64,000 nucleotides of DNA, from assembly GCF_022843985.1 (NCBI RefSeq), contig NZ_JALHMP010000004.1, forward strand, positions 93,849 through 157,848, read 5' to 3'. This document shows positions 1 to 64,000 of this stretch, piece by piece; position 1 is the first letter of the stretch; every line of letters starts with the position of its first letter. The notes beneath the pieces were generated by a model. That model made no database searches and was not told the DNA's origin. It was given only the letters and a program-made list of their open reading frames with translations. A program made the position numbers and the translations under genes. This stretch comes from Phreatobacter sp. Its GTDB lineage: Bacteria; Pseudomonadota; Alphaproteobacteria; Rhizobiales; Phreatobacteraceae.

Positions 1-9
1 CGGGATCAG

Positions 10-58
10 CCCCCTCACCCGGCCTGCGGCCGACCTCTCCCCGCCGGGGAGAGGTGAA
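10..58. repeat. REP-like palindromic intergenic repeat
   Basis: A compact palindromic element. ACCTCTCCCC (33-42) pairs with GGGGAGAGGT (46-55) across a 3-base loop, TCACC (15-19) can pair with GGTGA (53-57), and GGCC-TGC-GGCC (21-31) forms a side hairpin, giving a three-armed shape. Dispersed elements with the same CCTCTCCCC/GGGGAGAGG core are common between genes in alphaproteobacteria. It lies outside any credible coding frame. I see no second copy in the window, so its repetitive nature is inferred from resemblance. Confidence 0.6.
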
Positions 59-211
59 GGGGACGCCTCACCCGGATCGTTTCCGCCTTGATGCCAGTCG
101 CCACCCCGGCTCACTCTGAGGTGCGGGTGAGCCTATCGGCGAACGAGCCTCAGAATACGGACTTGCGTCATGCAGCGGGGTTCGCGGCATGGGGATGCCT
201 TCCCCGCCCCC

Positions 212-904
212 TCAGACGAGGAAATCGGTCTTCTGGTCGGCCAGCCAGGCTGCGAGTTCCTTGCCTTCCGCGGGCGGATCGGACAGCGACTGCGCATAGA
301 CGACGGCCGCCGATATCAACCGGCCGTCCGTCAGCGTCATCGAGCCGGATGCGGTGTGGATCGCCACCGCGCGGCCTGAATAGCGATCGTCGGCGGCGCG
401 CTTCTCTCCCGGATTGCGCGCCGCCTTCAGCTCTTCGGCATGGAGGCGGAGGGCTTCGGCGACCGCCCGCGCGGCATTGAGGGACGCGACCGTGCGGAAC
501 TCCCGTGCGAGTTCCGGGTCTTCCCGCATCAGCTTCTCGATCTTCTTCTTCTGGGGGCCGTCCGCCTCTATGGTCCCGTATCGGTCGACCCGCAGGGCCA
601 GCGGCTCGTCGGTCCGGATCTGGGACGCCTCGAAGGCCGAGGTCAGGCGCTTGGCGAGCGCCTCGGTGCGGCTTTGGACCAACTCGTCGATATCCTGCGA
701 AAGGCCGATGCCGCCTCCACCGCCTACAAAGGCCGCGGCGGCTTCCGACAGGACGGTGATGGTGGCAGCGGAGGTGGAGGTCCGCTGCGTGCTGGACGTT
801 CCATTCGATGCGTACGTCGACGTGCGTCCATCCTGCGGACCGGCGTCGCGGGCCGGTGGTGTCGACGAGGCGGGCGAACCCGCCGAGGTTGGCGCGGCGA
901 CCAT
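212..904 (-). CDS. Hypothetical protein, 230 aa
   Basis: I do not recognise this family. The first ~50 residues are rich in Ser, Thr, Ala, Gly and Pro and look disordered; a short GGGGGIG run follows near residue 60. The rest is charged and predicted helical, with a KKKIEKLMREDPEL segment and a C-terminal half rich in Ala, Glu and Arg. No signal peptide or membrane segment is evident, so it is probably cytoplasmic. The ATG at 904 is taken as the start because nothing downstream is better supported. It is divergent from yejB with a 122-bp gap, so it is not part of the transporter operon. Codon usage resembles that of its neighbours. Confidence 0.65.
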   Translation of the reverse strand: MVAAPTSAGSPASSTPPARDAGPQDGRTSTYASNGTSSTQRTSTSAATITVLSEAAAAFVGGGGGIGLSQDIDELVQSRTEALAKRLTSAFEASQIRTDEPLALRVDRYGTIEADGPQKKKIEKLMREDPELAREFRTVASLNAARAVAEALRLHAEELKAARNPGEKRAADDRYSGRAVAIHTASGSMTLTDGRLISAAVVYAQSLSDPPAEGKELAAWLADQKTDFLV

Positions 905-1026
905 GCTGTCTGCCTTGCTGTTACGTTCCCCGGCCGACAGAACCCGATCATGGTTGACGATTGCTTAACGTTGCGACGGCGCCGCCACCTATTGACGGCG
1001 GACTCCGCACACACGAGTCTGCCGCC

Positions 1027-2121
1027 ATGCTGACCTACATCATCCGGCGCACCCTGCTCATGATCCCGACCATCCTCGGGATCATGCTGATCTCCTTCCT
1101 GGTGGTGCAGTTCGCGCCGGGGGGGCCGGTGGAGCGCGTCATTGCCCAGCTCACCGGCAACGACGTCTCGGCGACGCAGCGCGTCTCCGGCGGCGGGGCG
1201 GACGCCGCCCAGGCGACCGCAGCGGAGGCCACCAACAGCACCTATCGCGGCGCGCAGGGGCTCGACCCGCAGTTCATCGCTCAGCTCGAGAAGCAGTTCG
1301 GGTTCGACAAGCCGGCCCACGAGCGCTTCCTCCTGATGATCTGGAACTATGCCCGCTTCGATTTCGGCAAGAGCTATTTCCGCGACGTCTCGGTGCTGCA
1401 GCTCATCGGCGAGAAGCTCCCCGTCTCCATCTCGCTCGGGCTCTGGCTGACGCTGCTGACCTATCTCGTCTCCATCCCGCTCGGCATCCGCAAGGCGATG
1501 AAGGACGGCTCGCGCTTCGACGTCTGGACCTCGGCGGTGATCATCATCGGCTATGCGATCCCCGGCTTCCTCTTCGCCATCCTCTTGATCGTGCTCTTCG
1601 CCGGCGGGTCCTTCCTCGACTGGTTCCCGCTGCGCGGCCTGTGGTCGGACAACTGGGCGGAGCTGAGCCTCGGCCAGAAGATCCTCGACTATCTCTGGCA
1701 CCTCGCCCTGCCGCTCACCGCCATGGCGCTCGGCGCCTTCGCCACCATGACGCTGCTGACCAAGAACTCGTTCCTCGACGAGATCCGCAAGCAATATGTC
1801 ATGACCGCCCGCGCCAAGGGCCTCGACGAGCACCAGGTGCTCTACGGCCACGTCTTCCGCAACGCCATGCTCATCGTCATCGCCGGCTTTCCCGGCGCCT
1901 TCGTCCACGCCTTCTTCACCGGGTCGCTGCTGATCGAGACCATCTTCTCCCTCGACGGGCTCGGCCTCCTCGGCTTCGAGAGCGTGCTGAACCGCGACTA
2001 TCCCGTGGTCTTCGCCACGCTCTTCATCTTCTCCCTCGTCGGCCTCGTGGTGAACCTCATCTCGGACCTCATGTACACCTGGGTCGATCCGCGCATCGAC
2101 TTCGAGGCGCGGGAGGTCTGA
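1027..2121 (+). CDS. yejB: YejB-type peptide ABC transporter permease
   Basis: Inner-membrane permease of the YejABEF (microcin C / oligopeptide) importer. The protein of 364 aa starts [10 protein letters not shown], the typical first helix of DppB/YejB-type permeases. A long periplasmic loop with the [19 protein letters not shown] region follows, then several hydrophobic helices and an EAA-type cytoplasmic loop around [24 protein letters not shown] that contacts the ATPase. The ATG at 1027 is chosen because an in-frame TTG at 961 would add 22 residues before the conserved start. It ends 3 bp before yejE, so the two are co-transcribed. No yejA binding-protein gene lies upstream within the window. 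Confidence 0.93.
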
Positions 2122-2124
2122 GCC

Positions 2125-3291
2125 ATGAGCACCGCCGTCCTGCGCGAGGCCGACGCCGCCCCGCCGCGCCCCTTCCTGTCACCGCTCAACCAGCGCCGCC
2201 TCGCCAATTTCCGCGCCAATGGCCGCGGCCTGTGGAGCCTCAGGATCTTCATGGTCCTCTTCGTCGTGACGCTCTTCGCCGAGCTCATCGCCAATGACCG
2301 GCCGCTCTTCATCCGCCTCGAAGGGCAGAATTTCTTCCCCGCCCTGGTGAACTATTCGGAGAAGCAGCTCGGCGGCGAGTTCGAGACGCCGGCCGATTAC
2401 AAGGACCCTTTCCTGCTCGACCATTTCGACGCGAAAGGGGCTTTCCTCGTCTGGCCGCTGATCCGGCACAACTACGCCTCCACCGTGAAGGACCCCGTGA
2501 CGCCCTTCCCCTCGGCCCCGACATGGGCGCAGCGCGAGCGGCTGCCGGACTGCACCACCGCGCAGGCGAAACCCCGCGGCGAGCGGCCCCAGGGTGCGAG
2601 CTATTGCGAGATCGGCAACTGGAACTGGCTCGGCACCGACGACCAGGGCCGCGACGTGCTCGCCCGCGTCATCTACGGCTTCCGCATCTCCGTGCTCTTC
2701 GGCCTCGCCCTGACCATCATCTCCTCGCTCGTCGGCATCGCGGCGGGGGCGGTCCAGGGCTATTTCGGCGGCTGGACGGACCTCCTGTTCCAGCGCTTCA
2801 TCGAGATCTGGACCGCCATCCCCTCGCTCTATCTGCTGCTCATCATCTCCTCGGTGCTGGCGCCGAGCTTCTTCGTGCTCCTCGGCATCCTCCTGCTCTT
2901 CTCCTGGGTGACGCTGGTCGCCGTCGTGCGCGCCGAATTCCTGCGCGCCCGCAACTTCGAATATGTCAACGCGGCCCGGGCGCTCGGCATCGCCTCCTCC
3001 ACCATCATGGTCCGCCACCTCCTGCCCAATGCCATGGTGGCGACCATCACCTTCATGCCCTTCGTCCTGTCGGGCAGCGTGATGACGCTGACCGCCCTTG
3101 ATTTCCTCGGCTTCGGCCTGCCGGTGGGATCGCCCTCGCTCGGCGAACTCCTGCAGCAGGGCAAATCCAACCTGCAGGCGCCCTGGCTGGCCCTGACGGG
3201 CTTCTGCACCCTGGCGCTGATGCTCTCGCTGCTCATCTTCGTCGGCGAGGCGGTGCGCGATGCTTTCGACCCCCGCAAGACCTTCGCGTGA
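2125..3291 (+). CDS. yejE: YejE-type peptide ABC transporter permease
   Basis: Second inner-membrane permease of the Yej importer, 388 aa. YejE-type features are a cytoplasmic N-terminus ending in SPLNQRRLANFRANGRG, a first helix (IFMVLFVVTLFAELIA), a long periplasmic segment of ~110 residues, then NWNWLGTDDQGRDVLARVIYG, the signature of DppC/YejE permeases, and an EAA loop around YVNAARALGIASSTIMVRHLLPNA. It starts 3 bp after the yejB stop. In other genomes yejF normally follows directly; here a toxin-antitoxin-like pair of ~740 bp intervenes (3312-4033). Confidence 0.93.
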   Translation: MSTAVLREADAAPPRPFLSPLNQRRLANFRANGRGLWSLRIFMVLFVVTLFAELIANDRPLFIRLEGQNFFPALVNYSEKQLGGEFETPADYKDPFLLDHFDAKGAFLVWPLIRHNYASTVKDPVTPFPSAPTWAQRERLPDCTTAQAKPRGERPQGASYCEIGNWNWLGTDDQGRDVLARVIYGFRISVLFGLALTIISSLVGIAAGAVQGYFGGWTDLLFQRFIEIWTAIPSLYLLLIISSVLAPSFFVLLGILLLFSWVTLVAVVRAEFLRARNFEYVNAARALGIASSTIMVRHLLPNAMVATITFMPFVLSGSVMTLTALDFLGFGLPVGSPSLGELLQQGKSNLQAPWLALTGFCTLALMLSLLIFVGEAVRDAFDPRKTFA

Positions 3292-3311
3292 GGCTGTGAT
3301 AGGCTCTGCCC

Positions 3312-3572
3312 ATGAACGAGATCGTCAAGCCGCACTATCCGGTGGAGCGGTTGCCGGAGGACCTCCGCCGGGAGATCGGCGACGCCAGTCACGTCACCCT
3401 GCGCATCGAGACGGAACCGTCGGCACGGCGCGAACGCCTTGCCGACCTGCGCGCCCGCATCCTGGCACAGCCCGGCTTCCACCCCTACGAGAGCACGCAG
3501 GAGGTGGTCGACATGGTGCGCTGGATCCGCGACGCCGACGGCGACCCGCCCGAACGGTGGTCGCGCCGCTGA
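3312..3572 (+). CDS. Putative antitoxin partner of the PIN-domain protein
   Basis: A small acidic/basic protein of 86 aa with no membrane segment. It contains a VKPHYPVERLPEDLRREI segment, a short beta-like stretch (HVTLRIETE) and an Arg-rich helix (RRERLADLRARIL). I do not recognise a standard VapB fold, but size, position and the 1-base TGATG overlap with the downstream PIN gene are those of a type II antitoxin. The C-terminal half (STQEVVDMVRWIRDADG) could be the toxin-neutralising tail. It starts 20 bp after the yejE stop on the same strand, so it is probably read from the yej promoter. Antitoxin function is inferred from context only. Confidence 0.7.
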   Translation: MNEIVKPHYPVERLPEDLRREIGDASHVTLRIETEPSARRERLADLRARILAQPGFHPYESTQEVVDMVRWIRDADGDPPERWSRR

Positions 3573-4029
3573 TGGCCGGTCGCTTCTATTGCGACGCCAA
3601 CGTCTTCATCATGGCCGTCGAGGGTCGCGCTGACAGCATCGGAGCGGCGGGCGCCCTACTCGATGCCGCGATGGACGAGCGCTGCACCGCCGTCACGAGC
3701 CTTCTGACGCTTAGCGAAACGCTGGTCGTGCCCCTGCGCTTCGGCCAGGAGGAAACGATCCGCAGCTACCGCCATCTGCTGGGCGGCGGCTTTCCCGGCA
3801 TCGTGGTCAAGGGCATCGATGCTGAAACGCTGGAAGCGGCAGCCCGCCTGCGCGCCCGGCATCCGCGCCTCAAATTGCCCGACGCCATCCATCTGGCTAC
3901 CGCACAGCTGGCGAATGTGGGCTGGCTGGTCACCAACGACACCCGCCTGCCGCCGGTAACCGGGCTTCGGATCGTGACGCCCTTCGACGACCAGCTCACC
4001 GATCTCGTCGATCGCCTGTCCGAGGCTCC

Positions 4030-4033
<4 letters not shown>
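3572..4033 (+). CDS. PIN-domain protein, putative VapC-type toxin ribonuclease
   Basis: A 153-aa PIN domain with the four conserved acidic residues: Asp8 (FYCDANVF), Glu49 (LTLSET), Asp104 (KLPDAIHLA) and Asp123 (VTNDTRL). These bind the divalent metal used for RNA cleavage in VapC-like toxins. The ATG at 3572 overlaps the antitoxin stop by one base. A longer in-frame reading back to 3260 would overlap yejE and the antitoxin and lacks PIN character. Its stop overlaps the yejF start by 4 bp (ATGA), so translation of yejF is likely coupled to that of the toxin. All metal ligands are intact, so it appears functional. The RNA target is unknown. Confidence 0.85.
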
Positions 4034-5660
<1,627 letters not shown>

Positions 5661-5664
<4 letters not shown>

Positions 5665-6611
5665 ACATCCTGCTTCTCGGTATCGGCGCCTGGGACCCGG
5701 AACCCTGGCGCACCCGTTTCCAGACGGCCCTGCCCGGCTGGCGGGTGGTCCTTCCCGGCGAGATCTTCGACCGCCGGGCGGTGCGCTATGCGGCGGCCTG
5801 GAAACAGCCCGAGGGCACTTTCGCCGACCTGCCGATGCTCGAGGCGATCTTCTCGCTCGGTGCCGGCGTCGACCACCTGTTCAAGGACAGGCGTCTGCCA
5901 GCCGGCGTGCCGGTGGTCCGCGTCGTCGACCCGGACCTGACCACCCGCATGTCGGAATATGTCGTCATGCACTGCCTTTTGGCGCTGCGCCGGGTGCGCG
6001 TCTATGACGGCTTCCAGCGCGAGCGCCAATGGATCGACCTGCGCGACCAGCCGCAGGCGAGCGACATCCGGGTCGGCATTCTCGGCATGGGTGTCCTCGG
6101 CCAGGATTCCGCCGCCAAGCTGAAGGCCATGGGCTTCCAGGTGGCCGGCTGGAGCCGTCGGCCCAAGGTGGTCGAGGGCGTCGCCATGCATCACGGGGCC
6201 GAGGGCCTCGACACCCTCGTCGGCGCCTCTGACATTCTGGTGGCGATGATGCCGCTCACCGCGGAGACGACCGGCATTCTGAATGCAACCCTCTTCGCCA
6301 AGCTGCCGAGTGCCGAGGCCATTGGCGGCCCGGTGCTGATCAATGTCGGCCGCGGTGGATTGCAGAACGAGGCGGACATCCTCGCCGCGCTCGCGTCGGG
6401 CAAGCTCGGCACTGCCATCCTCGACGTGTTCCAGACCGAACCGCTCCCCGAGGACAGTCCGCTCTGGTCGCATCCGCGTGTGACGGTGACACCGCACAAT
6501 TCGGCGATCTCCTCGCCGCCGGCCATCGCCGCCTATGTCGCCGGTCAGATCAGGGCCCACATGGATGGCGCGCCCCTGCAGAACGTCGTCGATCCCGCGC
6601 ACGGCTACTGA
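5661..6611 (+). CDS. ghrA: Glyoxylate/hydroxypyruvate reductase A-like 2-hydroxyacid dehydrogenase
   Basis: Cytoplasmic NAD(P)H-dependent D-2-hydroxyacid dehydrogenase, 316 aa, predicted to reduce glyoxylate or hydroxypyruvate to glycolate or glycerate. The Rossmann motif is GILGMGVLG near residue 140. The catalytic set is Arg in NVGRGG, Glu in FQTEPLPEDSPLW and His in VTPHNSA. The short N-terminal domain (LGIGAWDPEPWRTRF) is GhrA-like. The GTG start overlaps the yejF stop by 4 bp, so it is translated as the last gene of the yej operon. The link between peptide import and this reductase is not obvious, and substrate preference cannot be read from the sequence. Confidence 0.85.
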
Positions 6612-6748
6612 ACAAACCTTCCGCTGCGGAAGTATAGGACAGTCCTCGGTCACACTTTTTTCGTGACGGAGGGCGTTTGACTTAGCGGTTCGTTTACGCG
6701 AGGCGGCGATGGTGTTTCGCACCTGCGAAGACGTTCCGGAGATCACCC

Positions 6749-8842
6749 GTGTTGAACCGCCTCACCGTCAGCGGCCTCGTCAAGACCGTTGTGTCCATTC
6801 TCGCCTTGGTGACGGTCGCCCAGTTGGCGATGGGGGCATGGACCTCCTGGACCCAGTATCAGAAGTCCAACCGGATCGCCGCAGTCGTCGATTCGACGAC
6901 GCATATGTTCACGGCCCTGCACAATCTGCGCGTCGACCGAGCGTCCTCGCGCCGGGCCCTGATCCTCGACGAGGTCCATGCGACACTGCCCCGCTCGATC
7001 GCCCCGCATCGCGAGGCCGCCATGCCGGCCTTGCGGGCAGCGCTGGTCAACCTGCGCACGGTCGACTACCCGGGCGCCGCCGCGGCCGCAAGCCAACTGG
7101 AATCAGCGATCACCCGCCTGGACGCGATGATGGCGGAAACGGCACGCGCCATAGCGGTTCCGCGGGCCCAGCGCCGGGCCGGCATCGCGGAAGACTATTT
7201 CAACCTGACGGACCAGACGATCACGATGCTGGACCGTCTGTCCAGCGACCTGACGAGACTGATTGTCCTGGACGATCCCTTCGTCGACCAGCTGATGGCC
7301 ATCAAGCAGCACGCCTGGAACGCCCGGCAGGCGGCCGGCGATGTGTCGGTCTTCATCTCCAACCCGCTTGCCGGCATGCCGCTGCCGGAAAATCCCCTGG
7401 TCGCCTACACGATCCTCATGACCCGGACGGAGACGTCCTGGGCTGCGGTCGAGCAGCTCGCCGCAAGCCTGTCCCTGCCTGCGAGCTTCGCGGAAGCCAT
7501 GCAGAAGGCGCGCAGCGGCTTCTTCGACCCGGAGTTCGCGAAGGTCCGCATGGCGACCCTGAACGCGCTGATCGCCAATCAGCCGCCGGGCTTCACCCCC
7601 AGCCAGTGGACGCAGGTCGCCGTGCCCAGGCTCGGGATGATCCTGTCTGCGGCTGATGCGGCACTCAATGTGGCCGGCGATCATTCGGAAGCCGCCCGGG
7701 CGGCCGCCTTCCGGAGCCTTGTGGTTCAGCTCTCCGCCCTCACCCTGGCCCTCGCCTTCGCCATCGCTGCGCTCGTCCTGATGGCGCGGCGGGTGATCGG
7801 TCCGCTGACCGAGATCAAGGACTCCATGCTGCGCCTCGCCAATGGCGACACCTCGGTGGAAAGCCGGTTCACCGCCCGCAAGGACGAGATCGGCGCCCTC
7901 GCCAGTGCCATGCAGACCTTCAAGGACAACATGCTGGAAGCCGAGCGCCTTCGTTCCGAACAGGGCGCCGTCGCCGCCCGCAACGCCGCGGAACGGCGGG
8001 AGGCCATGCTGCAACTCGCCGACGCCTTCCAGGGCACGGTGGGCGGCATCGTCCAGACGGTCTCGCGCGCTTCCGCCGAACTGGAGGCCGCTGCCACCAG
8101 CCTGTCGAAGACGGCGGAGAATACCCAGGGCCTCGCCACCGTCGTCGCCTCGGCCTCGGACGAGGCTTCCGCCAATGTCCAGTCCGTCGCCGGCGCCGCC
8201 GAGGAAATGGCGAGTTCGGTCAGCGAGATCGGCCGCCAGGTCGAGGAATCGAGCCGCATGTCAGGCGAGGCTGTCAAGCAGGCTGAGAAGGCCGACCAGC
8301 GCATCGCCGCGCTGTCGCAGGCGGCCGGGCGCATCGGCGACGTGGTGAAGCTGATCACCGCCATCGCCGAGCAGACCAACCTCCTCGCCCTCAACGCCAC
8401 CATCGAGGCAGCCCGCGCCGGTGAGGCCGGCAAGGGCTTCGCGGTGGTCGCCTCGGAGGTCAAGCAGCTTGCCACGCAGACGGCCAAGGCCACCGAGGAG
8501 ATCGGTGCCCAGATCGCCATGATGCAGGCGGCCACGCAGGATTCCGTCGCCGCGATCAAGGAGATCGGCGCGACCATCGACCATCTCGCCGGCATCGCCA
8601 CGGCCATCGCCGCCGCGGTGGAGGAACAGGGCGCAGCGACCCAGGAGATCTCGCGCAACGTCCAGGAGGCCGCACAGGGCACCGCCGAGGTCGCCAGCAA
8701 CATCGCCAGCGTCAACAGCGGCGCCGCCGAGACCGGCTCGGCCTCGACCCAGGTGCTGAGCTCGGCCCAGTCCCTGTCCCGCGAGAGCGAGGTCCTGCAG
8801 CGGGAGGTGGCGCGCTTCATCGAGACGGTGAAGGCCGCCTGA
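6749..8842 (+). CDS. Methyl-accepting chemotaxis protein
   Basis: Inner-membrane chemoreceptor of 697 aa. TM1 lies at about residues 10-32. A ~280-residue extracytoplasmic helical sensor domain of unrecognised ligand follows, then TM2 around residues 320-345, a HAMP segment ([21 protein letters not shown]) and a C-terminal signalling coiled coil with the conserved hairpin tip [19 protein letters not shown] near residue 545. No C-terminal CheR-binding pentapeptide is present. The start is GTG with GGAG about 9 bp upstream. It is monocistronic, 137 bp after the ghrA-like gene; no che genes are nearby. Confidence 0.95.
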
Positions 8843-8876
8843 CCCCTGCCCTCACGCAGGCTTGATTGTCCATGCG

Positions 8877-8904
8877 ACGGCCGCTCCGTGATGGTGCGGC
8901 CGTT
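8877..8904 (+). terminator. Stem-loop after the chemoreceptor gene
   Basis: ACGGCCGC (8877-8884) pairs perfectly with GCGGCCGT (8896-8903) across an 11-base loop, 34 bp after the chemoreceptor stop. Only two T residues follow directly, so it is at best a weak intrinsic terminator and may act as a 3' stability hairpin. Confidence 0.4.
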
Positions 8905-8924
8905 CGCCTTCGAGAGTCCCCGCC

Positions 8925-9617
8925 ATGCGCCTGACCCGCCGGCTCGCAGCCCTGTCCAGCCTCGCCGCCGTTGCCGGGCTCGCCGCCCCCCAGGCGCTCC
9001 GGGCGCAGGAGGGCTGGTATCCGCTGAAGGACGCGACCGGCCGTCCCATCCAGAATTTCCGCCTGCCGATCGAGCTCCAGACGGAGATCATGGCCCTCGA
9101 GAATGCCGTCACCTTTGGCGCGCGCCTGGCCGACGTCACGATCATCGAGGTCTTCGATTCGAACTGTCCCTATTGCCGGGTCGCCGCCCGCGACGTGACC
9201 CAGATGCTGGCGCGCGACCGCGAACTCGCCGTCACCATCATCAATGCACCGAGCCTCGGGCTGCCGTCCGTTCTGGCGGCGCGGGTGGAATATGCCGTCA
9301 AGGTCCTCGGCGGTGTCGACAAGGCCCGCGCCTTCCATGAGGCCTCGATGCGCGCGCGCGGCCTCTTCGACGGGCTGCGGGCCCTTGATCTCGCCACCGA
9401 TCTCGGGCTCGACCGCAAGGCTGTCGAGGACCTCGCGGACCGGCCCGAATCCGGCCGGGTCGTCGCCCAGGCGGTGCGCCTCGCCAATGCCAGCAACCTC
9501 GCCGCGACCCCGTCCTGGTTGATTGCCGGGACCGCGGTGATCGGCTGGCCGGGCCGCCCGGCGATGGAGGCCATCGTGGGATCGATCCGCGATTGCGACA
9601 AGCCGGTCTGCACCTAG
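8925..9617 (+). CDS. DsbA-like periplasmic thiol oxidoreductase
   Basis: Thioredoxin-fold protein of 230 aa with a cleavable signal (MRLTRRLAALSSLAAVAGLA, likely cut after ALRAQ near residue 28), hence periplasmic. The redox motif is Cys81-Pro-Tyr-Cys84 in FDSNCPYC, and a cis-Pro loop (ATPSWLIAG) lies near residue 195, both typical of DsbA-type disulfide oxidoreductases. The helical insertion between them resembles DsbA/BdbD/Com1. Its C-terminus carries two further Cys (DCDKPVCT) of unknown role. It ends tail-to-tail with the NlpC/P60 gene, sharing a CTAG in which each strand reads TAG. It could act in oxidative folding or in disulfide isomerisation of envelope proteins. Confidence 0.85.
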   Translation: MRLTRRLAALSSLAAVAGLAAPQALRAQEGWYPLKDATGRPIQNFRLPIELQTEIMALENAVTFGARLADVTIIEVFDSNCPYCRVAARDVTQMLARDRELAVTIINAPSLGLPSVLAARVEYAVKVLGGVDKARAFHEASMRARGLFDGLRALDLATDLGLDRKAVEDLADRPESGRVVAQAVRLANASNLAATPSWLIAGTAVIGWPGRPAMEAIVGSIRDCDKPVCT

Positions 9618-10486
9618 GCGGGCAGCCGCCTGACGCTGGTGACCTCGCCATAGGATTTGTCGCGGATGCGGGCAATGGCGCCGCTGAGCGGCTCCCCCAC
9701 CACCATCATGTGATGGCCGTTGGCATGGAGCAGCGTGTCGGGGCCGGCGACGATGCCCACATGGCCCTTCCAGAAGACCAGATCGCCGCGCCTGAGGGCC
9801 GTCACGTCGCCATCGAAGGCGATGGCTGCGCCGACGGCCTTTTCCTGCATGTCGGTATCCCGCGGCACGGCGATTCCACAGGCCTCCAGCGCCGTCTGCA
9901 CCAGGCCGGAGCAATCGATGCCGAGGCTGGTGCGGCCGGCCCACAGGTAGGGCGTTCCGAGATAGCTCTCCGCCACAGTGACGAAGTCGCTGGCGACCCG
10001 GTCGAGCGGTTCAAGATGGGCCGCGATGACATGTGCCCCGGTATCCGTCACCGCGAATTCGCTGGTCTCCCGTTCGACGGTCAGGCGGCTGTTGCGGTGG
10101 ATCAGCCAGTTGGGCGGCAGCTTGATGCTGGGCCCGGGATAGAGATGGGTGCGGGAGACGGCGACCCGGTGCGTGGCCGGCGCCCGGCGCGGCCTGAAGG
10201 CCGGCGAGACGGCATAGCCGACATAGCCGTCGCGGACCGACTGCACATAGGCGAAGCCCGCCTCGTCCTCGTAGAGCACCGCCTCCTCGCCGTAGAGCAG
10301 CTCGCTGTCGCGGGCGGCATTGACGACGCGCGAGGGCGCGAGCGGCACCACGGGCAGTTCGACGCGGACGGCACGGCCCTCGACGAAGCGGGCGCTCGCC
10401 ACCTGGCCTTCGAGATGGGCGGCGGCGAGATCGGCACGAGCGGGGGTGAGACGGCGGTCGAAGCCGGGCGGCAGGGCGTAGGTCAT
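9614..10486 (-). CDS. NlpC/P60 family cell-wall peptidase with N-terminal SH3-like domains
   Basis: Predicted gamma-D-glutamyl-diamino acid endopeptidase acting on murein peptides, 290 aa. The C-terminal ~140 residues form the NlpC/P60 domain: catalytic Cys in GIDCSGLVQ, His in GHVGIV and a third polar residue around HANGHH. The N-terminal ~150 residues (EDEAGFAYVQSVRDGYVGYA) resemble bacterial SH3 domains, as in Bacillus YkfC-type enzymes. No signal peptide is visible, which suggests a role in recycling cytoplasmic muropeptides, as for YkfC. It lies 33 bp downstream of the MarR-family gene on the same strand, so the two may be co-transcribed. Confidence 0.88.
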   Translation of the reverse strand: MTYALPPGFDRRLTPARADLAAAHLEGQVASARFVEGRAVRVELPVVPLAPSRVVNAARDSELLYGEEAVLYEDEAGFAYVQSVRDGYVGYAVSPAFRPRRAPATHRVAVSRTHLYPGPSIKLPPNWLIHRNSRLTVERETSEFAVTDTGAHVIAAHLEPLDRVASDFVTVAESYLGTPYLWAGRTSLGIDCSGLVQTALEACGIAVPRDTDMQEKAVGAAIAFDGDVTALRRGDLVFWKGHVGIVAGPDTLLHANGHHMMVVGEPLSGAIARIRDKSYGEVTSVRRLPA

Positions 10487-10519
10487 GGCGATCAGGCTAG
10501 CACGGGTGCGGTTAACGGG

Positions 10520-10870
10520 TCAGGGCGGCAGCAGGCCGGCATGTTCGGCGACCAGATCGCCGAGCCTTTCGACCGCGAGCGCGCCCTTCACCGTCCGCTG
10601 GATGACCACGTCCCGCCGGTCGTTCTCGTCGCGGCGGCGCGAGACGAGCTCGAGCTTGCCCATGCTGTCGAGGGCACGGGTGATGACCGGCTTGGTGACG
10701 CCGAGCTTGCGGGCGAGATCGCGGACATGATGGGGCGGCGGCTCGAGATAGATGGTGAGCAGGATGGCAAGCTGGCGCGACGAGAGATCCGGTTCGCCGT
10801 CGCGCACCAGGGCCAGCGACACGTCGTGCATCAGCTTCATCGCCTGGGACGGGCGCAACACGACGGCCAT
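10520..10870 (-). CDS. MarR-family transcriptional regulator
   Basis: A short winged-helix regulator of 116 aa. The recognition segment is DLARKLGVTKPVITRALDSMGKLELV, followed by the wing RRRDENDRRDVVIQRT, which is MarR-like. The family is usually ~140 aa, so the N-terminal dimerisation helix is short. The ATG at 10870 is the only good start in frame. It is divergent from the YqaA-like gene (122 bp apart) and lies upstream of the NlpC/P60 gene on the same strand. The ligand and targets are unknown; autoregulation and control of the divergent gene are plausible. Confidence 0.85.
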   Translation of the reverse strand: MAVVLRPSQAMKLMHDVSLALVRDGEPDLSSRQLAILLTIYLEPPPHHVRDLARKLGVTKPVITRALDSMGKLELVSRRRDENDRRDVVIQRTVKGALAVERLGDLVAEHAGLLPP

Positions 10871-10992
10871 GGGACACGCTACCGGAAGACGCTCGGGACA
10901 ACTCGTTTCGGACCCGTATTAAAAGGCCCGGCTGCCCCCTGTGCAAGGGTCATGCGCCATGGCATGAGGCAAGGGTTAACCCGGAGCGCCCA

Positions 10993-11466
10993 GTGGTCGC
11001 CGACCTCGCCTCGCTGACCACCATGGCCCTCGCGGCCTTCACCGCCGCCACCCTCCTGCCCGGAGGATCGGAGGCGGTCTTCGTCGCGCTCCTCGCCGCC
11101 GGCACGGCCAGCCCCTGGGCGCTGTTCCTCGCCGCGGCCATCGCCAATACGGCCGGGGGCATGACGAGCTGGTGGATCGGCACACAGATCGCCCGTGGCG
11201 CCGACAGCGAGCGCGGCCATGCCTGGATGCGGCGGTTCCGTCTGCCACCCGAGAGCTTCGCCCGCGCCACGCGGCTGTTCGCCCGCTGGGGCTGGGCGAC
11301 CCTGCTGCTATGCTGGCTGCCGGTCATCGGCGACCCCATCACCCTCGTCGCCGGCATGGCGCGCTATCCCGCCCTGCCGACGGCGCTGATCACCGGCTTC
11401 GCCCGCACCCTGCGCTATGCCGCGGTCTGGGCGGCAGCCGCCGGGGTCATCGCCTGGTGGACGTGA
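10993..11466 (+). CDS. YqaA-family (DedA/SNARE-associated-like) membrane protein
   Basis: A polytopic membrane protein of 157 aa. Hydrophobic helices alternate with a small loop (GTQIARGADSERGHAWMRRF). An N-terminal TLLPGGSEAVFVALLAAG segment and the GWATLLLCWLPVIGDPITLVAG motif are characteristic of YqaA proteins, a small branch of the VTT/DedA superfamily linked to lipid scrambling or membrane homeostasis. The start is GTG with GGAG 6 bp upstream; the next Met is at 11023 inside the first hydrophobic stretch. It is divergent from the MarR-family regulator, which may control it. Molecular function is not established for this branch. Confidence 0.85.
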   Translation: MVADLASLTTMALAAFTAATLLPGGSEAVFVALLAAGTASPWALFLAAAIANTAGGMTSWWIGTQIARGADSERGHAWMRRFRLPPESFARATRLFARWGWATLLLCWLPVIGDPITLVAGMARYPALPTALITGFARTLRYAAVWAAAAGVIAWWT

Positions 11467-11560
11467 CAGGGCCCGCCCTGTCGGCGCCGCCGCCCCTGTA
11501 CCTCCCCGGTGAAATGCACTAATCACGGCCCGTTCCCCGTGACTGCGAGAGGCTATCGCG

Positions 11561-12523
11561 ATGCAGACCTACGACAGGCTCGTCACCGTCTTTGGCGGTT
11601 CGGGATTCGTCGGGCGACATGTCGTGCGGGCCCTCGCCAAACGCGGCTTCCGGGTCCGCGTCGCCGTCCGCCGTCCCGATCTCGCCGGCCATCTGCAACC
11701 GCTCGGCGCCGTGGGGCAGATCCATGCCGTCCAGGCCAATCTGCGCTACCCCGATTCGGTCCGCCAGGCCGTGGCCGGCGCGGAAATCGTCATCAACTGC
11801 GTCGGCATCCTGTTCGAGAGCGGCCGCCAGAAATTCGATTCCGTCCAGGCCCGCGGCGCCGCGACCGTCGCCAGGGCTGCGGCCGAGGCCGGCGCCCGCC
11901 TCATCCACGTCTCGGCCATCGGCGCCGACGCCGACAGCGCCGCGCTCTATGCGCGCACCAAGGCGGCGGGCGAGGCGGCCGTGCTGCAGGAAGTCCCCGA
12001 CGCGGTGATCCTGCGGCCCTCCATCGTGTTCGGCCCGGAGGACGGCTTCTTCAACCGTTTCGCCGGCATGGCGCAGATGGCCCCGGCCCTGCCGCTGGTC
12101 GGCGGCGGCGGGACGAAGTTCCAGCCGGTCTTCGTCGGCGACGTGGCGCAGGCCGTCATGGCCGCCGTGGACGGGCAGACGAAGCCCGGCACCGTCTATG
12201 AGCTCGGCGGCCCCGCCGTGAAGAGTTTCCGCGAGCTCCTGGAATTCGTGCTGGCGACGATCCAGCGCAAGCGCCTGCTGGTATCCCTGCCCTTCGGCCT
12301 TGCCCGCCTGCAGGCCAAGGTCCTGCAGCTGCTGCCCAAGCCGTTGCTGACCGAGGACCAGGTGGAACTGCTGCGCAGCGACAATGTCGTGAGCGCCGCC
12401 GCCAAAGCCGAGGGACGGACCCTCGAGGGCCTTGGCATCCAGCCCCAGTCGGTGGAGGCGGTCGTCCCCACCTATCTCTGGCGGTTCCGCCGGCAGGGGC
12501 AGTTCACTGAATCGACGCGCTGA
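11561..12523 (+). CDS. NDUFA9-like NAD(P)H-binding protein (atypical SDR)
   Basis: An atypical short-chain dehydrogenase of 320 aa similar to the complex I NDUFA9 subunit family found in alphaproteobacteria. The dinucleotide motif is TVFGGSGFVGRHVVRAL at residues 8-25. A basic RVAVRRPDLA follows strand 2, suggesting NADP(H) preference. The catalytic Tyr of classical SDRs is replaced by the ALYARTKAAGE context. The C-terminal ~100 residues (FRELLEFVLATIQRKRLLVSLPFGLARLQAKVL) form the lid domain. Whether it binds complex I or acts as a quinone/lipid reductase is not known. It converges on uppP with 6 bp between the stops. Confidence 0.88.
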   Translation: MQTYDRLVTVFGGSGFVGRHVVRALAKRGFRVRVAVRRPDLAGHLQPLGAVGQIHAVQANLRYPDSVRQAVAGAEIVINCVGILFESGRQKFDSVQARGAATVARAAAEAGARLIHVSAIGADADSAALYARTKAAGEAAVLQEVPDAVILRPSIVFGPEDGFFNRFAGMAQMAPALPLVGGGGTKFQPVFVGDVAQAVMAAVDGQTKPGTVYELGGPAVKSFRELLEFVLATIQRKRLLVSLPFGLARLQAKVLQLLPKPLLTEDQVELLRSDNVVSAAAKAEGRTLEGLGIQPQSVEAVVPTYLWRFRRQGQFTESTR

Positions 12524-12529
12524 CCGGCC

Positions 12530-13333
12530 TCAGCCCATCAGATAGAGCCCCAGGAGCCCGGCCGAGCCGACCACGATCCGCCACACGGCAAAGAGCTTGA
12601 ACCCATAGCGGCTGACATAGTCGAGCAGGAAGCGGACTACGAAGAGGCCGGAAATGAAGGCGGCGACGAAGCCGACGCCGATGGTCGTGACGTCGGAGAA
12701 GTCGAGCAGCTTGTGATTCTTGTAGAGGTCATAGGCGAAGGCCCCGGCCATGGTCGGCATGGCGAGGAAGAACGAGAACTCCGCGGCGGCCCGCTTCGAC
12801 GTGCCCATCAGCAGGGCCCCGACGATGGTGGCTCCCGACCGCGAGACCCCGGGAAACAGCGCGGCGCACTGGCACAGTCCGATCTTCAGCGCCAGCAAGG
12901 GCGAGAAACGGAACGCATTGTCCTCGCGGACCTCGAGCTTCATCCGGTCGACGACCAGCAGGACGATGCCACCGAGGATCAGCGCCACGCAGACCAGATC
13001 GGGCCGCTCGAACAGGGCCTTGATCTGGCCATGCAGCAGCGCGCCGAGGGCCGCTGCCGGCAGGAAGGCGACGACGACAGACACGACGAAGCGCCGGGCC
13101 CAGGCATCGGTCGGAAGGCACAGGACGACGCCGAGCAGGCGGGAGAAATAGACCAGCAGGAGGGCGAGAATCGCGCCGAGCTGGATCAGGACCTCGAAGG
13201 TCCTGCCCGTCGATTTGAAGCCGAGGAAATGGCCGATCAGGATCAGATGGCCCGTCGACGAGACCGGGATGAACTCGGTCGCCCCCTCCACCACGCCAAG
13301 GAACAGCGCCTTGGCCAAGTTCACGATGTCCAT
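12530..13333 (-). CDS. uppP: Undecaprenyl-diphosphate phosphatase
   Basis: Integral membrane phosphatase (BacA/UppP), 267 aa, the family's usual length. It recycles undecaprenyl diphosphate to the monophosphate carrier for peptidoglycan and other surface polymers. Both family motifs are present: the Glu-rich [17 protein letters not shown] near residue 13 and [10 protein letters not shown] near residue 162, which form the active site at the periplasmic face. About seven hydrophobic helices can be traced. It is transcribed alone on the minus strand; a 281-bp gap separates it from the divergent GST gene. Confidence 0.96.
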
Positions 13334-13614
13334 ACCGACCCCGGTCCTATAGCAACCGCCGGAACGCCGGCGCCGGGCCTGTCTTAGGCTCCACTGTCTT
13401 CATGTCCGGTTAAGCATGCGGCGGCGTGACAATGCGGATGCGCGCATCGACGCGCCGTTCACCACTGGTCAACCATGACGGATCGTGAAGGCCGATCGGC
13501 AAATCCTGCGGTTGTTTCCCTGCCGTCATGGCGCTATGCACCCGCCTCCACCCGCATTGTCATCGAAAAACCATATCGAGACCCTCGATTGCGGGTCGTT
13601 CAGGTCTGGGGCGC

Positions 13615-14307
13615 ATGGGACTCACTCTCCACCATCGTTTTTTCTGCCCGCATTCCCGCTTTGTGCGCCTCGTGCTTGCCGAACGTGGTCTCGATGCGGA
13701 TCTGGTCGAGGAGAAGCCCTGGGAGCGCCGGACCGAGTTCCTGCGGATCAATCCCGAGGGGACGACGCCGGTTCTGGAACTGTCGGAAGGCGTCGCCGTC
13801 CCGGGTCCCGAGGGCGTCGCCGGGTGGCTCGACGACACCGACACCCTGCCCTTCGATCGCCGCCTGATGCCCGAGGCGATCCTGCACCGCATCGAGGTGC
13901 GCCGCCTGATGCGCTGGTTCCACGGCAAGTTCTTCGAGGAAGTGTCGGGTCCTCTGGTGGAAGAGAAGATCGACAAGCGGTTCATCCCGGCCGAATATGG
14001 CGGCGGCGCGCCGAACACGACGGCGCTGCGCGCCGCACGCGCCAATATCCGCTATCATCTGGCCTATGTGGGCTGGCTGGCCGCGCGCAGCGACTGGCTC
14101 GCCGGCCCCCAGATGAGCTACGCCGATCTGGCGGCTGCCGCGCATCTGTCGGTGGTGGACTATCTGGGTGAGGTTCCGTGGAACGACGACGCGACAGCGA
14201 GGGACTGGTATGCGCGGGTGAAATCGCGCCCGTCCTTCCGCACCCTGCTGAACGACCGCGTGGTCGGCATGCAGCCGAGCGCGAGCTACGCCGATCTCGA
14301 CTTCTGA
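13615..14307 (+). CDS. Glutathione S-transferase family protein
   Basis: A 230-aa two-domain GST-like protein. The thioredoxin-like N-terminus is [26 protein letters not shown], where FCPHS takes the place of the active-site loop; [13 protein letters not shown] contains the cis-Pro glutathione-binding turn. The helical C-terminal domain includes [18 protein letters not shown], the N-capping motif region. The ATG at 13615 is chosen because longer readings to 13528 add unrelated Arg/Pro-rich sequence. It directly precedes queG, whose probable start overlaps this stop codon. GST genes are frequent beside queG in Hyphomicrobiales; the substrate is unknown. Confidence 0.9.
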
Positions 14308-15416
14308 GCGACCCGGTCGCGCTGCGCGCCGCCATCGCGGCGCAGGCCCGCGCCGAAGGGTTCGACGCCATCGGCTTCACCCGGCCCGACGCCATCCCCA
14401 AGGCCGGCGAGCGCCTGGCCGCGGCCGTCGCGGCCGGCCATCACGGGTCGATGCACTGGATGGCGGAGACGCTTGCGCGGCGTTCCCACCCCAATGCCAT
14501 GTGGCCCGAGGGCCGTTCCCTCGTCATGCTCGGCGTCAATTACGGGCCGGACGAGGACCCTCTCGACGGCCTGAACGACCATGACAGGGGCCTGATCTCC
14601 GTCTATGCCCGCGGCGACGACTATCACGAGGTCGTCAAGGCGCGGCTCAAGGCGCTGGCCCGCTGGCTGGTGGAGGAGACGGGCTGCGAGCTCAAGGTCT
14701 TCGTCGATACCGCCCCTTTGATGGAAAAGCCCCTGGCGGCCGCCGCCGGTCTCGGCTGGCAGGGCAAGCACACCAACCTCGTCTCCCGCGACTTCGGCTC
14801 CTGGCTCTTCCTCGGCGCCGTCATGACGACCCTGGACATCCCGCCCGACGCGCCGGAGCGCGATCATTGCGGCTCGTGCCGCGCCTGCCTCGCCATCTGC
14901 CCGACCGACGCCTTTCCGCGTCCCTATGCCCTCGATGCCCGGCGCTGCATCAGCTACCTCACCATCGAGCACAAGGGCCCGATCCCGCACGAATTCCGCA
15001 AGCCCATGGGCAACCGGGTCTATGGCTGCGACGATTGCCTTGCCGCCTGCCCCTGGAACAAGTTCGCCGAGACCGGGCGCAACCTGAAACTGGCGGCGCG
15101 CGACCATCTCAGGCGGCCGGCCCTCGCCGATCTGGCGCGGCTCGACGACGCCGCGTTCCGGGCGCTCTTCGCCAAGAGCCCGGTCAAGCGGATCGGCCGC
15201 GACCGCTTCGTCCGCAACGTCCTCGTCGCCCTCGGCAACAGCGGCGAGACCGCGCTGGCCGAAGTCGCCCTCGACCTCCTCGCAGATCCCGCCCCGGTCG
15301 TGCGCGGCGCGGCCGTCTGGGCCCTGCGGCAGCTCGCACCGGAACGCCTGCCGGCGCGGCCGCCAGCCAGTGAGGACCATCCCGACGTGCTCGCCGAGTG
15401 GACGCTCATCCCCTAA
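14304..15416 (+). CDS. queG: Epoxyqueuosine reductase, probable CTG start
   Basis: The final enzyme of queuosine tRNA-modification synthesis, reducing epoxyqueuosine to queuosine with cobalamin and two [4Fe-4S] clusters. The proposed catalytic Asp is in [20 protein letters not shown]. The cluster ligands are [13 protein letters not shown] and [11 protein letters not shown], and a C-terminal HEAT-like segment ([16 protein letters not shown]) follows. The only ATG/GTG/TTG codon upstream of the conserved region is GTG 14178, deep inside the GST gene, which gives 412 aa with an unrelated Arg-rich N-terminus. The CTG at 14304 overlaps the GST stop as CTGA and gives 370 aa, a normal length beginning [19 protein letters not shown] after the initiator. 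The start is therefore inferred; the function is clear. Confidence 0.9.
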
Positions 15417-15450
15417 GCTCCCCCCCGATCGCCAACCGTAAGCTCATCAC

Positions 15451-16338
15451 ATGACGCATCTCCTCGTCTTCGGCCTCGGCTATTCATCCCGCGCCGTCCT
15501 GCGCGCCGCACCGGCCACCACCAGCCGGATCACCGCGACCGTTCGCTCGGCCGAACGGGCCGTCGCCCTGTCAGCGGCGCCCGTCGAGGGGCGCGCCGTC
15601 ACCGTGCTGCCTTTCGACGGCACGGCCCTGTCGCCGGACCTCGCCGCGGCCATCGGCACGGCCGATCACATCCTGGTCTCCGCCCCGCCGGACGAAGCCG
15701 GCGATCCCGTCCTCAGGGCCTGCGCCGCAGCTCTTGCGGCCCATCCGGCCAAGGCCATCGCCTATCTCTCGACCGTCGGCGTCTATGGCGACCACGGCGG
15801 CGGCTGGGTGGACGAGACGACGGAACCGAAGCCTGCCAGCGCGCGCAGCTTCGAAAGGCTCGAGGCCGAGCGCGCCTGGCAGGCCCTTGGACAGGCCCAT
15901 GACATCCCCGTCGCCATCCTGCGTCTCTCGGGTATCTACGGGCCGGGGCAGAACGCGCTGGTGAACATGGCCCGCGGCACGGCCCGGCGCATCATCAAGC
16001 CCGGGCAGGTCTTCAACCGCATCCATGTCGACGACATCGCTCAGGCGGTCCTGGCCTGCTTCGCCAAGGGCTATGCGGGCATCGTCAATGTCACCGACGA
16101 CGAGCCCTCACCCCCGCAGGACGTCATCGCCTATGCGGCGGAGCTTCTGGAGATGCCACCACCGCCGGAGATCCCCTTCGAAGAGAGCGGCCTCTCTCCC
16201 ATGGGGCGGAGCTTCTATGCCGAGTGCAAAAGGGTCAGCAACATGAAGCTGAAGGGTGAACTCTTCGTTAAGCTGTTGCATCCAAACTTCAAGGCGGCGC
16301 TCCGGGCATTGGCCGCCGGGGGCGACGGCAGGCGCTAG
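15451..16338 (+). CDS. Extended/atypical SDR family NAD(P)-dependent epimerase-like protein
   Basis: A 295-aa YeeZ-like dehydrogenase/epimerase relative. The dinucleotide-binding start is LVFGLGYSSRAVLRAA, with a GLGYSS variant of the GxxGxxG motif. YLSTVGVYGDHGGGWVDE carries the SDR Ser and the Tyr of VYGD, but the usual YxxxK is replaced by SFERLEAERAW. RLSGIYGPGQN and FNRIHVDDIAQAV are epimerase-type substrate-domain motifs. It lies 34 bp after queG on the same strand and may share its transcript. The substrate is not evident. Confidence 0.87.
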   Translation: MTHLLVFGLGYSSRAVLRAAPATTSRITATVRSAERAVALSAAPVEGRAVTVLPFDGTALSPDLAAAIGTADHILVSAPPDEAGDPVLRACAAALAAHPAKAIAYLSTVGVYGDHGGGWVDETTEPKPASARSFERLEAERAWQALGQAHDIPVAILRLSGIYGPGQNALVNMARGTARRIIKPGQVFNRIHVDDIAQAVLACFAKGYAGIVNVTDDEPSPPQDVIAYAAELLEMPPPPEIPFEESGLSPMGRSFYAECKRVSNMKLKGELFVKLLHPNFKAALRALAAGGDGRR

Positions 16339-16500
16339 GGAGTTCCGCAGAGTCATCTTGTTATTGCATTGCAGCATAGCCGTGACAGCATTGCTGCGAC
16401 GCACAAATCACGGAACCATACCCCTCGTTCGTCAGCCGCAGGCCTCCCCGACGGCCGGTGCAGCGGATGACGACCGTCACCCGAGCCTTAGGGGTATGTC

Positions 16501-16623
16501 ATGATGATCGACATCGGCATTGCAGACCTGGCCATCATTCTCATCGGCATCGGCGTCGGCGCGGCTCTCGCGCTCTTCGTCGTCGACACCGCCAGGCAGA
16601 TGAATCTGCGCACCGACCCGTAA
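16501..16623 (+). CDS. Small single-pass membrane protein, 40 aa
   Basis: A short open frame beginning ATGATG with an AGGGG ribosome-binding site at 16490-16494, 6 bp upstream. The product is MMIDIGIADLAIILIGIGVG followed by AALALFVVDTARQMNLRTDP. It is one uninterrupted hydrophobic helix (about residues 9-28) with an acidic N-terminus and a short polar C-terminus, so a type III or N-out small membrane protein is expected. Its stop is 9 bp from the end of the convergent rlmJ gene. The preceding 160 bp is relatively AT-rich and could hold its promoter. Function unknown; coding status rests on the good ribosome-binding site and clean helix. Confidence 0.6.
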   Translation: MMIDIGIADLAIILIGIGVGAALALFVVDTARQMNLRTDP

Positions 16624-16632
16624 GTTCCGGGC

Positions 16633-17472
16633 TCAGGACGCGTCGCCGGACACGAGAAGCCGGCCCGCGGGAACGTTCAGGGCGTTCCACAGTGACTGAC
16701 CGGCCGCGCGGATGGCAGGCGCGAGCGTGTAGGGGGCATTGACGGTCACCAGACCGGCCCCCGACAGGCGCTGACCGTCCACGACACGCCAGGTCGCCTC
16801 GATGGTGAGGCATTTCGGAATCGCCAGCTCGGCGATCATCCGGTGGAAGCGCTTCACCTCGACCGGGTCCTTCACCGGATACCAGAGCACGAAGACGCCG
16901 GTGGCGAAGCGGCGCACCCCATGGGCCAGCGCCTCGGCGAGGCGGTCATAGTCACCGCGCCGCTCGAAGGGCGGATCGATCAGGACGAGGCCGCGGGTCT
17001 CCTTCGGCGGCAGGAAGGCCTTGGGCGCCAGCCAGCCATCCAGGGCGATGACCTTGGCGCGCTTCTCCCGCGCATAGAGGGCAGCGAGGGTGCGCGAATC
17101 CTCCGGGTGGAGTTCGCAGAAGGTGAGCCCGTCGACGGGGCGGGTCATCAGCCGCGCGATCTCGGGACTGCCGGGATAATGGGTCAGACGCCCGTCCGGA
17201 TTGAGCCGCGCGACGACGTCGAGATAGGGATCGAGGAAAGCCGCCAGCGGTTCGGGCAAATCCTTGCCCCACAGGCGGCCGATGCCCTCCACCCATTCCC
17301 CCGTCCGCTCGGCGGGGTCGGAGGTCAGGTCATAGCGGCCGATGCCGGCATGGGTATCCACCACGCGGATCGGCTGCTCCTTCTGCATCATATGCGCGAG
17401 GATGTAGGCGAGTACGGCGTGCTTGACGACGTCGGCCGGGTTTCCGGCGTGGAAGGCGTAGCGGTAGTTCAT
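16633..17472 (-). CDS. rlmJ: 23S rRNA (adenine(2030)-N(6))-methyltransferase
   Basis: RlmJ methylates A2030 of 23S rRNA using S-adenosylmethionine; 279 aa matches the family. The start MNYRYAFHAGNPADVVKHAVL is the family's hallmark. The catalytic NPPY-type motif appears as LIDPPFERRGDY near residue 165, and the SAM-binding acidic turn is in VVDTHAGIGRYDL near residue 38. It is transcribed alone on the minus strand, 41 bp downstream of the TPR-methyltransferase gene's stop, so the three minus-strand genes from 19828 to 16633 could form one transcript. Confidence 0.95.
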   Translation of the reverse strand: MNYRYAFHAGNPADVVKHAVLAYILAHMMQKEQPIRVVDTHAGIGRYDLTSDPAERTGEWVEGIGRLWGKDLPEPLAAFLDPYLDVVARLNPDGRLTHYPGSPEIARLMTRPVDGLTFCELHPEDSRTLAALYAREKRAKVIALDGWLAPKAFLPPKETRGLVLIDPPFERRGDYDRLAEALAHGVRRFATGVFVLWYPVKDPVEVKRFHRMIAELAIPKCLTIEATWRVVDGQRLSGAGLVTVNAPYTLAPAIRAAGQSLWNALNVPAGRLLVSGDAS

Positions 17473-17513
17473 GGATGAAGGCTGTGACGGGCATTGCCGC
17501 CGCGGTCAATGTC

Positions 17514-18443
17514 TCAGCCCCGGATGGCGACGACCAGCCAGCCGGGAACGGGCTGTCCAGCCTCGCGGCGCGTGGTCGCCGGCTCGAAGACGAGGGGACG
17601 CAGGCCGCCGGCCGCCAGCGCCGCCCGCAGCACCGGTGCGGCATGGGCATAGCGGAGCCCGGCACCGAGGATGACACCGTCGCCGTCATGGGTCTCGACG
17701 GTGAAGGCACAGAGACCGTCTGGCGACAGGACCCGGCCGGCCTCGGCGAGGATCGGTGCGAGATCGGCGCAGTAGATGAACACGTCGGCCGCCACCACAA
17801 GATCGGCAGAGGCATCGGGCAGGGCCGCCAGATGCAGCGCGAGATCGCCGACGGCGAGGCGCCCATAGATCCCCTTGCGCCGGGCGATCTCGACCATCCG
17901 TTCCGAGAGGTCGACACCTTCGATGGTGCCGGCGACCGGTGCGAAGACCTCGCCGGCCAGTCCGGTGCCGCAACCCAGATCAAGCATGCTGTCGAAGCGC
18001 AGGGGAGCGCCGGAAGCCGCGCAGGCGCGCGTCACCGCCTCGAGGAGGATTTCCGGACCGCGATAGGCCAGCCCCTCGCGCAGCGCCTGCTCGAAGCGCG
18101 GCGCATAATCCTCGTAGAGAGCCGTCACATAGGCGGGTGTCATCGCCCCGGCGGCGCCGACCTCGCCGAGGCGGGCGAGCATCAGCTGCGCCCCCAGTGT
18201 GTCGGTCGGATCGCGGTCGAGCGCCTGGCGGAACGCCGCCGCAGCGGCATTGCGCTCCCCGCGCGCCACCTCGACCTCGCCGAGCGCAAACCATCCGGCG
18301 GCCCAGTGCGGCGCAATCTCCAGCGCCTGGACCAGGAGATCCGCGGCCGCCGTCAGGTCGCCGTCAGCCTTGGCCGCCATGGCGTAGTCGTAGCGGCGAT
18401 CCGCGAGGAGATCGCCGGAGGAGCGCAGGGCTGGAGGCCGCAT
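17514..18443 (-). CDS. TPR-containing SAM-dependent methyltransferase
   Basis: A fusion of 309 aa. Residues ~15-100 form two to three tetratricopeptide repeats (AAADLLVQALEIAPHWAAGWFALGEVEVARGE, then AAFRQALDRDPTD). A class I methyltransferase domain follows from ~140, with SAM motif I as MLDLGCGTGLAGEVF, motif II as IEGVDLSERMVEIA and a post-motif AADVFIYCADLAPIL. Proteins of this layout are annotated as predicted TPR methyltransferases; the substrate is unknown. The ATG overlaps the stop of the AmpG-like permease by one base (TGATG), so translation of the two is likely coupled. The acceptor could be a small molecule or a protein. Confidence 0.85.
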   Translation of the reverse strand: MRPPALRSSGDLLADRRYDYAMAAKADGDLTAAADLLVQALEIAPHWAAGWFALGEVEVARGERNAAAAAFRQALDRDPTDTLGAQLMLARLGEVGAAGAMTPAYVTALYEDYAPRFEQALREGLAYRGPEILLEAVTRACAASGAPLRFDSMLDLGCGTGLAGEVFAPVAGTIEGVDLSERMVEIARRKGIYGRLAVGDLALHLAALPDASADLVVAADVFIYCADLAPILAEAGRVLSPDGLCAFTVETHDGDGVILGAGLRYAHAAPVLRAALAAGGLRPLVFEPATTRREAGQPVPGWLVVAIRG

Positions 18444-19828
18444 CAGTCGTCGGCCGAAAGCTTGCCCGTCGGCCGGGTCAGGAAGGCGAAATGTCCGCGC
18501 CTCTGCAGCCACCAGAGGAGGATGAGGCTGGGGATCGCCGTCAGGCAGGACAGGACGAAGAACCAGAACCAGCCCGTCTGGGCCGCGACAAAGCCGGCGG
18601 GTGCGGAGATATAGGTTCGCCCGACGGCCGAAAGCGCCGACAGCAGCGCATATTGCGTCGCCGTGTGCAGCGGCGACTGGCAGAGCGAGGAGAGATAGGC
18701 GACGAAGATCACCGTGCCGATGGCGCCGGTGAAATTCTCCGCCACGATGACAAAGGCGAGCATGGCATAGCTGGCGGGCATCACCGCCTGCAGGGCAAAG
18801 ACGAGGTTGGAGCCCATCTGCAGGAAGGCAGCGAGCCACAGGCAGGTCCGCAGGTCGAGACCACGCGCGATGAAGCCGCCGGCAAAGCCCCCGGCCAGCG
18901 TCGCCGCCAGGCCGAGCCCCTTGACGATGGCCGCATATTCCTCGCGCGAATAGCCCATGCCGCGGATGACGAAGGGCCCGGTCATCGCCCCGACGAAGGC
19001 GTCGCAGAGCTTGAACAGGATGACGAATGCGAGGACGGCGAGGGCCGCATCGCGGGTCAGGAATTCGGAGAAGGCGCCGATCGCTGCCTTCCAGACCCGC
19101 GCCAGCTGGTTCTCGCCGGCAAGGCCCCGGGCCGCTTCCGCCGAACGGCCAGGCTCGCGCGCCAGCAGCGTCGTCACCATGCCGACGGCGACGAAACCCG
19201 CCATCACCACATAGCCGAAGGTCCAGGCCGTCGCCTTGTCGAACCCCTGCACCTTCTCGAAATAGGAGACGATGAAGAGGGCGCCGGCGGTGGAGACGAG
19301 CATCCCGATCCGGTAGGCCGCGACATAGGCACCGACGCCAGCGGCCTGTTCCGACACATCGAGCTTCTCGACCCTGTAGGTATCGATGACGATATCCTGC
19401 GTCGCCGAGGCGAGCGCCACCAGCACCGCCCCCAGCGCGATCATGAAGGGCGACACGTCGGGATTCTGGAAACCGAGGAAAACGATCGCCGCCATCAGCA
19501 TGATCTGGCTGAAGATCAGCCAGCCGCGGCGGCGTCCGAACAGGCGGCACAGGACGGGAATGTCGAGCGCATCGACGATGGGCGCCCACAGGAACTTGAT
19601 CGTATAGGGGGTGCCGACCAGGGCGAAGAGGCCGATCGTGGAAAGATTGACCGAGCTTTCGGCCATCCAGACCAGCAGGGTCGACCCGGACAGGGCCAGC
19701 GGCAGGCCGGCGGAAAAGCCGAGGAACAGGACGACCAGCACGTCGCGCCGGAAATAGACCGCCGCCGCCTCGCTCCAGCTGCGCCGCGCCGCCGCCTCCG
19801 GCTCCACGGCGGCCTGACCCGTGCTCAT
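18443..19828 (-). CDS. ampG: AmpG-family MFS permease
   Basis: A 461-aa major facilitator related to AmpG, which imports anhydromuropeptides (GlcNAc-anhydroMurNAc-peptides) released by murein turnover. Traits include the N-terminal FLGFSAGLPLALSGSTLLVWMAE, the first MFS loop KFLWAPIVDALDIPVL, and the cytoplasmic-loop SATQDIVIDTYRVEKL, all AmpG-typical. About 12-14 hydrophobic helices are visible. Its stop overlaps the TPR-methyltransferase start. Hyphomicrobiales often encode several AmpG paralogues, so an exact muropeptide role is inferred. Confidence 0.87.
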   Translation of the reverse strand: MSTGQAAVEPEAAARRSWSEAAAVYFRRDVLVVLFLGFSAGLPLALSGSTLLVWMAESSVNLSTIGLFALVGTPYTIKFLWAPIVDALDIPVLCRLFGRRRGWLIFSQIMLMAAIVFLGFQNPDVSPFMIALGAVLVALASATQDIVIDTYRVEKLDVSEQAAGVGAYVAAYRIGMLVSTAGALFIVSYFEKVQGFDKATAWTFGYVVMAGFVAVGMVTTLLAREPGRSAEAARGLAGENQLARVWKAAIGAFSEFLTRDAALAVLAFVILFKLCDAFVGAMTGPFVIRGMGYSREEYAAIVKGLGLAATLAGGFAGGFIARGLDLRTCLWLAAFLQMGSNLVFALQAVMPASYAMLAFVIVAENFTGAIGTVIFVAYLSSLCQSPLHTATQYALLSALSAVGRTYISAPAGFVAAQTGWFWFFVLSCLTAIPSLILLWWLQRRGHFAFLTRPTGKLSADD

Positions 19829-19903
19829 ATCGTCCTCCGCATCCGTGCCGTCGGATGAGGTGACGCGATCATGGTTAATGAAAGCTCAACGCCGCCGCGC
19901 ACC

Positions 19904-20977
19904 TCACGTGATATAGCGCGCCAGCGGCGGTGTCAGGCGCTCGACCACCAGGCGGATCAGCACCGGCAGGAACAGGCCCGCGAGGGTCAGCACGACGACA
20001 TAGACGTAGAAGGCGTTGCCGTCCCATTTGACCACGAGGAAGCCGAAGCCCTTCACCAGGCCGATGCAGATCGTGTTGAACAGATAGATGGCCATGGTGT
20101 AGCGGCCGAAGAACAGAAAGACCGGATCGTTCGCGGCCGCCAGCCGTGCCGCGGCGAAATGCAGCGCCGGGATCGCAGCGAGCGCCACGGCGAGGCCTAT
20201 CAGCGGGTTCGCCAGCCACTGGGCGGCGGTGAGCAGGACGGCGAAGAGCGCGACGGCGAGCCATCCCCGCCGTTCCAGAAGCTCTGCCATGAGGCCGCGA
20301 CGCTGCCCCAGCCAGATGCCGATGAAGAAGAAGGCGGCATGGCGCAGCACGCGGTCGGCATAAAGGAGGCTCTCGACCTCGATCTGCGTCAGGACCAGGC
20401 CGAGCACGATGAGGGCGGGCAAGATGCGCGGGAACGGTACCACGACGAAGCGGAAGACCAGCGCATAGACGAAGGCCGCGTAGAGATACCAGACGGAGGT
20501 CGCGGGGCTGCGGCTCGTATGGACGAAGAGACCGTCGAGATAGGCGAGGAGGCTGTCCTGCGTGTTGTCGACGTGGATGATCTGGGAGAAGACCATCTTG
20601 CCGGCGATGATGATCAGCCCGAAGGCGAAGAAGGGCAGCAGCAGCCGGTCCGCCCGCCGGGCGATGAAACGCACCGCGCCCTCGCTGCGGTCGCTGCGGT
20701 CGCTGCGGTCGCTGCGGTCGCTGCCGGCATAGCCCAGCACATAGCCGCTGAGATACATGAAGAACGGCATGTGGAAGAGATAGATCGCCGTCTTGAGATA
20801 CTGGTACCAGTCATGGCCGGCAGGAACCTGCTGGGACACGACGTGCCCGACCACCACCAGGACGATGCCGATGCCCTTCGCGGTGTCGATGTCGAGCAGG
20901 CGCGCGCGGGCCCCGGCCGCAGGGACGGCAGCTGCGGCGGGACGGCGCTCCTCGGCGGCGATGGCTGGCGGACTCAT
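19904..20977 (-). CDS. Acyltransferase-3 family membrane protein with S-D-R repeat
   Basis: An integral membrane acyltransferase of 357 aa related to fucose 4-O-acetylase/OpgC-type enzymes that acylate exopolysaccharides or glucans. The conserved opening is RLLDIDTAKGIGIVLVVVGHV, with the proposed catalytic His in VVGHV, followed by ~10 hydrophobic helices. FLYAYLD- and VWYLYAAFVYAL-type motifs fit the family. Between the helices near residue 85 and the basic FIARRADRLL loop sits SDRSDRSDRSDRS, encoded by a 9-bp tandem repeat and likely a flexible cytoplasmic linker. It is divergent from urtA across 337 bp. The acyl acceptor is unknown. Confidence 0.87.
   Translation of the reverse strand: MSPPAIAAEERRPAAAAVPAAGARARLLDIDTAKGIGIVLVVVGHVVSQQVPAGHDWYQYLKTAIYLFHMPFFMYLSGYVLGYAGSDRSDRSDRSDRSEGAVRFIARRADRLLLPFFAFGLIIIAGKMVFSQIIHVDNTQDSLLAYLDGLFVHTSRSPATSVWYLYAAFVYALVFRFVVVPFPRILPALIVLGLVLTQIEVESLLYADRVLRHAAFFFIGIWLGQRRGLMAELLERRGWLAVALFAVLLTAAQWLANPLIGLAVALAAIPALHFAAARLAAANDPVFLFFGRYTMAIYLFNTICIGLVKGFGFLVVKWDGNAFYVYVVVLTLAGLFLPVLIRLVVERLTPPLARYIT
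20682..20724. repeat. 9-bp in-frame tandem repeat (TCGCTGCGG)
   Basis: Four complete identical copies of TCGCTGCGG (20682-20717) and a partial fifth (to 20724), inside the acyltransferase gene. On the coding strand each unit encodes Ser-Asp-Arg. Because the unit is a multiple of three, slippage would change linker length without breaking the frame. Confidence 0.9.
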
Positions 20978-21124
20978 GGCGAAACCCCCGCGCGGCCACC
21001 GCCGCGCTCTGGAGAACCAGACTAGCTCGGCAACCCTTCACAAAGCCTAAGCCGACCATCGACGCGCGCACCGCGCTGCTGCTGCAATCACAGGCAATAG
21101 CATATGCCTAAAAAAAAGGCGTAT

Positions 21125-21142
21125 TGCATAGCGGGCCATGCA
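21125..21142. promoter_or_regulatory. NtrC-like upstream activator site for urtA
   Basis: TGCAT (21125-21129) and ATGCA (21138-21142) form a perfect inverted repeat with 8 bp between, resembling the NtrC site TGCAC-N7-GTGCA. Its centre is about 120 bp upstream of the transcription start predicted from the sigma-54 promoter, the usual enhancer distance. An A8 tract just upstream may bend the DNA. NtrC binding is inferred. Confidence 0.45.
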
Positions 21143-21227
21143 GCCGCAGCGCGCACCCCCAGCCGCAGGGACAGGACAAGAGATAATTCAAAAACAGAGT
21201 CAAAGGATTGGCCGACAAATCCGGTGC

Positions 21228-21242
21228 TGGCACGCCCGTTGC
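21228..21242 (+). promoter_or_regulatory. Sigma-54 (RpoN) promoter of the urt operon
   Basis: CTGGCACG-CCCG-TTGC matches the sigma-54 consensus YTGGCACG-N4-TTGC. The invariant GG is at 21229-21230 and GC at 21241-21242, with exactly 10 bp between them. The expected transcription start is near 21254, giving a ~60-nt leader before the urtA ATG at 21315. This fits nitrogen-limitation control through NtrC. Confidence 0.75.
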
Positions 21243-21314
21243 GAAGCGACATCGGCCATCGGGCAAGGGTCTGGCTGCCGAAGCCCGGGGCGGAACCACT
21301 AACGGGAACTCTCC

Positions 21315-22607
21315 ATGTTGAACCTCAAATCAAAAGTGCTCGGCCTCGTCGCCGGCGCCGCCATGGCAGCCGGCGTTCTCGCCGCGCCGGCCAAGGCGCA
21401 GGAGACGATCAAGATCGGTATCCTGCACTCGCTGTCGGGGACGATGGCCATCAGCGAGACCACGCTGAAGGACGTCATGCTCATGCTCATCGAGGAGCAG
21501 AACAAGCGTGGCGGCGTGCTCGGCAAGAAGCTTGAACCCGTCGTCGTCGATCCCGCTTCGAACTGGCCGCTCTTCGCCGAGAAGGCCCGCGAATTGATCG
21601 CCCAGCACAAGGTCGCCGTGACCTTCGGCTGCTGGACCTCGGTGTCCCGCAAGTCGGTCCTGCCGGTCTTCGAGGAACTGAACTCGATCCTGTTCTATCC
21701 CGTGCAGTACGAGGGCGAGGAATCCTCGCCGAACATCTTCTACACCGGCGCCGCCCCGAACCAGCAGGCGATCCCGGCCATCGACTATCTCCTTTCCGAG
21801 GGCGTGAAGCGTTTCGTCCTCGAAGGCACGGACTACGTCTATCCGCGCACCACCAACCGCATTCTCGAGGCCTACCTTCTTTCCAAGGGCATCAAGGCCG
21901 AGGACATCTCCACCAATTATACACCCTTCGGCCATTCCGACTGGCAGACGCGCGTCGCGACCATCAAGCGCTTCGGCTCGACCGGCGTGAAGACCGCGGT
22001 CGTCTCCACGATCAACGGCGACGCCAACGTCCCCTTCTACAAGGAGCTCGGCAACCAGGGCGTCAAGGCGACCGACATTCCCGTCATCGCCTTCTCGGTC
22101 GGTGAAGAGGAACTGGCCGGCATCGACACCAAGCCGCTGGTCGGCCACCTCGCCGCCTGGAATTACTTCCAGTCGGTCGATACCCCCGCCAACCGCGACT
22201 TCATCGCCCGCTGGCGGGCCTTCAAGAAGAACGAGCGGGCCGTCACCAACGATCCGATGGAGGCCCATGTCATCGGCTTCGCCATGTGGGTGAAGGCGGT
22301 CGAAGCCGCCGGCACCACCGACGCGACCGCGGTGCGTCGCGCCATGATCGGCATCGCCGTGCCGAACCTGACCGGCGGCATCTCGACCATGATGCCGAAC
22401 CATCACATCACCAAGCCGGTGCTGATCGGCGAGATCCAGGAGAACGGCCAGATCCAGACGGTCTGGCAGACTCCCGGCACCGTCGTGGCGCAGGAATGGT
22501 CACCGCATCTGGAAGGCTCGCGCGACCTGATCGCCGACCACCGTCCGCCGATGAACTGCGGCAATTTCAACGTCCGCACCGGACGCTGCGGCGGCGCCCA
22601 GCGCTGA
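21315..22607 (+). CDS. urtA: Urea ABC transporter substrate-binding protein
   Basis: Periplasmic urea-binding protein of 430 aa. A signal peptide (MLNLKSKVLGLVAGAAMAAG, cut near APAKAQ) is followed by the UrtA-specific start ETIKIGILHSLSGTMAISETTLKDVMLM. FGCWTSVSRKSVLPVFEE and LFYPVQYEGEESSPN are characteristic of UrtA and AmiC-like binding proteins and distinguish it from LivJ/K. It is the first gene of urtABCDE behind a sigma-54 promoter. A GC stem-loop follows the stop, probably favouring high UrtA output relative to the permeases. Confidence 0.96.
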   Translation: MLNLKSKVLGLVAGAAMAAGVLAAPAKAQETIKIGILHSLSGTMAISETTLKDVMLMLIEEQNKRGGVLGKKLEPVVVDPASNWPLFAEKARELIAQHKVAVTFGCWTSVSRKSVLPVFEELNSILFYPVQYEGEESSPNIFYTGAAPNQQAIPAIDYLLSEGVKRFVLEGTDYVYPRTTNRILEAYLLSKGIKAEDISTNYTPFGHSDWQTRVATIKRFGSTGVKTAVVSTINGDANVPFYKELGNQGVKATDIPVIAFSVGEEELAGIDTKPLVGHLAAWNYFQSVDTPANRDFIARWRAFKKNERAVTNDPMEAHVIGFAMWVKAVEAAGTTDATAVRRAMIGIAVPNLTGGISTMMPNHHITKPVLIGEIQENGQIQTVWQTPGTVVAQEWSPHLEGSRDLIADHRPPMNCGNFNVRTGRCGGAQR

Positions 22608-22623
22608 ACTCGATCCGACGACA

Positions 22624-22651
22624 GGGGGCGCGCCGGCAGCGGCGCGCCCCC
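22624..22651 (+). terminator. Intercistronic stem-loop between urtA and urtB
   Basis: GGGGGCGCGCC (22624-22634) pairs perfectly with GGCGCGCCCCC (22641-22651) around a 6-base loop, followed by CTTCTTCC. It starts 17 bp after the urtA stop. As urtB is the next gene in the operon, a partial terminator or a 3'-end protector of urtA mRNA is more likely than a full stop. Confidence 0.7.
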
Positions 22652-22688
22652 CTTCTTCCCCTGCACTGCTGCGCAACGAGGGCCGAGC

Positions 22689-24383
22689 TTGAACGCGTCA
22701 ACACGATCCGGTCTCGACTCCGGTTCCGGGACCTTGCGCCCCTGCTCCCCTCCGCCTGCTGCGCGGGACAAGGACATCGGCCCGATCCGCGCCCTGTCGG
22801 CATTCCTTGTGGCCGCCCTCGCCGCCTTCGTCCTGATCCTCGCCGGTCCCGCCCGGGCACAGGACCATGCCGCCCTCGTCCAGCGCTTCGCCACCGAGAG
22901 CTTCAACGACATCGCCGGCGCCGTGAACGGCCTCGCCACGTCCGGCTCGCCGCGCGCCGCCCCCGTCATCGAGGCGCTGCGCGACGGCCGCCTCGTCTAC
23001 CGCGCCGGCGACCGCCAGGTCTTCATCCGCCGCCCCGACAATTCCTTCGTCAACGCCCTCACCGGCGAGCCGGCGGCCGATGTCGGCACGACACGCCCGG
23101 TGCGCCTCAACAACAATGTCCGCCGCGCCATCGATGCCGCCGTCGGTGCGCTGTCGCTGCTCCACCCCGACCCCGCCCGCCGCACCAGCGCCGCGGAAGC
23201 CGTTTTCAAGTCGCGCGACAGCGCGGCGCTGGCCGCCCTGGACGCGGCCATCGGCCAGGAGCGTGACCCCCGCATCAGGAAGCTGATGGAGGAGGCGCGC
23301 GCCGCCGTGGTCGTCGCCAACCCGCAGGCCGCCGAGGCCGACCGCATCGCCGCCATCGGCATCATCCAGCGCCGCGGTGATCAGGACGCCCTCGCCATGC
23401 TCGGCTCGCTGCCAGCGACGACACCGCCGCTGGTGCGCGAGGCGGCCGAGAGCGCCGCGGTCGGCATCCGCCGCACCCTGGCCGTCTGGGAGGCCGGCCA
23501 GAACGTCTGGCACGGCATTTCCCTCGGCTCGGTCCTGCTGCTCGCCGCCATCGGCCTCGCCATCACCTTCGGGGTCATGGGCGTGATCAACATGGCCCAT
23601 GGCGAGATGGTGATGATCGGCGCCTACACGACCTTCGTGGTGCAGCAGACCATCCGCACCGTCGCCCCCGGCCTCATGGACGTCTCGCTCTTCATCGCCC
23701 TGCCCATGGCCTTCCTCGTCGCCGGTGCCATCGGCGTCGCCATCGAGCGGCTCATCATCCGCCATCTCTATGGCCGGGCGCTGGAGACGCTGCTCGCCAC
23801 CTGGGGCGTCAGCCTCGTGCTGCAGCAGGCGGTGCGCACCTGGTTCGGCCCCACCAACCGGGAGGTGACGACGCCGTCCTGGATGTCCGGCTCCATCGAG
23901 ATCGGCCATCTCGCCATCACCGCCAACCGGCTCGCCATCATCGTTTTCGCTATCATCGTCTTCGCCGCCCTGCTGCTGTTCCTCAAGCGCACGCCCTTCG
24001 GACTGCAGACGCGGGCGGTGACCCAGAACCGGCGGATGGCAGGGGCCATGGGCATCCGCACCAACTGGGTCGACGCCTTCACCTTCGGGCTCGGCTCGGG
24101 GATCGCGGGGCTCGCCGGCGTGGCGCTGAGCCAGATCGACAATGTCTCGCCCAATCTCGGCCAGGCCTACATCATCGACAGTTTCATGGTCGTGGTCTTC
24201 GGCGGCGTCGGCAATCTCTGGGGCACGCTGGTCGCCGCCATGACGCTCGGCATCGCCAACAAGTTCCTCGAACCCTATGCCGGCGCGGTGCTGGGCAAGA
24301 TCCTGCTCCTCGTTTTCATCATCCTGTTCATCCAGAAGCGTCCCCGGGGCCTGTTCGCCCTCAAGGGCCGGGCGGTGGAATGA
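22689..24383 (+). CDS. urtB: Urea ABC transporter permease UrtB
   Basis: Inner-membrane permease of 564 aa, longer than LivH because of the UrtB-specific N-terminus: a signal/anchor (LSAFLVAALAAFVLILAGPARAQ) and ~200 helical residues outside the membrane (residues ~55-265, Ala-rich HEAT-like). The LivH-type membrane domain follows from WHGISLGSVLLLAAIGLAITFGVMGVINMAHGE, with the permease loop around NRRMAGAMGIRTNWVDAFTFGLGSG. The start is a TTG at 22689; no better codon precedes the hydrophobic anchor. Its stop overlaps the urtC ATG by 4 bp. Confidence 0.93.
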   Translation: MNASTRSGLDSGSGTLRPCSPPPAARDKDIGPIRALSAFLVAALAAFVLILAGPARAQDHAALVQRFATESFNDIAGAVNGLATSGSPRAAPVIEALRDGRLVYRAGDRQVFIRRPDNSFVNALTGEPAADVGTTRPVRLNNNVRRAIDAAVGALSLLHPDPARRTSAAEAVFKSRDSAALAALDAAIGQERDPRIRKLMEEARAAVVVANPQAAEADRIAAIGIIQRRGDQDALAMLGSLPATTPPLVREAAESAAVGIRRTLAVWEAGQNVWHGISLGSVLLLAAIGLAITFGVMGVINMAHGEMVMIGAYTTFVVQQTIRTVAPGLMDVSLFIALPMAFLVAGAIGVAIERLIIRHLYGRALETLLATWGVSLVLQQAVRTWFGPTNREVTTPSWMSGSIEIGHLAITANRLAIIVFAIIVFAALLLFLKRTPFGLQTRAVTQNRRMAGAMGIRTNWVDAFTFGLGSGIAGLAGVALSQIDNVSPNLGQAYIIDSFMVVVFGGVGNLWGTLVAAMTLGIANKFLEPYAGAVLGKILLLVFIILFIQKRPRGLFALKGRAVE

Positions 24384-25525
24384 TGCTTACCCGGTTTCTC
24401 TTCGAAAGGATCGACCGCGGCGGCTGGGTTTTTCTGGTGCTCCTCGGCCTCGCCGCCGTCCTCGTGCCGGTGCTGAACCTTGCCGTGCCGCCGGGATCGA
24501 TGTTCCACGTGTCGAACACGGCCGTAGGGCTCTGGGGCAAGTACATGACCTATGCCCTGCTCGCCATCGCGGTCGATCTGGTCTGGGGCTATTGCGGCAT
24601 CCTCTCCCTCGGCCACGGCGCCTTCTTCGCCCTCGGCGGCTATGCCATGGGCATGTATCTGATGCTGCAGATCGGTCCGCGCGGCGTCTATGCTCATCCG
24701 ACCCTGCCGGATTTCATGGTCTTCCTGAACTGGACGGAATTGCCTGTCGCCTGGTGGGGCTTCTCCTCCTTCCCCTATGCCATGCTGATGGTGGCCCTGG
24801 TTCCGGGCCTCCTCGCCTTCGTCTTCGGCTGGTTCGCCTTCCGCTCCCGCGTCACCGGCGTCTATCTGTCGATCATCACCCAGGCGCTCACCTATGCGCT
24901 GATGCTCGCCTTCTTCCGCAACGACATGGGCTTCGGCGGCAATAACGGCCTCACCGACTTCAAGGACATTCTCGGCTTCAACATCCAGAGCCAGACGACC
25001 CGGGCGGTGCTTTTCTCGCTATCGGTCCTGGCATTGATGGCCGGCTATCTCGTCGCCCGCGCCATCGTCACCTCGAAGGCCGGCAAGATCATCATCGCCA
25101 TCCGCGACGCCGAGCCGCGCACCCGCTTCCTCGGCTACCGGGTGGAGAACTTCAAGCTCTTCGTCTGGACGGTCTCGGCGGTCATGGCCGGCATTGCCGG
25201 CGCGCTCTACGTGCCCCAGGTCGGCATCATCAATCCGAGCGAATTCTCCCCCGCCAATTCCATCGAGGCCATCGTCTGGGTGGCGGTCGGTGGCCGCGGC
25301 ACGCTGGTCGGCGCGGCCCTCGGCGCCGGCCTCGTCAACTTCGCCAAGAGCTGGTTCACCGGCGCCTTCCCGCAGGGCTGGCTCTTCGCCCTCGGCGGTC
25401 TGTTCATCTTCGTCACACTGTTCCTGCCGAAGGGCATCCTCGGCACCTTCACCGATTGGTGGAAGCGCCGCGGCGAGAGCCGCAAGCCGCCAACCGCCTC
25501 GCCGGCGAGCCAGCCGGCGGAATGA
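24380..25525 (+). CDS. urtC: Urea ABC transporter permease UrtC
   Basis: LivM-type inner-membrane permease of 381 aa, partner of UrtB. The membrane domain begins GLWGKYMTYALLAIAVDLVWGYCGILSLGHGAFFALGGYAMGMYL, the UrtC signature, and continues through LVPGLLAFVFGWFAFRSRVTGVYLSIITQ. The cytoplasmic coupling loop is around IAIRDAEPRTRFLGYRVENFKLFVWT. The ATG overlaps the urtB stop (ATGA), so translation is coupled. The C-terminal tail is Arg/Ser/Pro-rich. urtD begins 10 bp downstream. Confidence 0.95.
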   Translation: MMLTRFLFERIDRGGWVFLVLLGLAAVLVPVLNLAVPPGSMFHVSNTAVGLWGKYMTYALLAIAVDLVWGYCGILSLGHGAFFALGGYAMGMYLMLQIGPRGVYAHPTLPDFMVFLNWTELPVAWWGFSSFPYAMLMVALVPGLLAFVFGWFAFRSRVTGVYLSIITQALTYALMLAFFRNDMGFGGNNGLTDFKDILGFNIQSQTTRAVLFSLSVLALMAGYLVARAIVTSKAGKIIIAIRDAEPRTRFLGYRVENFKLFVWTVSAVMAGIAGALYVPQVGIINPSEFSPANSIEAIVWVAVGGRGTLVGAALGAGLVNFAKSWFTGAFPQGWLFALGGLFIFVTLFLPKGILGTFTDWWKRRGESRKPPTASPASQPAE

Positions 25526-25535
25526 GGACGGAGCC

Positions 25536-26345
25536 ATGCTGATCGACCCGATGGAAACCCAGCTGCCCGCCGATCCCGTCAAAGCGATCGAGCGCCCGCA
25601 GGTGGTCACCCAGTCGCTGCTCTATCTCGACGGCGTCTCGGTGAGCTTCGACGGCTTCCGCGCCATCAATAATCTCTCGCTGATCATCGCCCCCGGCGAG
25701 ATGCGCGCCATCATCGGCCCCAACGGCGCCGGCAAGACGACGATGATGGACATCATCACCGGCAAGACCAAGCCGGATGCCGGCGACGTCATCTTCGACG
25801 GCCAGGTCGACCTCACCCAGCTCGACGAGACGGCCATCGCCAATCTCGGCATCGGTCGCAAGTTCCAGAAGCCCACCGTCTTCGAGATGCACACGGTGGA
25901 GGACAATATCGAGATGGCGGTGAAGGCCGACCGCACCGTCTTCGGCACGCTGTTCTCGCGCCACTCGGCCGAGATCTGGCGGCGCGTCGACGAGCTCCTC
26001 GGCATCGTCCGGCTCGGCGATCACCGCAAGCGCCTCGCCGGAGACCTCTCCCACGGCCAGAAGCAGTGGCTGGAGATCGGCATGCTGCTGGCGCAGGACC
26101 CCAAGCTCCTGCTCGTCGATGAGCCGGCCGCCGGCATGACCGACGTGGAGACCGGCGCGACGGCCGAGCTCCTGAAGGACATCGCACGGACCCATTCCGT
26201 CGTCGTGGTCGAGCACGACATGGGCTTCATTCGCGAACTCGGGGTCAAGGTCACCTGCCTGCACGAGGGTTCGGTCCTTGCCGAGGGCAGCCTCGACCAG
26301 GTCAGCGCCGACGAGCGGGTGATCGAGGTCTATCTGGGGCGGTGA
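25536..26345 (+). CDS. urtD: Urea ABC transporter ATPase UrtD
   Basis: LivG-type ATPase of 269 aa. Walker A is IGPNGAGKTT near residue 62, the signature is LSHGQKQWLEIGM, and Walker B is LLLVDEPAAGMTD. The SHGQ form of the signature and the GIGRKFQKPTVFEMHTVEDN segment are typical of UrtD. The ATG at 25536 has GGACGGAG just upstream; a longer frame reaching back to 25194 lies inside urtC and is rejected. It is the fourth gene of urtABCDE, acting at the cytoplasmic face. Confidence 0.95.
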   Translation: MLIDPMETQLPADPVKAIERPQVVTQSLLYLDGVSVSFDGFRAINNLSLIIAPGEMRAIIGPNGAGKTTMMDIITGKTKPDAGDVIFDGQVDLTQLDETAIANLGIGRKFQKPTVFEMHTVEDNIEMAVKADRTVFGTLFSRHSAEIWRRVDELLGIVRLGDHRKRLAGDLSHGQKQWLEIGMLLAQDPKLLLVDEPAAGMTDVETGATAELLKDIARTHSVVVVEHDMGFIRELGVKVTCLHEGSVLAEGSLDQVSADERVIEVYLGR

Positions 26346-26347
26346 CC

Positions 26348-27043
26348 ATGCTGGAAGTGAAGAACGTCGACCTCCATTACGGCGCGGCCCAGGCCCTGCG
26401 CGACGTCTCCGTCGTGGTCGAGCCGGGCAAGGTCACCTGCGTCCTCGGCCGCAACGGCGTCGGCAAGACATCGCTGATGCGGGCCATTATCGGCCACCAG
26501 CCGATCTCCGGTGGCGAGATCCTCTGGGAGGGCCGCGACATCACCCGCATGCCGCCCTTCGAGCGGGCGCGCCGCGGCATCGCCTATGTGCCGCAGGGCC
26601 GCGAGATCTTTCCGCTCCTCACCGTGAAGGAAAATCTCGAAACCGGCTTCGCGCCGCTCAAGCGCGCCGACCGCACCATCCCCGACGACATCTTCTCCCT
26701 CTTCCCCGTGCTCAAGGACATGCTGGGCCGCCGCGGCGGCGACCTGTCGGGCGGCCAGCAGCAGCAGCTCGCCATCGGCCGGGCCCTGGTCACCCGGCCG
26801 CGGCTCATCGTGCTCGACGAACCGACGGAAGGAATCCAGCCCTCGATCATCAAGGATATCGGCCGCTCCATCGATTATCTGCGCAGCAAGGGCGATATCG
26901 GCATCCTCCTTGTGGAACAATATCTCGACTTCGCGGAGGAACTGGGCGACCGGTTCTATGTGATGGAGCGCGGCCGCGTGGTGGTCCAGGGCCTCAAGGG
27001 CGAGGTCGACCGTGGCGCCCTGCACCGGAGCATGGCCATCTGA
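26348..27043 (+). CDS. urtE: Urea ABC transporter ATPase UrtE
   Basis: LivF-type ATPase of 231 aa. Walker A is LGRNGVGKTSLMRAI, the signature is LSGGQQQQLAIGRAL and Walker B is LIVLDEPTEGIQPS; the IQPS ending and IAYVPQGREIFPLLTVKENLETG are UrtE-like. The ATG at 26348 is preferred because GGGGCGG lies ~6 bp upstream; the GTG at 26342 is an alternative overlapping the urtD stop. It is the last urt gene. No urease genes follow within the window. Confidence 0.95.
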   Translation: MLEVKNVDLHYGAAQALRDVSVVVEPGKVTCVLGRNGVGKTSLMRAIIGHQPISGGEILWEGRDITRMPPFERARRGIAYVPQGREIFPLLTVKENLETGFAPLKRADRTIPDDIFSLFPVLKDMLGRRGGDLSGGQQQQLAIGRALVTRPRLIVLDEPTEGIQPSIIKDIGRSIDYLRSKGDIGILLVEQYLDFAEELGDRFYVMERGRVVVQGLKGEVDRGALHRSMAI

Positions 27044-27131
27044 GGGCCGACGCGCCGACAGCTGACCAGCCCCTTTGCCGATTCAATGTCCGGCGCGCTT
27101 CGTCTATCGTGCCGCACCGGAGAGCACATGC

Positions 27132-28733
27132 ATGTCTGAAGGCCCCTTCTCGCGCGGCGTCGTCGCCGCCCCCCACGCGGCGGCGGCGGAAGCCGGTCGG
27201 CAGATCCTCGCCGAGGGCGGCAACGCCATCGAGGCCATGATCGCCGCGGCGGCCACCATCGCCGCCGTCTACCCGCACATGACCCATCTCGGCGGCGATG
27301 GCTTCTGGCTCATCCACCAGCCGAGCCGACGGATTCACGGCATCGAGGCCTGCGGCTTTGCCGGCGAGAGGGCGACCCTCAAGTCCTATCTCGACAAGGG
27401 CCATGACGAGATTCCGACGCGCGGGCCCCTGGCGGCCCTGACCGTTCCCGGCGCCGTCGGCGGCTGGCGTCTGGCCAATGCCATGGCCAAGGCTTCAGGC
27501 GGCACCCTGCCGCGCACGGTCATGATGGAGCCGGCGATCCGCGCCGCACGCGAGGGCTACAAGGTCAGCCGGTCGCAGGCGAGCCTCACCGTCGACAAGC
27601 TTTTTGAGCTGAAGGACTGTCCCGGCTTCGCCGAGACCTTCCTCCTCGGCGGCAAGCCGCCGGCCGAAGGGGCGGTGATGAAGCAGCCCGCCCTCGCCGA
27701 CTCGCTCGAACATCTGGCCCGCGCGGGCTTCCAGGACGCCTATCGCGGCGACGTCTCGCGCGAGCTCGCGCGCGACCTTGAGGAGATGGGCTCGCCCGTC
27801 ACCCGCGCCGACCTGCAGGCCTATTACGCCGTCGAGCGCACGCCACTGACCCTGGCCCACAGCTTCGGCGACATCCACAACATGCCGCCGCCGACGCAGG
27901 GGCTCGCCTCGCTGATGATCCTCGGCATCGTCGACCAACTGGAGGCGATGCACGGGGGGGTGCGGCCCGACACGGTCGCCTTCGTCCACCGCATCGTCGA
28001 GGCGACGAAGCGCGCCTTTCTCGTGCGCGACCGCTTCGTCACCGATTTCGACCGGCTTGACGGCGTGCCCCTCGACCACCTGCGCAACGAGGCGCTGCGG
28101 GCCGAGGCCGGCGCCATCGCCCTCGACCGCGCCCTGCCCTGGCCGCACAGGGCCGCTCCCGGCGACACGATCTGGATGGGCGCCGCGGATTCGGAAGGGT
28201 GCGTCGTCTCCTATATCCAGTCGATCTACTGGGAGTTCGGCTCGGGCTGCGTGTCGAAATCGACCGGCTTCCTGATGCAGAACCGCGGCGCGAGCTTCGT
28301 CCTCGACCCCAAGGCGCTCAATCCGCTGGAGCCGGGCCGTCGCCCCTTCCACACGCTGAACCCGGCCATGGCGCAACTGAAGGACGGACGCGTCCTCGCC
28401 TATGGCACGATGGGAGGCGAAGGCCAGCCGCAGACACAGGCGCAGCTCTTCGAGCGCCATATCCGCCACGGCCAGCCGCTGGAGGAAGCCCTCGACGCCC
28501 CCCGCTGGCTGCTCGGCCGCACCTGGGGCTCCTCCGTCACCAGCCTGCGCTTCGAGAGCCGCTTCGACGAGAGCCTCGTGCGCCAGCTCGGCGCCATGGG
28601 CCACCAGACCGCGATCCTCGACGAAGCCTATTCCGACACGATGGGCCATGCCGGCGGCGTCACGTTGCACAGGGACATGTCTCTGTCGGGGGCCCACGAT
28701 CCGCGCGCCGACGGCGGCGCGGCTGGCCTCTAG
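27132..28733 (+). CDS. HpxW-like gamma-glutamyltransferase-family Ntn hydrolase
   Basis: A self-processing N-terminal-nucleophile hydrolase of the gamma-glutamyltransferase family, 533 aa. The predicted cleavage/nucleophile Thr is residue 346 in PGDTIWMGAADSEG. This differs from the GGT TTH motif and resembles HpxW, an oxamate amidohydrolase of purine/allantoin breakdown. QSIYWEFGSGCVSKSTGF, MQNRGASFVLDP and the PGRRPFHTLNPAMAQL to YGTMGGEGQPQTQAQLF region also fit HpxW-type proteins. There is no signal peptide, whereas classical GGTs are periplasmic, which supports a cytoplasmic amide substrate. It sits 88 bp after urtE and upstream of glnD, consistent with nitrogen scavenging. Oxamate as substrate is inferred from family resemblance. 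Confidence 0.85.
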   Translation: MSEGPFSRGVVAAPHAAAAEAGRQILAEGGNAIEAMIAAAATIAAVYPHMTHLGGDGFWLIHQPSRRIHGIEACGFAGERATLKSYLDKGHDEIPTRGPLAALTVPGAVGGWRLANAMAKASGGTLPRTVMMEPAIRAAREGYKVSRSQASLTVDKLFELKDCPGFAETFLLGGKPPAEGAVMKQPALADSLEHLARAGFQDAYRGDVSRELARDLEEMGSPVTRADLQAYYAVERTPLTLAHSFGDIHNMPPPTQGLASLMILGIVDQLEAMHGGVRPDTVAFVHRIVEATKRAFLVRDRFVTDFDRLDGVPLDHLRNEALRAEAGAIALDRALPWPHRAAPGDTIWMGAADSEGCVVSYIQSIYWEFGSGCVSKSTGFLMQNRGASFVLDPKALNPLEPGRRPFHTLNPAMAQLKDGRVLAYGTMGGEGQPQTQAQLFERHIRHGQPLEEALDAPRWLLGRTWGSSVTSLRFESRFDESLVRQLGAMGHQTAILDEAYSDTMGHAGGVTLHRDMSLSGAHDPRADGGAAGL

Positions 28734-28827
28734 CCGGGACGTCCGGGTGGGCTGCCCGGCCGCGACCTCGCATCGGCGAAGCAGAGCGCGTATGGTCTGC
28801 GCTCCCGAGCGTCAGTGAAGTCCCGAC

Positions 28828-31641
28828 ATGGATTCGTCTCTCACCGAAAGCCGCGGCAAGCGGCAGGCCGTCAGCCGAGGCCCTCTGGTCGAGGCCTCGA
28901 TCCTCGCCGCCGACCTCGCGGCGATCACGGTCACGGCCGGCCAGACCCAGGATGCGCGGGCGGAGGTGGTCCAGGCGCTGAAGCGCCGGTTGGCAGAGGC
29001 CCGTCGCACCGCGGAGGAGCGCCTGATCGAAACCCCCGACGGTCGCGGCTGCGCCGAGGCCCTGTCGCATTTCCAGGACGATGTGATCCGCGCTCTCTAC
29101 CGCTGGATCATGGACCAGCTCTACCCCTCCGAGAATCCCTCCTCGGGAGAGCGCATGGCCATCGTCGCCACCGGTGGCTACGGCCGCGGCATGCTGGCTC
29201 CCGGCTCGGACATCGACCTGTTGTTCCTCCTCCCCTACAAGCAGACGGCCTGGGGCGAGAGTGTCGCCGAGGCCATGCTCTATTGTCTCTGGGACATGGG
29301 TCTGAAAGTCGGCCACGCCACCCGTTCGGTCGATGAGTGCATCCGCCAGGCGCGGACCGACTTCACCATTCGTACCGCGCTGCTGGAGGCGCGCTACATC
29401 CTCGGCGATGCGCAGCTCTTCGGCGAGCTGGAGCGGCGCTTCGACGCCGAGGTCGTCCGTGACACCGTCCCCGAATTCGTCGCTGCCAAGCTTGCCGAGC
29501 GCGATGAGCGCCATCGCAAGACCGGCCAGTCGCGCTATCTGGTCGAACCCAATGTCAAGGACGGCAAGGGCGGCCTGCGCGACCTTCATACGCTGTTCTG
29601 GATCGCCCGCTACGCCTACCGTGTGAAGACCGACGAGGAACTCGCCAAGAAGGGTGTCTTCACCCGCCGCGAGGCGCAGATGTTCCGCCGCTGCGAGACC
29701 TTCCTGTGGACCGTGCGATGCCACCTGCACTTCCTCACCGGCCGGTCCGAGGAGCGCCTGTCCTTCGACCTGCAGCGGGAATTGGCGCCCCGCCTCGGCT
29801 ATCGCGGCCATAACGGCCTCGTCGATGTCGAGCGCTTCATGAAGCACTACTTCCTCATCGCCAAGGATGTCGGCGATCTCACCGCCATCCTCTGCGCCGA
29901 ACTGGAGGAACGGCACGAGAAGCCCGCCCCGGTCCTCGACCGCTTCATCGCCCGCCTCCGGCCGAAATCGCGCCGCGGCTTCAAGGAGAGCCCGGATTTC
30001 CAGATCGACCATGACCGCATCACGGTGGCCGACGATCAGGCCTTCGCCCGCGATCCCGTCAACCTCATCCGCATGTTCTGGCTGGCCGACCGCTACAACC
30101 TCGCCTTCCACCCCGACGCCATCCGGTTGCTCACCAAGTCGCTGAAGCTGGTCGACGACAGGCTGCGCAACGACCCGGCGGCAAACCAGCTGTTCCTGTC
30201 CATCCTGACCTCCGCCAACACGCCGGAGATCGTGCTGCGGCGCATGAACGAGGCGGGCCTGCTGGGCCGTTTCGTACCGGATTTCGGCCGGGTGGTCGCG
30301 ATGATGCAGTTCAACATGTACCACCACTACACGGTGGACGAGCATCTGCTGCGCTGCATCGGCATCCTCCAGCAGATCGAACGCGGCGGCGATGCGAGCC
30401 TCGGCCTGGCCGCCGATCTCGTCAAGACGATCCAGCCGCGCAACCGCGACCTGCTCTTTGTCGCGCTCTTCCTGCACGACATCGCCAAGGGGCGCCCCGA
30501 GGACCATTCGACGGCCGGCGCGAAGATCGCCCGCAAGCTCTGCCCGCGCTTCGGCCTCAATGCGCTGGAGACGGAGACGGTCGCCTGGCTGGTCGAGCAG
30601 CATCTGGTCATGTCGACCATCGCCCAGTCGCGCGACCTCGCCGAGCGCAAGACCATCGAGACCTTCGCCAATGTCGTCCAGTCGCTGGAGCGGATGAAGC
30701 TGATGCTGATCCTCACCACCGCCGACATCATGGCGGTGGGGCCTGGCGTCTGGAACGGCTGGAAGAGCCAGCTCCTGCGCACGCTCTATTACGAGACCGA
30801 GCCGGTCGTGACCGGCGGCTTCTCCGAAGTCAACCGCTCCCGCCGCGTCGAGATCGCCCAGGAGGAGTTCCGGCGTGCCGTGCCGGCCCGGCTGCCCGTG
30901 CTCTCCGGCGACGCGCTGGAGACCTATATCGGCCGGCACTATGCCGCCTACTGGCTCAAGGTCGACCTCGCCACCAAGATCGAACATGCCCGCTTCCTCA
31001 AGCAGGCCGAGGACGAGGGACGTTCCCTCGCCACCCGCATCGAACTCGTCGCCGGCCAGGGCGTCATCCACCTCACCGTCCTCGCGCCGGACCATCCGCG
31101 GCTGCTGTCGATCATCGCCGGGGCCTGCGCCGCAACGGGCGCCAACATCGTCGGCGCGCAGATCTACACCACCACGGACGGCCTCGCCCTCGACACCATC
31201 TCGATCACCCGCGCCTTCGACCGTGACGAGGATGAGGAACGCCGGGCCGGACGCATCGCCGACGCCATCGAGAAGGCCCTGCGCGGCGAGATGAAGGTCG
31301 GCGAGGCGGTGGCCGCCGCCGCCAAGAAATCGGCCGCGCGCCATCGCTCGCGGACGTTCCGGATCGCCCCGGACGTCGCCATCAACAACACCTGGTCGAC
31401 CCGCTACACGGTGATCGAGGTCTCCGGCCTCGACCGTCCGGGCCTGCTCCACGACCTCACCTCGGCCCTGTCGCGCCACAGCCTGAACATCGCGTCCGCC
31501 TATGTCGCGACCTTCGGCGAACGCGCCGTCGACGTCTTCTACGTCACCGACCTGATGGGTGCGAAGATCCAGTCGGCGCAGCGCCAGACGGCGATCCGCA
31601 AGGTGCTGACCAACGTGCTGGAGGATGAGGGCGCGCGCTGA
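28828..31641 (+). CDS. glnD: [Protein-PII] uridylyltransferase/uridylyl-removing enzyme
   Basis: The bifunctional sensor of cellular glutamine, 937 aa. It uridylylates PII (GlnB/GlnK) when glutamine is low and deuridylylates it when high, controlling NtrB/NtrC and glutamine synthetase. The nucleotidyltransferase domain has ATGGYGRGMLAPGSDIDLLF near residue 115; the HD hydrolase domain has LFVALFLHDIAKGRPEDHS near residue 550. Two C-terminal ACT domains (around HLTVLAPDHPRLLSIIAGACA and TVIEVSGLDRPGLLHDLTSAL) bind glutamine. It is 94 bp downstream of the HpxW-like gene on the same strand. Its placement after the sigma-54-driven urt genes makes this a nitrogen-response locus. Confidence 0.97.
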   Translation: MDSSLTESRGKRQAVSRGPLVEASILAADLAAITVTAGQTQDARAEVVQALKRRLAEARRTAEERLIETPDGRGCAEALSHFQDDVIRALYRWIMDQLYPSENPSSGERMAIVATGGYGRGMLAPGSDIDLLFLLPYKQTAWGESVAEAMLYCLWDMGLKVGHATRSVDECIRQARTDFTIRTALLEARYILGDAQLFGELERRFDAEVVRDTVPEFVAAKLAERDERHRKTGQSRYLVEPNVKDGKGGLRDLHTLFWIARYAYRVKTDEELAKKGVFTRREAQMFRRCETFLWTVRCHLHFLTGRSEERLSFDLQRELAPRLGYRGHNGLVDVERFMKHYFLIAKDVGDLTAILCAELEERHEKPAPVLDRFIARLRPKSRRGFKESPDFQIDHDRITVADDQAFARDPVNLIRMFWLADRYNLAFHPDAIRLLTKSLKLVDDRLRNDPAANQLFLSILTSANTPEIVLRRMNEAGLLGRFVPDFGRVVAMMQFNMYHHYTVDEHLLRCIGILQQIERGGDASLGLAADLVKTIQPRNRDLLFVALFLHDIAKGRPEDHSTAGAKIARKLCPRFGLNALETETVAWLVEQHLVMSTIAQSRDLAERKTIETFANVVQSLERMKLMLILTTADIMAVGPGVWNGWKSQLLRTLYYETEPVVTGGFSEVNRSRRVEIAQEEFRRAVPARLPVLSGDALETYIGRHYAAYWLKVDLATKIEHARFLKQAEDEGRSLATRIELVAGQGVIHLTVLAPDHPRLLSIIAGACAATGANIVGAQIYTTTDGLALDTISITRAFDRDEDEERRAGRIADAIEKALRGEMKVGEAVAAAAKKSAARHRSRTFRIAPDVAINNTWSTRYTVIEVSGLDRPGLLHDLTSALSRHSLNIASAYVATFGERAVDVFYVTDLMGAKIQSAQRQTAIRKVLTNVLEDEGAR

Positions 31642-31827
31642 CTGTCCCAGGAGCCGCGAAGGACGCGTTTCGGTCGTTCAGGCGCGGAGTGCATCGCTTC
31701 ATGCCGCTCCGTTAACCCTGCCGAACGATGAAGGCCCTCCGCAAAATCGCCTTAACCGCCCCTTCATGGCGCCGGCTTTACCCGTGAAGAGCGGCATCAG
31801 GATGGAAAAGGGGCGGACCAGGCGGGC

Positions 31828-34026
31828 ATGGCGCGGCGCGGTGGCAAGGGCGAGCGGATCGAACCGAGCTTCGGCACGGGGCGCGGCGGGGCGGACCTGA
31901 GGGCCACCCGCGACGACCGGCCGTGGGTGCGCGTCAGCGAGCCGGCGAAACCGCCGAAACCCCCGCGGCCTCGCCGCCACGAAGCCGAGGAGGATGATGC
32001 GCCTGCGCCCTCCCGCGGCCGCCGGAACGACCGGGCCGAGAAGCCGCGCCGCCGCAAGCGCCGGGGCATCCTCGGCACGCTGGTGATCTGGGGTGCGACC
32101 CTCTCCATCTGGGGGTTGATCGTTGTCGCCGGCATTGTCGCCTGGTATGCCGCCCATCTGCCGCCGACCCATACGCTGGAAGTGCCGCCGCGGCCGCCGA
32201 ACATCGCCATCCTGGCCGCCGACGGCGCCGAACTGGCCAATCGCGGCGATACCGGCGGCGCCGCGGTCCAGCTCAGGAGCCTGCCCAAACACGTCCCCCA
32301 GGCATTGATCGCCATCGAGGACCGGCGCTTCTACTCGCACTTCGGCCTCGACCTCATCGGCCTCGCCCGCGCCGTCGTCACCAATGTCACCAATCGCGGC
32401 GTCCATCAGGGTGGATCGACGCTGAGCCAGCAATTGGCCAAGAACCTCTTCCTGACTCCGGACCGCACCCTCGGCCGCAAGGTCCAGGAGGCGCTGCTGG
32501 CCCTCTGGCTGGAGCACAACTACTCCAAGGACCAGATTCTCGAACTGTACCTGAACCGCGTCTATTTCGGCGCCGGCGCCTATGGCATCGAAGCCGCCGC
32601 CCGCCGCTACTATGACAAGCCGGCGACGGCGCTGACCCTGCAGGAGGCCGCGGTTATCGCCGGCCTCGTCAAGGCACCCTCGCGGCTGGCTCCGACCCGC
32701 AATCCCGGTGGTGCCCAGGCCCGCGCCCAGCTCGTTCTCGCCGCGATGGCCGACCAGGGCTATATCACGGAGGCCCAGGCTCAGACCGCCCGCAGCAACC
32801 CCGCCCAGGCCAGCCGCGCCATTCCCGGCGGCTCCATCAACTATGTCGCCGACTGGATCATGGACCTCATCGACGACTATGTCGGCAAGGTCGAGACCGA
32901 TCTGACGGTCGAGACGACCATTGTCGGCCCGGTGCAGCAGGCGGCCGAGGCGGCCCTCGTCGAGACACTCGCCCGCGGCGGCCAGCGCTATAATGTCGGC
33001 CAGGGCGCCGTGGTCGTGCTCGACCGCGACGGCGCCATTCGCGCCCTCGTCGGCGGCCGCGACTATGCCCAGAGCCAGTTCAACCGGGCAGTCGCGGCGC
33101 GCCGCCAGCCGGGCTCTGCCTTCAAGGCCTTCGTCTATCTCGCCGCCCTTGAGCGCGGCCTGACCCCGGACACGATGCGCAACGACGCCCCGGTCGCCAT
33201 CGCCGGCTGGCGCCCCGAGAACTACACCCGCGACTATCGCGGCGAGGTCAGCCTGACCACCGCGCTCGCCGCCTCGCTCAACACGATCGCGGTGCGCCTC
33301 GGCCAGGAGGTCGGCCCGCGCGCCGTCGTGCGCACGGCCCAGAAGCTCGGCATCGGCTCGGCCCTCGCCGCCAACCCCTCCATCGCGCTCGGGACATCCG
33401 AGGTGAATGTGCTGGAACTCGTCGGCGCCTATGCTCCCTTCGCCAATGGCGGCACCGGCGTCGTCCCCCATGTGATCACGCGCATCCGCACCGCCAATGG
33501 CCGCGTGCTCTTCCAGCGCCAGCCGATGACCACCGGTCAGGTCGTCGAGCCGCGCCATGTCGCCATGATGAACGCCATGATGAACCAGACCACCGTGTCA
33601 GGCACGGCGCGCACCGTCCGCCTGCCCGGCTGGATCGTCGCCGGCAAGACCGGCACCAGCCAGGAATTCCGTGACGCCTGGTTCGTCGGCTATACGGGAC
33701 GCTTCGTCGCAGGCGTCTGGCTCGGCAACGACGACGGCACGCCGACGCGGCGCCTGACCGGCGGCGGGCTGCCGGTCGACATCTGGAACAGGGTCATGGC
33801 CGAGGCCCACCGCGGCCAGACCATCGTCGATCTCCCTGGAAACTGGCGCTCTTTTGACGTTCCGGGCCGGATCCTGCCGGGTGAAGCCCTCGACCAACCC
33901 ATGACGATGTCCCGTGTCGAACCCGGCGGCCAGCGCCGTCCCCCGCGTCCCGCCGAACCCGAAGATCGCAGCGCCGTGGTGCGCCCGCAGCAGGAGGGGG
34001 GCTTCCTCGATCGCCTGTTCCGCTAG
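31828..34026 (+). CDS. Penicillin-binding protein 1A-type transglycosylase/transpeptidase
   Basis: A bifunctional class A PBP of 732 aa. A ~80-residue basic, Pro/Arg-rich cytoplasmic tail is followed by one TM helix (LVIWGATLSIWGLIVVAGIVAWY, ~90-112) and the glycosyltransferase-51 domain with EDRRFYSHFGLDLIGLARA (catalytic Glu) and QGGSTLSQQLAKNLFL. The transpeptidase domain has the SxxK motif in PGSAFKAF, SxN in AASLNTIA and KTG in VAGKTGTSQEF. It ends in a disordered Pro/Arg tail. No gene partner is evident; the 186-bp gap before it could hold its promoter. It polymerises and cross-links peptidoglycan in the periplasm. Confidence 0.95.
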   Translation: MARRGGKGERIEPSFGTGRGGADLRATRDDRPWVRVSEPAKPPKPPRPRRHEAEEDDAPAPSRGRRNDRAEKPRRRKRRGILGTLVIWGATLSIWGLIVVAGIVAWYAAHLPPTHTLEVPPRPPNIAILAADGAELANRGDTGGAAVQLRSLPKHVPQALIAIEDRRFYSHFGLDLIGLARAVVTNVTNRGVHQGGSTLSQQLAKNLFLTPDRTLGRKVQEALLALWLEHNYSKDQILELYLNRVYFGAGAYGIEAAARRYYDKPATALTLQEAAVIAGLVKAPSRLAPTRNPGGAQARAQLVLAAMADQGYITEAQAQTARSNPAQASRAIPGGSINYVADWIMDLIDDYVGKVETDLTVETTIVGPVQQAAEAALVETLARGGQRYNVGQGAVVVLDRDGAIRALVGGRDYAQSQFNRAVAARRQPGSAFKAFVYLAALERGLTPDTMRNDAPVAIAGWRPENYTRDYRGEVSLTTALAASLNTIAVRLGQEVGPRAVVRTAQKLGIGSALAANPSIALGTSEVNVLELVGAYAPFANGGTGVVPHVITRIRTANGRVLFQRQPMTTGQVVEPRHVAMMNAMMNQTTVSGTARTVRLPGWIVAGKTGTSQEFRDAWFVGYTGRFVAGVWLGNDDGTPTRRLTGGGLPVDIWNRVMAEAHRGQTIVDLPGNWRSFDVPGRILPGEALDQPMTMSRVEPGGQRRPPRPAEPEDRSAVVRPQQEGGFLDRLFR

Positions 34027-34109
34027 CCCCGTGGTCTTGCAGGTCCCGGTCCGAACCCCACATGCAGGGTGTCCGGAGGAACCCGGGCGCGCGAGGGAGG
34101 AACGGTGCG

Positions 34110-34481
34110 ATGATGAAGATCGTCTGGTGGGGAGCCTTCGTCGGCGCCGCCTTCTGGTCGGTCTTCGCCTGGATCGCCTATGCCGTGGTCGACACGGTGG
34201 GCACCGGGGCCGCAAGCGTCGGCACCGTTCCGGGCTTCCCCGCCGAACCCTTCACCTTCGCCTGGATCGCCGCCCTCGTGCATGGCCTCGGCGTATCGGC
34301 GGTCACCGTCACCTGGCTCTTCGGGCTCGCCTTCATCTTCGGCGTGCCCCTCGTCCTGCAGCGCTTCTTCGGTCGCCGGCGCGCGAAGCCGGCGCTGCCG
34401 GCCCGCCATTCCTGGGGCTCCTCGATCCCCAGCGGCCAACCGGTCCCTTCCCCCCAGCGCGACCGCACCGCGGGACGCTGA
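34110..34481 (+). CDS. Small membrane protein, 123 aa, unknown function
   Basis: Not a family I recognise. It contains two or three hydrophobic segments: residues ~3-25 (IVWWGAFVGAAFWSVFAWIAYAVVD) and ~50-85 (FTFAWIAALVHGLGVSAVTVTWLFGLAFIFGVPLVL). A basic Pro/Ser/Arg-rich cytoplasmic tail of ~35 residues follows. The start ATGATG at 34110 has GAGGGAGGA about 9 bp upstream, a strong ribosome-binding site. It begins 83 bp after the PBP gene on the same strand and might be co-transcribed with it, but no functional link can be stated. It converges on the GntR-family gene. Confidence 0.75.
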   Translation: MMKIVWWGAFVGAAFWSVFAWIAYAVVDTVGTGAASVGTVPGFPAEPFTFAWIAALVHGLGVSAVTVTWLFGLAFIFGVPLVLQRFFGRRRAKPALPARHSWGSSIPSGQPVPSPQRDRTAGR

Positions 34482-34490
34482 CGCCAAGCG

Positions 34491-35183
34491 TCATTCGAAC
34501 AGTTCGGCAAATGTCAGGTCCAGACCGGCGACACCCCTGAGGATCTCTGACAGGTGGTGCCTCATCGCCGCCACGGCCCGTTCGGCGTCGCCGTCCTCGA
34601 TGGCATTCAGGATCGCCTGGTGCTGCGCGACCAGCGGGTCCATCGACCCCGGTGAATGCAGCGTCAGGGCGCAGACGCGGTCCATATGCGCCTTCTGCAT
34701 CTCCACGGCCGTCCAGGCCTCCATGCAGTCGGCCCCCTCCGCCAGGGCGATATGGAACAGACTGTCGAGCCGCTGGAAACCGGCATGATCGCCCGCCCGC
34801 GCCGCCGCCTCCTGAGCGGCGATCAGCGAGGCCGCGCGGTCGCGATAATGCGCGTCGAACCGCTCGCAGGCGCGCCTGACGATGGCGACCTCGATCGCCT
34901 CGCGGATGAAGCGGGCATCGAGCATGCGGCGGACGGAGAGTTTCACCACGACGGTCCCGCGCTGCGGCTGGACGTCGAGGAGACCCTGCCGCATCAGCGC
35001 GATGAAAGCTTCGCGCACGGGCTGCCGCGACACCTGGAACCGCTCGGCGATCTCCGATTCCGACAGGCGCTCGCCCGGCCGGATCGTCAGGTCGATGATG
35101 CCGGCGCGCAATTCGCGCTCGACCCGCGCCGCGGCGCTTTCCTGCAGGCGCGGCAGGGACTGGATCGGGAGTACGATCGTCAT
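34491..35183 (-). CDS. GntR-family (FCD/FadR subgroup) regulator
   Basis: A 230-aa regulator. The N-terminal winged helix has LSESEIAERFQVSRQPVREAFIALMRQGLL (residues ~40-70), which matches the GntR recognition-helix pattern. The all-helical FCD ligand domain (residues ~85-225) carries metal/ligand residues in AHMDRVCALTLHSP and VAQHQAILNAIEDGDAERAVAAMRHHL, typical of FadR-subgroup sensors of organic and sugar acids. It is divergent from the TRAP-kduI-kdgF genes with a shared 148-bp control region containing inverted repeats. It most likely represses the uronate genes and responds to an uronate intermediate. Confidence 0.9.
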   Translation of the reverse strand: MTIVLPIQSLPRLQESAAARVERELRAGIIDLTIRPGERLSESEIAERFQVSRQPVREAFIALMRQGLLDVQPQRGTVVVKLSVRRMLDARFIREAIEVAIVRRACERFDAHYRDRAASLIAAQEAAARAGDHAGFQRLDSLFHIALAEGADCMEAWTAVEMQKAHMDRVCALTLHSPGSMDPLVAQHQAILNAIEDGDAERAVAAMRHHLSEILRGVAGLDLTFAELFE

Positions 35184-35208
35184 CGGTCCATCATCCCCAT
35201 TTTAGGCT

Positions 35209-35241
35209 CTTGAACTTCCATACAAGTGCATACTAGACTTG
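35209..35241. promoter_or_regulatory. Candidate operator/promoter of the uronate TRAP operon
   Basis: CAAGT (35223-35227) and ACTTG (35237-35241) form a perfect inverted repeat with a 9-bp spacer; CTTG (35209-35212) also pairs with CAAG (35223-35226). They overlap a candidate plus-strand promoter, -35 TTGAAC (35210-35215) and -10 TAGACT (35234-35239) with an 18-bp spacer. A repressor bound here would block RNA polymerase, which fits the divergent GntR/FCD gene. Confidence 0.45.
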
Positions 35242-35331
35242 CCGCGGATCAGGAAGTCCGCATTTCGCAAGGCTCCGATCGCCACGTTCCCCGCCCCAAG
35301 AAGGGAACATCGTTTCCACCGGGAGGATCCC

Positions 35332-36324
35332 ATGCTGACACGCCGCATCTTCGTGTCCACCGCCGGCGCCATCGTCGCCAGCCCCGCCATCATCGGACGG
35401 CCTGCCGCCGCCCAGACCACCGTCACCCTGCGCTCCACTGACATTCATCCCGATGGTTATCCGACCATCGATGCGGTCAAGTTCATGGGCCAGCTCCTTG
35501 AGCAACGCACCAGCGGTCGCATCAAGATCAATGTCTTCCACTCGGCCCAGCTCGGCCAGGAGCGTGACACGATCGACCAGACCCGTTTCGGGGTCATCGA
35601 CATGAACCGCATCAACATGGCGCCGTTCAACAACCTGATCGCCTCGACCAACATTCCCTCACTGCCGTTCATCTTCCGATCGGTCGCGCATATGCGCAAG
35701 GTGATGGACGGGGCGATCGGCGACTCGATCCTCAACGACTTTACCGCCCATGGCCTTGTCGGCCTCGCCTTCTACGATTCGGGCTCGCGGTCCTTCTACA
35801 ATTCCAAGCGCCCCATCACGACCCCTGCCGACATGCGGGGCATGAAGATCCGCGTCCAGCAATCGGACATGTTCGTCGCCCTGGTGCAGGCTCTCGGTGC
35901 CAATGCGACCCCGATGCCCTTCGGCGAGGTCTTCACCAGCCTGCAGACCGGCGTCATCGACGGGGCCGAGAACAACTGGCCGAGCTACGAATCGACGCGC
36001 CACTTCGAGGTCGCCAAGTTCTATTCGCTCTCCGAACACTCGCTCAGCCCCGAGGTTCTGGTCATGTCGAAGCGCTCCTTCGACAGGTTCAACGCCGCCG
36101 ACCAGGCCCTCGTCCGCGCCGCCGCGAAGGAATCGGTGGCCAAGATGCGCGAGCTCTGGGATGCCCGCGAGAAAGCCTCCGAAGCCAAGGTCCGCGCCGG
36201 CGGTGCGGTCATCAACACGGTGGAGAAACAGCCCTTCATCGACGCCATGAAGCCGGTCTACGACCGCTTCGTCACCGACGCGAAGATGAAGGAACTCGTG
36301 GCGCGCATCCAGGCCCTGACCTGA
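35332..36324 (+). CDS. dctP: TRAP transporter substrate-binding protein (DctP family)
   Basis: Periplasmic binding protein of a TRAP transporter, 330 aa. The N-terminus MLTRRIFVSTAGAIVASPAI has a twin-arginine-like RRIF pattern and a cleavage site near RPAAAQ, so Tat export is possible. The core shows DctP traits: ELGQERD-like SAQLGQERDTIDQTRFGVIDM, the conserved MRGMKIRVQQSDMFVALVQALGANATPMPFGEVFTSLQTGVIDGAENNWPSYES segment with the ligand-binding Arg, and Asn/Trp near NNWPS. The start has GGGAGGA just upstream. It lies next to kduI and kdgF, so an (unsaturated) uronate ligand is inferred. Confidence 0.93.
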   Translation: MLTRRIFVSTAGAIVASPAIIGRPAAAQTTVTLRSTDIHPDGYPTIDAVKFMGQLLEQRTSGRIKINVFHSAQLGQERDTIDQTRFGVIDMNRINMAPFNNLIASTNIPSLPFIFRSVAHMRKVMDGAIGDSILNDFTAHGLVGLAFYDSGSRSFYNSKRPITTPADMRGMKIRVQQSDMFVALVQALGANATPMPFGEVFTSLQTGVIDGAENNWPSYESTRHFEVAKFYSLSEHSLSPEVLVMSKRSFDRFNAADQALVRAAAKESVAKMRELWDAREKASEAKVRAGGAVINTVEKQPFIDAMKPVYDRFVTDAKMKELVARIQALT

Positions 36325-36342
36325 CGCCGACCCCAGGCAACG

Positions 36343-36370
36343 AGGCCCGCCGTCCCGGCACGGCGGGCCT
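36343..36370 (+). terminator. Intercistronic stem-loop between dctP and dctQ
   Basis: AGGCCCGCCGT (36343-36353) pairs perfectly with ACGGCGGGCCT (36360-36370) around a 6-base loop, starting 19 bp after the dctP stop; TT follows. Because dctQM and kduI continue downstream, it probably acts as a partial terminator or an mRNA-end stabiliser that raises DctP over the permeases. Confidence 0.7.
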
Positions 36371-36403
36371 TTCGCATGACCTCTCAGGCGAAAGCCGATC
36401 TCC

Positions 36404-36931
36404 ATGCACGTCCTCCTGACACGACTAGACCGCCTGACGGCCGCCCTCAGCCGGGTCTCGCTCCTCATCGCGGGAACGGGCCTTGTCGTCATGACCGTGC
36501 TCGTCTTCTGGAGTATTTTCGGTCGCTACGTTCTCAACAACACACCGACCTGGACCGAGCCGGCGGTCCTCCTGCTGATGAGCTGGTTCATCCTCCTCGG
36601 CGCCGCGTCCGGTGTGCGCGAGCGCGGCCATATCGGCTTCCAGATCGGCCTCGCGGCATCCCCGCCGCCCCTGCGCTTCGTCCTCAAGCTTATCACCGAG
36701 ATCCTTCTCGTCGGCTTCGGACTGGCCATGCTCGTCTATGGCAGCCAACTCGCCATCGGCACCTGGAGCGCCATCACGCCGATGATCGGTATCAGCCAGG
36801 GATGGGACTATGTCCCTGTTGCGGTGAGCGGCGCGATGATTGCGCTCTTCTCCTTCGAACGCCTGCTGATGGTGCTGTCCCGCACCGACGAGCCGGTCGC
36901 AACGCCCCTATCCTCCATCGAGCCCATCTGA
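36404..36931 (+). CDS. dctQ: TRAP transporter small permease (DctQ family)
   Basis: Small membrane subunit of the TRAP transporter, 175 aa with four hydrophobic helices. The DctQ family pattern is visible in VFWSIFGRYVLNNTPTWTEPAVLLLMSWFILLGAASGVRERGHIGF, where Trp-x-Glu and the Arg-Glu-x-x-His-Ile segment are conserved. It forms a complex with DctM and docks the loaded DctP. It lies 79 bp after dctP, past a stem-loop, and 10 bp before dctM. Confidence 0.93.
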   Translation: MHVLLTRLDRLTAALSRVSLLIAGTGLVVMTVLVFWSIFGRYVLNNTPTWTEPAVLLLMSWFILLGAASGVRERGHIGFQIGLAASPPPLRFVLKLITEILLVGFGLAMLVYGSQLAIGTWSAITPMIGISQGWDYVPVAVSGAMIALFSFERLLMVLSRTDEPVATPLSSIEPI

Positions 36932-36941
36932 GGGCGCCGCA

Positions 36942-38222
36942 ATGGAACTGGCGATCCTCTTCGGCACCTTCACCGTTCTGATCCTGATCGGCATGCCGAT
37001 CGCCTTCTGCCTCGGCGTCGCGTCGCTGGCGACCGTCTTCTACATGGACGTGCCACCGGTGGTGATCTTCCAGCAGATGAATTCGGGGATGAACGCCTTC
37101 GCCATGATGGCGATCCCCTTCTTCATCTATTCCGGCGACCTGATGATCCGCGGCGGCATCGCCGAGCGGCTGATCGCCTTCGCCGCCTCCCTCGTGGGTC
37201 ACCTGCGCGGCGGGCTCGGCCAGGTCAATGTCCTCACATCCACCATGTTCGGCGGCATTTCTGGCTCGGCCGTTGCCGATGCGTCCGCCGTCGGCGGCCT
37301 GATGATTCCGCAGATGGTCAAGCGCGGTTATGATGCCGATTACGCCGTCAACGTCACGGCCAACGCGGCGATCATCGCCCTGCTGATTCCGCCCTCGCAC
37401 AACATGATCATCTACTCGCTGGCGGCGGGAGGTAACCTGTCGATCGCCGACCTGTTCACCGCCGGAATCGTTCCCGGCCTGATGCTGGCGGGCGGCCTGA
37501 TGGTCGCGGCCTATGTCGTGGCCCGCCAGCGCGGCTATCCCACCGGCGTTTTTCCCGGCTGGATGTTGGTCGGCCGCACGCTTGTGATCGCCGCCCCCGG
37601 CCTGATCCTCATCGCCATCATCTTCGGCGGTGTCCGCTCGGGCGTCTTCACGGCGACGGAAAGCTCCTGCGTCGCGGTCGTCTATGCCTTGACCATCACC
37701 GTCCTCGTCTATCGCCAGCTAAGCTGGACCGACTTCGTCGAGGCGACGCTCGGCGCCGTGCGCACCACGGCAATGGTGCTGCTCGTCATCGGCACGGCGG
37801 CGGCCTTCGGCTGGCTGATGGCCTTCCTGCAGGTCCCGGCCCAGACGGTCGCCTTCATGAAGAGCATCACCAATGACCCCGTGATGATGCTCCTGTTGAT
37901 CAACGTCATCCTGCTCTTTCTCGGCACCTTCATGGACATGGCGCCGATGATCATCATCCTGACGCCGATCCTGCTGCCTGTGGTGAAGGCCTTCGGCGTC
38001 GATCCCATCCATTTCGGCGTCATCCTGATCCTCAATGCCGGCATCGGCCTCAACACCCCACCGGTCGGATCCGTCCAGTTCGTCGCCTGCGCCATCGGCA
38101 AGGTATCGATCGGCGACAGCATGAGGACGATCTGGCCCTTCTATGGTGCGTCCGTCGTCGTGTTGCTGCTGGTGACCTATGTGCCGGCCTTCTCGCTCTG
38201 GCTCCCCTCCCTGTTCCGCTGA
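36942..38222 (+). CDS. dctM: TRAP transporter large permease (DctM family)
   Basis: Large permease subunit of 426 aa, Na+-driven, with ~12 hydrophobic segments. Family motifs include IPFFIYSGDLMIRGGIAERLIAFA, FGGISGSAVADASAVGGLMIPQMVKRGYD and ALLIPPSHNMIIYSLAAGG, plus the C-terminal MDMAPMIIILTPILLPVVKAFGVDPIHFGVILILNAGIGLNTPPVG. It completes a three-protein TRAP system with the preceding two genes. The stop is 21 bp before kduI, so the uronate enzymes belong to the same transcript. Confidence 0.95.
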   Translation: MELAILFGTFTVLILIGMPIAFCLGVASLATVFYMDVPPVVIFQQMNSGMNAFAMMAIPFFIYSGDLMIRGGIAERLIAFAASLVGHLRGGLGQVNVLTSTMFGGISGSAVADASAVGGLMIPQMVKRGYDADYAVNVTANAAIIALLIPPSHNMIIYSLAAGGNLSIADLFTAGIVPGLMLAGGLMVAAYVVARQRGYPTGVFPGWMLVGRTLVIAAPGLILIAIIFGGVRSGVFTATESSCVAVVYALTITVLVYRQLSWTDFVEATLGAVRTTAMVLLVIGTAAAFGWLMAFLQVPAQTVAFMKSITNDPVMMLLLINVILLFLGTFMDMAPMIIILTPILLPVVKAFGVDPIHFGVILILNAGIGLNTPPVGSVQFVACAIGKVSIGDSMRTIWPFYGASVVVLLLVTYVPAFSLWLPSLFR

Positions 38223-38243
38223 TCGCCTGCCGAAAGGTTCGCC

Positions 38244-39080
38244 ATGCCCATCGACGTTCGCCAAGCCTCGCATCCGCAAGCTGCGAGACATTTCGACACC
38301 GCCGCCCTGCGCGCCCATTTCCTCATCGAGAGCCTGTTCCTGGCGGATCAGGTCAACCTCACCTACAGCCATGTCGACCGCATCGTCGTCGGCGGCGCGA
38401 TGCCGGTGGCACGCCCCCTCACGCTGGAAACGCACAAGGCATTGGGACAACCCACCTTCCTCGCCAGGCGCGAGCTCGGCGTCTGCAATATCGGCGGCCC
38501 CGGACGGGTCATCTGCGACGGCGAAACCTTCCCGCTGAACCTGCGCGACATGCTCTACATCGCGATGGGTACGACCGACGTCGTGTTCCATTCGGACGAC
38601 CCGCAGAACCCCGCTCGGTTCTACCTTTTCTCGACGCCGGCCCATGCACGGCACCAAACGGTCCTTGTCCGCGAGGTGGACGCCAATGCCCTCGAACTCG
38701 GCAGCCAGGACCAGGCGAACACCCGCACCCTGCGCCAGTACATCATCCCGGGCCGGGTCGATTCCTGCCAGCTTGTCATGGGCCTGACGACGCTGAAGCC
38801 CGGCAATATCTGGAACACCATGCCGAGCCACGTTCATGACCGGCGCTGCGAGGCCTACCTCTATTTCGACCTGAAGGACGATGCCCGTGTCTTCCACCTG
38901 ATGGGCGAGCCGGCGGAGACGCGGCACCTGGTCGTCGCCAACGAGCAGGCGATCATCTCCCCGCCCTGGTCGATCCATTCCGGTTGCGGCACCGCCGCCT
39001 ATTCCTTCATCTGGGCCATGGGGGGCGACAACCAGGACTTCACCGACATGGACATGGTGCCCATGGGAGCCCTGCGGTGA
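38244..39080 (+). CDS. kduI: 5-dehydro-4-deoxy-D-glucuronate isomerase
   Basis: KduI isomerises 5-keto-4-deoxyuronate (DKI) to 2,5-diketo-3-deoxygluconate (DKII) in pectin/uronate breakdown. The 278-aa length and bicupin layout match the family. The zinc ligands are seen in the C-terminal cupin: MPSHVHDRRCEAYLYFD (two His and a Glu), with the distal His in SPPWSIHSGCGTAAYSFIWAMGGDN. DMDMVPMGALR near the end is also typical. It lies between the TRAP genes and kdgF, with a GTGA overlap to the latter. The next enzyme, KduD, is not encoded in the window. Confidence 0.95.
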   Translation: MPIDVRQASHPQAARHFDTAALRAHFLIESLFLADQVNLTYSHVDRIVVGGAMPVARPLTLETHKALGQPTFLARRELGVCNIGGPGRVICDGETFPLNLRDMLYIAMGTTDVVFHSDDPQNPARFYLFSTPAHARHQTVLVREVDANALELGSQDQANTRTLRQYIIPGRVDSCQLVMGLTTLKPGNIWNTMPSHVHDRRCEAYLYFDLKDDARVFHLMGEPAETRHLVVANEQAIISPPWSIHSGCGTAAYSFIWAMGGDNQDFTDMDMVPMGALR

Positions 39081-39415
39081 CGACGGGCACGGACATCATC
39101 CTGCACGATGGCGACGTCGCCTGGACCGACCTCGGCGGCGGCGTGAAGCGCAAGATCCTGACCCATGACGCGAATGTCATGCTGGTCCGGGTGGTCTTCG
39201 ACAAGGGGGCCGTCGGTCCGCCCCACCATCATCCCCACATCCAGTGCACGCTGGTCGCCCGTGGCCGCTTCGAGGTGACGATCGGTGACCGCAGAACGGT
39301 TCTGGATCAGGGCGACAGCTTCATCGTGCCGACCAATGTCATTCACGCGGTCGTCGCACTCGAGGCCGGTGAACTCGTCGACAGCTTCACGCCGCGGCGC
39401 GACGATTTCCTCTAG
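39077..39415 (+). CDS. kdgF: KdgF-like cupin, pectin/uronate degradation protein
   Basis: A single-domain cupin of 112 aa. The metal site is in GPPHHHPHIQCTLVARGRFEV (His cluster) and NVIHAVVALEAGE (distal His). KdgF converts 4,5-unsaturated galacturonate/uronate monomers to the linear keto form DKI, the substrate of KduI. The GTG start at 39077 overlaps the kduI stop by 4 bp, which makes the reaction pair translationally coupled and supports the assignment. A longer reading from 38984 lies within kduI in another frame and is rejected. Confidence 0.9.
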   Translation: MTTGTDIILHDGDVAWTDLGGGVKRKILTHDANVMLVRVVFDKGAVGPPHHHPHIQCTLVARGRFEVTIGDRRTVLDQGDSFIVPTNVIHAVVALEAGELVDSFTPRRDDFL

Positions 39416-39516
39416 CGCAGAGCCTGGGCCAACCGTCGTGGCAGGGGAGCCTTGTCCGGGCGGCGATTTCTGATCCCCCGCCGCATTTTAGGCGGAAAGA
39501 GACGGGACGGTCAGGG

Positions 39517-40410
39517 ATGGAAGCACTCTTCATCGGACAGACCTATATCGACGTCACCGTGCTGGCGGACGCCATTCCGACCGGCGACGACAAGGCCGTG
39601 GCAAAGGACTATGCCGTCTCCTTCGGTGGAAATGCCGTCACCGCCGCCTTTGCCTGCGCCAAGCTCGGCGTGAAGCCAGACCTTCTGGCCTCGCTCGCCA
39701 ATGACTGGCTTGGTCACATGTTCTCCGACATGGCCGCCCGCTATGACATTGCTTTGCACCCACGACCGGTGAAGCGATCGTCGCTGTCCTTCGTGATCCC
39801 GAACAAGGGCAAACGCGCCATCCTGCGTGCCCGCGACGACAGGTACCTGCATCCCTTCCCCAGCCTGAACCTGGATGGCTGCCGCCTGCTGCACCTCGAC
39901 GGACACCAGCCTGATGCGGCCATGGCCTATGCCAAGGCCTGCCGCGAGAAAGGCATCCTGACCTCGCTCGATGGCGGCAGCGTGCGGTCGAACACGGCGG
40001 ATCTGCTCGGCTTCATCGACGTCGCGGTGGTGGCGGAGAATTTCTGCGAGCAGATGGAGCTGACGCCAGGCGAGATGCTGACCCTGCTCCACGCGAGAGG
40101 CTGCAGGATTGGCGCGGTGACCCTGGGCGAGCGCGGCATGGTCTGGATCGACGCGGCGGCCGAGAAGCGGGAGATGCCGGCCTTGCCGGTCCCCTCGTCG
40201 CGCATTGTCGATACCAGCGGCGCCGGCGATGTCTTCCACGGTGCCTATTGCTACGCCTATCTCGCCAATCCCGAAGGGGCCTGGGAGGATCGCTTCCGCT
40301 TTGCCCGCGGCGCCTCCGCCCACGCCATCCAATATCTCGGCAACGAGGCCAAGCTGCCGACACTGGCCGACATCGCCGCCGCACGTGCCGCTTTCGAGCC
40401 GGCGGCGTGA
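39517..40410 (+). CDS. PfkB-family carbohydrate kinase
   Basis: A ribokinase-fold sugar kinase of 297 aa. The N-terminal substrate region contains SFGGNAVTAAFACAKLG and the C-terminal ATP/catalytic motif is DTSGAGDVFHGAYCYAYL, with the catalytic Asp in GAGD. Given the preceding uronate genes, phosphorylation of 2-keto-3-deoxygluconate (a KdgK-like role) is possible. However, it is separated from kdgF by 101 bp, and its substrate residues do not let me tell KDG kinase from other PfkB sugar kinases. It converges on the RND pump gene with 6 bp between stops. Confidence 0.88.
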   Translation: MEALFIGQTYIDVTVLADAIPTGDDKAVAKDYAVSFGGNAVTAAFACAKLGVKPDLLASLANDWLGHMFSDMAARYDIALHPRPVKRSSLSFVIPNKGKRAILRARDDRYLHPFPSLNLDGCRLLHLDGHQPDAAMAYAKACREKGILTSLDGGSVRSNTADLLGFIDVAVVAENFCEQMELTPGEMLTLLHARGCRIGAVTLGERGMVWIDAAAEKREMPALPVPSSRIVDTSGAGDVFHGAYCYAYLANPEGAWEDRFRFARGASAHAIQYLGNEAKLPTLADIAAARAAFEPAA

Positions 40411-40416
40411 ACGCTC

Positions 40417-43400
40417 CTATTCCGCGGCGACCGGCAGCGCGGACGCCGGCACGATGGCCTGCTCGCCCGCTTCACCGGCCTTCGGCACCGGCTTGCGGAC
40501 CCGGAACCATACGGCATAGAGCGCCGGCAGGAACACCAGGGTCAGGATCGTCGCGCCGAGCAGGCCGCCGCCGATGGTGATGGCCATCGGTCCCCAGAAC
40601 AGGGAGTTCGCCAGCGGGATCATGGCCAGGATCGCGGCAAGCGCGGTCAGCACCACCGGCCGTGACCGGCGGACGGTCGCCTCGATGATCGCGTCATAGA
40701 GCGTATAGCCCGCCGACACCTCCTCATCGATCTGCTGCACCAGGATCACCGTGTTGCGCATGATCATGCCGGCAAGCGCGATCAGGCCGAGCAGCGCGAC
40801 GAAGCCGAAGGGCGCGTTGAGCAGGTTGAGGGCGAGCGAGGCCCCGACGATCCCCAGCGGCGCGGTCAGGAACACCAGGGCGAGCCGCGAGAACGATTGC
40901 AGCTGGATCATCAGGACCGTGAGCATGCACAGCAGCATGACCGGGAAGAGCACGAAGATCGAGGCATTGGCCTTGGCCGATTCCTCCACCGCGCCGCCCT
41001 GCTCGATCCGCATGCCGGCGGGAAGGGTGGCGATGAGATCCGTCAGGGCCGCCTGCACCTGGGCGCTGACCACCGGCGGCTGGACACCATCGGCGACGTC
41101 GGTCCTGACCGTCATGGTCAGGTCGCGGTTGCGTCGCCACAGGATCGGGTCCTCCGGCTCGTATTGGATGCGCGCCACCTGGGCGAGCGGCACCGGAACG
41201 CCGCCGCGGCTGGAGATCGTCAGGTCGCCGATGCGGCCGAGATCGACGCGTTCGGAGGGGACGGCACGGGCGACGATGTCCACCTTCTCGGTCCGGTCGC
41301 GGACCGTGGTGATGGTGACCCCGGTCAGCAGGGTCTGCAGGGTCTGCGCCACGTCCTGGACATTGAGCCCGAGCGCCCGGGCCCGGTCCTGATCAACGAT
41401 CAGGCGCACCGACGGCGACTGCTCGTTCCAGTCCAGATGCGGGTCGCGGGTGTTGGGATTGGCGCGCATGATGTCTCGCACCTTGCGCGCCGTCTCCCGC
41501 ACCAGTTCCGGCTCCGAACCCATGACGCGGAACTGGACGGGGAAGCCGACCGGTGGGCCGAAGTTGAAGCGGTCGACGCGCACCCGCGCTTCCGACAGGG
41601 CGCCGGCGGCGATCTCCCGCTCGAGCCGCGACTTCAGCCTTTCCCGGGCTGCGAGGTCCTTCGCCTGGATGACGATCTCGGAGAAGGATTCGTCGGGAAG
41701 CTGGGGGTTGAGGCCGAGCCAGAAGCGCGGCGATCCCTGCCCCACATAGGTCGTGTAGGTCTTCACATCAGCATCGCCCTTGAGCAGGGCCTCGCCGCGC
41801 TTGGCCGTCTCCAGCGAGGCGGTGATGGCACTGCCCTGCGGCAGGCGCATCTGCAGGAAAAGCTCGGTACGCTCGGAAACAGGGAAGAACTGCTGCTGCA
41901 CGCGGCCGAAAGCGACGATCGAGACGGCGAAGATGACCACTGTCGCCGCAACGACGAAGAACTTGTGGTTGACCGACCAGCGAATGACGGCGCGCAGTCG
42001 GTTATAGACCGGCGTCTCGTAGATGGCATGCGGGTTGGAGTGATCCGGCTTGGGCGGCGCCGGCTTGCCGCGCTTGAGGGCGCGGGCGAGCTTCCTCTGG
42101 TACTTGCGCTCCTCCAGCGCATGGAAGTCGGGCAGGAACTGCGCCCCGAGATAGGGCGTGAAGATGACCGCGACGAACCAGGAGGCGATCAGCGAAATGC
42201 CGACGATCCAGAAGATCGAACCCGTGTATTCGCCGGTGGAGGAATTGGCGAGGCCGACCGGCATGAAGCCGATCGCCGTGACCAGGGTGCCGGTCAGCAT
42301 CGGAAAGGCGGTCGAGGTCCAGGCATAGGCCGCCGCGGACAGACGGTCCCAGCCCTGCTCCATCTTCACCACCATCATCTCGACGGCGATGATGGCGTCA
42401 TCGACCAGCAGGCCGAGCGCGATGATGAGGGCACCGAGCGAGATGCGGTGCAGGTCAATGCCCATCGCGTACATGGCGACGAAGACCATGGCCAGCACCA
42501 GCGGCACCGACAGGGCGACGATGATGCCGGTCCGCCAGCCCAGCGACACGAACGACACCAGCAGCACGATGCCGAGGGCCTCCAGGAACACCTTGATGAA
42601 CTCGGCGATCGCCTTCTGCACGACATAGGGCTGGTCGGCGATCTGGCCGAGCTCGATGCCGGCCGGCAGGTCCCGGCGGAATTCCGCGCTTGCGGCGGCG
42701 AGATCGGCACCCCACTGGGAAATGTTGCCGCCCTTTTGCATGACGACGCCGACAAGCACGGCCTGCTGGCCTTCCTGGCGGATGAGATAGGTCGGCGGAT
42801 CGACGAAGCCGCGGGTCACAGTGGCGATGTCACCGAGGCGGAAGATGCGGCCGTTCACGTCGATCGGCGTGGCGGCGACCGCCTCCACACCGTTCAGGGC
42901 GCCGGTGACACGCAGCGGCACGCGGGCCGAGCCCGTGTCGATCGTGCCGGCAGGCACCATGGCATTCTGCCTTTGCAGGCTGTCGAAGATCGCCGTGGCG
43001 GGGACGCCCAGGGTCGCCAGCTTGGCATGGCTGAACTCGACGAAGATGCGCTCGTCCTGGGTGCCGTAGAGGTTCACCTTGGTCACGTTGGGAACACGCA
43101 GCAGGCGGCTCTTCAGCGTTTCGGCATAGCGCTTGAGATCGGCATAGGACGCGCCGTCCCCGGTCAGTGTGAAGAGCACGGCATCGACGTCGCCATATTC
43201 GTCATTGACGTTCGGGCCGATCAGTCCCGCGGGCAGGTCGGCACGGATGTCGTCGAGCTTCTTGCGCAGCTGATAGAACAGCTGCGGCACGTCGCGCGCC
43301 GGCGTCTGGTCGCGAAACTGCACCTGCATCGCGGTGAAGCCCGGCTTGGTATAGGTCTGCACCCGCTCGAACCACGGCAGTTCCTGCAGCTTCTTCTCGA

Positions 43401-43641
43401 TCCGCTCGGCCACCTGATCCTGCATCTCGCGGGCCGTGGCCCCGGGCCAGATCGCCGTGATGACGGCGACCTTGATGGTGAAGGAGGGATCCTCCGCCTG
43501 GCCGAGCCGCATGTAGGAGATGATGCCGGCGCCGGCCACGGCGAGCAGCATGAACAGGACGAGCGCCTTGTGGGTGACCGCCCAGTGCGACCAGTTGTTG
43601 CGGGTCAGGCTGGGGTCATGGCTGTCATGGGCAGCAGACAT
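40417..43641 (-). CDS. RND efflux pump permease (AcrB/HAE1 superfamily)
   Basis: A proton-driven inner-membrane multidrug/solvent efflux pump of 1074 aa, the normal size. It has 12 TM helices with two large periplasmic loops. The TM4 proton-relay pair Asp-Asp is in IIALGLLVDDAIIAVEMM. TM1 is ALVLFMLLAVAGAGIISYMRLG, and the first loop contains the QDQVAERIEKKLQELPWFERVQTYTKPGFTAMQVQF segment. The C-terminal half has PLGIVGASLALNLLNAPFGFVALLGLIALAGMI, typical of the family. It is the last gene of a tetR-adaptor-pump operon; no outer-membrane channel gene is nearby. Confidence 0.95.
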   Translation of the reverse strand: MSAAHDSHDPSLTRNNWSHWAVTHKALVLFMLLAVAGAGIISYMRLGQAEDPSFTIKVAVITAIWPGATAREMQDQVAERIEKKLQELPWFERVQTYTKPGFTAMQVQFRDQTPARDVPQLFYQLRKKLDDIRADLPAGLIGPNVNDEYGDVDAVLFTLTGDGASYADLKRYAETLKSRLLRVPNVTKVNLYGTQDERIFVEFSHAKLATLGVPATAIFDSLQRQNAMVPAGTIDTGSARVPLRVTGALNGVEAVAATPIDVNGRIFRLGDIATVTRGFVDPPTYLIRQEGQQAVLVGVVMQKGGNISQWGADLAAASAEFRRDLPAGIELGQIADQPYVVQKAIAEFIKVFLEALGIVLLVSFVSLGWRTGIIVALSVPLVLAMVFVAMYAMGIDLHRISLGALIIALGLLVDDAIIAVEMMVVKMEQGWDRLSAAAYAWTSTAFPMLTGTLVTAIGFMPVGLANSSTGEYTGSIFWIVGISLIASWFVAVIFTPYLGAQFLPDFHALEERKYQRKLARALKRGKPAPPKPDHSNPHAIYETPVYNRLRAVIRWSVNHKFFVVAATVVIFAVSIVAFGRVQQQFFPVSERTELFLQMRLPQGSAITASLETAKRGEALLKGDADVKTYTTYVGQGSPRFWLGLNPQLPDESFSEIVIQAKDLAARERLKSRLEREIAAGALSEARVRVDRFNFGPPVGFPVQFRVMGSEPELVRETARKVRDIMRANPNTRDPHLDWNEQSPSVRLIVDQDRARALGLNVQDVAQTLQTLLTGVTITTVRDRTEKVDIVARAVPSERVDLGRIGDLTISSRGGVPVPLAQVARIQYEPEDPILWRRNRDLTMTVRTDVADGVQPPVVSAQVQAALTDLIATLPAGMRIEQGGAVEESAKANASIFVLFPVMLLCMLTVLMIQLQSFSRLALVFLTAPLGIVGASLALNLLNAPFGFVALLGLIALAGMIMRNTVILVQQIDEEVSAGYTLYDAIIEATVRRSRPVVLTALAAILAMIPLANSLFWGPMAITIGGGLLGATILTLVFLPALYAVWFRVRKPVPKAGEAGEQAIVPASALPVAAE

Positions 43642-43695
43642 CGGAGCACTCCGCGGGGAGACCAGAGGGCAGACTGTGGATGGCCGACGTCTGCG

Positions 43696-44805
43696 TCAGC
43701 GGGCGGCGACGATGCGCACACGCTGGGCGATATCGAGCTTGTGCACGCCCAGCGTGACGACCTTGTCGCCTTCCGCGATGCCTTCGGCGATGAGCACGTC
43801 GCGACCGTCATAGCCGGCGACCGTGACAGGCTTCAGCGACAGCTGGCCCGTGGCGACATCGACGACGAAGACGGACGGGCCGCGCCCTTCGGAATAGAGC
43901 GCGGAGATGGGGAGGCGAGCCACGCGGGCGGACGCGGGCTCGCCAGCCGTGACGGTCGCGGTCATACCGATGACCACGCCGTCATCGGCGTCTTGAATGG
44001 TGAAACGGGCCTGGAAGGTCCGGGTGGCGACATCGGCCGATGCGGCGAGCTCACGCAGGACCGCCGGATAGGTCTTGTCGGCATTCGACCACAGGGAGAC
44101 CCGGGCAGCGCCCGACCGGCGCAGATCGTCGATCAGCGCTTCGGGAATGGCGACGACGGCTTCCCGCTCGCCGGAACGGGCCAGCCGCACGACCGGCGTG
44201 CCGGCCGCAACCACCTGGCCGGGCTCGGCCAGCGTCGCCGTGACGACGCCGTCGCTGTCGGCGACCAGGGTCGCATAGGCCAACTGGTTGGCGGCGAGGT
44301 CGAGGGAGCGCTTGGCGCGATCGAGCCTGCCGCGGGCATCGGCGGTCCTGGCGAGCTGCGTGTCCAGGGTCGCCTGTGTCGCCCAGCCGGCGGCGCGCAG
44401 GTCCTGGGTGCGCTTGTCCTGGGCGAGGGAGGCGGAGAGGTTCACTTCCGCAGCGGTGAGTTCGGCAGCGGCCTGCTGCATCTGCAGCGCGAGATCGGCC
44501 GAGTCGAGGCGGGCGAGCGGCTGGCCGCGCGCGACCCGTTCGCCCTGCTGGACGAGCCGCTCGGAAACCTTGCCGGCAACGCGGAAGCCGAGATCGCTCT
44601 CGATACGCGGCCTGACGGTGCCGACGAAGGACCGCTCGCGCACCAGCGGCTTGAAGGTGACAGGCTCGGCACGGACGGCGCGCGGCGGCGCGTCCTCCGG
44701 CTTGGCGTCGGACCGGGCATTGCTGTCGGTGCAGGCGGCAAGCCCCATGGCCAGCAGGCCGAGGGTGGCGAGGGGCAGGATGCGAAGGCCGTCAGAGCGG
44801 GACAT
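43696..44805 (-). CDS. RND efflux periplasmic adaptor lipoprotein
   Basis: Membrane-fusion protein of 369 aa linking the pump to an outer-membrane channel. The lipoprotein signal has the lipobox LAAC near residue 23 (GLLAMGLAACTD), so it is lipid-anchored. A lipoyl/barrel-sandwich half-motif (GFRVAGKVSERLVQQGERVARGQPLARLD), a helical hairpin (residues ~105-180) and a beta-barrel/membrane-proximal domain with GMTATVTAGEP follow. The ATG at 44805 is chosen because the 42 residues upstream are Arg/Pro-rich and would hide the signal. It lies 11 bp after tetR and 54 bp before the pump gene. Confidence 0.93.
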   Translation of the reverse strand: MSRSDGLRILPLATLGLLAMGLAACTDSNARSDAKPEDAPPRAVRAEPVTFKPLVRERSFVGTVRPRIESDLGFRVAGKVSERLVQQGERVARGQPLARLDSADLALQMQQAAAELTAAEVNLSASLAQDKRTQDLRAAGWATQATLDTQLARTADARGRLDRAKRSLDLAANQLAYATLVADSDGVVTATLAEPGQVVAAGTPVVRLARSGEREAVVAIPEALIDDLRRSGAARVSLWSNADKTYPAVLRELAASADVATRTFQARFTIQDADDGVVIGMTATVTAGEPASARVARLPISALYSEGRGPSVFVVDVATGQLSLKPVTVAGYDGRDVLIAEGIAEGDKVVTLGVHKLDIAQRVRIVAAR

Positions 44806-44816
44806 GGCGTGGGTCC

Positions 44817-45419
44817 TCAGGCTTTCAGGGCGCGGATGGCGAACTGCGTCAGGCGGCTTGTCTGCTCGTCGAGATCGTTGTCGAGCGCGCAATGGGCAAT
44901 CAGGGTCGGGTGGAAGACAGTGGCGTGGCACTGCTTGAAGGAGAGGGCTGCCTCCACCGGGTCGCGGATCACGAAGGTGCCGGCGGCCATGCCCTCACGG
45001 ATCACCGTGGCGAAGAGGGCGACGAGCGTCTCAAGATGGGCCTGTATGACATGCCAGTTCTCGGTCATGGCCGCCTCGACCATGTCATAGAGCCGCTTCT
45101 CGTCCATGAACTGGGCCTTGTTGAACCGGTGCAGCGCCAGGGCCATGCGCGCCAGACGCTCCTCCGCCGGAACGGCCTGGTCGGCGGCGATCTCGCGCAG
45201 GACGTCGTGGCACTGATCCAGCAGCCGTCGGGCGATCTCCTCGCAGATCGCCGATTTCGACGGGAAGAAGCGATAGACATTGGCCGAGCTCATTCCGAGC
45301 TCGTTGGCGATGTCGGCGATCGCCGTCTTGCCATAGCCGACCCTGCGGAAATGCTCCTCGGCGACGATGAGGATACGCTCGCGTGTCTCGTCTGCGGTGA
45401 ACCGGGCCCGAATGGACAT
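44817..45419 (-). CDS. TetR/AcrR-family repressor of the RND operon
   Basis: A 200-aa TetR-type regulator. The N-terminal helix-turn-helix is RERILIVAEEHFRRVGYGKTAIADIANELGMSSANVYRFFPSKSAICEEIARR (residues ~12-65), with the classic YRFFPSKSA recognition/anchor segment. The C-terminal ~135 residues form the ligand/dimer domain. It is the first gene of the operon it probably controls, with a promoter and palindromic operator just upstream (45440-45480). The inducer is presumably a pump substrate, which cannot be named from the sequence. Confidence 0.92.
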   Translation of the reverse strand: MSIRARFTADETRERILIVAEEHFRRVGYGKTAIADIANELGMSSANVYRFFPSKSAICEEIARRLLDQCHDVLREIAADQAVPAEERLARMALALHRFNKAQFMDEKRLYDMVEAAMTENWHVIQAHLETLVALFATVIREGMAAGTFVIRDPVEAALSFKQCHATVFHPTLIAHCALDNDLDEQTSRLTQFAIRALKA

Positions 45420-45439
45420 GATGTCTATGTAGTTATGAA

Positions 45440-45461
45440 TGATGATTTTGAAAATTTATCA
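45440..45461. promoter_or_regulatory. Candidate TetR operator
   Basis: A near-palindrome centred on ATTTT-G-AAAAT (45445-45455), extended by TGAT at 45440-45443 and ATCA at 45458-45461. It covers the -10 element of the minus-strand promoter upstream of tetR, so repressor binding would shut off the operon (autorepression). Confidence 0.55.
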
Positions 45462-45480
45462 CTTGTCAGAGTTGCGTCAA
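45453..45480 (-). promoter_or_regulatory. Sigma-70-type promoter of the tetR-adaptor-pump operon
   Basis: On the minus strand a -35 TTGACG (45480-45475) and a -10 TAAATT (45458-45453) are separated by 16 bp in the only markedly AT-rich patch of the region. The expected start is near 45446, ~27 nt before the tetR ATG at 45419. Confidence 0.55.
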
Positions 45481-45533
45481 GAGCCATTCTGTCGCAGCGC
45501 ACCAACGGCGTTAACAGCCTCCTTCGCGCATGC

Positions 45534-45566
45534 AAAAAATCAGCCCGCCAGGCGCACCTGACGGGC
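45534..45566 (-). terminator. Intrinsic terminator of the liv-type ABC operon
   Basis: Read on the minus strand, GCCCGTCAGG pairs with CCTGGCGGGC (45566-45543; 10 bp with one G-T wobble, loop of 4), followed by TGATTTTTT. It lies ~75 bp past the stop of the last permease gene (45642) and upstream of the tetR promoter, separating the two minus-strand operons. Confidence 0.8.
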
Positions 45567-45641
45567 ATGTCGCCTACCGCTTCGAGAGATGGACTCCACG
45601 GCCCGGCCTGAATCCGGCCATGGCTGGCTGAGTAAAGCCGG

Positions 45642-46703
45642 CTACCGCGACTTGCCGCGCAGGCGTCCGACGATGCCGGTCGGGAAGAAATAGACGCTCA
45701 GCACGAAGAGGATGCCGAGAACCAGCAGCCAGCGGTCCGGATGCAGCAGCTTCGGCAGGAGCGGCAGGCCCTCGGTCGCTGCCGCGGCCGTGCCCATCAG
45801 CTTCTGCAGGTAGTTCTGCGCCACGATGAACAGCGTCGCGCCCACCACCGCGCCATAGAGCGTGCCCATGCCGCCGATGACCACCATGAGCAGGATGTCG
45901 AGCATGATGGCGAAGGAGAGCGTGGTGTCCGGCCCGGTATAGCGCAGCCAGATCGCGCTCATGGCGCCCGCCAGCACCGCCATGCCGGCAGCGAGGCAAT
46001 TGGCGACGGTCCGGTAATAGACGACGCGGTAGCCGAGCGCCTCGGCGCGCATATCGTTCTCCCGGATCGCCTGCAGGACACGGCCGAAGGGCGAATTGAC
46101 CACCCGCAGCGCCAGCAGGAACAGCGTCACCGCCGCGGCGAAGACGAGGTAATAGGCAAGGATGCGACCGTTAATCACCGTGCCGAAGACCGGCGCCTCG
46201 AACAGCCGGAAGCCCGGGCGCAGCGCCGGCGGGACCGAGAAGGAACGGCCGTCCTCGCCACCGGTATATTCGGAGAACTGGGTGGCCAGGATCAGGAAGG
46301 CCGAGGCCACGGCCAGGGTGATCATGGCGTAGAAGATGGCGCGGACGCGCAGCGACAGGAGCCCGATCAGGAAGGCGAGGACGACGCCGACCAGCAGGGC
46401 GAGCAGGATCCCGAGTGCGATGACGCCCCAGCTCGCGCCAAAGGCATAGAGTCCGAGGCCGACACCATAGCCGCCGATGCCGAAGAACATCGTGTGGGCG
46501 AAGGAGACGATGCCGGTATAGCCCAGCAGGAGGTCGTAGCTCGCCACCAGCACGATGAAGATGCAGACCTTGGCCGCCGTGTTGATCGCCGCCGCCCCCG
46601 GGAACAGGAAAGGTGCGAAGGCGAGACCGACGAGAATGGCGAGGAGGATGCCGGTCAGCACGCGGCTGCGCGGATAATCGCCCGACAGGAGCGTGTTCAG
46701 CAT
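45642..46703 (-). CDS. Branched-chain-type ABC transporter permease (LivM family)
   Basis: Inner-membrane permease of 353 aa with ~9-10 hydrophobic helices. LivM-family motifs are VASYDLLLGYTGIVSFAHTMFFGIGGYGVGL near residue 50 and the cytoplasmic coupling loop RVLQAIRENDMRAEALGYRVVYYRTVANCLAAGMAVLAGAMSA. MLDILLMVVIGGMGTLYGAVVGATLF near the end is also conserved. It is the last gene of a five-gene importer operon, 4 bp after the LivH-type gene; an intrinsic terminator follows. The substrate is probably an organic or aromatic acid rather than leucine, judged from the divergent CoA-ligase gene. Confidence 0.93.
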   Translation of the reverse strand: MLNTLLSGDYPRSRVLTGILLAILVGLAFAPFLFPGAAAINTAAKVCIFIVLVASYDLLLGYTGIVSFAHTMFFGIGGYGVGLGLYAFGASWGVIALGILLALLVGVVLAFLIGLLSLRVRAIFYAMITLAVASAFLILATQFSEYTGGEDGRSFSVPPALRPGFRLFEAPVFGTVINGRILAYYLVFAAAVTLFLLALRVVNSPFGRVLQAIRENDMRAEALGYRVVYYRTVANCLAAGMAVLAGAMSAIWLRYTGPDTTLSFAIMLDILLMVVIGGMGTLYGAVVGATLFIVAQNYLQKLMGTAAAATEGLPLLPKLLHPDRWLLVLGILFVLSVYFFPTGIVGRLRGKSR

Positions 46704-46707
46704 GGCC

Positions 46708-47730
46708 CTACCTCTTCGCCACGGGATAGAGGCCCTGCGGCCGCCACATGAGGATCGCCACCATGAGAAGGATGTTGGAGGCGAGCGCCACCTTGGGCAG
46801 CAGGAAGGCAGTGTAGTTCGCCATCATCGCCACCAGGATGGCACCGATGAAGCAGCCGCCGACAGAACCGAGACCGCCGATGATGATGACGATGAAGACC
46901 AGGACCATGACGTCGCCGCCGATCGCCGCGGTCAGGGTCTCGCGATAGAGCGCCCACATGACGCCGCCGAGACCGGCCAAGGCCGAGCCGACGGCGAAGA
47001 CGCCGACGAAGAGCCGGCGGATGCGGTAGCCGAGCGCTTCGACCATTTCGGCATTCTCGACGCCGGCCCTGATCAGCAGCCCGATCCGCGTCCGGTTGAG
47101 CACGACGAGCATCGCGACGAAGACGACGACACCGACGGCCACGGCGAGGATGCGGAACTTCTCGATGGCCACATCACCGATCAACACCGCGCCGCGCAGG
47201 GCCGTGGGCAGGGCCATGGCCTTCTGGTCGCCGCCCCAGATGACGTGGATGAGCTGCTCGGCGACGATGAGACCGCCCATGGTGATGAGGATCTGCTTGA
47301 GGTGCTGGCCATAGACCGGCTTGACGATGACGCGCTCGAAGGCCCAGCCGAGCAGACCCGTGCCGATCATCGCGACGCTGACGGCGAGGCCGAGGGCCAT
47401 GAGGTTCCAGCCGAGCGCATCCACCTGCACCCAGCCCGACAGGAGGCCCAGTACCGAGAGGGCGAGATAGGCCCCCACCGCGATGAAGGCGCCATGGCCG
47501 AAATTGAGCACGTCCATCAGGCCGAAGACGAGGGTCAGGCCAGAGGCGATGACGAAGATCATCATGCCCATCGCCAGCGCCGCCACGGTCAGCGTCACCC
47601 AGGTGGTGGGATTGCCGACGAAGGGCAGCGCCAGGGCGGAGAGCGCCACCGGCAGCAGGATCGGCAGATAGTCGTGCTTGATGGCGGGAAGCGCGTCGGG
47701 GGTGGTGGCCGGGGCCGGGGCGACGGTCAT
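46708..47730 (-). CDS. Branched-chain-type ABC transporter permease (LivH family)
   Basis: Inner-membrane permease of 340 aa. It has a ~40-residue N-terminal extension with an extra hydrophobic segment (YLPILLPVALSALALPFVG) relative to standard LivH. The family core begins MGMMIFVIASGLTLVFGLMDVLNFGHGAFIAVGAYLAL. The EAA-type loop is near LVVLNRTRIGLLIRAGVENAEMVEALGYRIRRLFVGVFAVGSALAGLGG. It is paired with the LivM-type gene 4 bp downstream and follows the LivF-type ATPase gene by 9 bp. Confidence 0.93.
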   Translation of the reverse strand: MTVAPAPATTPDALPAIKHDYLPILLPVALSALALPFVGNPTTWVTLTVAALAMGMMIFVIASGLTLVFGLMDVLNFGHGAFIAVGAYLALSVLGLLSGWVQVDALGWNLMALGLAVSVAMIGTGLLGWAFERVIVKPVYGQHLKQILITMGGLIVAEQLIHVIWGGDQKAMALPTALRGAVLIGDVAIEKFRILAVAVGVVVFVAMLVVLNRTRIGLLIRAGVENAEMVEALGYRIRRLFVGVFAVGSALAGLGGVMWALYRETLTAAIGGDVMVLVFIVIIIGGLGSVGGCFIGAILVAMMANYTAFLLPKVALASNILLMVAILMWRPQGLYPVAKR

Positions 47731-47739
47731 GGCGAGGCC

Positions 47740-48454
<715 letters not shown>

Positions 48455-48462
<8 letters not shown>

Positions 48463-49231
48463 GGGCGGCCTCCGCCGGCTTGGGCGCCTGGCCAAGATAG
48501 GCCTCCTGGACGACCGGCGAGGCGATCACCGCGGCGGGTTCGCCGTCGGCGACGAGCCGGCCGTTGTGCAGCACCACGATGCGGTCGGCGAGCGAGCGCA
48601 CCACGTCCATCTTGTGCTCCACCAGGAGGATGGTCTTGGTCCCGTGCGCCTTCAGCTTCTGGATGAGGTCGAGAATGACCGGAACCTCCTCCACAGACAT
48701 GCCCGCCGTCGGCTCGTCGAACATGAAGACCCGCGGCTCCAGCGCCATCATGATCGCCACTTCCAGCTTACGCTTGTCGCCGTGCGGCAGGGCGGCCGCC
48801 AGCGTGTCCCGCACACCGGCGAGGTTCACCTCCGCGAGATAGTGATCGGCCTTGTCGATCCAGTCGCGGTGGCTCGACCACAGGGAGAACAGGCTCGCCT
48901 TCGCGCGCCCGCGCGCCTGCGCGGCAAGGCGCACATTCTCCCCCACTGTGAGGTTGGGGAAGAGATTGGTGATCTGGAAGGCCCGGCCGATGCCGCGCTG
49001 CGCCCGGCCTGCCGCCCCAAGCGTCGAGATGTCCTCGCCGTCCAGCAGGGTCGTGCCGGAAGTTGCCGCCAGCTGGCCGGACATGAGGTTGAAATAGGTG
49101 GTCTTGCCGGCACCGTTCGGCCCGACGATCGCCGTGAGCGTGCCCGCCTGGAAGGCGCAGGACACGCCGTCGACGGCGACATGACCGCCGAAGCGGATGG
49201 TCAGGTCGCGGGTTTCGAGGACGGGTGGCAT
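48455..49231 (-). CDS. Branched-chain-type ABC transporter ATPase (LivG family)
   Basis: Cytoplasmic ATPase of 258 aa. Walker A is IVGPNGAGKTTYFNLMSGQL near residue 35, the family segment is GIGRAFQITNLFPNLTVGENVRLAAQAR, and Walker B is VFMFDEPTAGMS. The signature is degenerate: where LSxGxQ is expected, AAALPHGDKRKLEVAIMMALEP is found, a form also seen in many LivG proteins (LPHGxKR). It is the first gene after the binding-protein gene, separated from it by 129 bp containing a stem-loop. Confidence 0.94.
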
Positions 49232-49321
49232 GGCGCGATGGGGCTTGTTGGCGGACGGGGGAGATCAGCACGATGGTCCGGATGCGCGGCATGACCGAAC
49301 GGCCAGGCCGGACAGGCTGGC

Positions 49322-49348
49322 GCGCGGCCGGGTCGTCGCCGGCCGCGC
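49322..49348 (-). terminator. Intercistronic stem-loop after the binding-protein gene
   Basis: GCGCGGCCGG (49322-49331) pairs perfectly with CCGGCCGCGC (49339-49348) around a 7-base loop, 12 bp beyond the stop of the substrate-binding-protein gene on the minus strand. There is no U-tract, so transcript stabilisation or partial attenuation before the LivG-type gene is more likely than termination. Confidence 0.6.
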
Positions 49349-49360
49349 CCGGATGCCAGG

Positions 49361-50566
49361 TCAGCGCCGATTGGTGATCGGCAGCGGCATCTCCGCGGCA
49401 GGAATGGTCCGCACCAGTTCCAGCATGTCGTTGTCACGGCCATTCGGACGGATGCGGAAGTGGTACATGTCCTGCAGCGCCTGATGGTCCTCCCTGCGGA
49501 AGGTCATCGGTCCCTTCGGCGTCTGGAACATCATGCCCTGCATCGCGGTGATCAGCTTCTCGGTATCGGTCGAGCCAGCCTTTTCCAGCGCCGCCACCAC
49601 AGCGGCCGCGGCGGCGAAACCGCCGGCGACGAAGAAGTCCGGCGGCGCATTGTGGCGCTTCTGGTACTCGGCCTTCAGCCAGTCGTTCAGCGGGTTCTGC
49701 GGGAAGTCGTAGTAATAGTAGATGCCCCCCTCGGTGCCGGCAAAGGCCTTCCAGGCGTTCATCGCCGGCAGGATATTGCCGCCGGGGGCGAGCGCGATGT
49801 TGAAGCGCTCCGGCTTCATGTCGACGAACTTGGCCATCGGATGGGCACCGGCCCAGATGAAGCCGATGATGCGCTTGCCCGGGCGGTCCCGCAGGGAGGC
49901 GAACAGGCGCTCGGCGAAGGGCGTGAAATCGGCGGTATTGCCAGCGGCAAACTCCTCCGCGACGATGCGGGCGCGCGGACGGATGGCGGCGAGCGCAGCC
50001 TTGTAGGCGGCGACGCCGTCACGGCCGAAGGCGGTGTCGAGGCCCATCATGCCGATGAACACGTCTTCGTTCTCGGGGATCGAGGCGGCCGCCGCCAGCG
50101 CATCCTGATAGGAGGAGCGTCCGGTCCGGAAGATGTAGCGGTTCCAGCGCGGCCCGGTGATCGAATCCGCCACCGCGGGCTCGACGATGAGGATCTTCTT
50201 GGCCTCCTCGGCCACCGGAAGCATGGCGAGCGCGACCGGCGAGCCGGTGGTGCCGACCGCGAGCGCTGCTCCGTCGTCGTTGTAGCACTCCTCAAGCAGC
50301 GCCTTGCCGCGGTCGGGGCGGAGCTGATCGTCCTTGACCAGCACCTGGATCCGCATGCCGGCGACCGTATTGGTCCCGCGGGTGAGATATTCGAGGCCCA
50401 TCATGAAACCGACCTCGGTCTGTTTCGCATAGGCCTCGAGCGGCCCGGTACGGCCGGCGATGAGGCAAATCTTGACGTCGCGTGTCTGCGCCGCAGCGCT
50501 GCCGGCAAAGGACGTCACGGCCCAAGCGAGCGAGGCGGCAGCCACCGCCAGCGTCTTCCTCAACAT
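49361..50566 (-). CDS. ABC transporter substrate-binding protein (LivJ/K type)
   Basis: Periplasmic type I binding protein of 401 aa. The signal MLRKTLAVAAASLAWAVTSF is cut near GSAAAQ. The mature start TRDVKICLIAGRTGPLEAYAKQTEVGFMMGLEYLTRG and the DDQLRPDRGKALLEECYNDDGAALAVGTTGSPVALAMLPVAEEAKKI region match amide/aromatic-type receptors. The start at 50566 is preceded by GGGAGGA; an in-frame start at 50617 is less likely. It is divergent from a TetR-family gene with a candidate operator between them. An aromatic or other organic acid ligand is inferred from the neighbouring CoA-ligase gene. Confidence 0.92.
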   Translation of the reverse strand: MLRKTLAVAAASLAWAVTSFAGSAAAQTRDVKICLIAGRTGPLEAYAKQTEVGFMMGLEYLTRGTNTVAGMRIQVLVKDDQLRPDRGKALLEECYNDDGAALAVGTTGSPVALAMLPVAEEAKKILIVEPAVADSITGPRWNRYIFRTGRSSYQDALAAAASIPENEDVFIGMMGLDTAFGRDGVAAYKAALAAIRPRARIVAEEFAAGNTADFTPFAERLFASLRDRPGKRIIGFIWAGAHPMAKFVDMKPERFNIALAPGGNILPAMNAWKAFAGTEGGIYYYYDFPQNPLNDWLKAEYQKRHNAPPDFFVAGGFAAAAAVVAALEKAGSTDTEKLITAMQGMMFQTPKGPMTFRREDHQALQDMYHFRIRPNGRDNDMLELVRTIPAAEMPLPITNRR

Positions 50567-50595
50567 CGAATCCTCCCTGATCCGTCTTATTAAAC

Positions 50596-50609
50596 TGACA
50601 CTTGAGTCA
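50596..50609. promoter_or_regulatory. Candidate operator between the binding-protein and tetR genes
   Basis: TGACACTTGAGTCA is a near-palindrome (5 of 7 base pairs symmetric; outer TGAC/GTCA perfect) in the AT-rich part of the divergent control region, 30 bp upstream of the binding-protein start. CATGTTTCATG follows directly. It could be the site of the divergent TetR-family regulator; this is inference from position. Confidence 0.4.
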
Positions 50610-50711
50610 TGTTTCATGTGACGCTAGCTTCGTCCCACAAACGCGTCAAGCGGGAAGCGGTCTGGAGCCAGCCGGCGACAGGCCGATGACGGGAAACGCC
50701 ACGGACAGGCC

Positions 50712-51347
50712 ATGAGCAACCTCCATCCGGCAGGACCGCTGCCGGCACCGAAGACCCAGAGGGGCGAGCGCACCCGCCAGAAGATTCTCGACGCCGCCGA
50801 ACGCGAGATCGGCGCCAGGGGCTTCTCGGAGGCTTCGATTGCCACCATCACCGCCGAGGCGGCCGTCGCCCAGGGCACGTTCTATCTCTATTTCCGCTCC
50901 AAGGAGGAGGTCCTGCGCGAACTGGTGCTGCGCATGGGGCGGCGGCTCAGACACCATCTGACGCTGGCGACGAGCGGGGCTGGCGACCGCATGCAGGTCG
51001 AACGGCGCGGCATCCGCGCCTTTCTCGAATTCGTCCGCGACAATCCGAACCTCTACCGGGTCGTCGCCGAATCGCAGTTCGTCGACCCGGCCATCCACCG
51101 CGCCTATTACGAGGAATTCGCCGCCGGCTACCGGCTCGGGCTCGAGGAGGCGGAGGCGCGCGGCGAGATCGCACCGGGGCATTCCGAGGTCCGCGCCTGG
51201 GCCCTGATGGGCGTCACCGACATGGTCGGGCGGCGCTATGCGATCTATGATCAGAGTGGCCCCTTGGATGCCATTGCCGAAGCCGCCTACGATTTCGTCG
51301 CCCATGGCATCGGCCCGCGCGCGGCCGGGCCTGGCCCGAAGGGCTGA
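50712..51347 (+). CDS. TetR-family transcriptional regulator
   Basis: A 211-aa regulator. The helix-turn-helix spans residues ~18-65 (RTRQKILDAAEREIGARGFSEASIATITAEAAVAQGTFYLYFRSKEEVLRELVL), with the typical GTFYLYFRSKEE segment. The C-terminal domain contains RGIRAFLEFVRDNPNLYRVVAESQFVD, a pattern common in regulators of fatty or aromatic acid catabolism. It is divergent from the ABC importer and followed 38 bp later by the CoA-ligase-like gene, so it likely controls both. Confidence 0.92.
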   Translation: MSNLHPAGPLPAPKTQRGERTRQKILDAAEREIGARGFSEASIATITAEAAVAQGTFYLYFRSKEEVLRELVLRMGRRLRHHLTLATSGAGDRMQVERRGIRAFLEFVRDNPNLYRVVAESQFVDPAIHRAYYEEFAAGYRLGLEEAEARGEIAPGHSEVRAWALMGVTDMVGRRYAIYDQSGPLDAIAEAAYDFVAHGIGPRAAGPGPKG

Positions 51348-51385
51348 CAGGCCGGTGCCATGGTCCGGCACTGCGCGAGGTGTGC

Positions 51386-52882
51386 ATGAAGACGCTGCCT
51401 GACCTCTGCCGCCGCCGCGCCGAACTGAGCCCGGAGGCCATCGCCTTCGAGGAGGTTGGCGGCCGCACGGTGTCCTTCGCAGCGATGGACAGGGGTGCGG
51501 GGCGAGGCGCCGCCTATCTCGCCGGTCTTGGGCTCGTCGCCGGCGACCGGGTCGCCGTGCTCTGCCACAACAATGCAACCTTCTTCGAACTGCTCTTCGC
51601 CTGCGCCCGGGCACGGCTCATTCTGGTGCCGTTGAACTGGCGGCTGACACCGGCGGAACTCGGCCCGATCCTGGCCGATTGCGGCGCAGGCCTTCTGATC
51701 GCGGACGCGGCAACCGAGCCGCTGGCGCACGCGCTCTCCGGACAGGTGCGCCTGCTGTCCCTCGCCGCCTATGTGGCGGGCAGCGCGGCCTGCGAGCCGG
51801 TCGCCGCGGTGCCGCTTTGGGAGACCGACTGCATCTGGTACCTGCTCTACACCTCGGGCACCACCGGCCGGCCGAAAGCCGTCATCCAGACGCCCGGCAT
51901 GGCGCTCGCCAATGCCGTCAACATCCAGCAGGCGACCGGCATGGGCGCCGGCGACGACACGCTGAACTACCTGCCGCTTTTCCACACCGCCGGCATCAAC
52001 CTCCACGCCCTGCCGCTCTTCATCGCCGGCGGCACGTCCCGCATCATTCCGAAATTCGACCCCGACGCGGTCATGGCGCTGATCGGCCGACGCAGGATCT
52101 CGCTGTTCTTCGGGGTCCCCGCCGTCTACCAGGCGCTGAGCCTGCATCCGGACTTCGACACCACGGATTTTTCCTGCGTCCGCCACTGGGGATGCGGCGG
52201 CGCGCCGATCTCCGAGCCCCTGCTGCACGCCTTCGGCCGCCGCGGCGTCACCGTCTGCAACGGCATGGGCATGACGGAAACGGGTCCGACCCTTTTCCTG
52301 ATGGACCGGGCCCACGCAGCGACCAAGATCGGCTCGGTCGGAAAACCGCAGATCCTGGCGGAGGTCCGGCTCGTCGATGACAAGGACGAGGACGTCGCGC
52401 CCGGTGAGGCCGGCGAAATGCTGTTCCGCGGCCCCGGAATCACCCCCGGCTATTTCAACCAGCCGGAGGCGACCGCCCGCGCCTTCGCGCCCGGTGGCTG
52501 GCTGCGCTCGGGGGACGTTGGACGCCAGGATCGCGATGGCTACTACTATGTCGTCGACCGCATCAAGGACATGTTCATCTCGGGCGGCGAGAACGTCTTC
52601 CCCGCCGAGGTCGAAAACGTCCTGCACGGCCATGCCGCCGTCCTGGAGGCCGCGGTTCTCGGCGTCGCCGATCCGGTCTGGGGCGAGGTCGGCCATGCGG
52701 TCATCGTCCTGCGCCCAGGCGCCACCACGACCCCTGACGAGATCCGCACCCATGCACGCGGGCATCTGGCCAGCTACAAGGTTCCGCGGCACATCACCAT
52801 CGTTGCGGATTTCCCGCGCACGGCCGCCGGCAAGATTCAGAAACATGTGCTGCGCACCCTCGTCGCCGGTGACGGGGGGTGA
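51386..52882 (+). CDS. AMP-dependent acyl-CoA synthetase/ligase
   Basis: An ANL-superfamily enzyme of 498 aa that adenylates a carboxylic acid and transfers it to CoA. The P-loop is YTSGTTGRPKAV near residue 155. The aromatic/adenine motif is GMGMTETGPTLF, the hinge region is GWLRSGDVGRQDRDGYYYVVDRIKDMFISGGENVFPAEVE, and the catalytic Lys is in PRTAAGKIQKHVLR. The ATG at 51386 with GAGG 5 bp upstream is preferred over the GTG at 51380. It shares a 4-bp GTGA overlap with the downstream hydrolase. The acid substrate is unknown, presumably the solute imported by the divergent ABC system. Confidence 0.92.
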   Translation: MKTLPDLCRRRAELSPEAIAFEEVGGRTVSFAAMDRGAGRGAAYLAGLGLVAGDRVAVLCHNNATFFELLFACARARLILVPLNWRLTPAELGPILADCGAGLLIADAATEPLAHALSGQVRLLSLAAYVAGSAACEPVAAVPLWETDCIWYLLYTSGTTGRPKAVIQTPGMALANAVNIQQATGMGAGDDTLNYLPLFHTAGINLHALPLFIAGGTSRIIPKFDPDAVMALIGRRRISLFFGVPAVYQALSLHPDFDTTDFSCVRHWGCGGAPISEPLLHAFGRRGVTVCNGMGMTETGPTLFLMDRAHAATKIGSVGKPQILAEVRLVDDKDEDVAPGEAGEMLFRGPGITPGYFNQPEATARAFAPGGWLRSGDVGRQDRDGYYYVVDRIKDMFISGGENVFPAEVENVLHGHAAVLEAAVLGVADPVWGEVGHAVIVLRPGATTTPDEIRTHARGHLASYKVPRHITIVADFPRTAAGKIQKHVLRTLVAGDGG

Positions 52883-53688
52883 CGGCCTTGCAGCTGCCGC
52901 CCGCCGCGCTCACCGACATCGGCACGGGGCGCCCGCTCGTCTTCCTGCACGGCTGGTCGGTCGACCGGACGTTCTTTTCGGCCCAGGCGGCGCTCGCCGA
53001 CGAGGGCTTCCGGGTCGTGGTGCCCGACCAACCCGGCCACGGTGACCGGCCCATCGGCCAAGTGCCGCCGACCATGGCAGGGCTCGCCGACGCCCTCGAC
53101 GGCCTGCTCGCCGAGGCTGGCCTCGCCCCGGCAGTCCTCGTCGGCTGGTCGATGGGGGCAATGGTCGCCCTCGAACACATTTCCCGTCGTGGAACGGCCG
53201 GCATTGCCGGGCTGGTCATCGTCGACATGACGCCGAAAGTCGCCAACGGGGCGGATTGGACCTACGGCCTCACGGGGGGACAGGAGATCGCTGATGCCCT
53301 CGCGACCGCCGACCGGATGGAAAGCAACTGGCCGCTCTATGCCCCCCGCATCGCCCGGGCGATGTTCGCCGCGGACCGTGAGGACAGCGCTGCCCTGATC
53401 CGCCGCGCCGCGGACAGCATCGCGACCTGCGACCCCGTCGTGATGGCGGCTCTCTGGCGCTCCCTCGTCCTCGCCGACCACCGCGCCACGATCGAGAGCC
53501 TTCCTGTGCCAGTCCTGGCGATCGCCAGCACCCGCAGCCAGCTCTACGGCCCCGCTGTCGCCGGCTGGATCGCCGGCGCGGCGCCGCGCGGCGAGGCGGT
53601 GCTGATCGAGGGCACAGGCCATGCCCCCCATATCGAGGACCCCGGGGCCTTCAACGCGGCCGTCGCGCGGTTTGCCCGCGGTTTGTAA
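52879..53688 (+). CDS. Alpha/beta hydrolase, BioH-like
   Basis: An alpha/beta-fold hydrolase of 269 aa. The oxyanion region is VFLHGWSVDRTFF, the nucleophile elbow is GWSMGAMVA (Ser near residue 94), and the catalytic His is in EGTGHAPHIEDP. The acid is probably the Asp/Glu in the VLAIASTRSQLYG region, where the usual Asp is replaced by Ser/Thr, so the triad is not fully confirmed. Overall it resembles BioH-type carboxylesterases. The GTG start overlaps the ligase stop by 4 bp, so the two enzymes are made together; it may release the acid from an ester before CoA activation. Confidence 0.88.
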   Translation: MTALQLPPAALTDIGTGRPLVFLHGWSVDRTFFSAQAALADEGFRVVVPDQPGHGDRPIGQVPPTMAGLADALDGLLAEAGLAPAVLVGWSMGAMVALEHISRRGTAGIAGLVIVDMTPKVANGADWTYGLTGGQEIADALATADRMESNWPLYAPRIARAMFAADREDSAALIRRAADSIATCDPVVMAALWRSLVLADHRATIESLPVPVLAIASTRSQLYGPAVAGWIAGAAPRGEAVLIEGTGHAPHIEDPGAFNAAVARFARGL

Positions 53689-53700
53689 AGACCGTGACCG

Positions 53701-54210
53701 TCAGTCCGCGACGGGCTGCGACAGATCCGCACCCGCCAGCAGCCCCCGGCTGCGCTCGGTGAGGCGGGTGAGCAGCAGATCCAGCTGATCACGCTCCTGC
53801 GGCGAAAAGCCATCGCTGAGATCGGCCGCGAAACGCCGGGCGATCGGCACCAGGTCGGAATAGACGATGTGCCCTTCGCGGGTAAGGGACAGGAAGGCCT
53901 CCCTGAGGTCCTGCCGGTTGATCCGCCGCTGCACCAGCCGCCGGCGCATCAGGCTGGCGACGGCGCGCGAGACCTTGGTCTTGTGCATGTGGCTGTGGGC
54001 GCCGATGTCCTTGGCCGTCACCGATCCGAACTGCCCCAGGGTGGCGATGACCCGCCATTCGGGAATACCGAGCCCGTAACGTTCGGCATAGATCCCCGAG
54101 AGCGCCTGGCTCACAACATTGGCAAGAACGTTCAGCCGATAGGGCAGAAACGAATCCAGCTCGAGCTTGACATCGGACATCGACGACTTATCCGCAACCC
54201 GGACGTCCAT
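53701..54210 (-). CDS. MarR-family transcriptional regulator
   Basis: A winged-helix regulator of 169 aa. ELDSFLPYRLNVLANVVSQALSGIYAERYGLGIPEWRVIATLGQFG is the N-terminal dimer helix typical of the aromatic-acid subgroup of MarR. The HTH is TAKDIGAHSHMHKTKVSRAVASLMRRRLV, and the wing contains NRQDLREAFLSLTREG. The ATG at 54210 has AGAGGGAG ~6 bp upstream. It is divergent from the fumarylacetoacetate-hydrolase-family gene across 235 bp, where a perfect palindrome lies. Such MarR proteins often repress homogentisate or related aromatic catabolism. Confidence 0.92.
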   Translation of the reverse strand: MDVRVADKSSMSDVKLELDSFLPYRLNVLANVVSQALSGIYAERYGLGIPEWRVIATLGQFGSVTAKDIGAHSHMHKTKVSRAVASLMRRRLVQRRINRQDLREAFLSLTREGHIVYSDLVPIARRFAADLSDGFSPQERDQLDLLLTRLTERSRGLLAGADLSQPVAD

Positions 54211-54286
54211 GTGTGCTCCCTCTGGAAGAGCGTCAAATCAAAAATGGTTCGGTCAAGGAATCGCTTGCATCCTATGTCGTGACCGT

Positions 54287-54299
54287 ATCGCCTGGCGAT
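54287..54299. promoter_or_regulatory. Candidate MarR operator palindrome
   Basis: ATCGCC-T-GGCGAT is a perfect 13-bp palindrome in the divergent region between the MarR and fumarylacetoacetate-hydrolase-family genes, ~77 bp from the marR start. The size suits a MarR-type dimer, but no promoter element can be fixed around it. Confidence 0.35.
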
Positions 54300-54445
54300 C
54301 CTTTTCGCAACGCGACAAATGTAAGACAACCCGCTGGGGTGGCGACTTCACCCAAGTGACTGGTCAAGCCGGCCCCGACAGGCTTTGATGCCGGACCGGC
54401 CACGCAAGACCGGATGAAGAACCCTTGTTTCCGGGATGAAGTGCC

Positions 54446-55459
54446 ATGAAGCTCGCCTCACTCAAGCACGGTCGCGACGGCCGTCTCGTCGTGGTCTCCC
54501 GCGACCTGACCCGGGCCACCGATGCGTTTCCGGTTGTATCGACCATGCAGGCGGCCCTTGACGGCTGGAGCCGGCTGGCGCCTCGACTGGAGGATTTGGC
54601 CACACAGCTGGAACTGGGTTCGGTCCCCTCGTTCCGCTTCCATGAGCACGATTGTGCAAGCCCGCTGCCCCGTGCCTTTCAATGGGCCGACGGCTCGGCC
54701 TATGTGAATCACGTAGCGCTGGTGCGCCAGGCGCGCGGGGCCGAGATGATGCCCGCCTTCTGGACTGACCCGCTGATGTATCAGGGCGGCTCCGACACCT
54801 TCATCGGCCCGCGCGACCCTATCACGCTGCCCGACGAGGCTCATGGCATCGACTTCGAGGGCGAGGTGGCGGTGGTCACCGACGACGTGCCCATGGGCGT
54901 GACGCCGGAGGCGGCGCGCGGCCTCATCCGCCTCGTCATGATCGCCAATGACGTCAGTCTCAGGAACCTGATCGCGCCTGAACTCGCCAAGGGGTTCGGC
55001 TTCTTCCAGTCGAAGCCCTCCACCGCCTTCTCGCCGGTGGCCGTCACGCCCGAGGAACTCGGCAGCGCCTGGGTCGAGGGCAAGCTGCACCTGCCGCTCC
55101 TCGCCTATTTCAACGGCGAGCCCTTCGGCCGGCCCCAGGCCGGCATCGACATGACCTTCGACTTCGGCACGCTCATCGCCCATGCGGCGAAGACGCGCGC
55201 CCTCTCGGCCGGCACCATCGTCGGCTCGGGCACGATCTCCAACCGCGACGCCGATGGCGGCCCGGGCAAGCCCATTGCCGAGGGCGGCCTCGGCTATGTC
55301 TGCATCGCCGAGATGCGGACGGTCGAGACCATCCGCGACGGCGCCGCGAAGACGCCGTTCATGCGCTTCGGTGATTCGGTGCGCATCGAGATGAAGGATG
55401 CGGGCGGCCATTCGATCTTCGGCGCGATCGACCAGATCGTCCGCAAGCACCACGACTGA
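54446..55459 (+). CDS. Fumarylacetoacetate hydrolase family protein
   Basis: A 337-aa FAH-superfamily enzyme that cleaves C-C bonds in beta-diketo acids, the last step of homogentisate/tyrosine breakdown to fumarate and acetoacetate. Metal ligands are expected in the GIDFEGEVAVVTDD Glu and downstream Asp/Glu around LIRLVMIANDVSLRNL. The GTIVGSGTISNRD and GYVCIAEMRTVETIRDG segments are typical of the bacterial ~335-aa FAH group. It is divergent from marR and 41 bp before an MBL-fold gene. Maleylacetoacetate isomerase and homogentisate dioxygenase are not in the window, so the exact substrate is open. Confidence 0.9.
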   Translation: MKLASLKHGRDGRLVVVSRDLTRATDAFPVVSTMQAALDGWSRLAPRLEDLATQLELGSVPSFRFHEHDCASPLPRAFQWADGSAYVNHVALVRQARGAEMMPAFWTDPLMYQGGSDTFIGPRDPITLPDEAHGIDFEGEVAVVTDDVPMGVTPEAARGLIRLVMIANDVSLRNLIAPELAKGFGFFQSKPSTAFSPVAVTPEELGSAWVEGKLHLPLLAYFNGEPFGRPQAGIDMTFDFGTLIAHAAKTRALSAGTIVGSGTISNRDADGGPGKPIAEGGLGYVCIAEMRTVETIRDGAAKTPFMRFGDSVRIEMKDAGGHSIFGAIDQIVRKHHD

Positions 55460-55500
55460 ACGGCGCAGCGTGATCCCGCGCAGCCGCAAAGAGGCCTTCC

Positions 55501-56454
55501 ATGTCCAAGTCTTTCGCGTCCACCGCCGACCTCGGCCCCAAGACCATCTCCTTCGACGAGTTGGGACGCGGGCTGTTCGCCTATACCGCCGAGGGTGATC
55601 CCAATTCGGGCATCATCATCGGCGACGATTCCTGCATGGTGATCGATGCGCAGGCGACCCCCGCCATGGCGGCGGACGTCATCGCACGGGTGCGCCAGGT
55701 CACCGACAAGCCGATCCGCTACGTGCTGCTGTCGCACTATCATGCGGTCCGCGTCCTCGGCGCCTCGGCCTATGAGGGAGCCACCATCATCGCCTCGGAC
55801 GCCACCCGCGGGCTCATCGTCGAGCGCGGCGAGCAGGACAAGGCAAGCGAGATCGGCCGTTTCCCGCGACTCTTTCCCGGCGCCGAATCGATCCCTCCGG
55901 GGCTGACCTGGCCGCATGTCACCTTCGGGACGGAGATGACCGTCTGGCTCGGCAGCCGGGAGGTGAAGCTCATGCATCTCGGTCGCGGCCACACGGCCGG
56001 CGACACCGTCGCCTGGGTGCCGGATGCTGGCGTCGCCTTCACCGGCGATCTCGTCGAATACCACTCCGCCTGCTATTGCGGCGACGCTCATTTCCAGGAC
56101 TGGCCGAAGACACTCAATGCCATCGAGGCGCTGGCGCCACGAGCGGTCGTGCCGGGGCGAGGGGCGGCGCTGACGACACCCGCCATGGTCGCGGACGGCA
56201 TCCGCCTGACGCGCGACTTCCTGTCGACGCTCTATGGCTCGGTCGCCGACAGCGTGGCACAGGGACGGTCCCTGAAACAGGCCTTCGATGCCTGCCGCAA
56301 GGCGATGGATCCGAAATTCGCATCCTTCGCCATCTACGAGCATTGCCTGCCGTTCAACGTCTCGCGCGCCTATGACGAGGCGAGCGGCATCGCATGGCCG
56401 GTCATCTGGACCGACCAGCGCGACCGGGAGATGTGGGCCAACCTGCAGGGCTAG
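55501..56454 (+). CDS. Metallo-beta-lactamase-fold hydrolase with altered metal motif
   Basis: An MBL-fold protein of 317 aa. The core begins GLFAYTAEGDPNSGIIIGDDSCMVIDAQATP. The metal motif usually reads HxHxDH, but here it is His79-Tyr-His81-Ala-Val-Arg, so the Asp and third His of the second metal site are missing. The later LGRGHTAGDT His and GDLVEY Asp remain. A single metal ion or altered chemistry is therefore likely. It follows the FAH-family gene by 41 bp on the same strand, suggesting a shared aromatic-acid role. Its stop shares a CTAG with the convergent gene's stop. Confidence 0.88.
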   Translation: MSKSFASTADLGPKTISFDELGRGLFAYTAEGDPNSGIIIGDDSCMVIDAQATPAMAADVIARVRQVTDKPIRYVLLSHYHAVRVLGASAYEGATIIASDATRGLIVERGEQDKASEIGRFPRLFPGAESIPPGLTWPHVTFGTEMTVWLGSREVKLMHLGRGHTAGDTVAWVPDAGVAFTGDLVEYHSACYCGDAHFQDWPKTLNAIEALAPRAVVPGRGAALTTPAMVADGIRLTRDFLSTLYGSVADSVAQGRSLKQAFDACRKAMDPKFASFAIYEHCLPFNVSRAYDEASGIAWPVIWTDQRDREMWANLQG

Positions 56455-57944
56455 CGCGCTGCCCGCTCCCAGATGTTCTTCGTCACCTGCACGAAGGCGG
56501 TGGAGCGCAGTCCCGGATCCTTCATCGCCGCGGCGATCCGCGTCATCAGGCCGGCATCGCCCGACGCGACGGCGATGTCGAGCATGATCGCCCATTCGTC
56601 GTCGGCGGGCTCCTCGCCCTTGTTGCCGGCGGCGATCGCACGCATGCGGGTCTCCAGCTCCGCAACGCGGGCGATATAGGCCTTGGCGCCCTCGGAGGTG
56701 ATGCGGGCCGCAACGGCGTCGGTCGCCTCCTTCGGGCCGCGCCCGACGAGGGCACGCCAGAGCGTCTCGAAGACGACGCCGATGCGCTCCTGCTCGAAGG
56801 TCACCCGGTTCAATTCGTCGATCCGGCCGAGCCTGACGAACAGTTCGCGCGCCTCCGGGACGGCCCCGCGCGCCACCAGCATCTCGACCGCCGTGTCGAC
56901 GATGGTCCCGCGCACCTTGCCGGTCGCCTCCGCCGATTCGGCCACGGCGACGAGCTTGTCGGCGGCGAGGCTGCGCATCGGGCCGATATCCTCGTCCACC
57001 GACACGGTCTCGTCCTCCGGCAGCTTCAGGGCAGGACCGAAGGCGCGGATCCAGTCGGCGCGGCCCTCGCGCATGAGGATGCGGAGCATGCGGCTTGCCG
57101 ATTCCGCATCGGCCGGCGTGTTGAAGGGCGGTCGCGCGGCGAGCGCCTTGCGGAAGCCGTCGAGATTGTTGGAAGCGATCGCGCCGCGCAGGACCATGTC
57201 CCAACTGTCGCGACGGGCGGTTTCGGGATCGTCGAAGGGCGCTGTCTGGTTGGCGCGGGCGCCACGGGCCCATTCGTCGATGGTCCGGGCAATGGCCATG
57301 TCGCCGCGACCGCCGGACTGCAGGGCCTGCGCCATCCGGCGGGTGTAGCGGTCCTTGATCTGGCCGGCGACGGTATCGGCCAGCGCCGGTTCCCGGGCGA
57401 TGGCGATCTCCAGGATCTCGAGCCGCAGCTCGTCGCGGCTGTCATTCTCCACCAGCCGGTCAATGCGCGGCAGGGTATCGGCGATGCGGCCGGCGCGCGC
57501 CTCGTCGAGGATCAGGATCGAGGGCTCCGACAGAGCGGACGGCTGCGGCTGGTCGAGCCCGAGTTCGCGATAGGCGCCGGCGAAGTCCCCCTTGCGGGCC
57601 AGATGCTCGGCGCGCACCGGCACGATGCGTTCCTTGATCCCGTCGACGCTTGCCACCCGCGCCCAGGCCTCGTAGCGAGCCATCCAGCGATCGCGTGCCG
57701 CAGGGTCGGGATCGCTCTGCAGAAAGGCCTCGAAGGCAGCCGTCGCAGCCCATCCTTCCGGTTCCGCCGACGCCGCCTTCAGCGCCAGTTCTGCCGTGCA
57801 GGCCGGCACCGGAGCGGCGAGGCAGGCCGCCTCATCGACTGACACCTCGATGGCGTGGGGCGACTGGGCACCAACCGGGAGCGCAAGGAAGAGTGCCGAT
57901 GCGGCAACCGCCGAAAGGAGGGCGTTTCGCAGGAAGCGGGTCAT
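56451..57944 (-). CDS. Secreted helical protein of unknown function, 497 aa
   Basis: I recognise no family. A signal peptide (MTRFLRNALLSAVAASALFL, cut near PVGAQS) directs it to the periplasm. The remainder is almost wholly helical and Ala/Arg/Glu-rich, with repeated helix pairs such as ARKGDFAGAYRELGL, EILEIAIAREPALADTVAGQI and EMLVARGAVPEARELFVRLGRI. This suggests TPR- or SEL1-like repeats without a clear consensus. Two Cys (AACLAAPVPACTAE) near the mature N-terminus may form a disulfide. The ATG at 57944 is chosen because the upstream 19 residues are not signal-like. It is transcribed alone, tail-to-tail with the MBL-fold gene. Confidence 0.8.
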   Translation of the reverse strand: MTRFLRNALLSAVAASALFLALPVGAQSPHAIEVSVDEAACLAAPVPACTAELALKAASAEPEGWAATAAFEAFLQSDPDPAARDRWMARYEAWARVASVDGIKERIVPVRAEHLARKGDFAGAYRELGLDQPQPSALSEPSILILDEARAGRIADTLPRIDRLVENDSRDELRLEILEIAIAREPALADTVAGQIKDRYTRRMAQALQSGGRGDMAIARTIDEWARGARANQTAPFDDPETARRDSWDMVLRGAIASNNLDGFRKALAARPPFNTPADAESASRMLRILMREGRADWIRAFGPALKLPEDETVSVDEDIGPMRSLAADKLVAVAESAEATGKVRGTIVDTAVEMLVARGAVPEARELFVRLGRIDELNRVTFEQERIGVVFETLWRALVGRGPKEATDAVAARITSEGAKAYIARVAELETRMRAIAAGNKGEEPADDEWAIMLDIAVASGDAGLMTRIAAAMKDPGLRSTAFVQVTKNIWERAAR

Positions 57945-58193
57945 GTCGAGCCTCGTGTCAGGGCCGAAGAGCGGGGTACATGAGGGCAAGCTGCAAAGCA
58001 ACGCGCCACGCCGACGCGCTGCACCCCATGGCAGCGGCCTGCAGCGCTGGCGCCCGTTTGAACGGCTCGCCCCTTGGCATCCTGTCGTGTATAAACACCG
58101 CTCCCTGAACTTGGTCGGTCCAGACTACAGGGGCGGGATCACTTTTCCGCGCGAAGCGATTGTCGCGTGTGGGCGTCGAGAGGATGGAAGATC

Positions 58194-59579
58194 ATGGGCG
58201 AGCGTTGGAGCCCGTCGAGTTGGCGGTCGAAACCGATCCTGCAGGTGCCGGTCTATCAGGACCAGGCGGCCTTGGCGGAGGTTGAGAAGCGCCTGTCGGG
58301 TTTTCCGCCGCTCGTTTTTGCGGGTGAGGCGCGCAACCTCAAGAAGGCCCTCGCGAAAGTCGCAAAGGGCGAGGCCTTCCTGCTGCAGGGCGGCGACTGC
58401 GCCGAGAGCTTTGCCGAGCACGGGGCGGACAATATCCGCGACTTCTTCCGCGCCTTCCTGCAGATGGCAGTGGTGATGACCTATGCCGGCGGCATGCCGG
58501 TGGTGAAGGTTGGCCGCGTCGCCGGCCAGTTCGCCAAGCCGCGCTCGGCCGACACCGAGACCATTGACGGCGTGACGCTGCCCTCCTACCGCGGCGACAT
58601 CATCAACGACATCGCCTTCACCCCCGAGGCGCGCGAGCCGGATCCGATGCGTCAGGCCATGGCCTACCGGCAGTCGGCGGCGACGCTGAACCTGCTGCGC
58701 GCCTTCGCCTATGGCGGCTATGCCAATCTCGACAACGCGATGAAGTGGATGCTCGGCTTCGTCAAGGACACGCCGGCCAACGACAAGTACCGGCACCTGG
58801 CGGAGCGGATCGAGGAGGCCCTCGATTTCATGCGCGCCTGCGGCATCGACCCCGAGGCCCATCCGGAGATGCGCACCACCGAACTCTACACGAGCCACGA
58901 GGCGCTGCTGCTCGGCTACGAGGAGGCGCTGACCCGCGTCGATTCCACGTCCGGCGACTGGTATGCGACCTCCGGGCACATGCTGTGGATCGGCGACCGC
59001 ACGCGCCAGCCGGACCACGGCCATGTCGAGTATTTTCGCGGCATCAAGAACCCCGTCGCCTTCAAGTGCGGCCCGAGCCTCGATGCCGACGGCCTGCTGA
59101 AGCTGCTCGACGTGCTCAATCCCGAGGACAAGGCCGGCCGCATCACGCTGATCTGCCGCTTTGGCGCCGACAAGGTCGAGAAGCACCTGCCCGCCCTCAT
59201 CCGCGCCGTCGAGCGCGAGGGACGCACGGTGGTCTGGTCCTGCGATCCCATGCACGGCAACACGATCAAGGCGGCCAATGGCTACAAGACGCGCCCCTTC
59301 GATCTGGTCATGGGCGAGATCGAGCGCTTCTTCGCCATTCACGAGGCGGAGGGCACCTATGCCGGCGGCATCCATCTGGAGATGACCGGCAAGAACGTCA
59401 CCGAATGCACCGGCGGCCGCGCGGCCATCACCGATCTCGATCTCTCAGACCGCTATCACACCTATTGTGATCCGCGGCTCAACGCCGAACAGGCGCTGGA
59501 GGTCTCCTTCAAGGTGGCGGAGATGCTCAAGCGCCAGCGGCTCAACCGTGCGCCCGCCGTGCGCGAGGCCGCCGAATAG
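58194..59579 (+). CDS. aroF: Class II 3-deoxy-7-phosphoheptulonate synthase
   Basis: DAHP synthase of the plant-like type II family, 461 aa, the first step of the shikimate pathway (phosphoenolpyruvate plus erythrose 4-phosphate). Conserved blocks include [15 protein letters not shown], the basic [23 protein letters not shown] with the metal-binding His, and the C-terminal [15 protein letters not shown] (metal-binding Glu) and [13 protein letters not shown]. The ATG at 58194 is preceded by GGAAG; a GTG at 58167 is an unlikely alternative. It is monocistronic, with a strong bidirectional terminator after it. No typical allosteric domain is fused. Confidence 0.96.
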
Positions 59580-59606
59580 GCCGCCCCTGCGTCCCGCCAA
59601 ACGGCG

Positions 59607-59643
59607 AAAAGGCCCGCTCCGGGACACCGGAGCGGGCCTTTTT
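59607..59643. terminator. Bidirectional intrinsic terminator between aroF and the porin gene
   Basis: A perfect 12-bp stem GGCCCGCTCCGG (59611-59622) with CCGGAGCGGGCC (59627-59638), loop GACA, flanked by AAAA on the left and TTTTT on the right. Read from either strand it is a GC hairpin followed by a U-run, so it can stop both the aroF transcript and the convergent outer-membrane protein transcript. Confidence 0.93.
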
Positions 59644-59661
59644 GATGCAGGTGGTGCCAAT

Positions 59662-60525
59662 TCAGTATTTGATGCCGACGCCGGCGCGCACCGCATGCAG
59701 CGTGACAGGCACGCCGCCCATCGAGGGGATTCGCAGGAACTGGTATTCGGCACGGACGAAGATGTTGTTGGTGATCAGCGCCTCGACACCGGTGCCGAGG
59801 GCGAAGCCGAAGCCGATGACGCCGTTCGAGGACCGGGTGGAGTTCACGAGATCGCTATAGGGCATCGTCCAGTCGACGGCGTCGGCCGTGTCCGTGTCGA
59901 TCCGCTGATAACCGGCACGATAGGAGACCGACGTATTGCCGCGGGCGATGGCGAGGCCGGCAGTGAAATAGGGCATCACCCGGCCATAGGCCCAGCCGGC
60001 CCTCATACGGGCGGTGAAATAGTCGGTCAGCGATGCCCTGACCGTCGTGCTCTGCGAAAAGGCGTCGGTGAAGCCGGTCTGCGCATAGAGGACGGCGAAG
60101 GGCTGGGTCCAGGTGCGTGCACCGCCTCCGCCGCTGGCGATGCGGTTGTAATCGAATTCGAAGCCGATCACCGCATCCTCGAACTGCGCCTGATAGCCAG
60201 CGAAGACGCCGAACATCACGGGGGTCCCCCGGACAGGGTCCACGTTGATGAAGGTCGGCGCGGCGGCCCCCGACGGCGGATTCAGAAAGTAGAGGCCGTT
60301 GAGCAGGCGCTCGGCTTCGCGCCGCGCCATGGCCTGCGTGTCCGCCGTCATGCTTCCGATGCCGCCCTGAACACCGCCGTAGAAACCCGTCCAGTTCGGA
60401 GCCAAATCGTCATGGACCGGCAACGACCCCCTGAGCGCCATGTCTGCCGCCTGGCCGGTCACCGTCATGGCCAGCGTCATCGCCAGCGCTGCCAAACCCG
60501 TCGTCACTGTCGAACGCGCCGTCAT
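59662..60525 (-). CDS. Outer-membrane beta-barrel protein (Omp25-like)
   Basis: An outer-membrane protein of 287 aa. The signal MTARSTVTTGLAALAMTLAM is cut near GQAADM. A WTGFYGGVQGGIG start is characteristic of the small beta-barrel porins of Hyphomicrobiales (Omp25/Omp31-like), followed by alternating amphipathic strands such as PVMFGVFAGYQAQFEDAVIGFEFDYN and the terminal VRAGVGIKY ending in an aromatic. The ATG at 60525 is preceded by GAGGAGG. It is convergent with aroF behind a shared terminator and divergent from nadE. Confidence 0.9.
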   Translation of the reverse strand: MTARSTVTTGLAALAMTLAMTVTGQAADMALRGSLPVHDDLAPNWTGFYGGVQGGIGSMTADTQAMARREAERLLNGLYFLNPPSGAAAPTFINVDPVRGTPVMFGVFAGYQAQFEDAVIGFEFDYNRIASGGGGARTWTQPFAVLYAQTGFTDAFSQSTTVRASLTDYFTARMRAGWAYGRVMPYFTAGLAIARGNTSVSYRAGYQRIDTDTADAVDWTMPYSDLVNSTRSSNGVIGFGFALGTGVEALITNNIFVRAEYQFLRIPSMGGVPVTLHAVRAGVGIKY

Positions 60526-60673
60526 GCCGGCCTCCTCGTGAGTCTCGGCTGTCTGCAACCGATCTCGATGGCCACCATTCATGAATCATCAAGGTTACCG
60601 CCCGGTTAAGCGCGGTGGGCCGCTCTGCCGCTGACGCATTGAGAACCGCCGGCCTGCGCGTTACATCTCGCTG

Positions 60674-62413
60674 ATGACAAAGATGCCCTCCTCGCTTCTC
60701 ATCGCCGTGGCCCAGCTCAATCCCGTGATGGGCGACGTCGCGGGCAATCTCGCCCGGGCCCGCGCCGCCCGTGCCGACGCGGCAGCGGCCAATGCCGACC
60801 TGCTCGTCTTCTCCGAACTCTTCATCTCGGGCTATCCGCCGGAGGATCTGGTGCTGAAGCCGGCCTTCCAGGCGGCCTGTCGGCAGGCGACCGAGGCCCT
60901 CGCCCGCGACACGGCCGACGGCGGGCCAGCGCTGCTCGTCACCACCCCCTGGGCCGAGGGCGGACGGGTCTTCAATGCCGTCGTCCATGCCGATGCCGGC
61001 CTGATCCAGGCCGTCCGTTTCAAGGTCGACCTGCCGAACTATTCGGTCTTCGACGAGAAGCGCGTCTTCGCGCCGGGGCCGCTGCCGGGTCCTGTCAATG
61101 TGCGCGGCGTGCGCATCGGCGTCCCCATCTGCGAGGACATCTGGGGCGAGGAGGTCGTCGAGACCCTGTCCGAGACCGGAGCCGAACTGCTGATCGTCCC
61201 CAACGGCTCGCCCTACCGCGAAAGCGTCTATGACGAGCGCATGAGCACCATCGTCGCGCGGACCACCGAGAGCGGCCTGCCGCTGCTCTATGTCAACCAG
61301 ATCGGCGGCCAGGATGAGCTGGTCTTCGACGGCGCCTCGCTGGCGGTGAACGCCGACCATCGGCTCGCCATGCAACTGCCCGCCTTCACCGAGGCCATGG
61401 CCCTCGTCCAGGCGACCAAGACGGACGGCACCTGGCGCCTCTCCGGACCCATCCATGGGCATGACAGCGGCGACGAGGCCAATTATGCGGCCTGCGTCCT
61501 GGGCCTGCGCGACTATGTCGAGAAGAACCGCTTTCCCGGCGTGGTGCTGGGCCTTTCCGGCGGCATCGATTCGGCCATCTGTGCCGCGATGGCGGTCGAT
61601 GCTCTGGGGCCTGATCGCGTCCATTGCGTGATGCTGCCCTACCTCTATACGTCGGAGGATTCCCTGAAGGACGCCTTCGACTGCGCCAAGGCCCTCGGCG
61701 TGCGCTACGACATCGTGCCCATCGCCGCGGCAGTGGACGGGCTGGAGGCGACTCTCGCGCCCCTCTTCAAGGGTACGACCCGCGACATCACCGAGGAAAA
61801 CCTGCAGAGCCGCGCCCGCGGCACCATCCTCATGTCCATCTCCAACAAGTTCGGCGCCATGGTGGTGACGACGGGCAACAAGAGCGAGATGTCGGTCGGC
61901 TATGCCACGATCTATGGCGATATGAACGGCGGCTACAATCCGGTGAAGGATCTCTACAAGTCCGAGGTCTTCCGCCTCTCGGCCTTGCGCAACCGCTGGA
62001 AGCCGGCTGGCGCCCTCGGCCCGGATGGCGAGGTCATCCCGGTCAACATCATCGTCAAGCCGCCGACCGCCGAACTGCGCGAGAACCAGAAGGATCAGGA
62101 TTCGCTGCCGCCCTATGACGTCCTCGACGCCATCCTGGAGCGCCTGGTGGAACGCGAGGCCTCGGTCGCCGCCATCGTCGCGGAAGGCTATGACCTCGAC
62201 ACGGTGAAGAAGGTGGAGCGCCTCCTCGGCATTGCCGAATATAAGCGCCGCCAGGCCGCCCCCGGCGTCAAGGTCACCGCGCGCAATTTCGGCCGCGACC
62301 GCCGCTATCCGATCGTCAACCGCTTCCGCGATTCCGGCGAGGCGCTGCCGGTGCCGGACATGACCGTGGTCAACCCCACCGCCATGCCGAAGCTCGACGT
62401 CGTGGACTTCTGA
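60674..62413 (+). CDS. nadE: Glutamine-dependent NAD(+) synthetase
   Basis: A two-domain NAD synthetase of 579 aa converting nicotinic acid adenine dinucleotide to NAD+ with glutamine. The N-terminal nitrilase-type glutaminase has the triad Glu (FSELFISGYPPEDL), Lys (RFKVDLPNYSVFDEKR) and Cys (GVPICEDIWGEE). The C-terminal synthetase has the P-loop LGLSGGIDSAICAAMAVDALG near residue 296 and TTGNKSEMSVGYATIYGDMNGGYNPVKDLYKSEVF. It is monocistronic, divergent from the porin gene and convergent with the MipA-family gene. Confidence 0.96.
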   Translation: MTKMPSSLLIAVAQLNPVMGDVAGNLARARAARADAAAANADLLVFSELFISGYPPEDLVLKPAFQAACRQATEALARDTADGGPALLVTTPWAEGGRVFNAVVHADAGLIQAVRFKVDLPNYSVFDEKRVFAPGPLPGPVNVRGVRIGVPICEDIWGEEVVETLSETGAELLIVPNGSPYRESVYDERMSTIVARTTESGLPLLYVNQIGGQDELVFDGASLAVNADHRLAMQLPAFTEAMALVQATKTDGTWRLSGPIHGHDSGDEANYAACVLGLRDYVEKNRFPGVVLGLSGGIDSAICAAMAVDALGPDRVHCVMLPYLYTSEDSLKDAFDCAKALGVRYDIVPIAAAVDGLEATLAPLFKGTTRDITEENLQSRARGTILMSISNKFGAMVVTTGNKSEMSVGYATIYGDMNGGYNPVKDLYKSEVFRLSALRNRWKPAGALGPDGEVIPVNIIVKPPTAELRENQKDQDSLPPYDVLDAILERLVEREASVAAIVAEGYDLDTVKKVERLLGIAEYKRRQAAPGVKVTARNFGRDRRYPIVNRFRDSGEALPVPDMTVVNPTAMPKLDVVDF

Positions 62414-62446
62414 CCACCCGCCCGGCGCGTCTGCTCCGCAGCGGCC

Positions 62447-63244
62447 CTATTGCCCCAGAGTGAAGGAATAGGTGACGCTGGTGCCGACCGTGAACTGGTT
62501 GGCACTGCCGCGCTGGGTGACGAGCGGAGCGCCGGCCGCACTCCCGGCGAGCCAGTCATAGGCCGCAAAGCCGGTGACGGTCCAGCCGGCATCGAAGCGA
62601 TAGGCCACCTGTGCCACCGCGCCATATTTCATCAGGCCGCCGCGCGCCTGGAAGGCAGCGAGCCCCGAGGCGATGCTCTCAGGCGCCGAGACCGAGAAAT
62701 AGGTGGAGGCGTAGCGGTCGCTCCCGAAGAAGGAGCGCGGGCCGACCGAAACGGTCCAGCGCGGCGCCGGCCGCCAGATGACATCGGCGCCGGCATTGCC
62801 GACCAGCGCGGCATGACCGCCGATACCGTGGCGCACCGCCGCGCGCAGCCGCAGCCACTCGACCGGGAAAAGCTCCGCAAAGGCGCCGGCCTCGATGGTG
62901 AAGCCGACATCGGCGAGGCCGGCGAGCCTGGCATCGTCGCGCGCCCGGCGTGCGCCCGTCAGGGTGAGGTTCGGCCCGACGCGCAGCCATCCGAGATCGA
63001 CGATGGCCGGTGCGATGCCGTCGTCGAAGGAAGAGAAGCGCTCCGGCGAGCCAGGGGCGCGGAGCGACAGGCGCGGCAGGATCATCGGCCCGAGCCGGCT
63101 CGACCCCATCCACAGGGGCACGGCGGTGACGGTGCCGCCCAGCGTGACCGTCCAGCCGCGGGCAGCCTCGGGCAGGGGCTGGGACGACGCGGGAAGAGCG
63201 GCAAGGCCGAGGACCGCCGAGGCGATGAGAATACGGGACAGCAT
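62447..63244 (-). CDS. MipA/OmpV-family outer-membrane protein
   Basis: A predicted outer-membrane beta-barrel of 265 aa. The signal MLSRILIASAVLGLAALPAS is cut near SQPLPE. WTVTLGGTVTAVPLWMGSSRLGPMILPRLSLRAPG and the later DVIWRPAPRWTVSVGPRSFFGSDRYASTYFSVS are MipA/OmpV patterns; the barrel ends NQFTVGTSVTYSFTLGQ. The ATG at 63244 is preferred over the GTG at 63250. E. coli MipA is a scaffold for murein enzymes, but many relatives act as general porin-like proteins, so the role is uncertain. It is divergent from rpiA across 175 bp. Confidence 0.9.
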   Translation of the reverse strand: MLSRILIASAVLGLAALPASSQPLPEAARGWTVTLGGTVTAVPLWMGSSRLGPMILPRLSLRAPGSPERFSSFDDGIAPAIVDLGWLRVGPNLTLTGARRARDDARLAGLADVGFTIEAGAFAELFPVEWLRLRAAVRHGIGGHAALVGNAGADVIWRPAPRWTVSVGPRSFFGSDRYASTYFSVSAPESIASGLAAFQARGGLMKYGAVAQVAYRFDAGWTVTGFAAYDWLAGSAAGAPLVTQRGSANQFTVGTSVTYSFTLGQ

Positions 63245-63419
63245 GAACACGGGCTACGCTTGAAGAGGGTGATCCGACGGTAGTCGAGCGGAGTTAACGG
63301 GATACTCTTACGGCTGACCGCCTTCACCGGATCCTGCACCCGCACACCGCGGAGGCTGGACCTCGCCGCGCCGCCGGGCTACTGCGACCACTGGAAAGAC
63401 CAGATCGAGGCCACTCGCC

Positions 63420-64000
63420 ATGACCGATCCCGAAATCCTCAAGCGTGACGCCGCGGCCAAGGCGCTCACCTTTGTCGAGGACGGCATGCGCCTCGGCCTC
63501 GGCACGGGCTCGACGGCGAAGCACTTCGTCGATCTCCTGGCCGAACGGGTGAGGTCCGGCCTCAAGGTGGTCGGCGTGCCGACCTCCGAGGTGACGCGGG
63601 CCCAGGCCGAGCGGCTCGGCGTGCCGCTGACGACCCTCGACGAGACGCCGGCACTCGACATCACCATCGACGGCGCCGACGAGATCGACCCGGCGCTCAA
63701 CCTCATCAAGGGGGGCGGCGGTGCGCTGCTGCGCGAGAAGATCGTCGCTGCCGCCTCGGACCGCATGATCGTCATCGCCGATGCCTCCAAGCGGGTCGCC
63801 ACCCTCGGTCGCTTTCCGCTGCCGATCGAGGTGAACGCCTTCGGGCTCGGCGCCACCGAACGCGCCGTCTCCCGGGTCCTCGAGGCCTGCGGCTGCCCCG
63901 GCCCCCTGACGCTGCGCCGCAAGGCCGACGGCCATGTTTTCGTCACGGACGGCGGGCACATGATCCTCGATGCGGCCTGCGCGCGAATCCCAGATCCCCC
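63420..64000 (+). CDS. rpiA: Ribose-5-phosphate isomerase A, 5' part
   Basis: The gene runs off the window end; 193 codons are visible of an expected ~230. It interconverts ribose 5-phosphate and ribulose 5-phosphate in the pentose phosphate pathway. Motifs seen are [15 protein letters not shown] (phosphate-binding loop), [29 protein letters not shown], with catalytic Asp in DGADE and Glu in LREKI, and [13 protein letters not shown] near the cut. The ATG at 63420 opens [23 protein letters not shown], normal for RpiA. No upstream partner shares its strand closely. Confidence 0.95.

Follow-up and report, generated by a model that had tools for sequence, protein, structure and literature searches.

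Three genes for substrate-binding proteins (SBPs) lie in a 64,000-nucleotide stretch of Phreatobacter sp. DNA (contig NZ_JALHMP010000004.1, positions 93,849 to 157,848; hereafter the window), and each of them is followed by a perfect GC stem-loop. The locus raises the question of whether these hairpins are accidents of a GC-rich genome, ordinary terminators, or elements that set the amount of binding protein against that of the other products of the operon.

Hairpins behind three binding-protein genes

The urtA-like gene (21315-22607, plus strand) encodes a urea-type Peripla_BP_5 protein of 430 residues (Pfam PF13433, Peripla_BP_5/6, E 2.4e-157). Its hairpin occupies 22624-22651 on the plus strand, begins 16 nt past the stop codon and carries the tail CTTCTTCCCC. 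The permease gene urtB follows at 22689-24383 (plus strand) in the list of open reading frames, with BPD_transp_2 matched for 22809-24383; its start is likely the TTG at 22689, upstream of the gene caller's choice of 22809, because GAGGGCCGAGCTTGA is common to several congeners, and this start would lie 37 nt from the hairpin. The TRAP SBP gene dctP (35332-36324, plus strand; 330 residues, PF03480, E 2.5e-87) is followed, 18 nt past its stop, by a perfect stem with a 6-nt loop at 36343-36370 (plus strand; tail TTCGCATG), and 33 nt further on by the called start codon of dctQ (36404-36931, plus strand; PF04290). On the minus strand, the liv-type SBP gene (49361-50566; 401 residues, PF13458, Peripla_BP_6) has its perfect stem, with a 7-nt loop, at 49322-49348, beginning 12 nt past the stop, and the first gene after it encodes an ABC ATPase (48455-49231, minus strand; PF00005). 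The preliminary description had reported perfect GC stem-loops behind all three genes, and they are present where it placed them. The stem lengths it gave for dctP (11 bp) and liv (10 bp) are right, that for urtA should read 12 bp and not 11 bp, the loop being 4 nt, and its statement that a membrane-component gene comes next fails at liv, where the ATPase gene intervenes.

The 65 nt after each of the three stop codons fold at -31 to -37 kcal/mol, with the hairpin present in each fold. Relative to shuffled sequences, the z scores of these 65-nt folds are -3.1 for urtA, -2.7 for dctP and -1.5 for liv, the last being weak, since 16 of 200 shuffles fold equally well or better. All three sites have a stem-loop below -10 kcal/mol in the gap behind an importer SBP gene, which is the form described for Clostridia, and all three also have the feature of a 3' decay barrier, namely a stable hairpin that lies just past the gene and lacks a U run, which is clearest at liv. 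No Rfam family matched anywhere in the window at the gathering score.

Chance was considered as the origin of the window's hairpins and rejected. The window has six perfect stems that reach 10 bp, three of them behind SBP genes, whereas 60 dinucleotide shuffles average 1.5 such stems and never exceed 5; at lower thresholds the window holds no excess over dinucleotide shuffles (6 vs 5.1 for at least 9 bp, 18 vs 18.7 for at least 8 bp). The window has 17 same-strand junctions whose gap reaches 40 nt; a perfect stem of 9 bp or more stands at 3/3 SBP junctions and at 0/14 others, a count that takes in perfect stems only and passes over imperfect hairpins such as that at 45566-45543. By hand calculation, chance would assign these stems to the SBP junctions once in 680. 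The three genes are the only ones in the window among the 119 genome matches (91 + 28) to seven SBP Pfam families. Two further palindromes were seen in the window: a 16-bp stem at 59607-59642 between convergent genes, flanked on either side by A and T runs, which is likely a two-way terminator, and a perfect 10-bp palindrome (ACCTCTCCCC/GGGGAGAGGT) at 33-55, outside the called genes, with a similar one in the genome's hairpin list.

Hairpins after binding-protein genes across the genome

We compared the 91 genes matching six SBP families in the whole genome with 1055 other genes from 1.198 of its 4.33 Mb. Genes were called with our own script, and a rule of our own setting, applied alike to both groups, counted perfect stems of 9 bp or more that start at most 60 nt past the stop, in gaps of 40-300 nt. 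Where a co-directional gene lies 40-300 nt downstream (the gap class), such a stem follows 31 of 57 SBP genes and 28 of 328 others (odds ratio 12.8, p 1.6e-14), and the medians of the lowest 40-nt folding energy are -26.5 and -17.1, respectively (p 1e-17). The general rule at which the preliminary description had hinted is thus supported by the sequence statistics. The rate remains at 28/54 when the window's three genes are left out and is 9/17 for SBP genes drawn from the control stretches only. By family, for co-directional gaps of at least 40 nt, the counts are 10/12 for PF13458, 7/15 for PF03480, 4/8 for PF13416, 5/10 for PF00496, 1/2 for PF00497 and 4/12 for PF09084.

SBP genes with short gaps mostly lack the stem. 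Co-directional gaps shorter than 40 nt carry one in 1/23 SBP and 3/323 other cases (1/27 in a second count of SBP genes with gaps below 40 nt), and co-directional gaps above 300 nt in 0/2 and 2/50. Between convergent genes the counts are 2/4 vs 4/207 for gaps below 40 nt and 2/5 vs 41/147 for gaps of at least 40 nt. Nearly half of the gap-class SBP genes lack a perfect stem.

The TctC-type family was searched because one control hit resembled a TctC-type SBP; two control hits of the six-family comparison are in fact TctC genes. The family has 28 members, mostly without a transporter gene next to them, and a stem follows three of the seven in the gap class. With this seventh family included and the overlapping control genes removed, the comparison stands at 34/64 vs 26/325. 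A stem is present in 26/45 gap-class SBP genes that precede a transporter gene and in 8/19 that precede a non-transporter gene (p 0.28; the classes of five downstream genes that the rule had got wrong were corrected by hand from their sequence). The two rates are not significantly different, and therefore a downstream permease is not required; the membrane-component neighbour of the preliminary description need not be present.

Could the excess reflect chance, or a general trait of GC-rich, exported or well-expressed genes? A GC content of 0.67 favours stems, SBP genes have the higher codon score (median 0.345 vs 0.280), and among the controls the secreted-like genes (7/41, one of the seven being a TctC-type SBP) stand above the cytosolic (13/172) and membrane (1/30) ones. 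However, the SBP rate of 31/57 exceeds that of the secreted-like genes (p 3e-4), a class delimited by a crude signal-peptide rule that catches 49 of the 57 SBPs. Controls in the top quartile and the top tenth of codon score reach only 8/82 and 4/33, and the median z against dinucleotide shuffles is -1.99 for SBP genes and -0.33 for the others. We consider an explanation of this kind very unlikely.

Persistence in the genus and in other genera

The hairpins are maintained among the congeners. In the counts for the genus, the window's genome is one of those tallied; urtA was readable in 11 genomes, four urtA loci having yielded no gene, and the folding-energy cut of -24 kcal/mol was chosen after the values were seen. 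At or below this cut lie 11/11 urtA, 11/12 dctP and 9/12 liv sites. Stems of at least 9 bp are found in 9/11, 9/12 and 7/12, respectively, and at dctP a stem of 7 bp or more is present in 12/12. In the genus alignment of the urtA helix, 94.7% of the cells are paired, both sides have changed in 4 of the 12 pairs (reached by 7 of 500 shuffles), and the pairing is destroyed when the partner is slid; the number of additional pair types is ordinary (285 of 500 shuffles). The dctP protein of congener G003 is 99% identical to that of the window, compared with 71% identity for the hairpin and 63% for the 60-nt flank. Judged by these alignments, the structure mostly persists in the genus while the hairpin sequence changes. 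In 12/12 genomes, a paralogue of dctP lacks any stem of 7 bp or more; the next gene lies at most 26 nt away or overlaps in nine of them and stands 50-98 nt away in three, and therefore room alone does not bring a hairpin.

Dispersed palindromic repeats landing in these gaps by accident would be another source of stems. A repeat family of this kind exists. Its palindrome, ATGCCCGGGCT-GTCCCGGGCAT or a variant followed by CCACGA, occurs about 20 times in 1.198 Mb; it is REP-like in look, several copies lie 30-50 nt past genes, and copies were located in C2 near 6108, in C3 near 41325 and 123313, in C5 near 95943 and in the flank of L087, where the family is the source of one SBP hairpin. By eye, a palindrome resembling this repeat also replaces the unique hairpin at the liv site of two congeners (L301 in G008 and L296 in G011). 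This suggests that dispersed repeats can replace a native hairpin, and dispersed palindromes are a possible source of replacement hairpins. As an account of the pattern, however, accidental repeats are scarcely credible: each of the window's hairpins has fewer than four copies in the 1.198 of 4.33 Mb examined (28% of the genome), on which ground they were rejected as dispersed repeats, and the excess remains when repeats are left out (30/56 vs 23/323). The malE-malF intercistronic region, to which the preliminary description had likened these sites, carries REP repeats. The likeness extends to a hairpin without a U tract behind the SBP gene and not to repetition, the window's three being unrepeated in the 1.198 Mb.

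Beyond the genus, we examined TRAP SBP genes in five other genera of the order, one genome each, picked for many TRAP matches. The sample was taken among the matches listed and consists of ten with loci and the first 62 others, minus two with inner stops; it leaves out about eight further listed matches and 16 loci of other outgroup genomes, and one of its 70 genes was too short. For the 69 usable genes, the pooled gap-class count is 20/44 vs 4/107 controls (p 2e-9). Equal hairpin frequency after unrelated genes, the outcome that the preliminary description had named as speaking against its proposal, was thus seen neither here, among the matches listed, nor in the window's own genome. By genome, again among the matches listed, the counts are 8/14, 6/13, 5/7, 1/8 and 0/2 against 1/31, 0/22, 0/23, 3/21 and 0/10, so that two of the five genera (1/8 vs 3/21 and 0/2 vs 0/10) have no excess of perfect stems; in the genome with 1/8, an excess appears by folding energy (-26.4 vs -16.7, p 7e-4, matches listed). 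TRAP gaps below 40 nt in these genera, among the matches listed, carry a stem in 1/13 vs 0/94 cases. For urtA, the 80 loci that matched best in a public genome collection were inspected, three of them without flank; a stem of at least 9 bp is present in 31 of the 77 usable loci, and the folding z lies below -2 in 45 of the same 77. The corresponding share is 16% in ordinary gaps of the window's genome, a reference value and not a matched control for these urtA loci.

Possible roles in protection, termination and the supply of binding protein

The position of the hairpins distinguishes them from those at convergent gene ends, some of which were counted from both sides. The median start of the SBP hairpins lies 14 nt past the stop (quartiles 12-21.5), that of convergent-end hairpins 27 nt (p 0.001), and the stem-loop GC content is 0.85 vs 0.77, with stems of similar length (10.7 and 10.8 bp). 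These data bear on the suggestion that the hairpins fully terminate single-gene SBP transcripts and that the downstream genes have promoters of their own. Terminal genes do bear such hairpins, as the 41 of 147 convergent ends with gaps of at least 40 nt attest, and some SBP gaps are long. Against this stand the different position and GC content and the scant room for a usual promoter and ribosome site, the distance from hairpin to next called start being below 60 nt in 18 of 31 SBP cases, in one of which the hairpin extends past the start. In addition, no sigma-70-like site was listed in the window's three gaps by a scan that is weak for a GC-rich genome of this kind. Full termination is therefore improbable as the general case, and with so little space left, the downstream gene often probably depends on read-through. 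A stop-proximal hairpin with a co-directional gene next was also observed behind an EF-Tu-like gene, identified by eye, in genome G000 (C1:176703-177893, minus strand).

Harder to set aside is the view that the hairpins are chiefly leaky intrinsic terminators, at which polymerase stops in a fixed fraction of passages and the efficiency sets the ratio. According to PMC9045158, reporters have demonstrated such termination in R. cellulolyticum at stem-loops behind SBP genes, low-U ones among them. In the Phreatobacter genome, T is enriched just behind the SBP hairpins (2.23 per 8 nt vs 1.21 in the rest of the gap, p 4e-4), and of the window's hairpins that of urtA has four T in its 8-nt tail and that of dctP three, as TTT at the stem end. 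In the opposite direction, the scan's rule for canonical intrinsic terminators (a GC stem and at least 5 T in 8) lists none of the window's three hairpins, and a run of five T is absent at all of them; liv has a single T and no U tail, whereas a terminator-like hairpin with a proper U run (TGATTTTTTG) stands at 45543-45566 (minus strand), after the last gene of the liv cluster. At least four T in eight are found in only 4 of 30 non-repeat SBP hairpins vs 14 of 32 at convergent ends (p 0.012), with no significant difference in mean T over the 8-nt tail (2.27 vs 2.94, p 0.08, same groups) and equal T in the first 4 nt (1.50 each for SBP and convergent-end hairpins). The T enrichment behind SBP hairpins, together with a mean T like that of convergent ends, keeps termination in play, and the U content is not decisive between protection and termination. 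We regard predominantly leaky termination as a serious contender, somewhat short of an even chance, that overlaps with the explanation we prefer. A pyrimidine- or C-rich tail as a Rho signal was also considered; such tails exceed those of convergent ends and hairpin-free gaps, equal those of other co-directional hairpins, and were rejected as not specific.

The explanation we prefer, to which we assign a probability of about two in three, is that the hairpins act as intercistronic 3'-end elements that would form or protect the mRNA 3' end, some of them as leaky terminators, and so raise SBP mRNA over that of the downstream genes. The operon would be transcribed through the hairpin, at least partly. 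By lying a few nucleotides behind the stop codon, a stable GC hairpin would make a 3' end that is hard for 3'-to-5' exonucleases to enter. Such a protected end could arise when a share of transcripts terminates there or when the downstream portion decays, and the SBP message would thereby outlast and outnumber the downstream message. At urtA and dctP, leaky termination at the U-containing tail may add to the effect; at liv, which lacks a U tail, protection alone is likelier. Hairpins behind SBP genes are most likely a known route to more binding protein than membrane components.

That the idea is already known follows from its publication for ABC importers of Clostridia and E. coli, as described in PMC9045158 and PMC5927463. 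According to the former, stem-loops occur in 87.3% of the gaps above 50 bp behind 5' SBP genes in Clostridia, have low U and long GC stems and terminate with efficiencies of 20.7-96.1% in reporters, and at least 15 E. coli cases are listed as well (PMC9045158). The hairpins described here share with these internal terminators a location behind a 5' SBP gene and ahead of the rest of the operon, and resemble them, within the limits of the tail and stem comparison above, in the long GC stem and the low U; in contrast to the Clostridial ABC importers with measured termination, as presented in that source, they are known from an alphaproteobacterial order by sequence inspection, lie close to the stop and stand behind TRAP and a few TctC-type genes too (PMC9045158). 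In E. coli, SBP mRNA is reported to be stabilised in five ABC operons, and 26 of 34 ends of 5'-stabilised segments bear a hairpin that lacks a U tract, operons with intergenic intrinsic terminators having been excluded beforehand (PMC5927463). As that account describes malE-malF and other differentially decaying E. coli operons, they resemble the present ones in having a hairpin without a U tract behind the SBP gene, in the place of a 3' protector (PMC5927463). What is new here, relative to the accounts given in PMC9045158 and PMC5927463, appears from the sequences to be the breadth of the pattern (ABC, TRAP and perhaps TctC-type genes) and its stop-proximal placement. A literature search that had most subscription journals outside its scope returned no report of a hairpin rule for TRAP operons; PMC11837500 treats a different subject.

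Within the Alphaproteobacteria, the intercistronic hairpin of the puf operon of Rhodobacter capsulatus is a decay barrier. It is likewise an alphaproteobacterial intercistronic hairpin, and differs in being a single case in a photosynthesis operon. A terminating ribosome would have a footprint reaching about 12-22 nt past the stop codon, and half of the SBP hairpins start within that range. A tentative and rather doubtful extension is that the ABC, TRAP and perhaps TctC-type SBP genes of the order convergently gained a stop-proximal hairpin near the end of this footprint, its U tail weak and its sequence turning over fast. On this view, what selection maintains would be the presence and spacing of a hairpin and not its sequence, as a placement rule for SBP excess distinct from terminator function.

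The hairpins turn an observation on a few operons into a sign, readable from the genome, of a protein that is perhaps needed in excess, across transporter classes without common ancestry. Should the spacing rule prove real, it might help to separate protectors from terminators by sequence and would offer a testable design for ratios within an operon. If the known mechanism alone is at work, the pattern even so records how far it extends, into an alphaproteobacterial order and to TRAP transporters.
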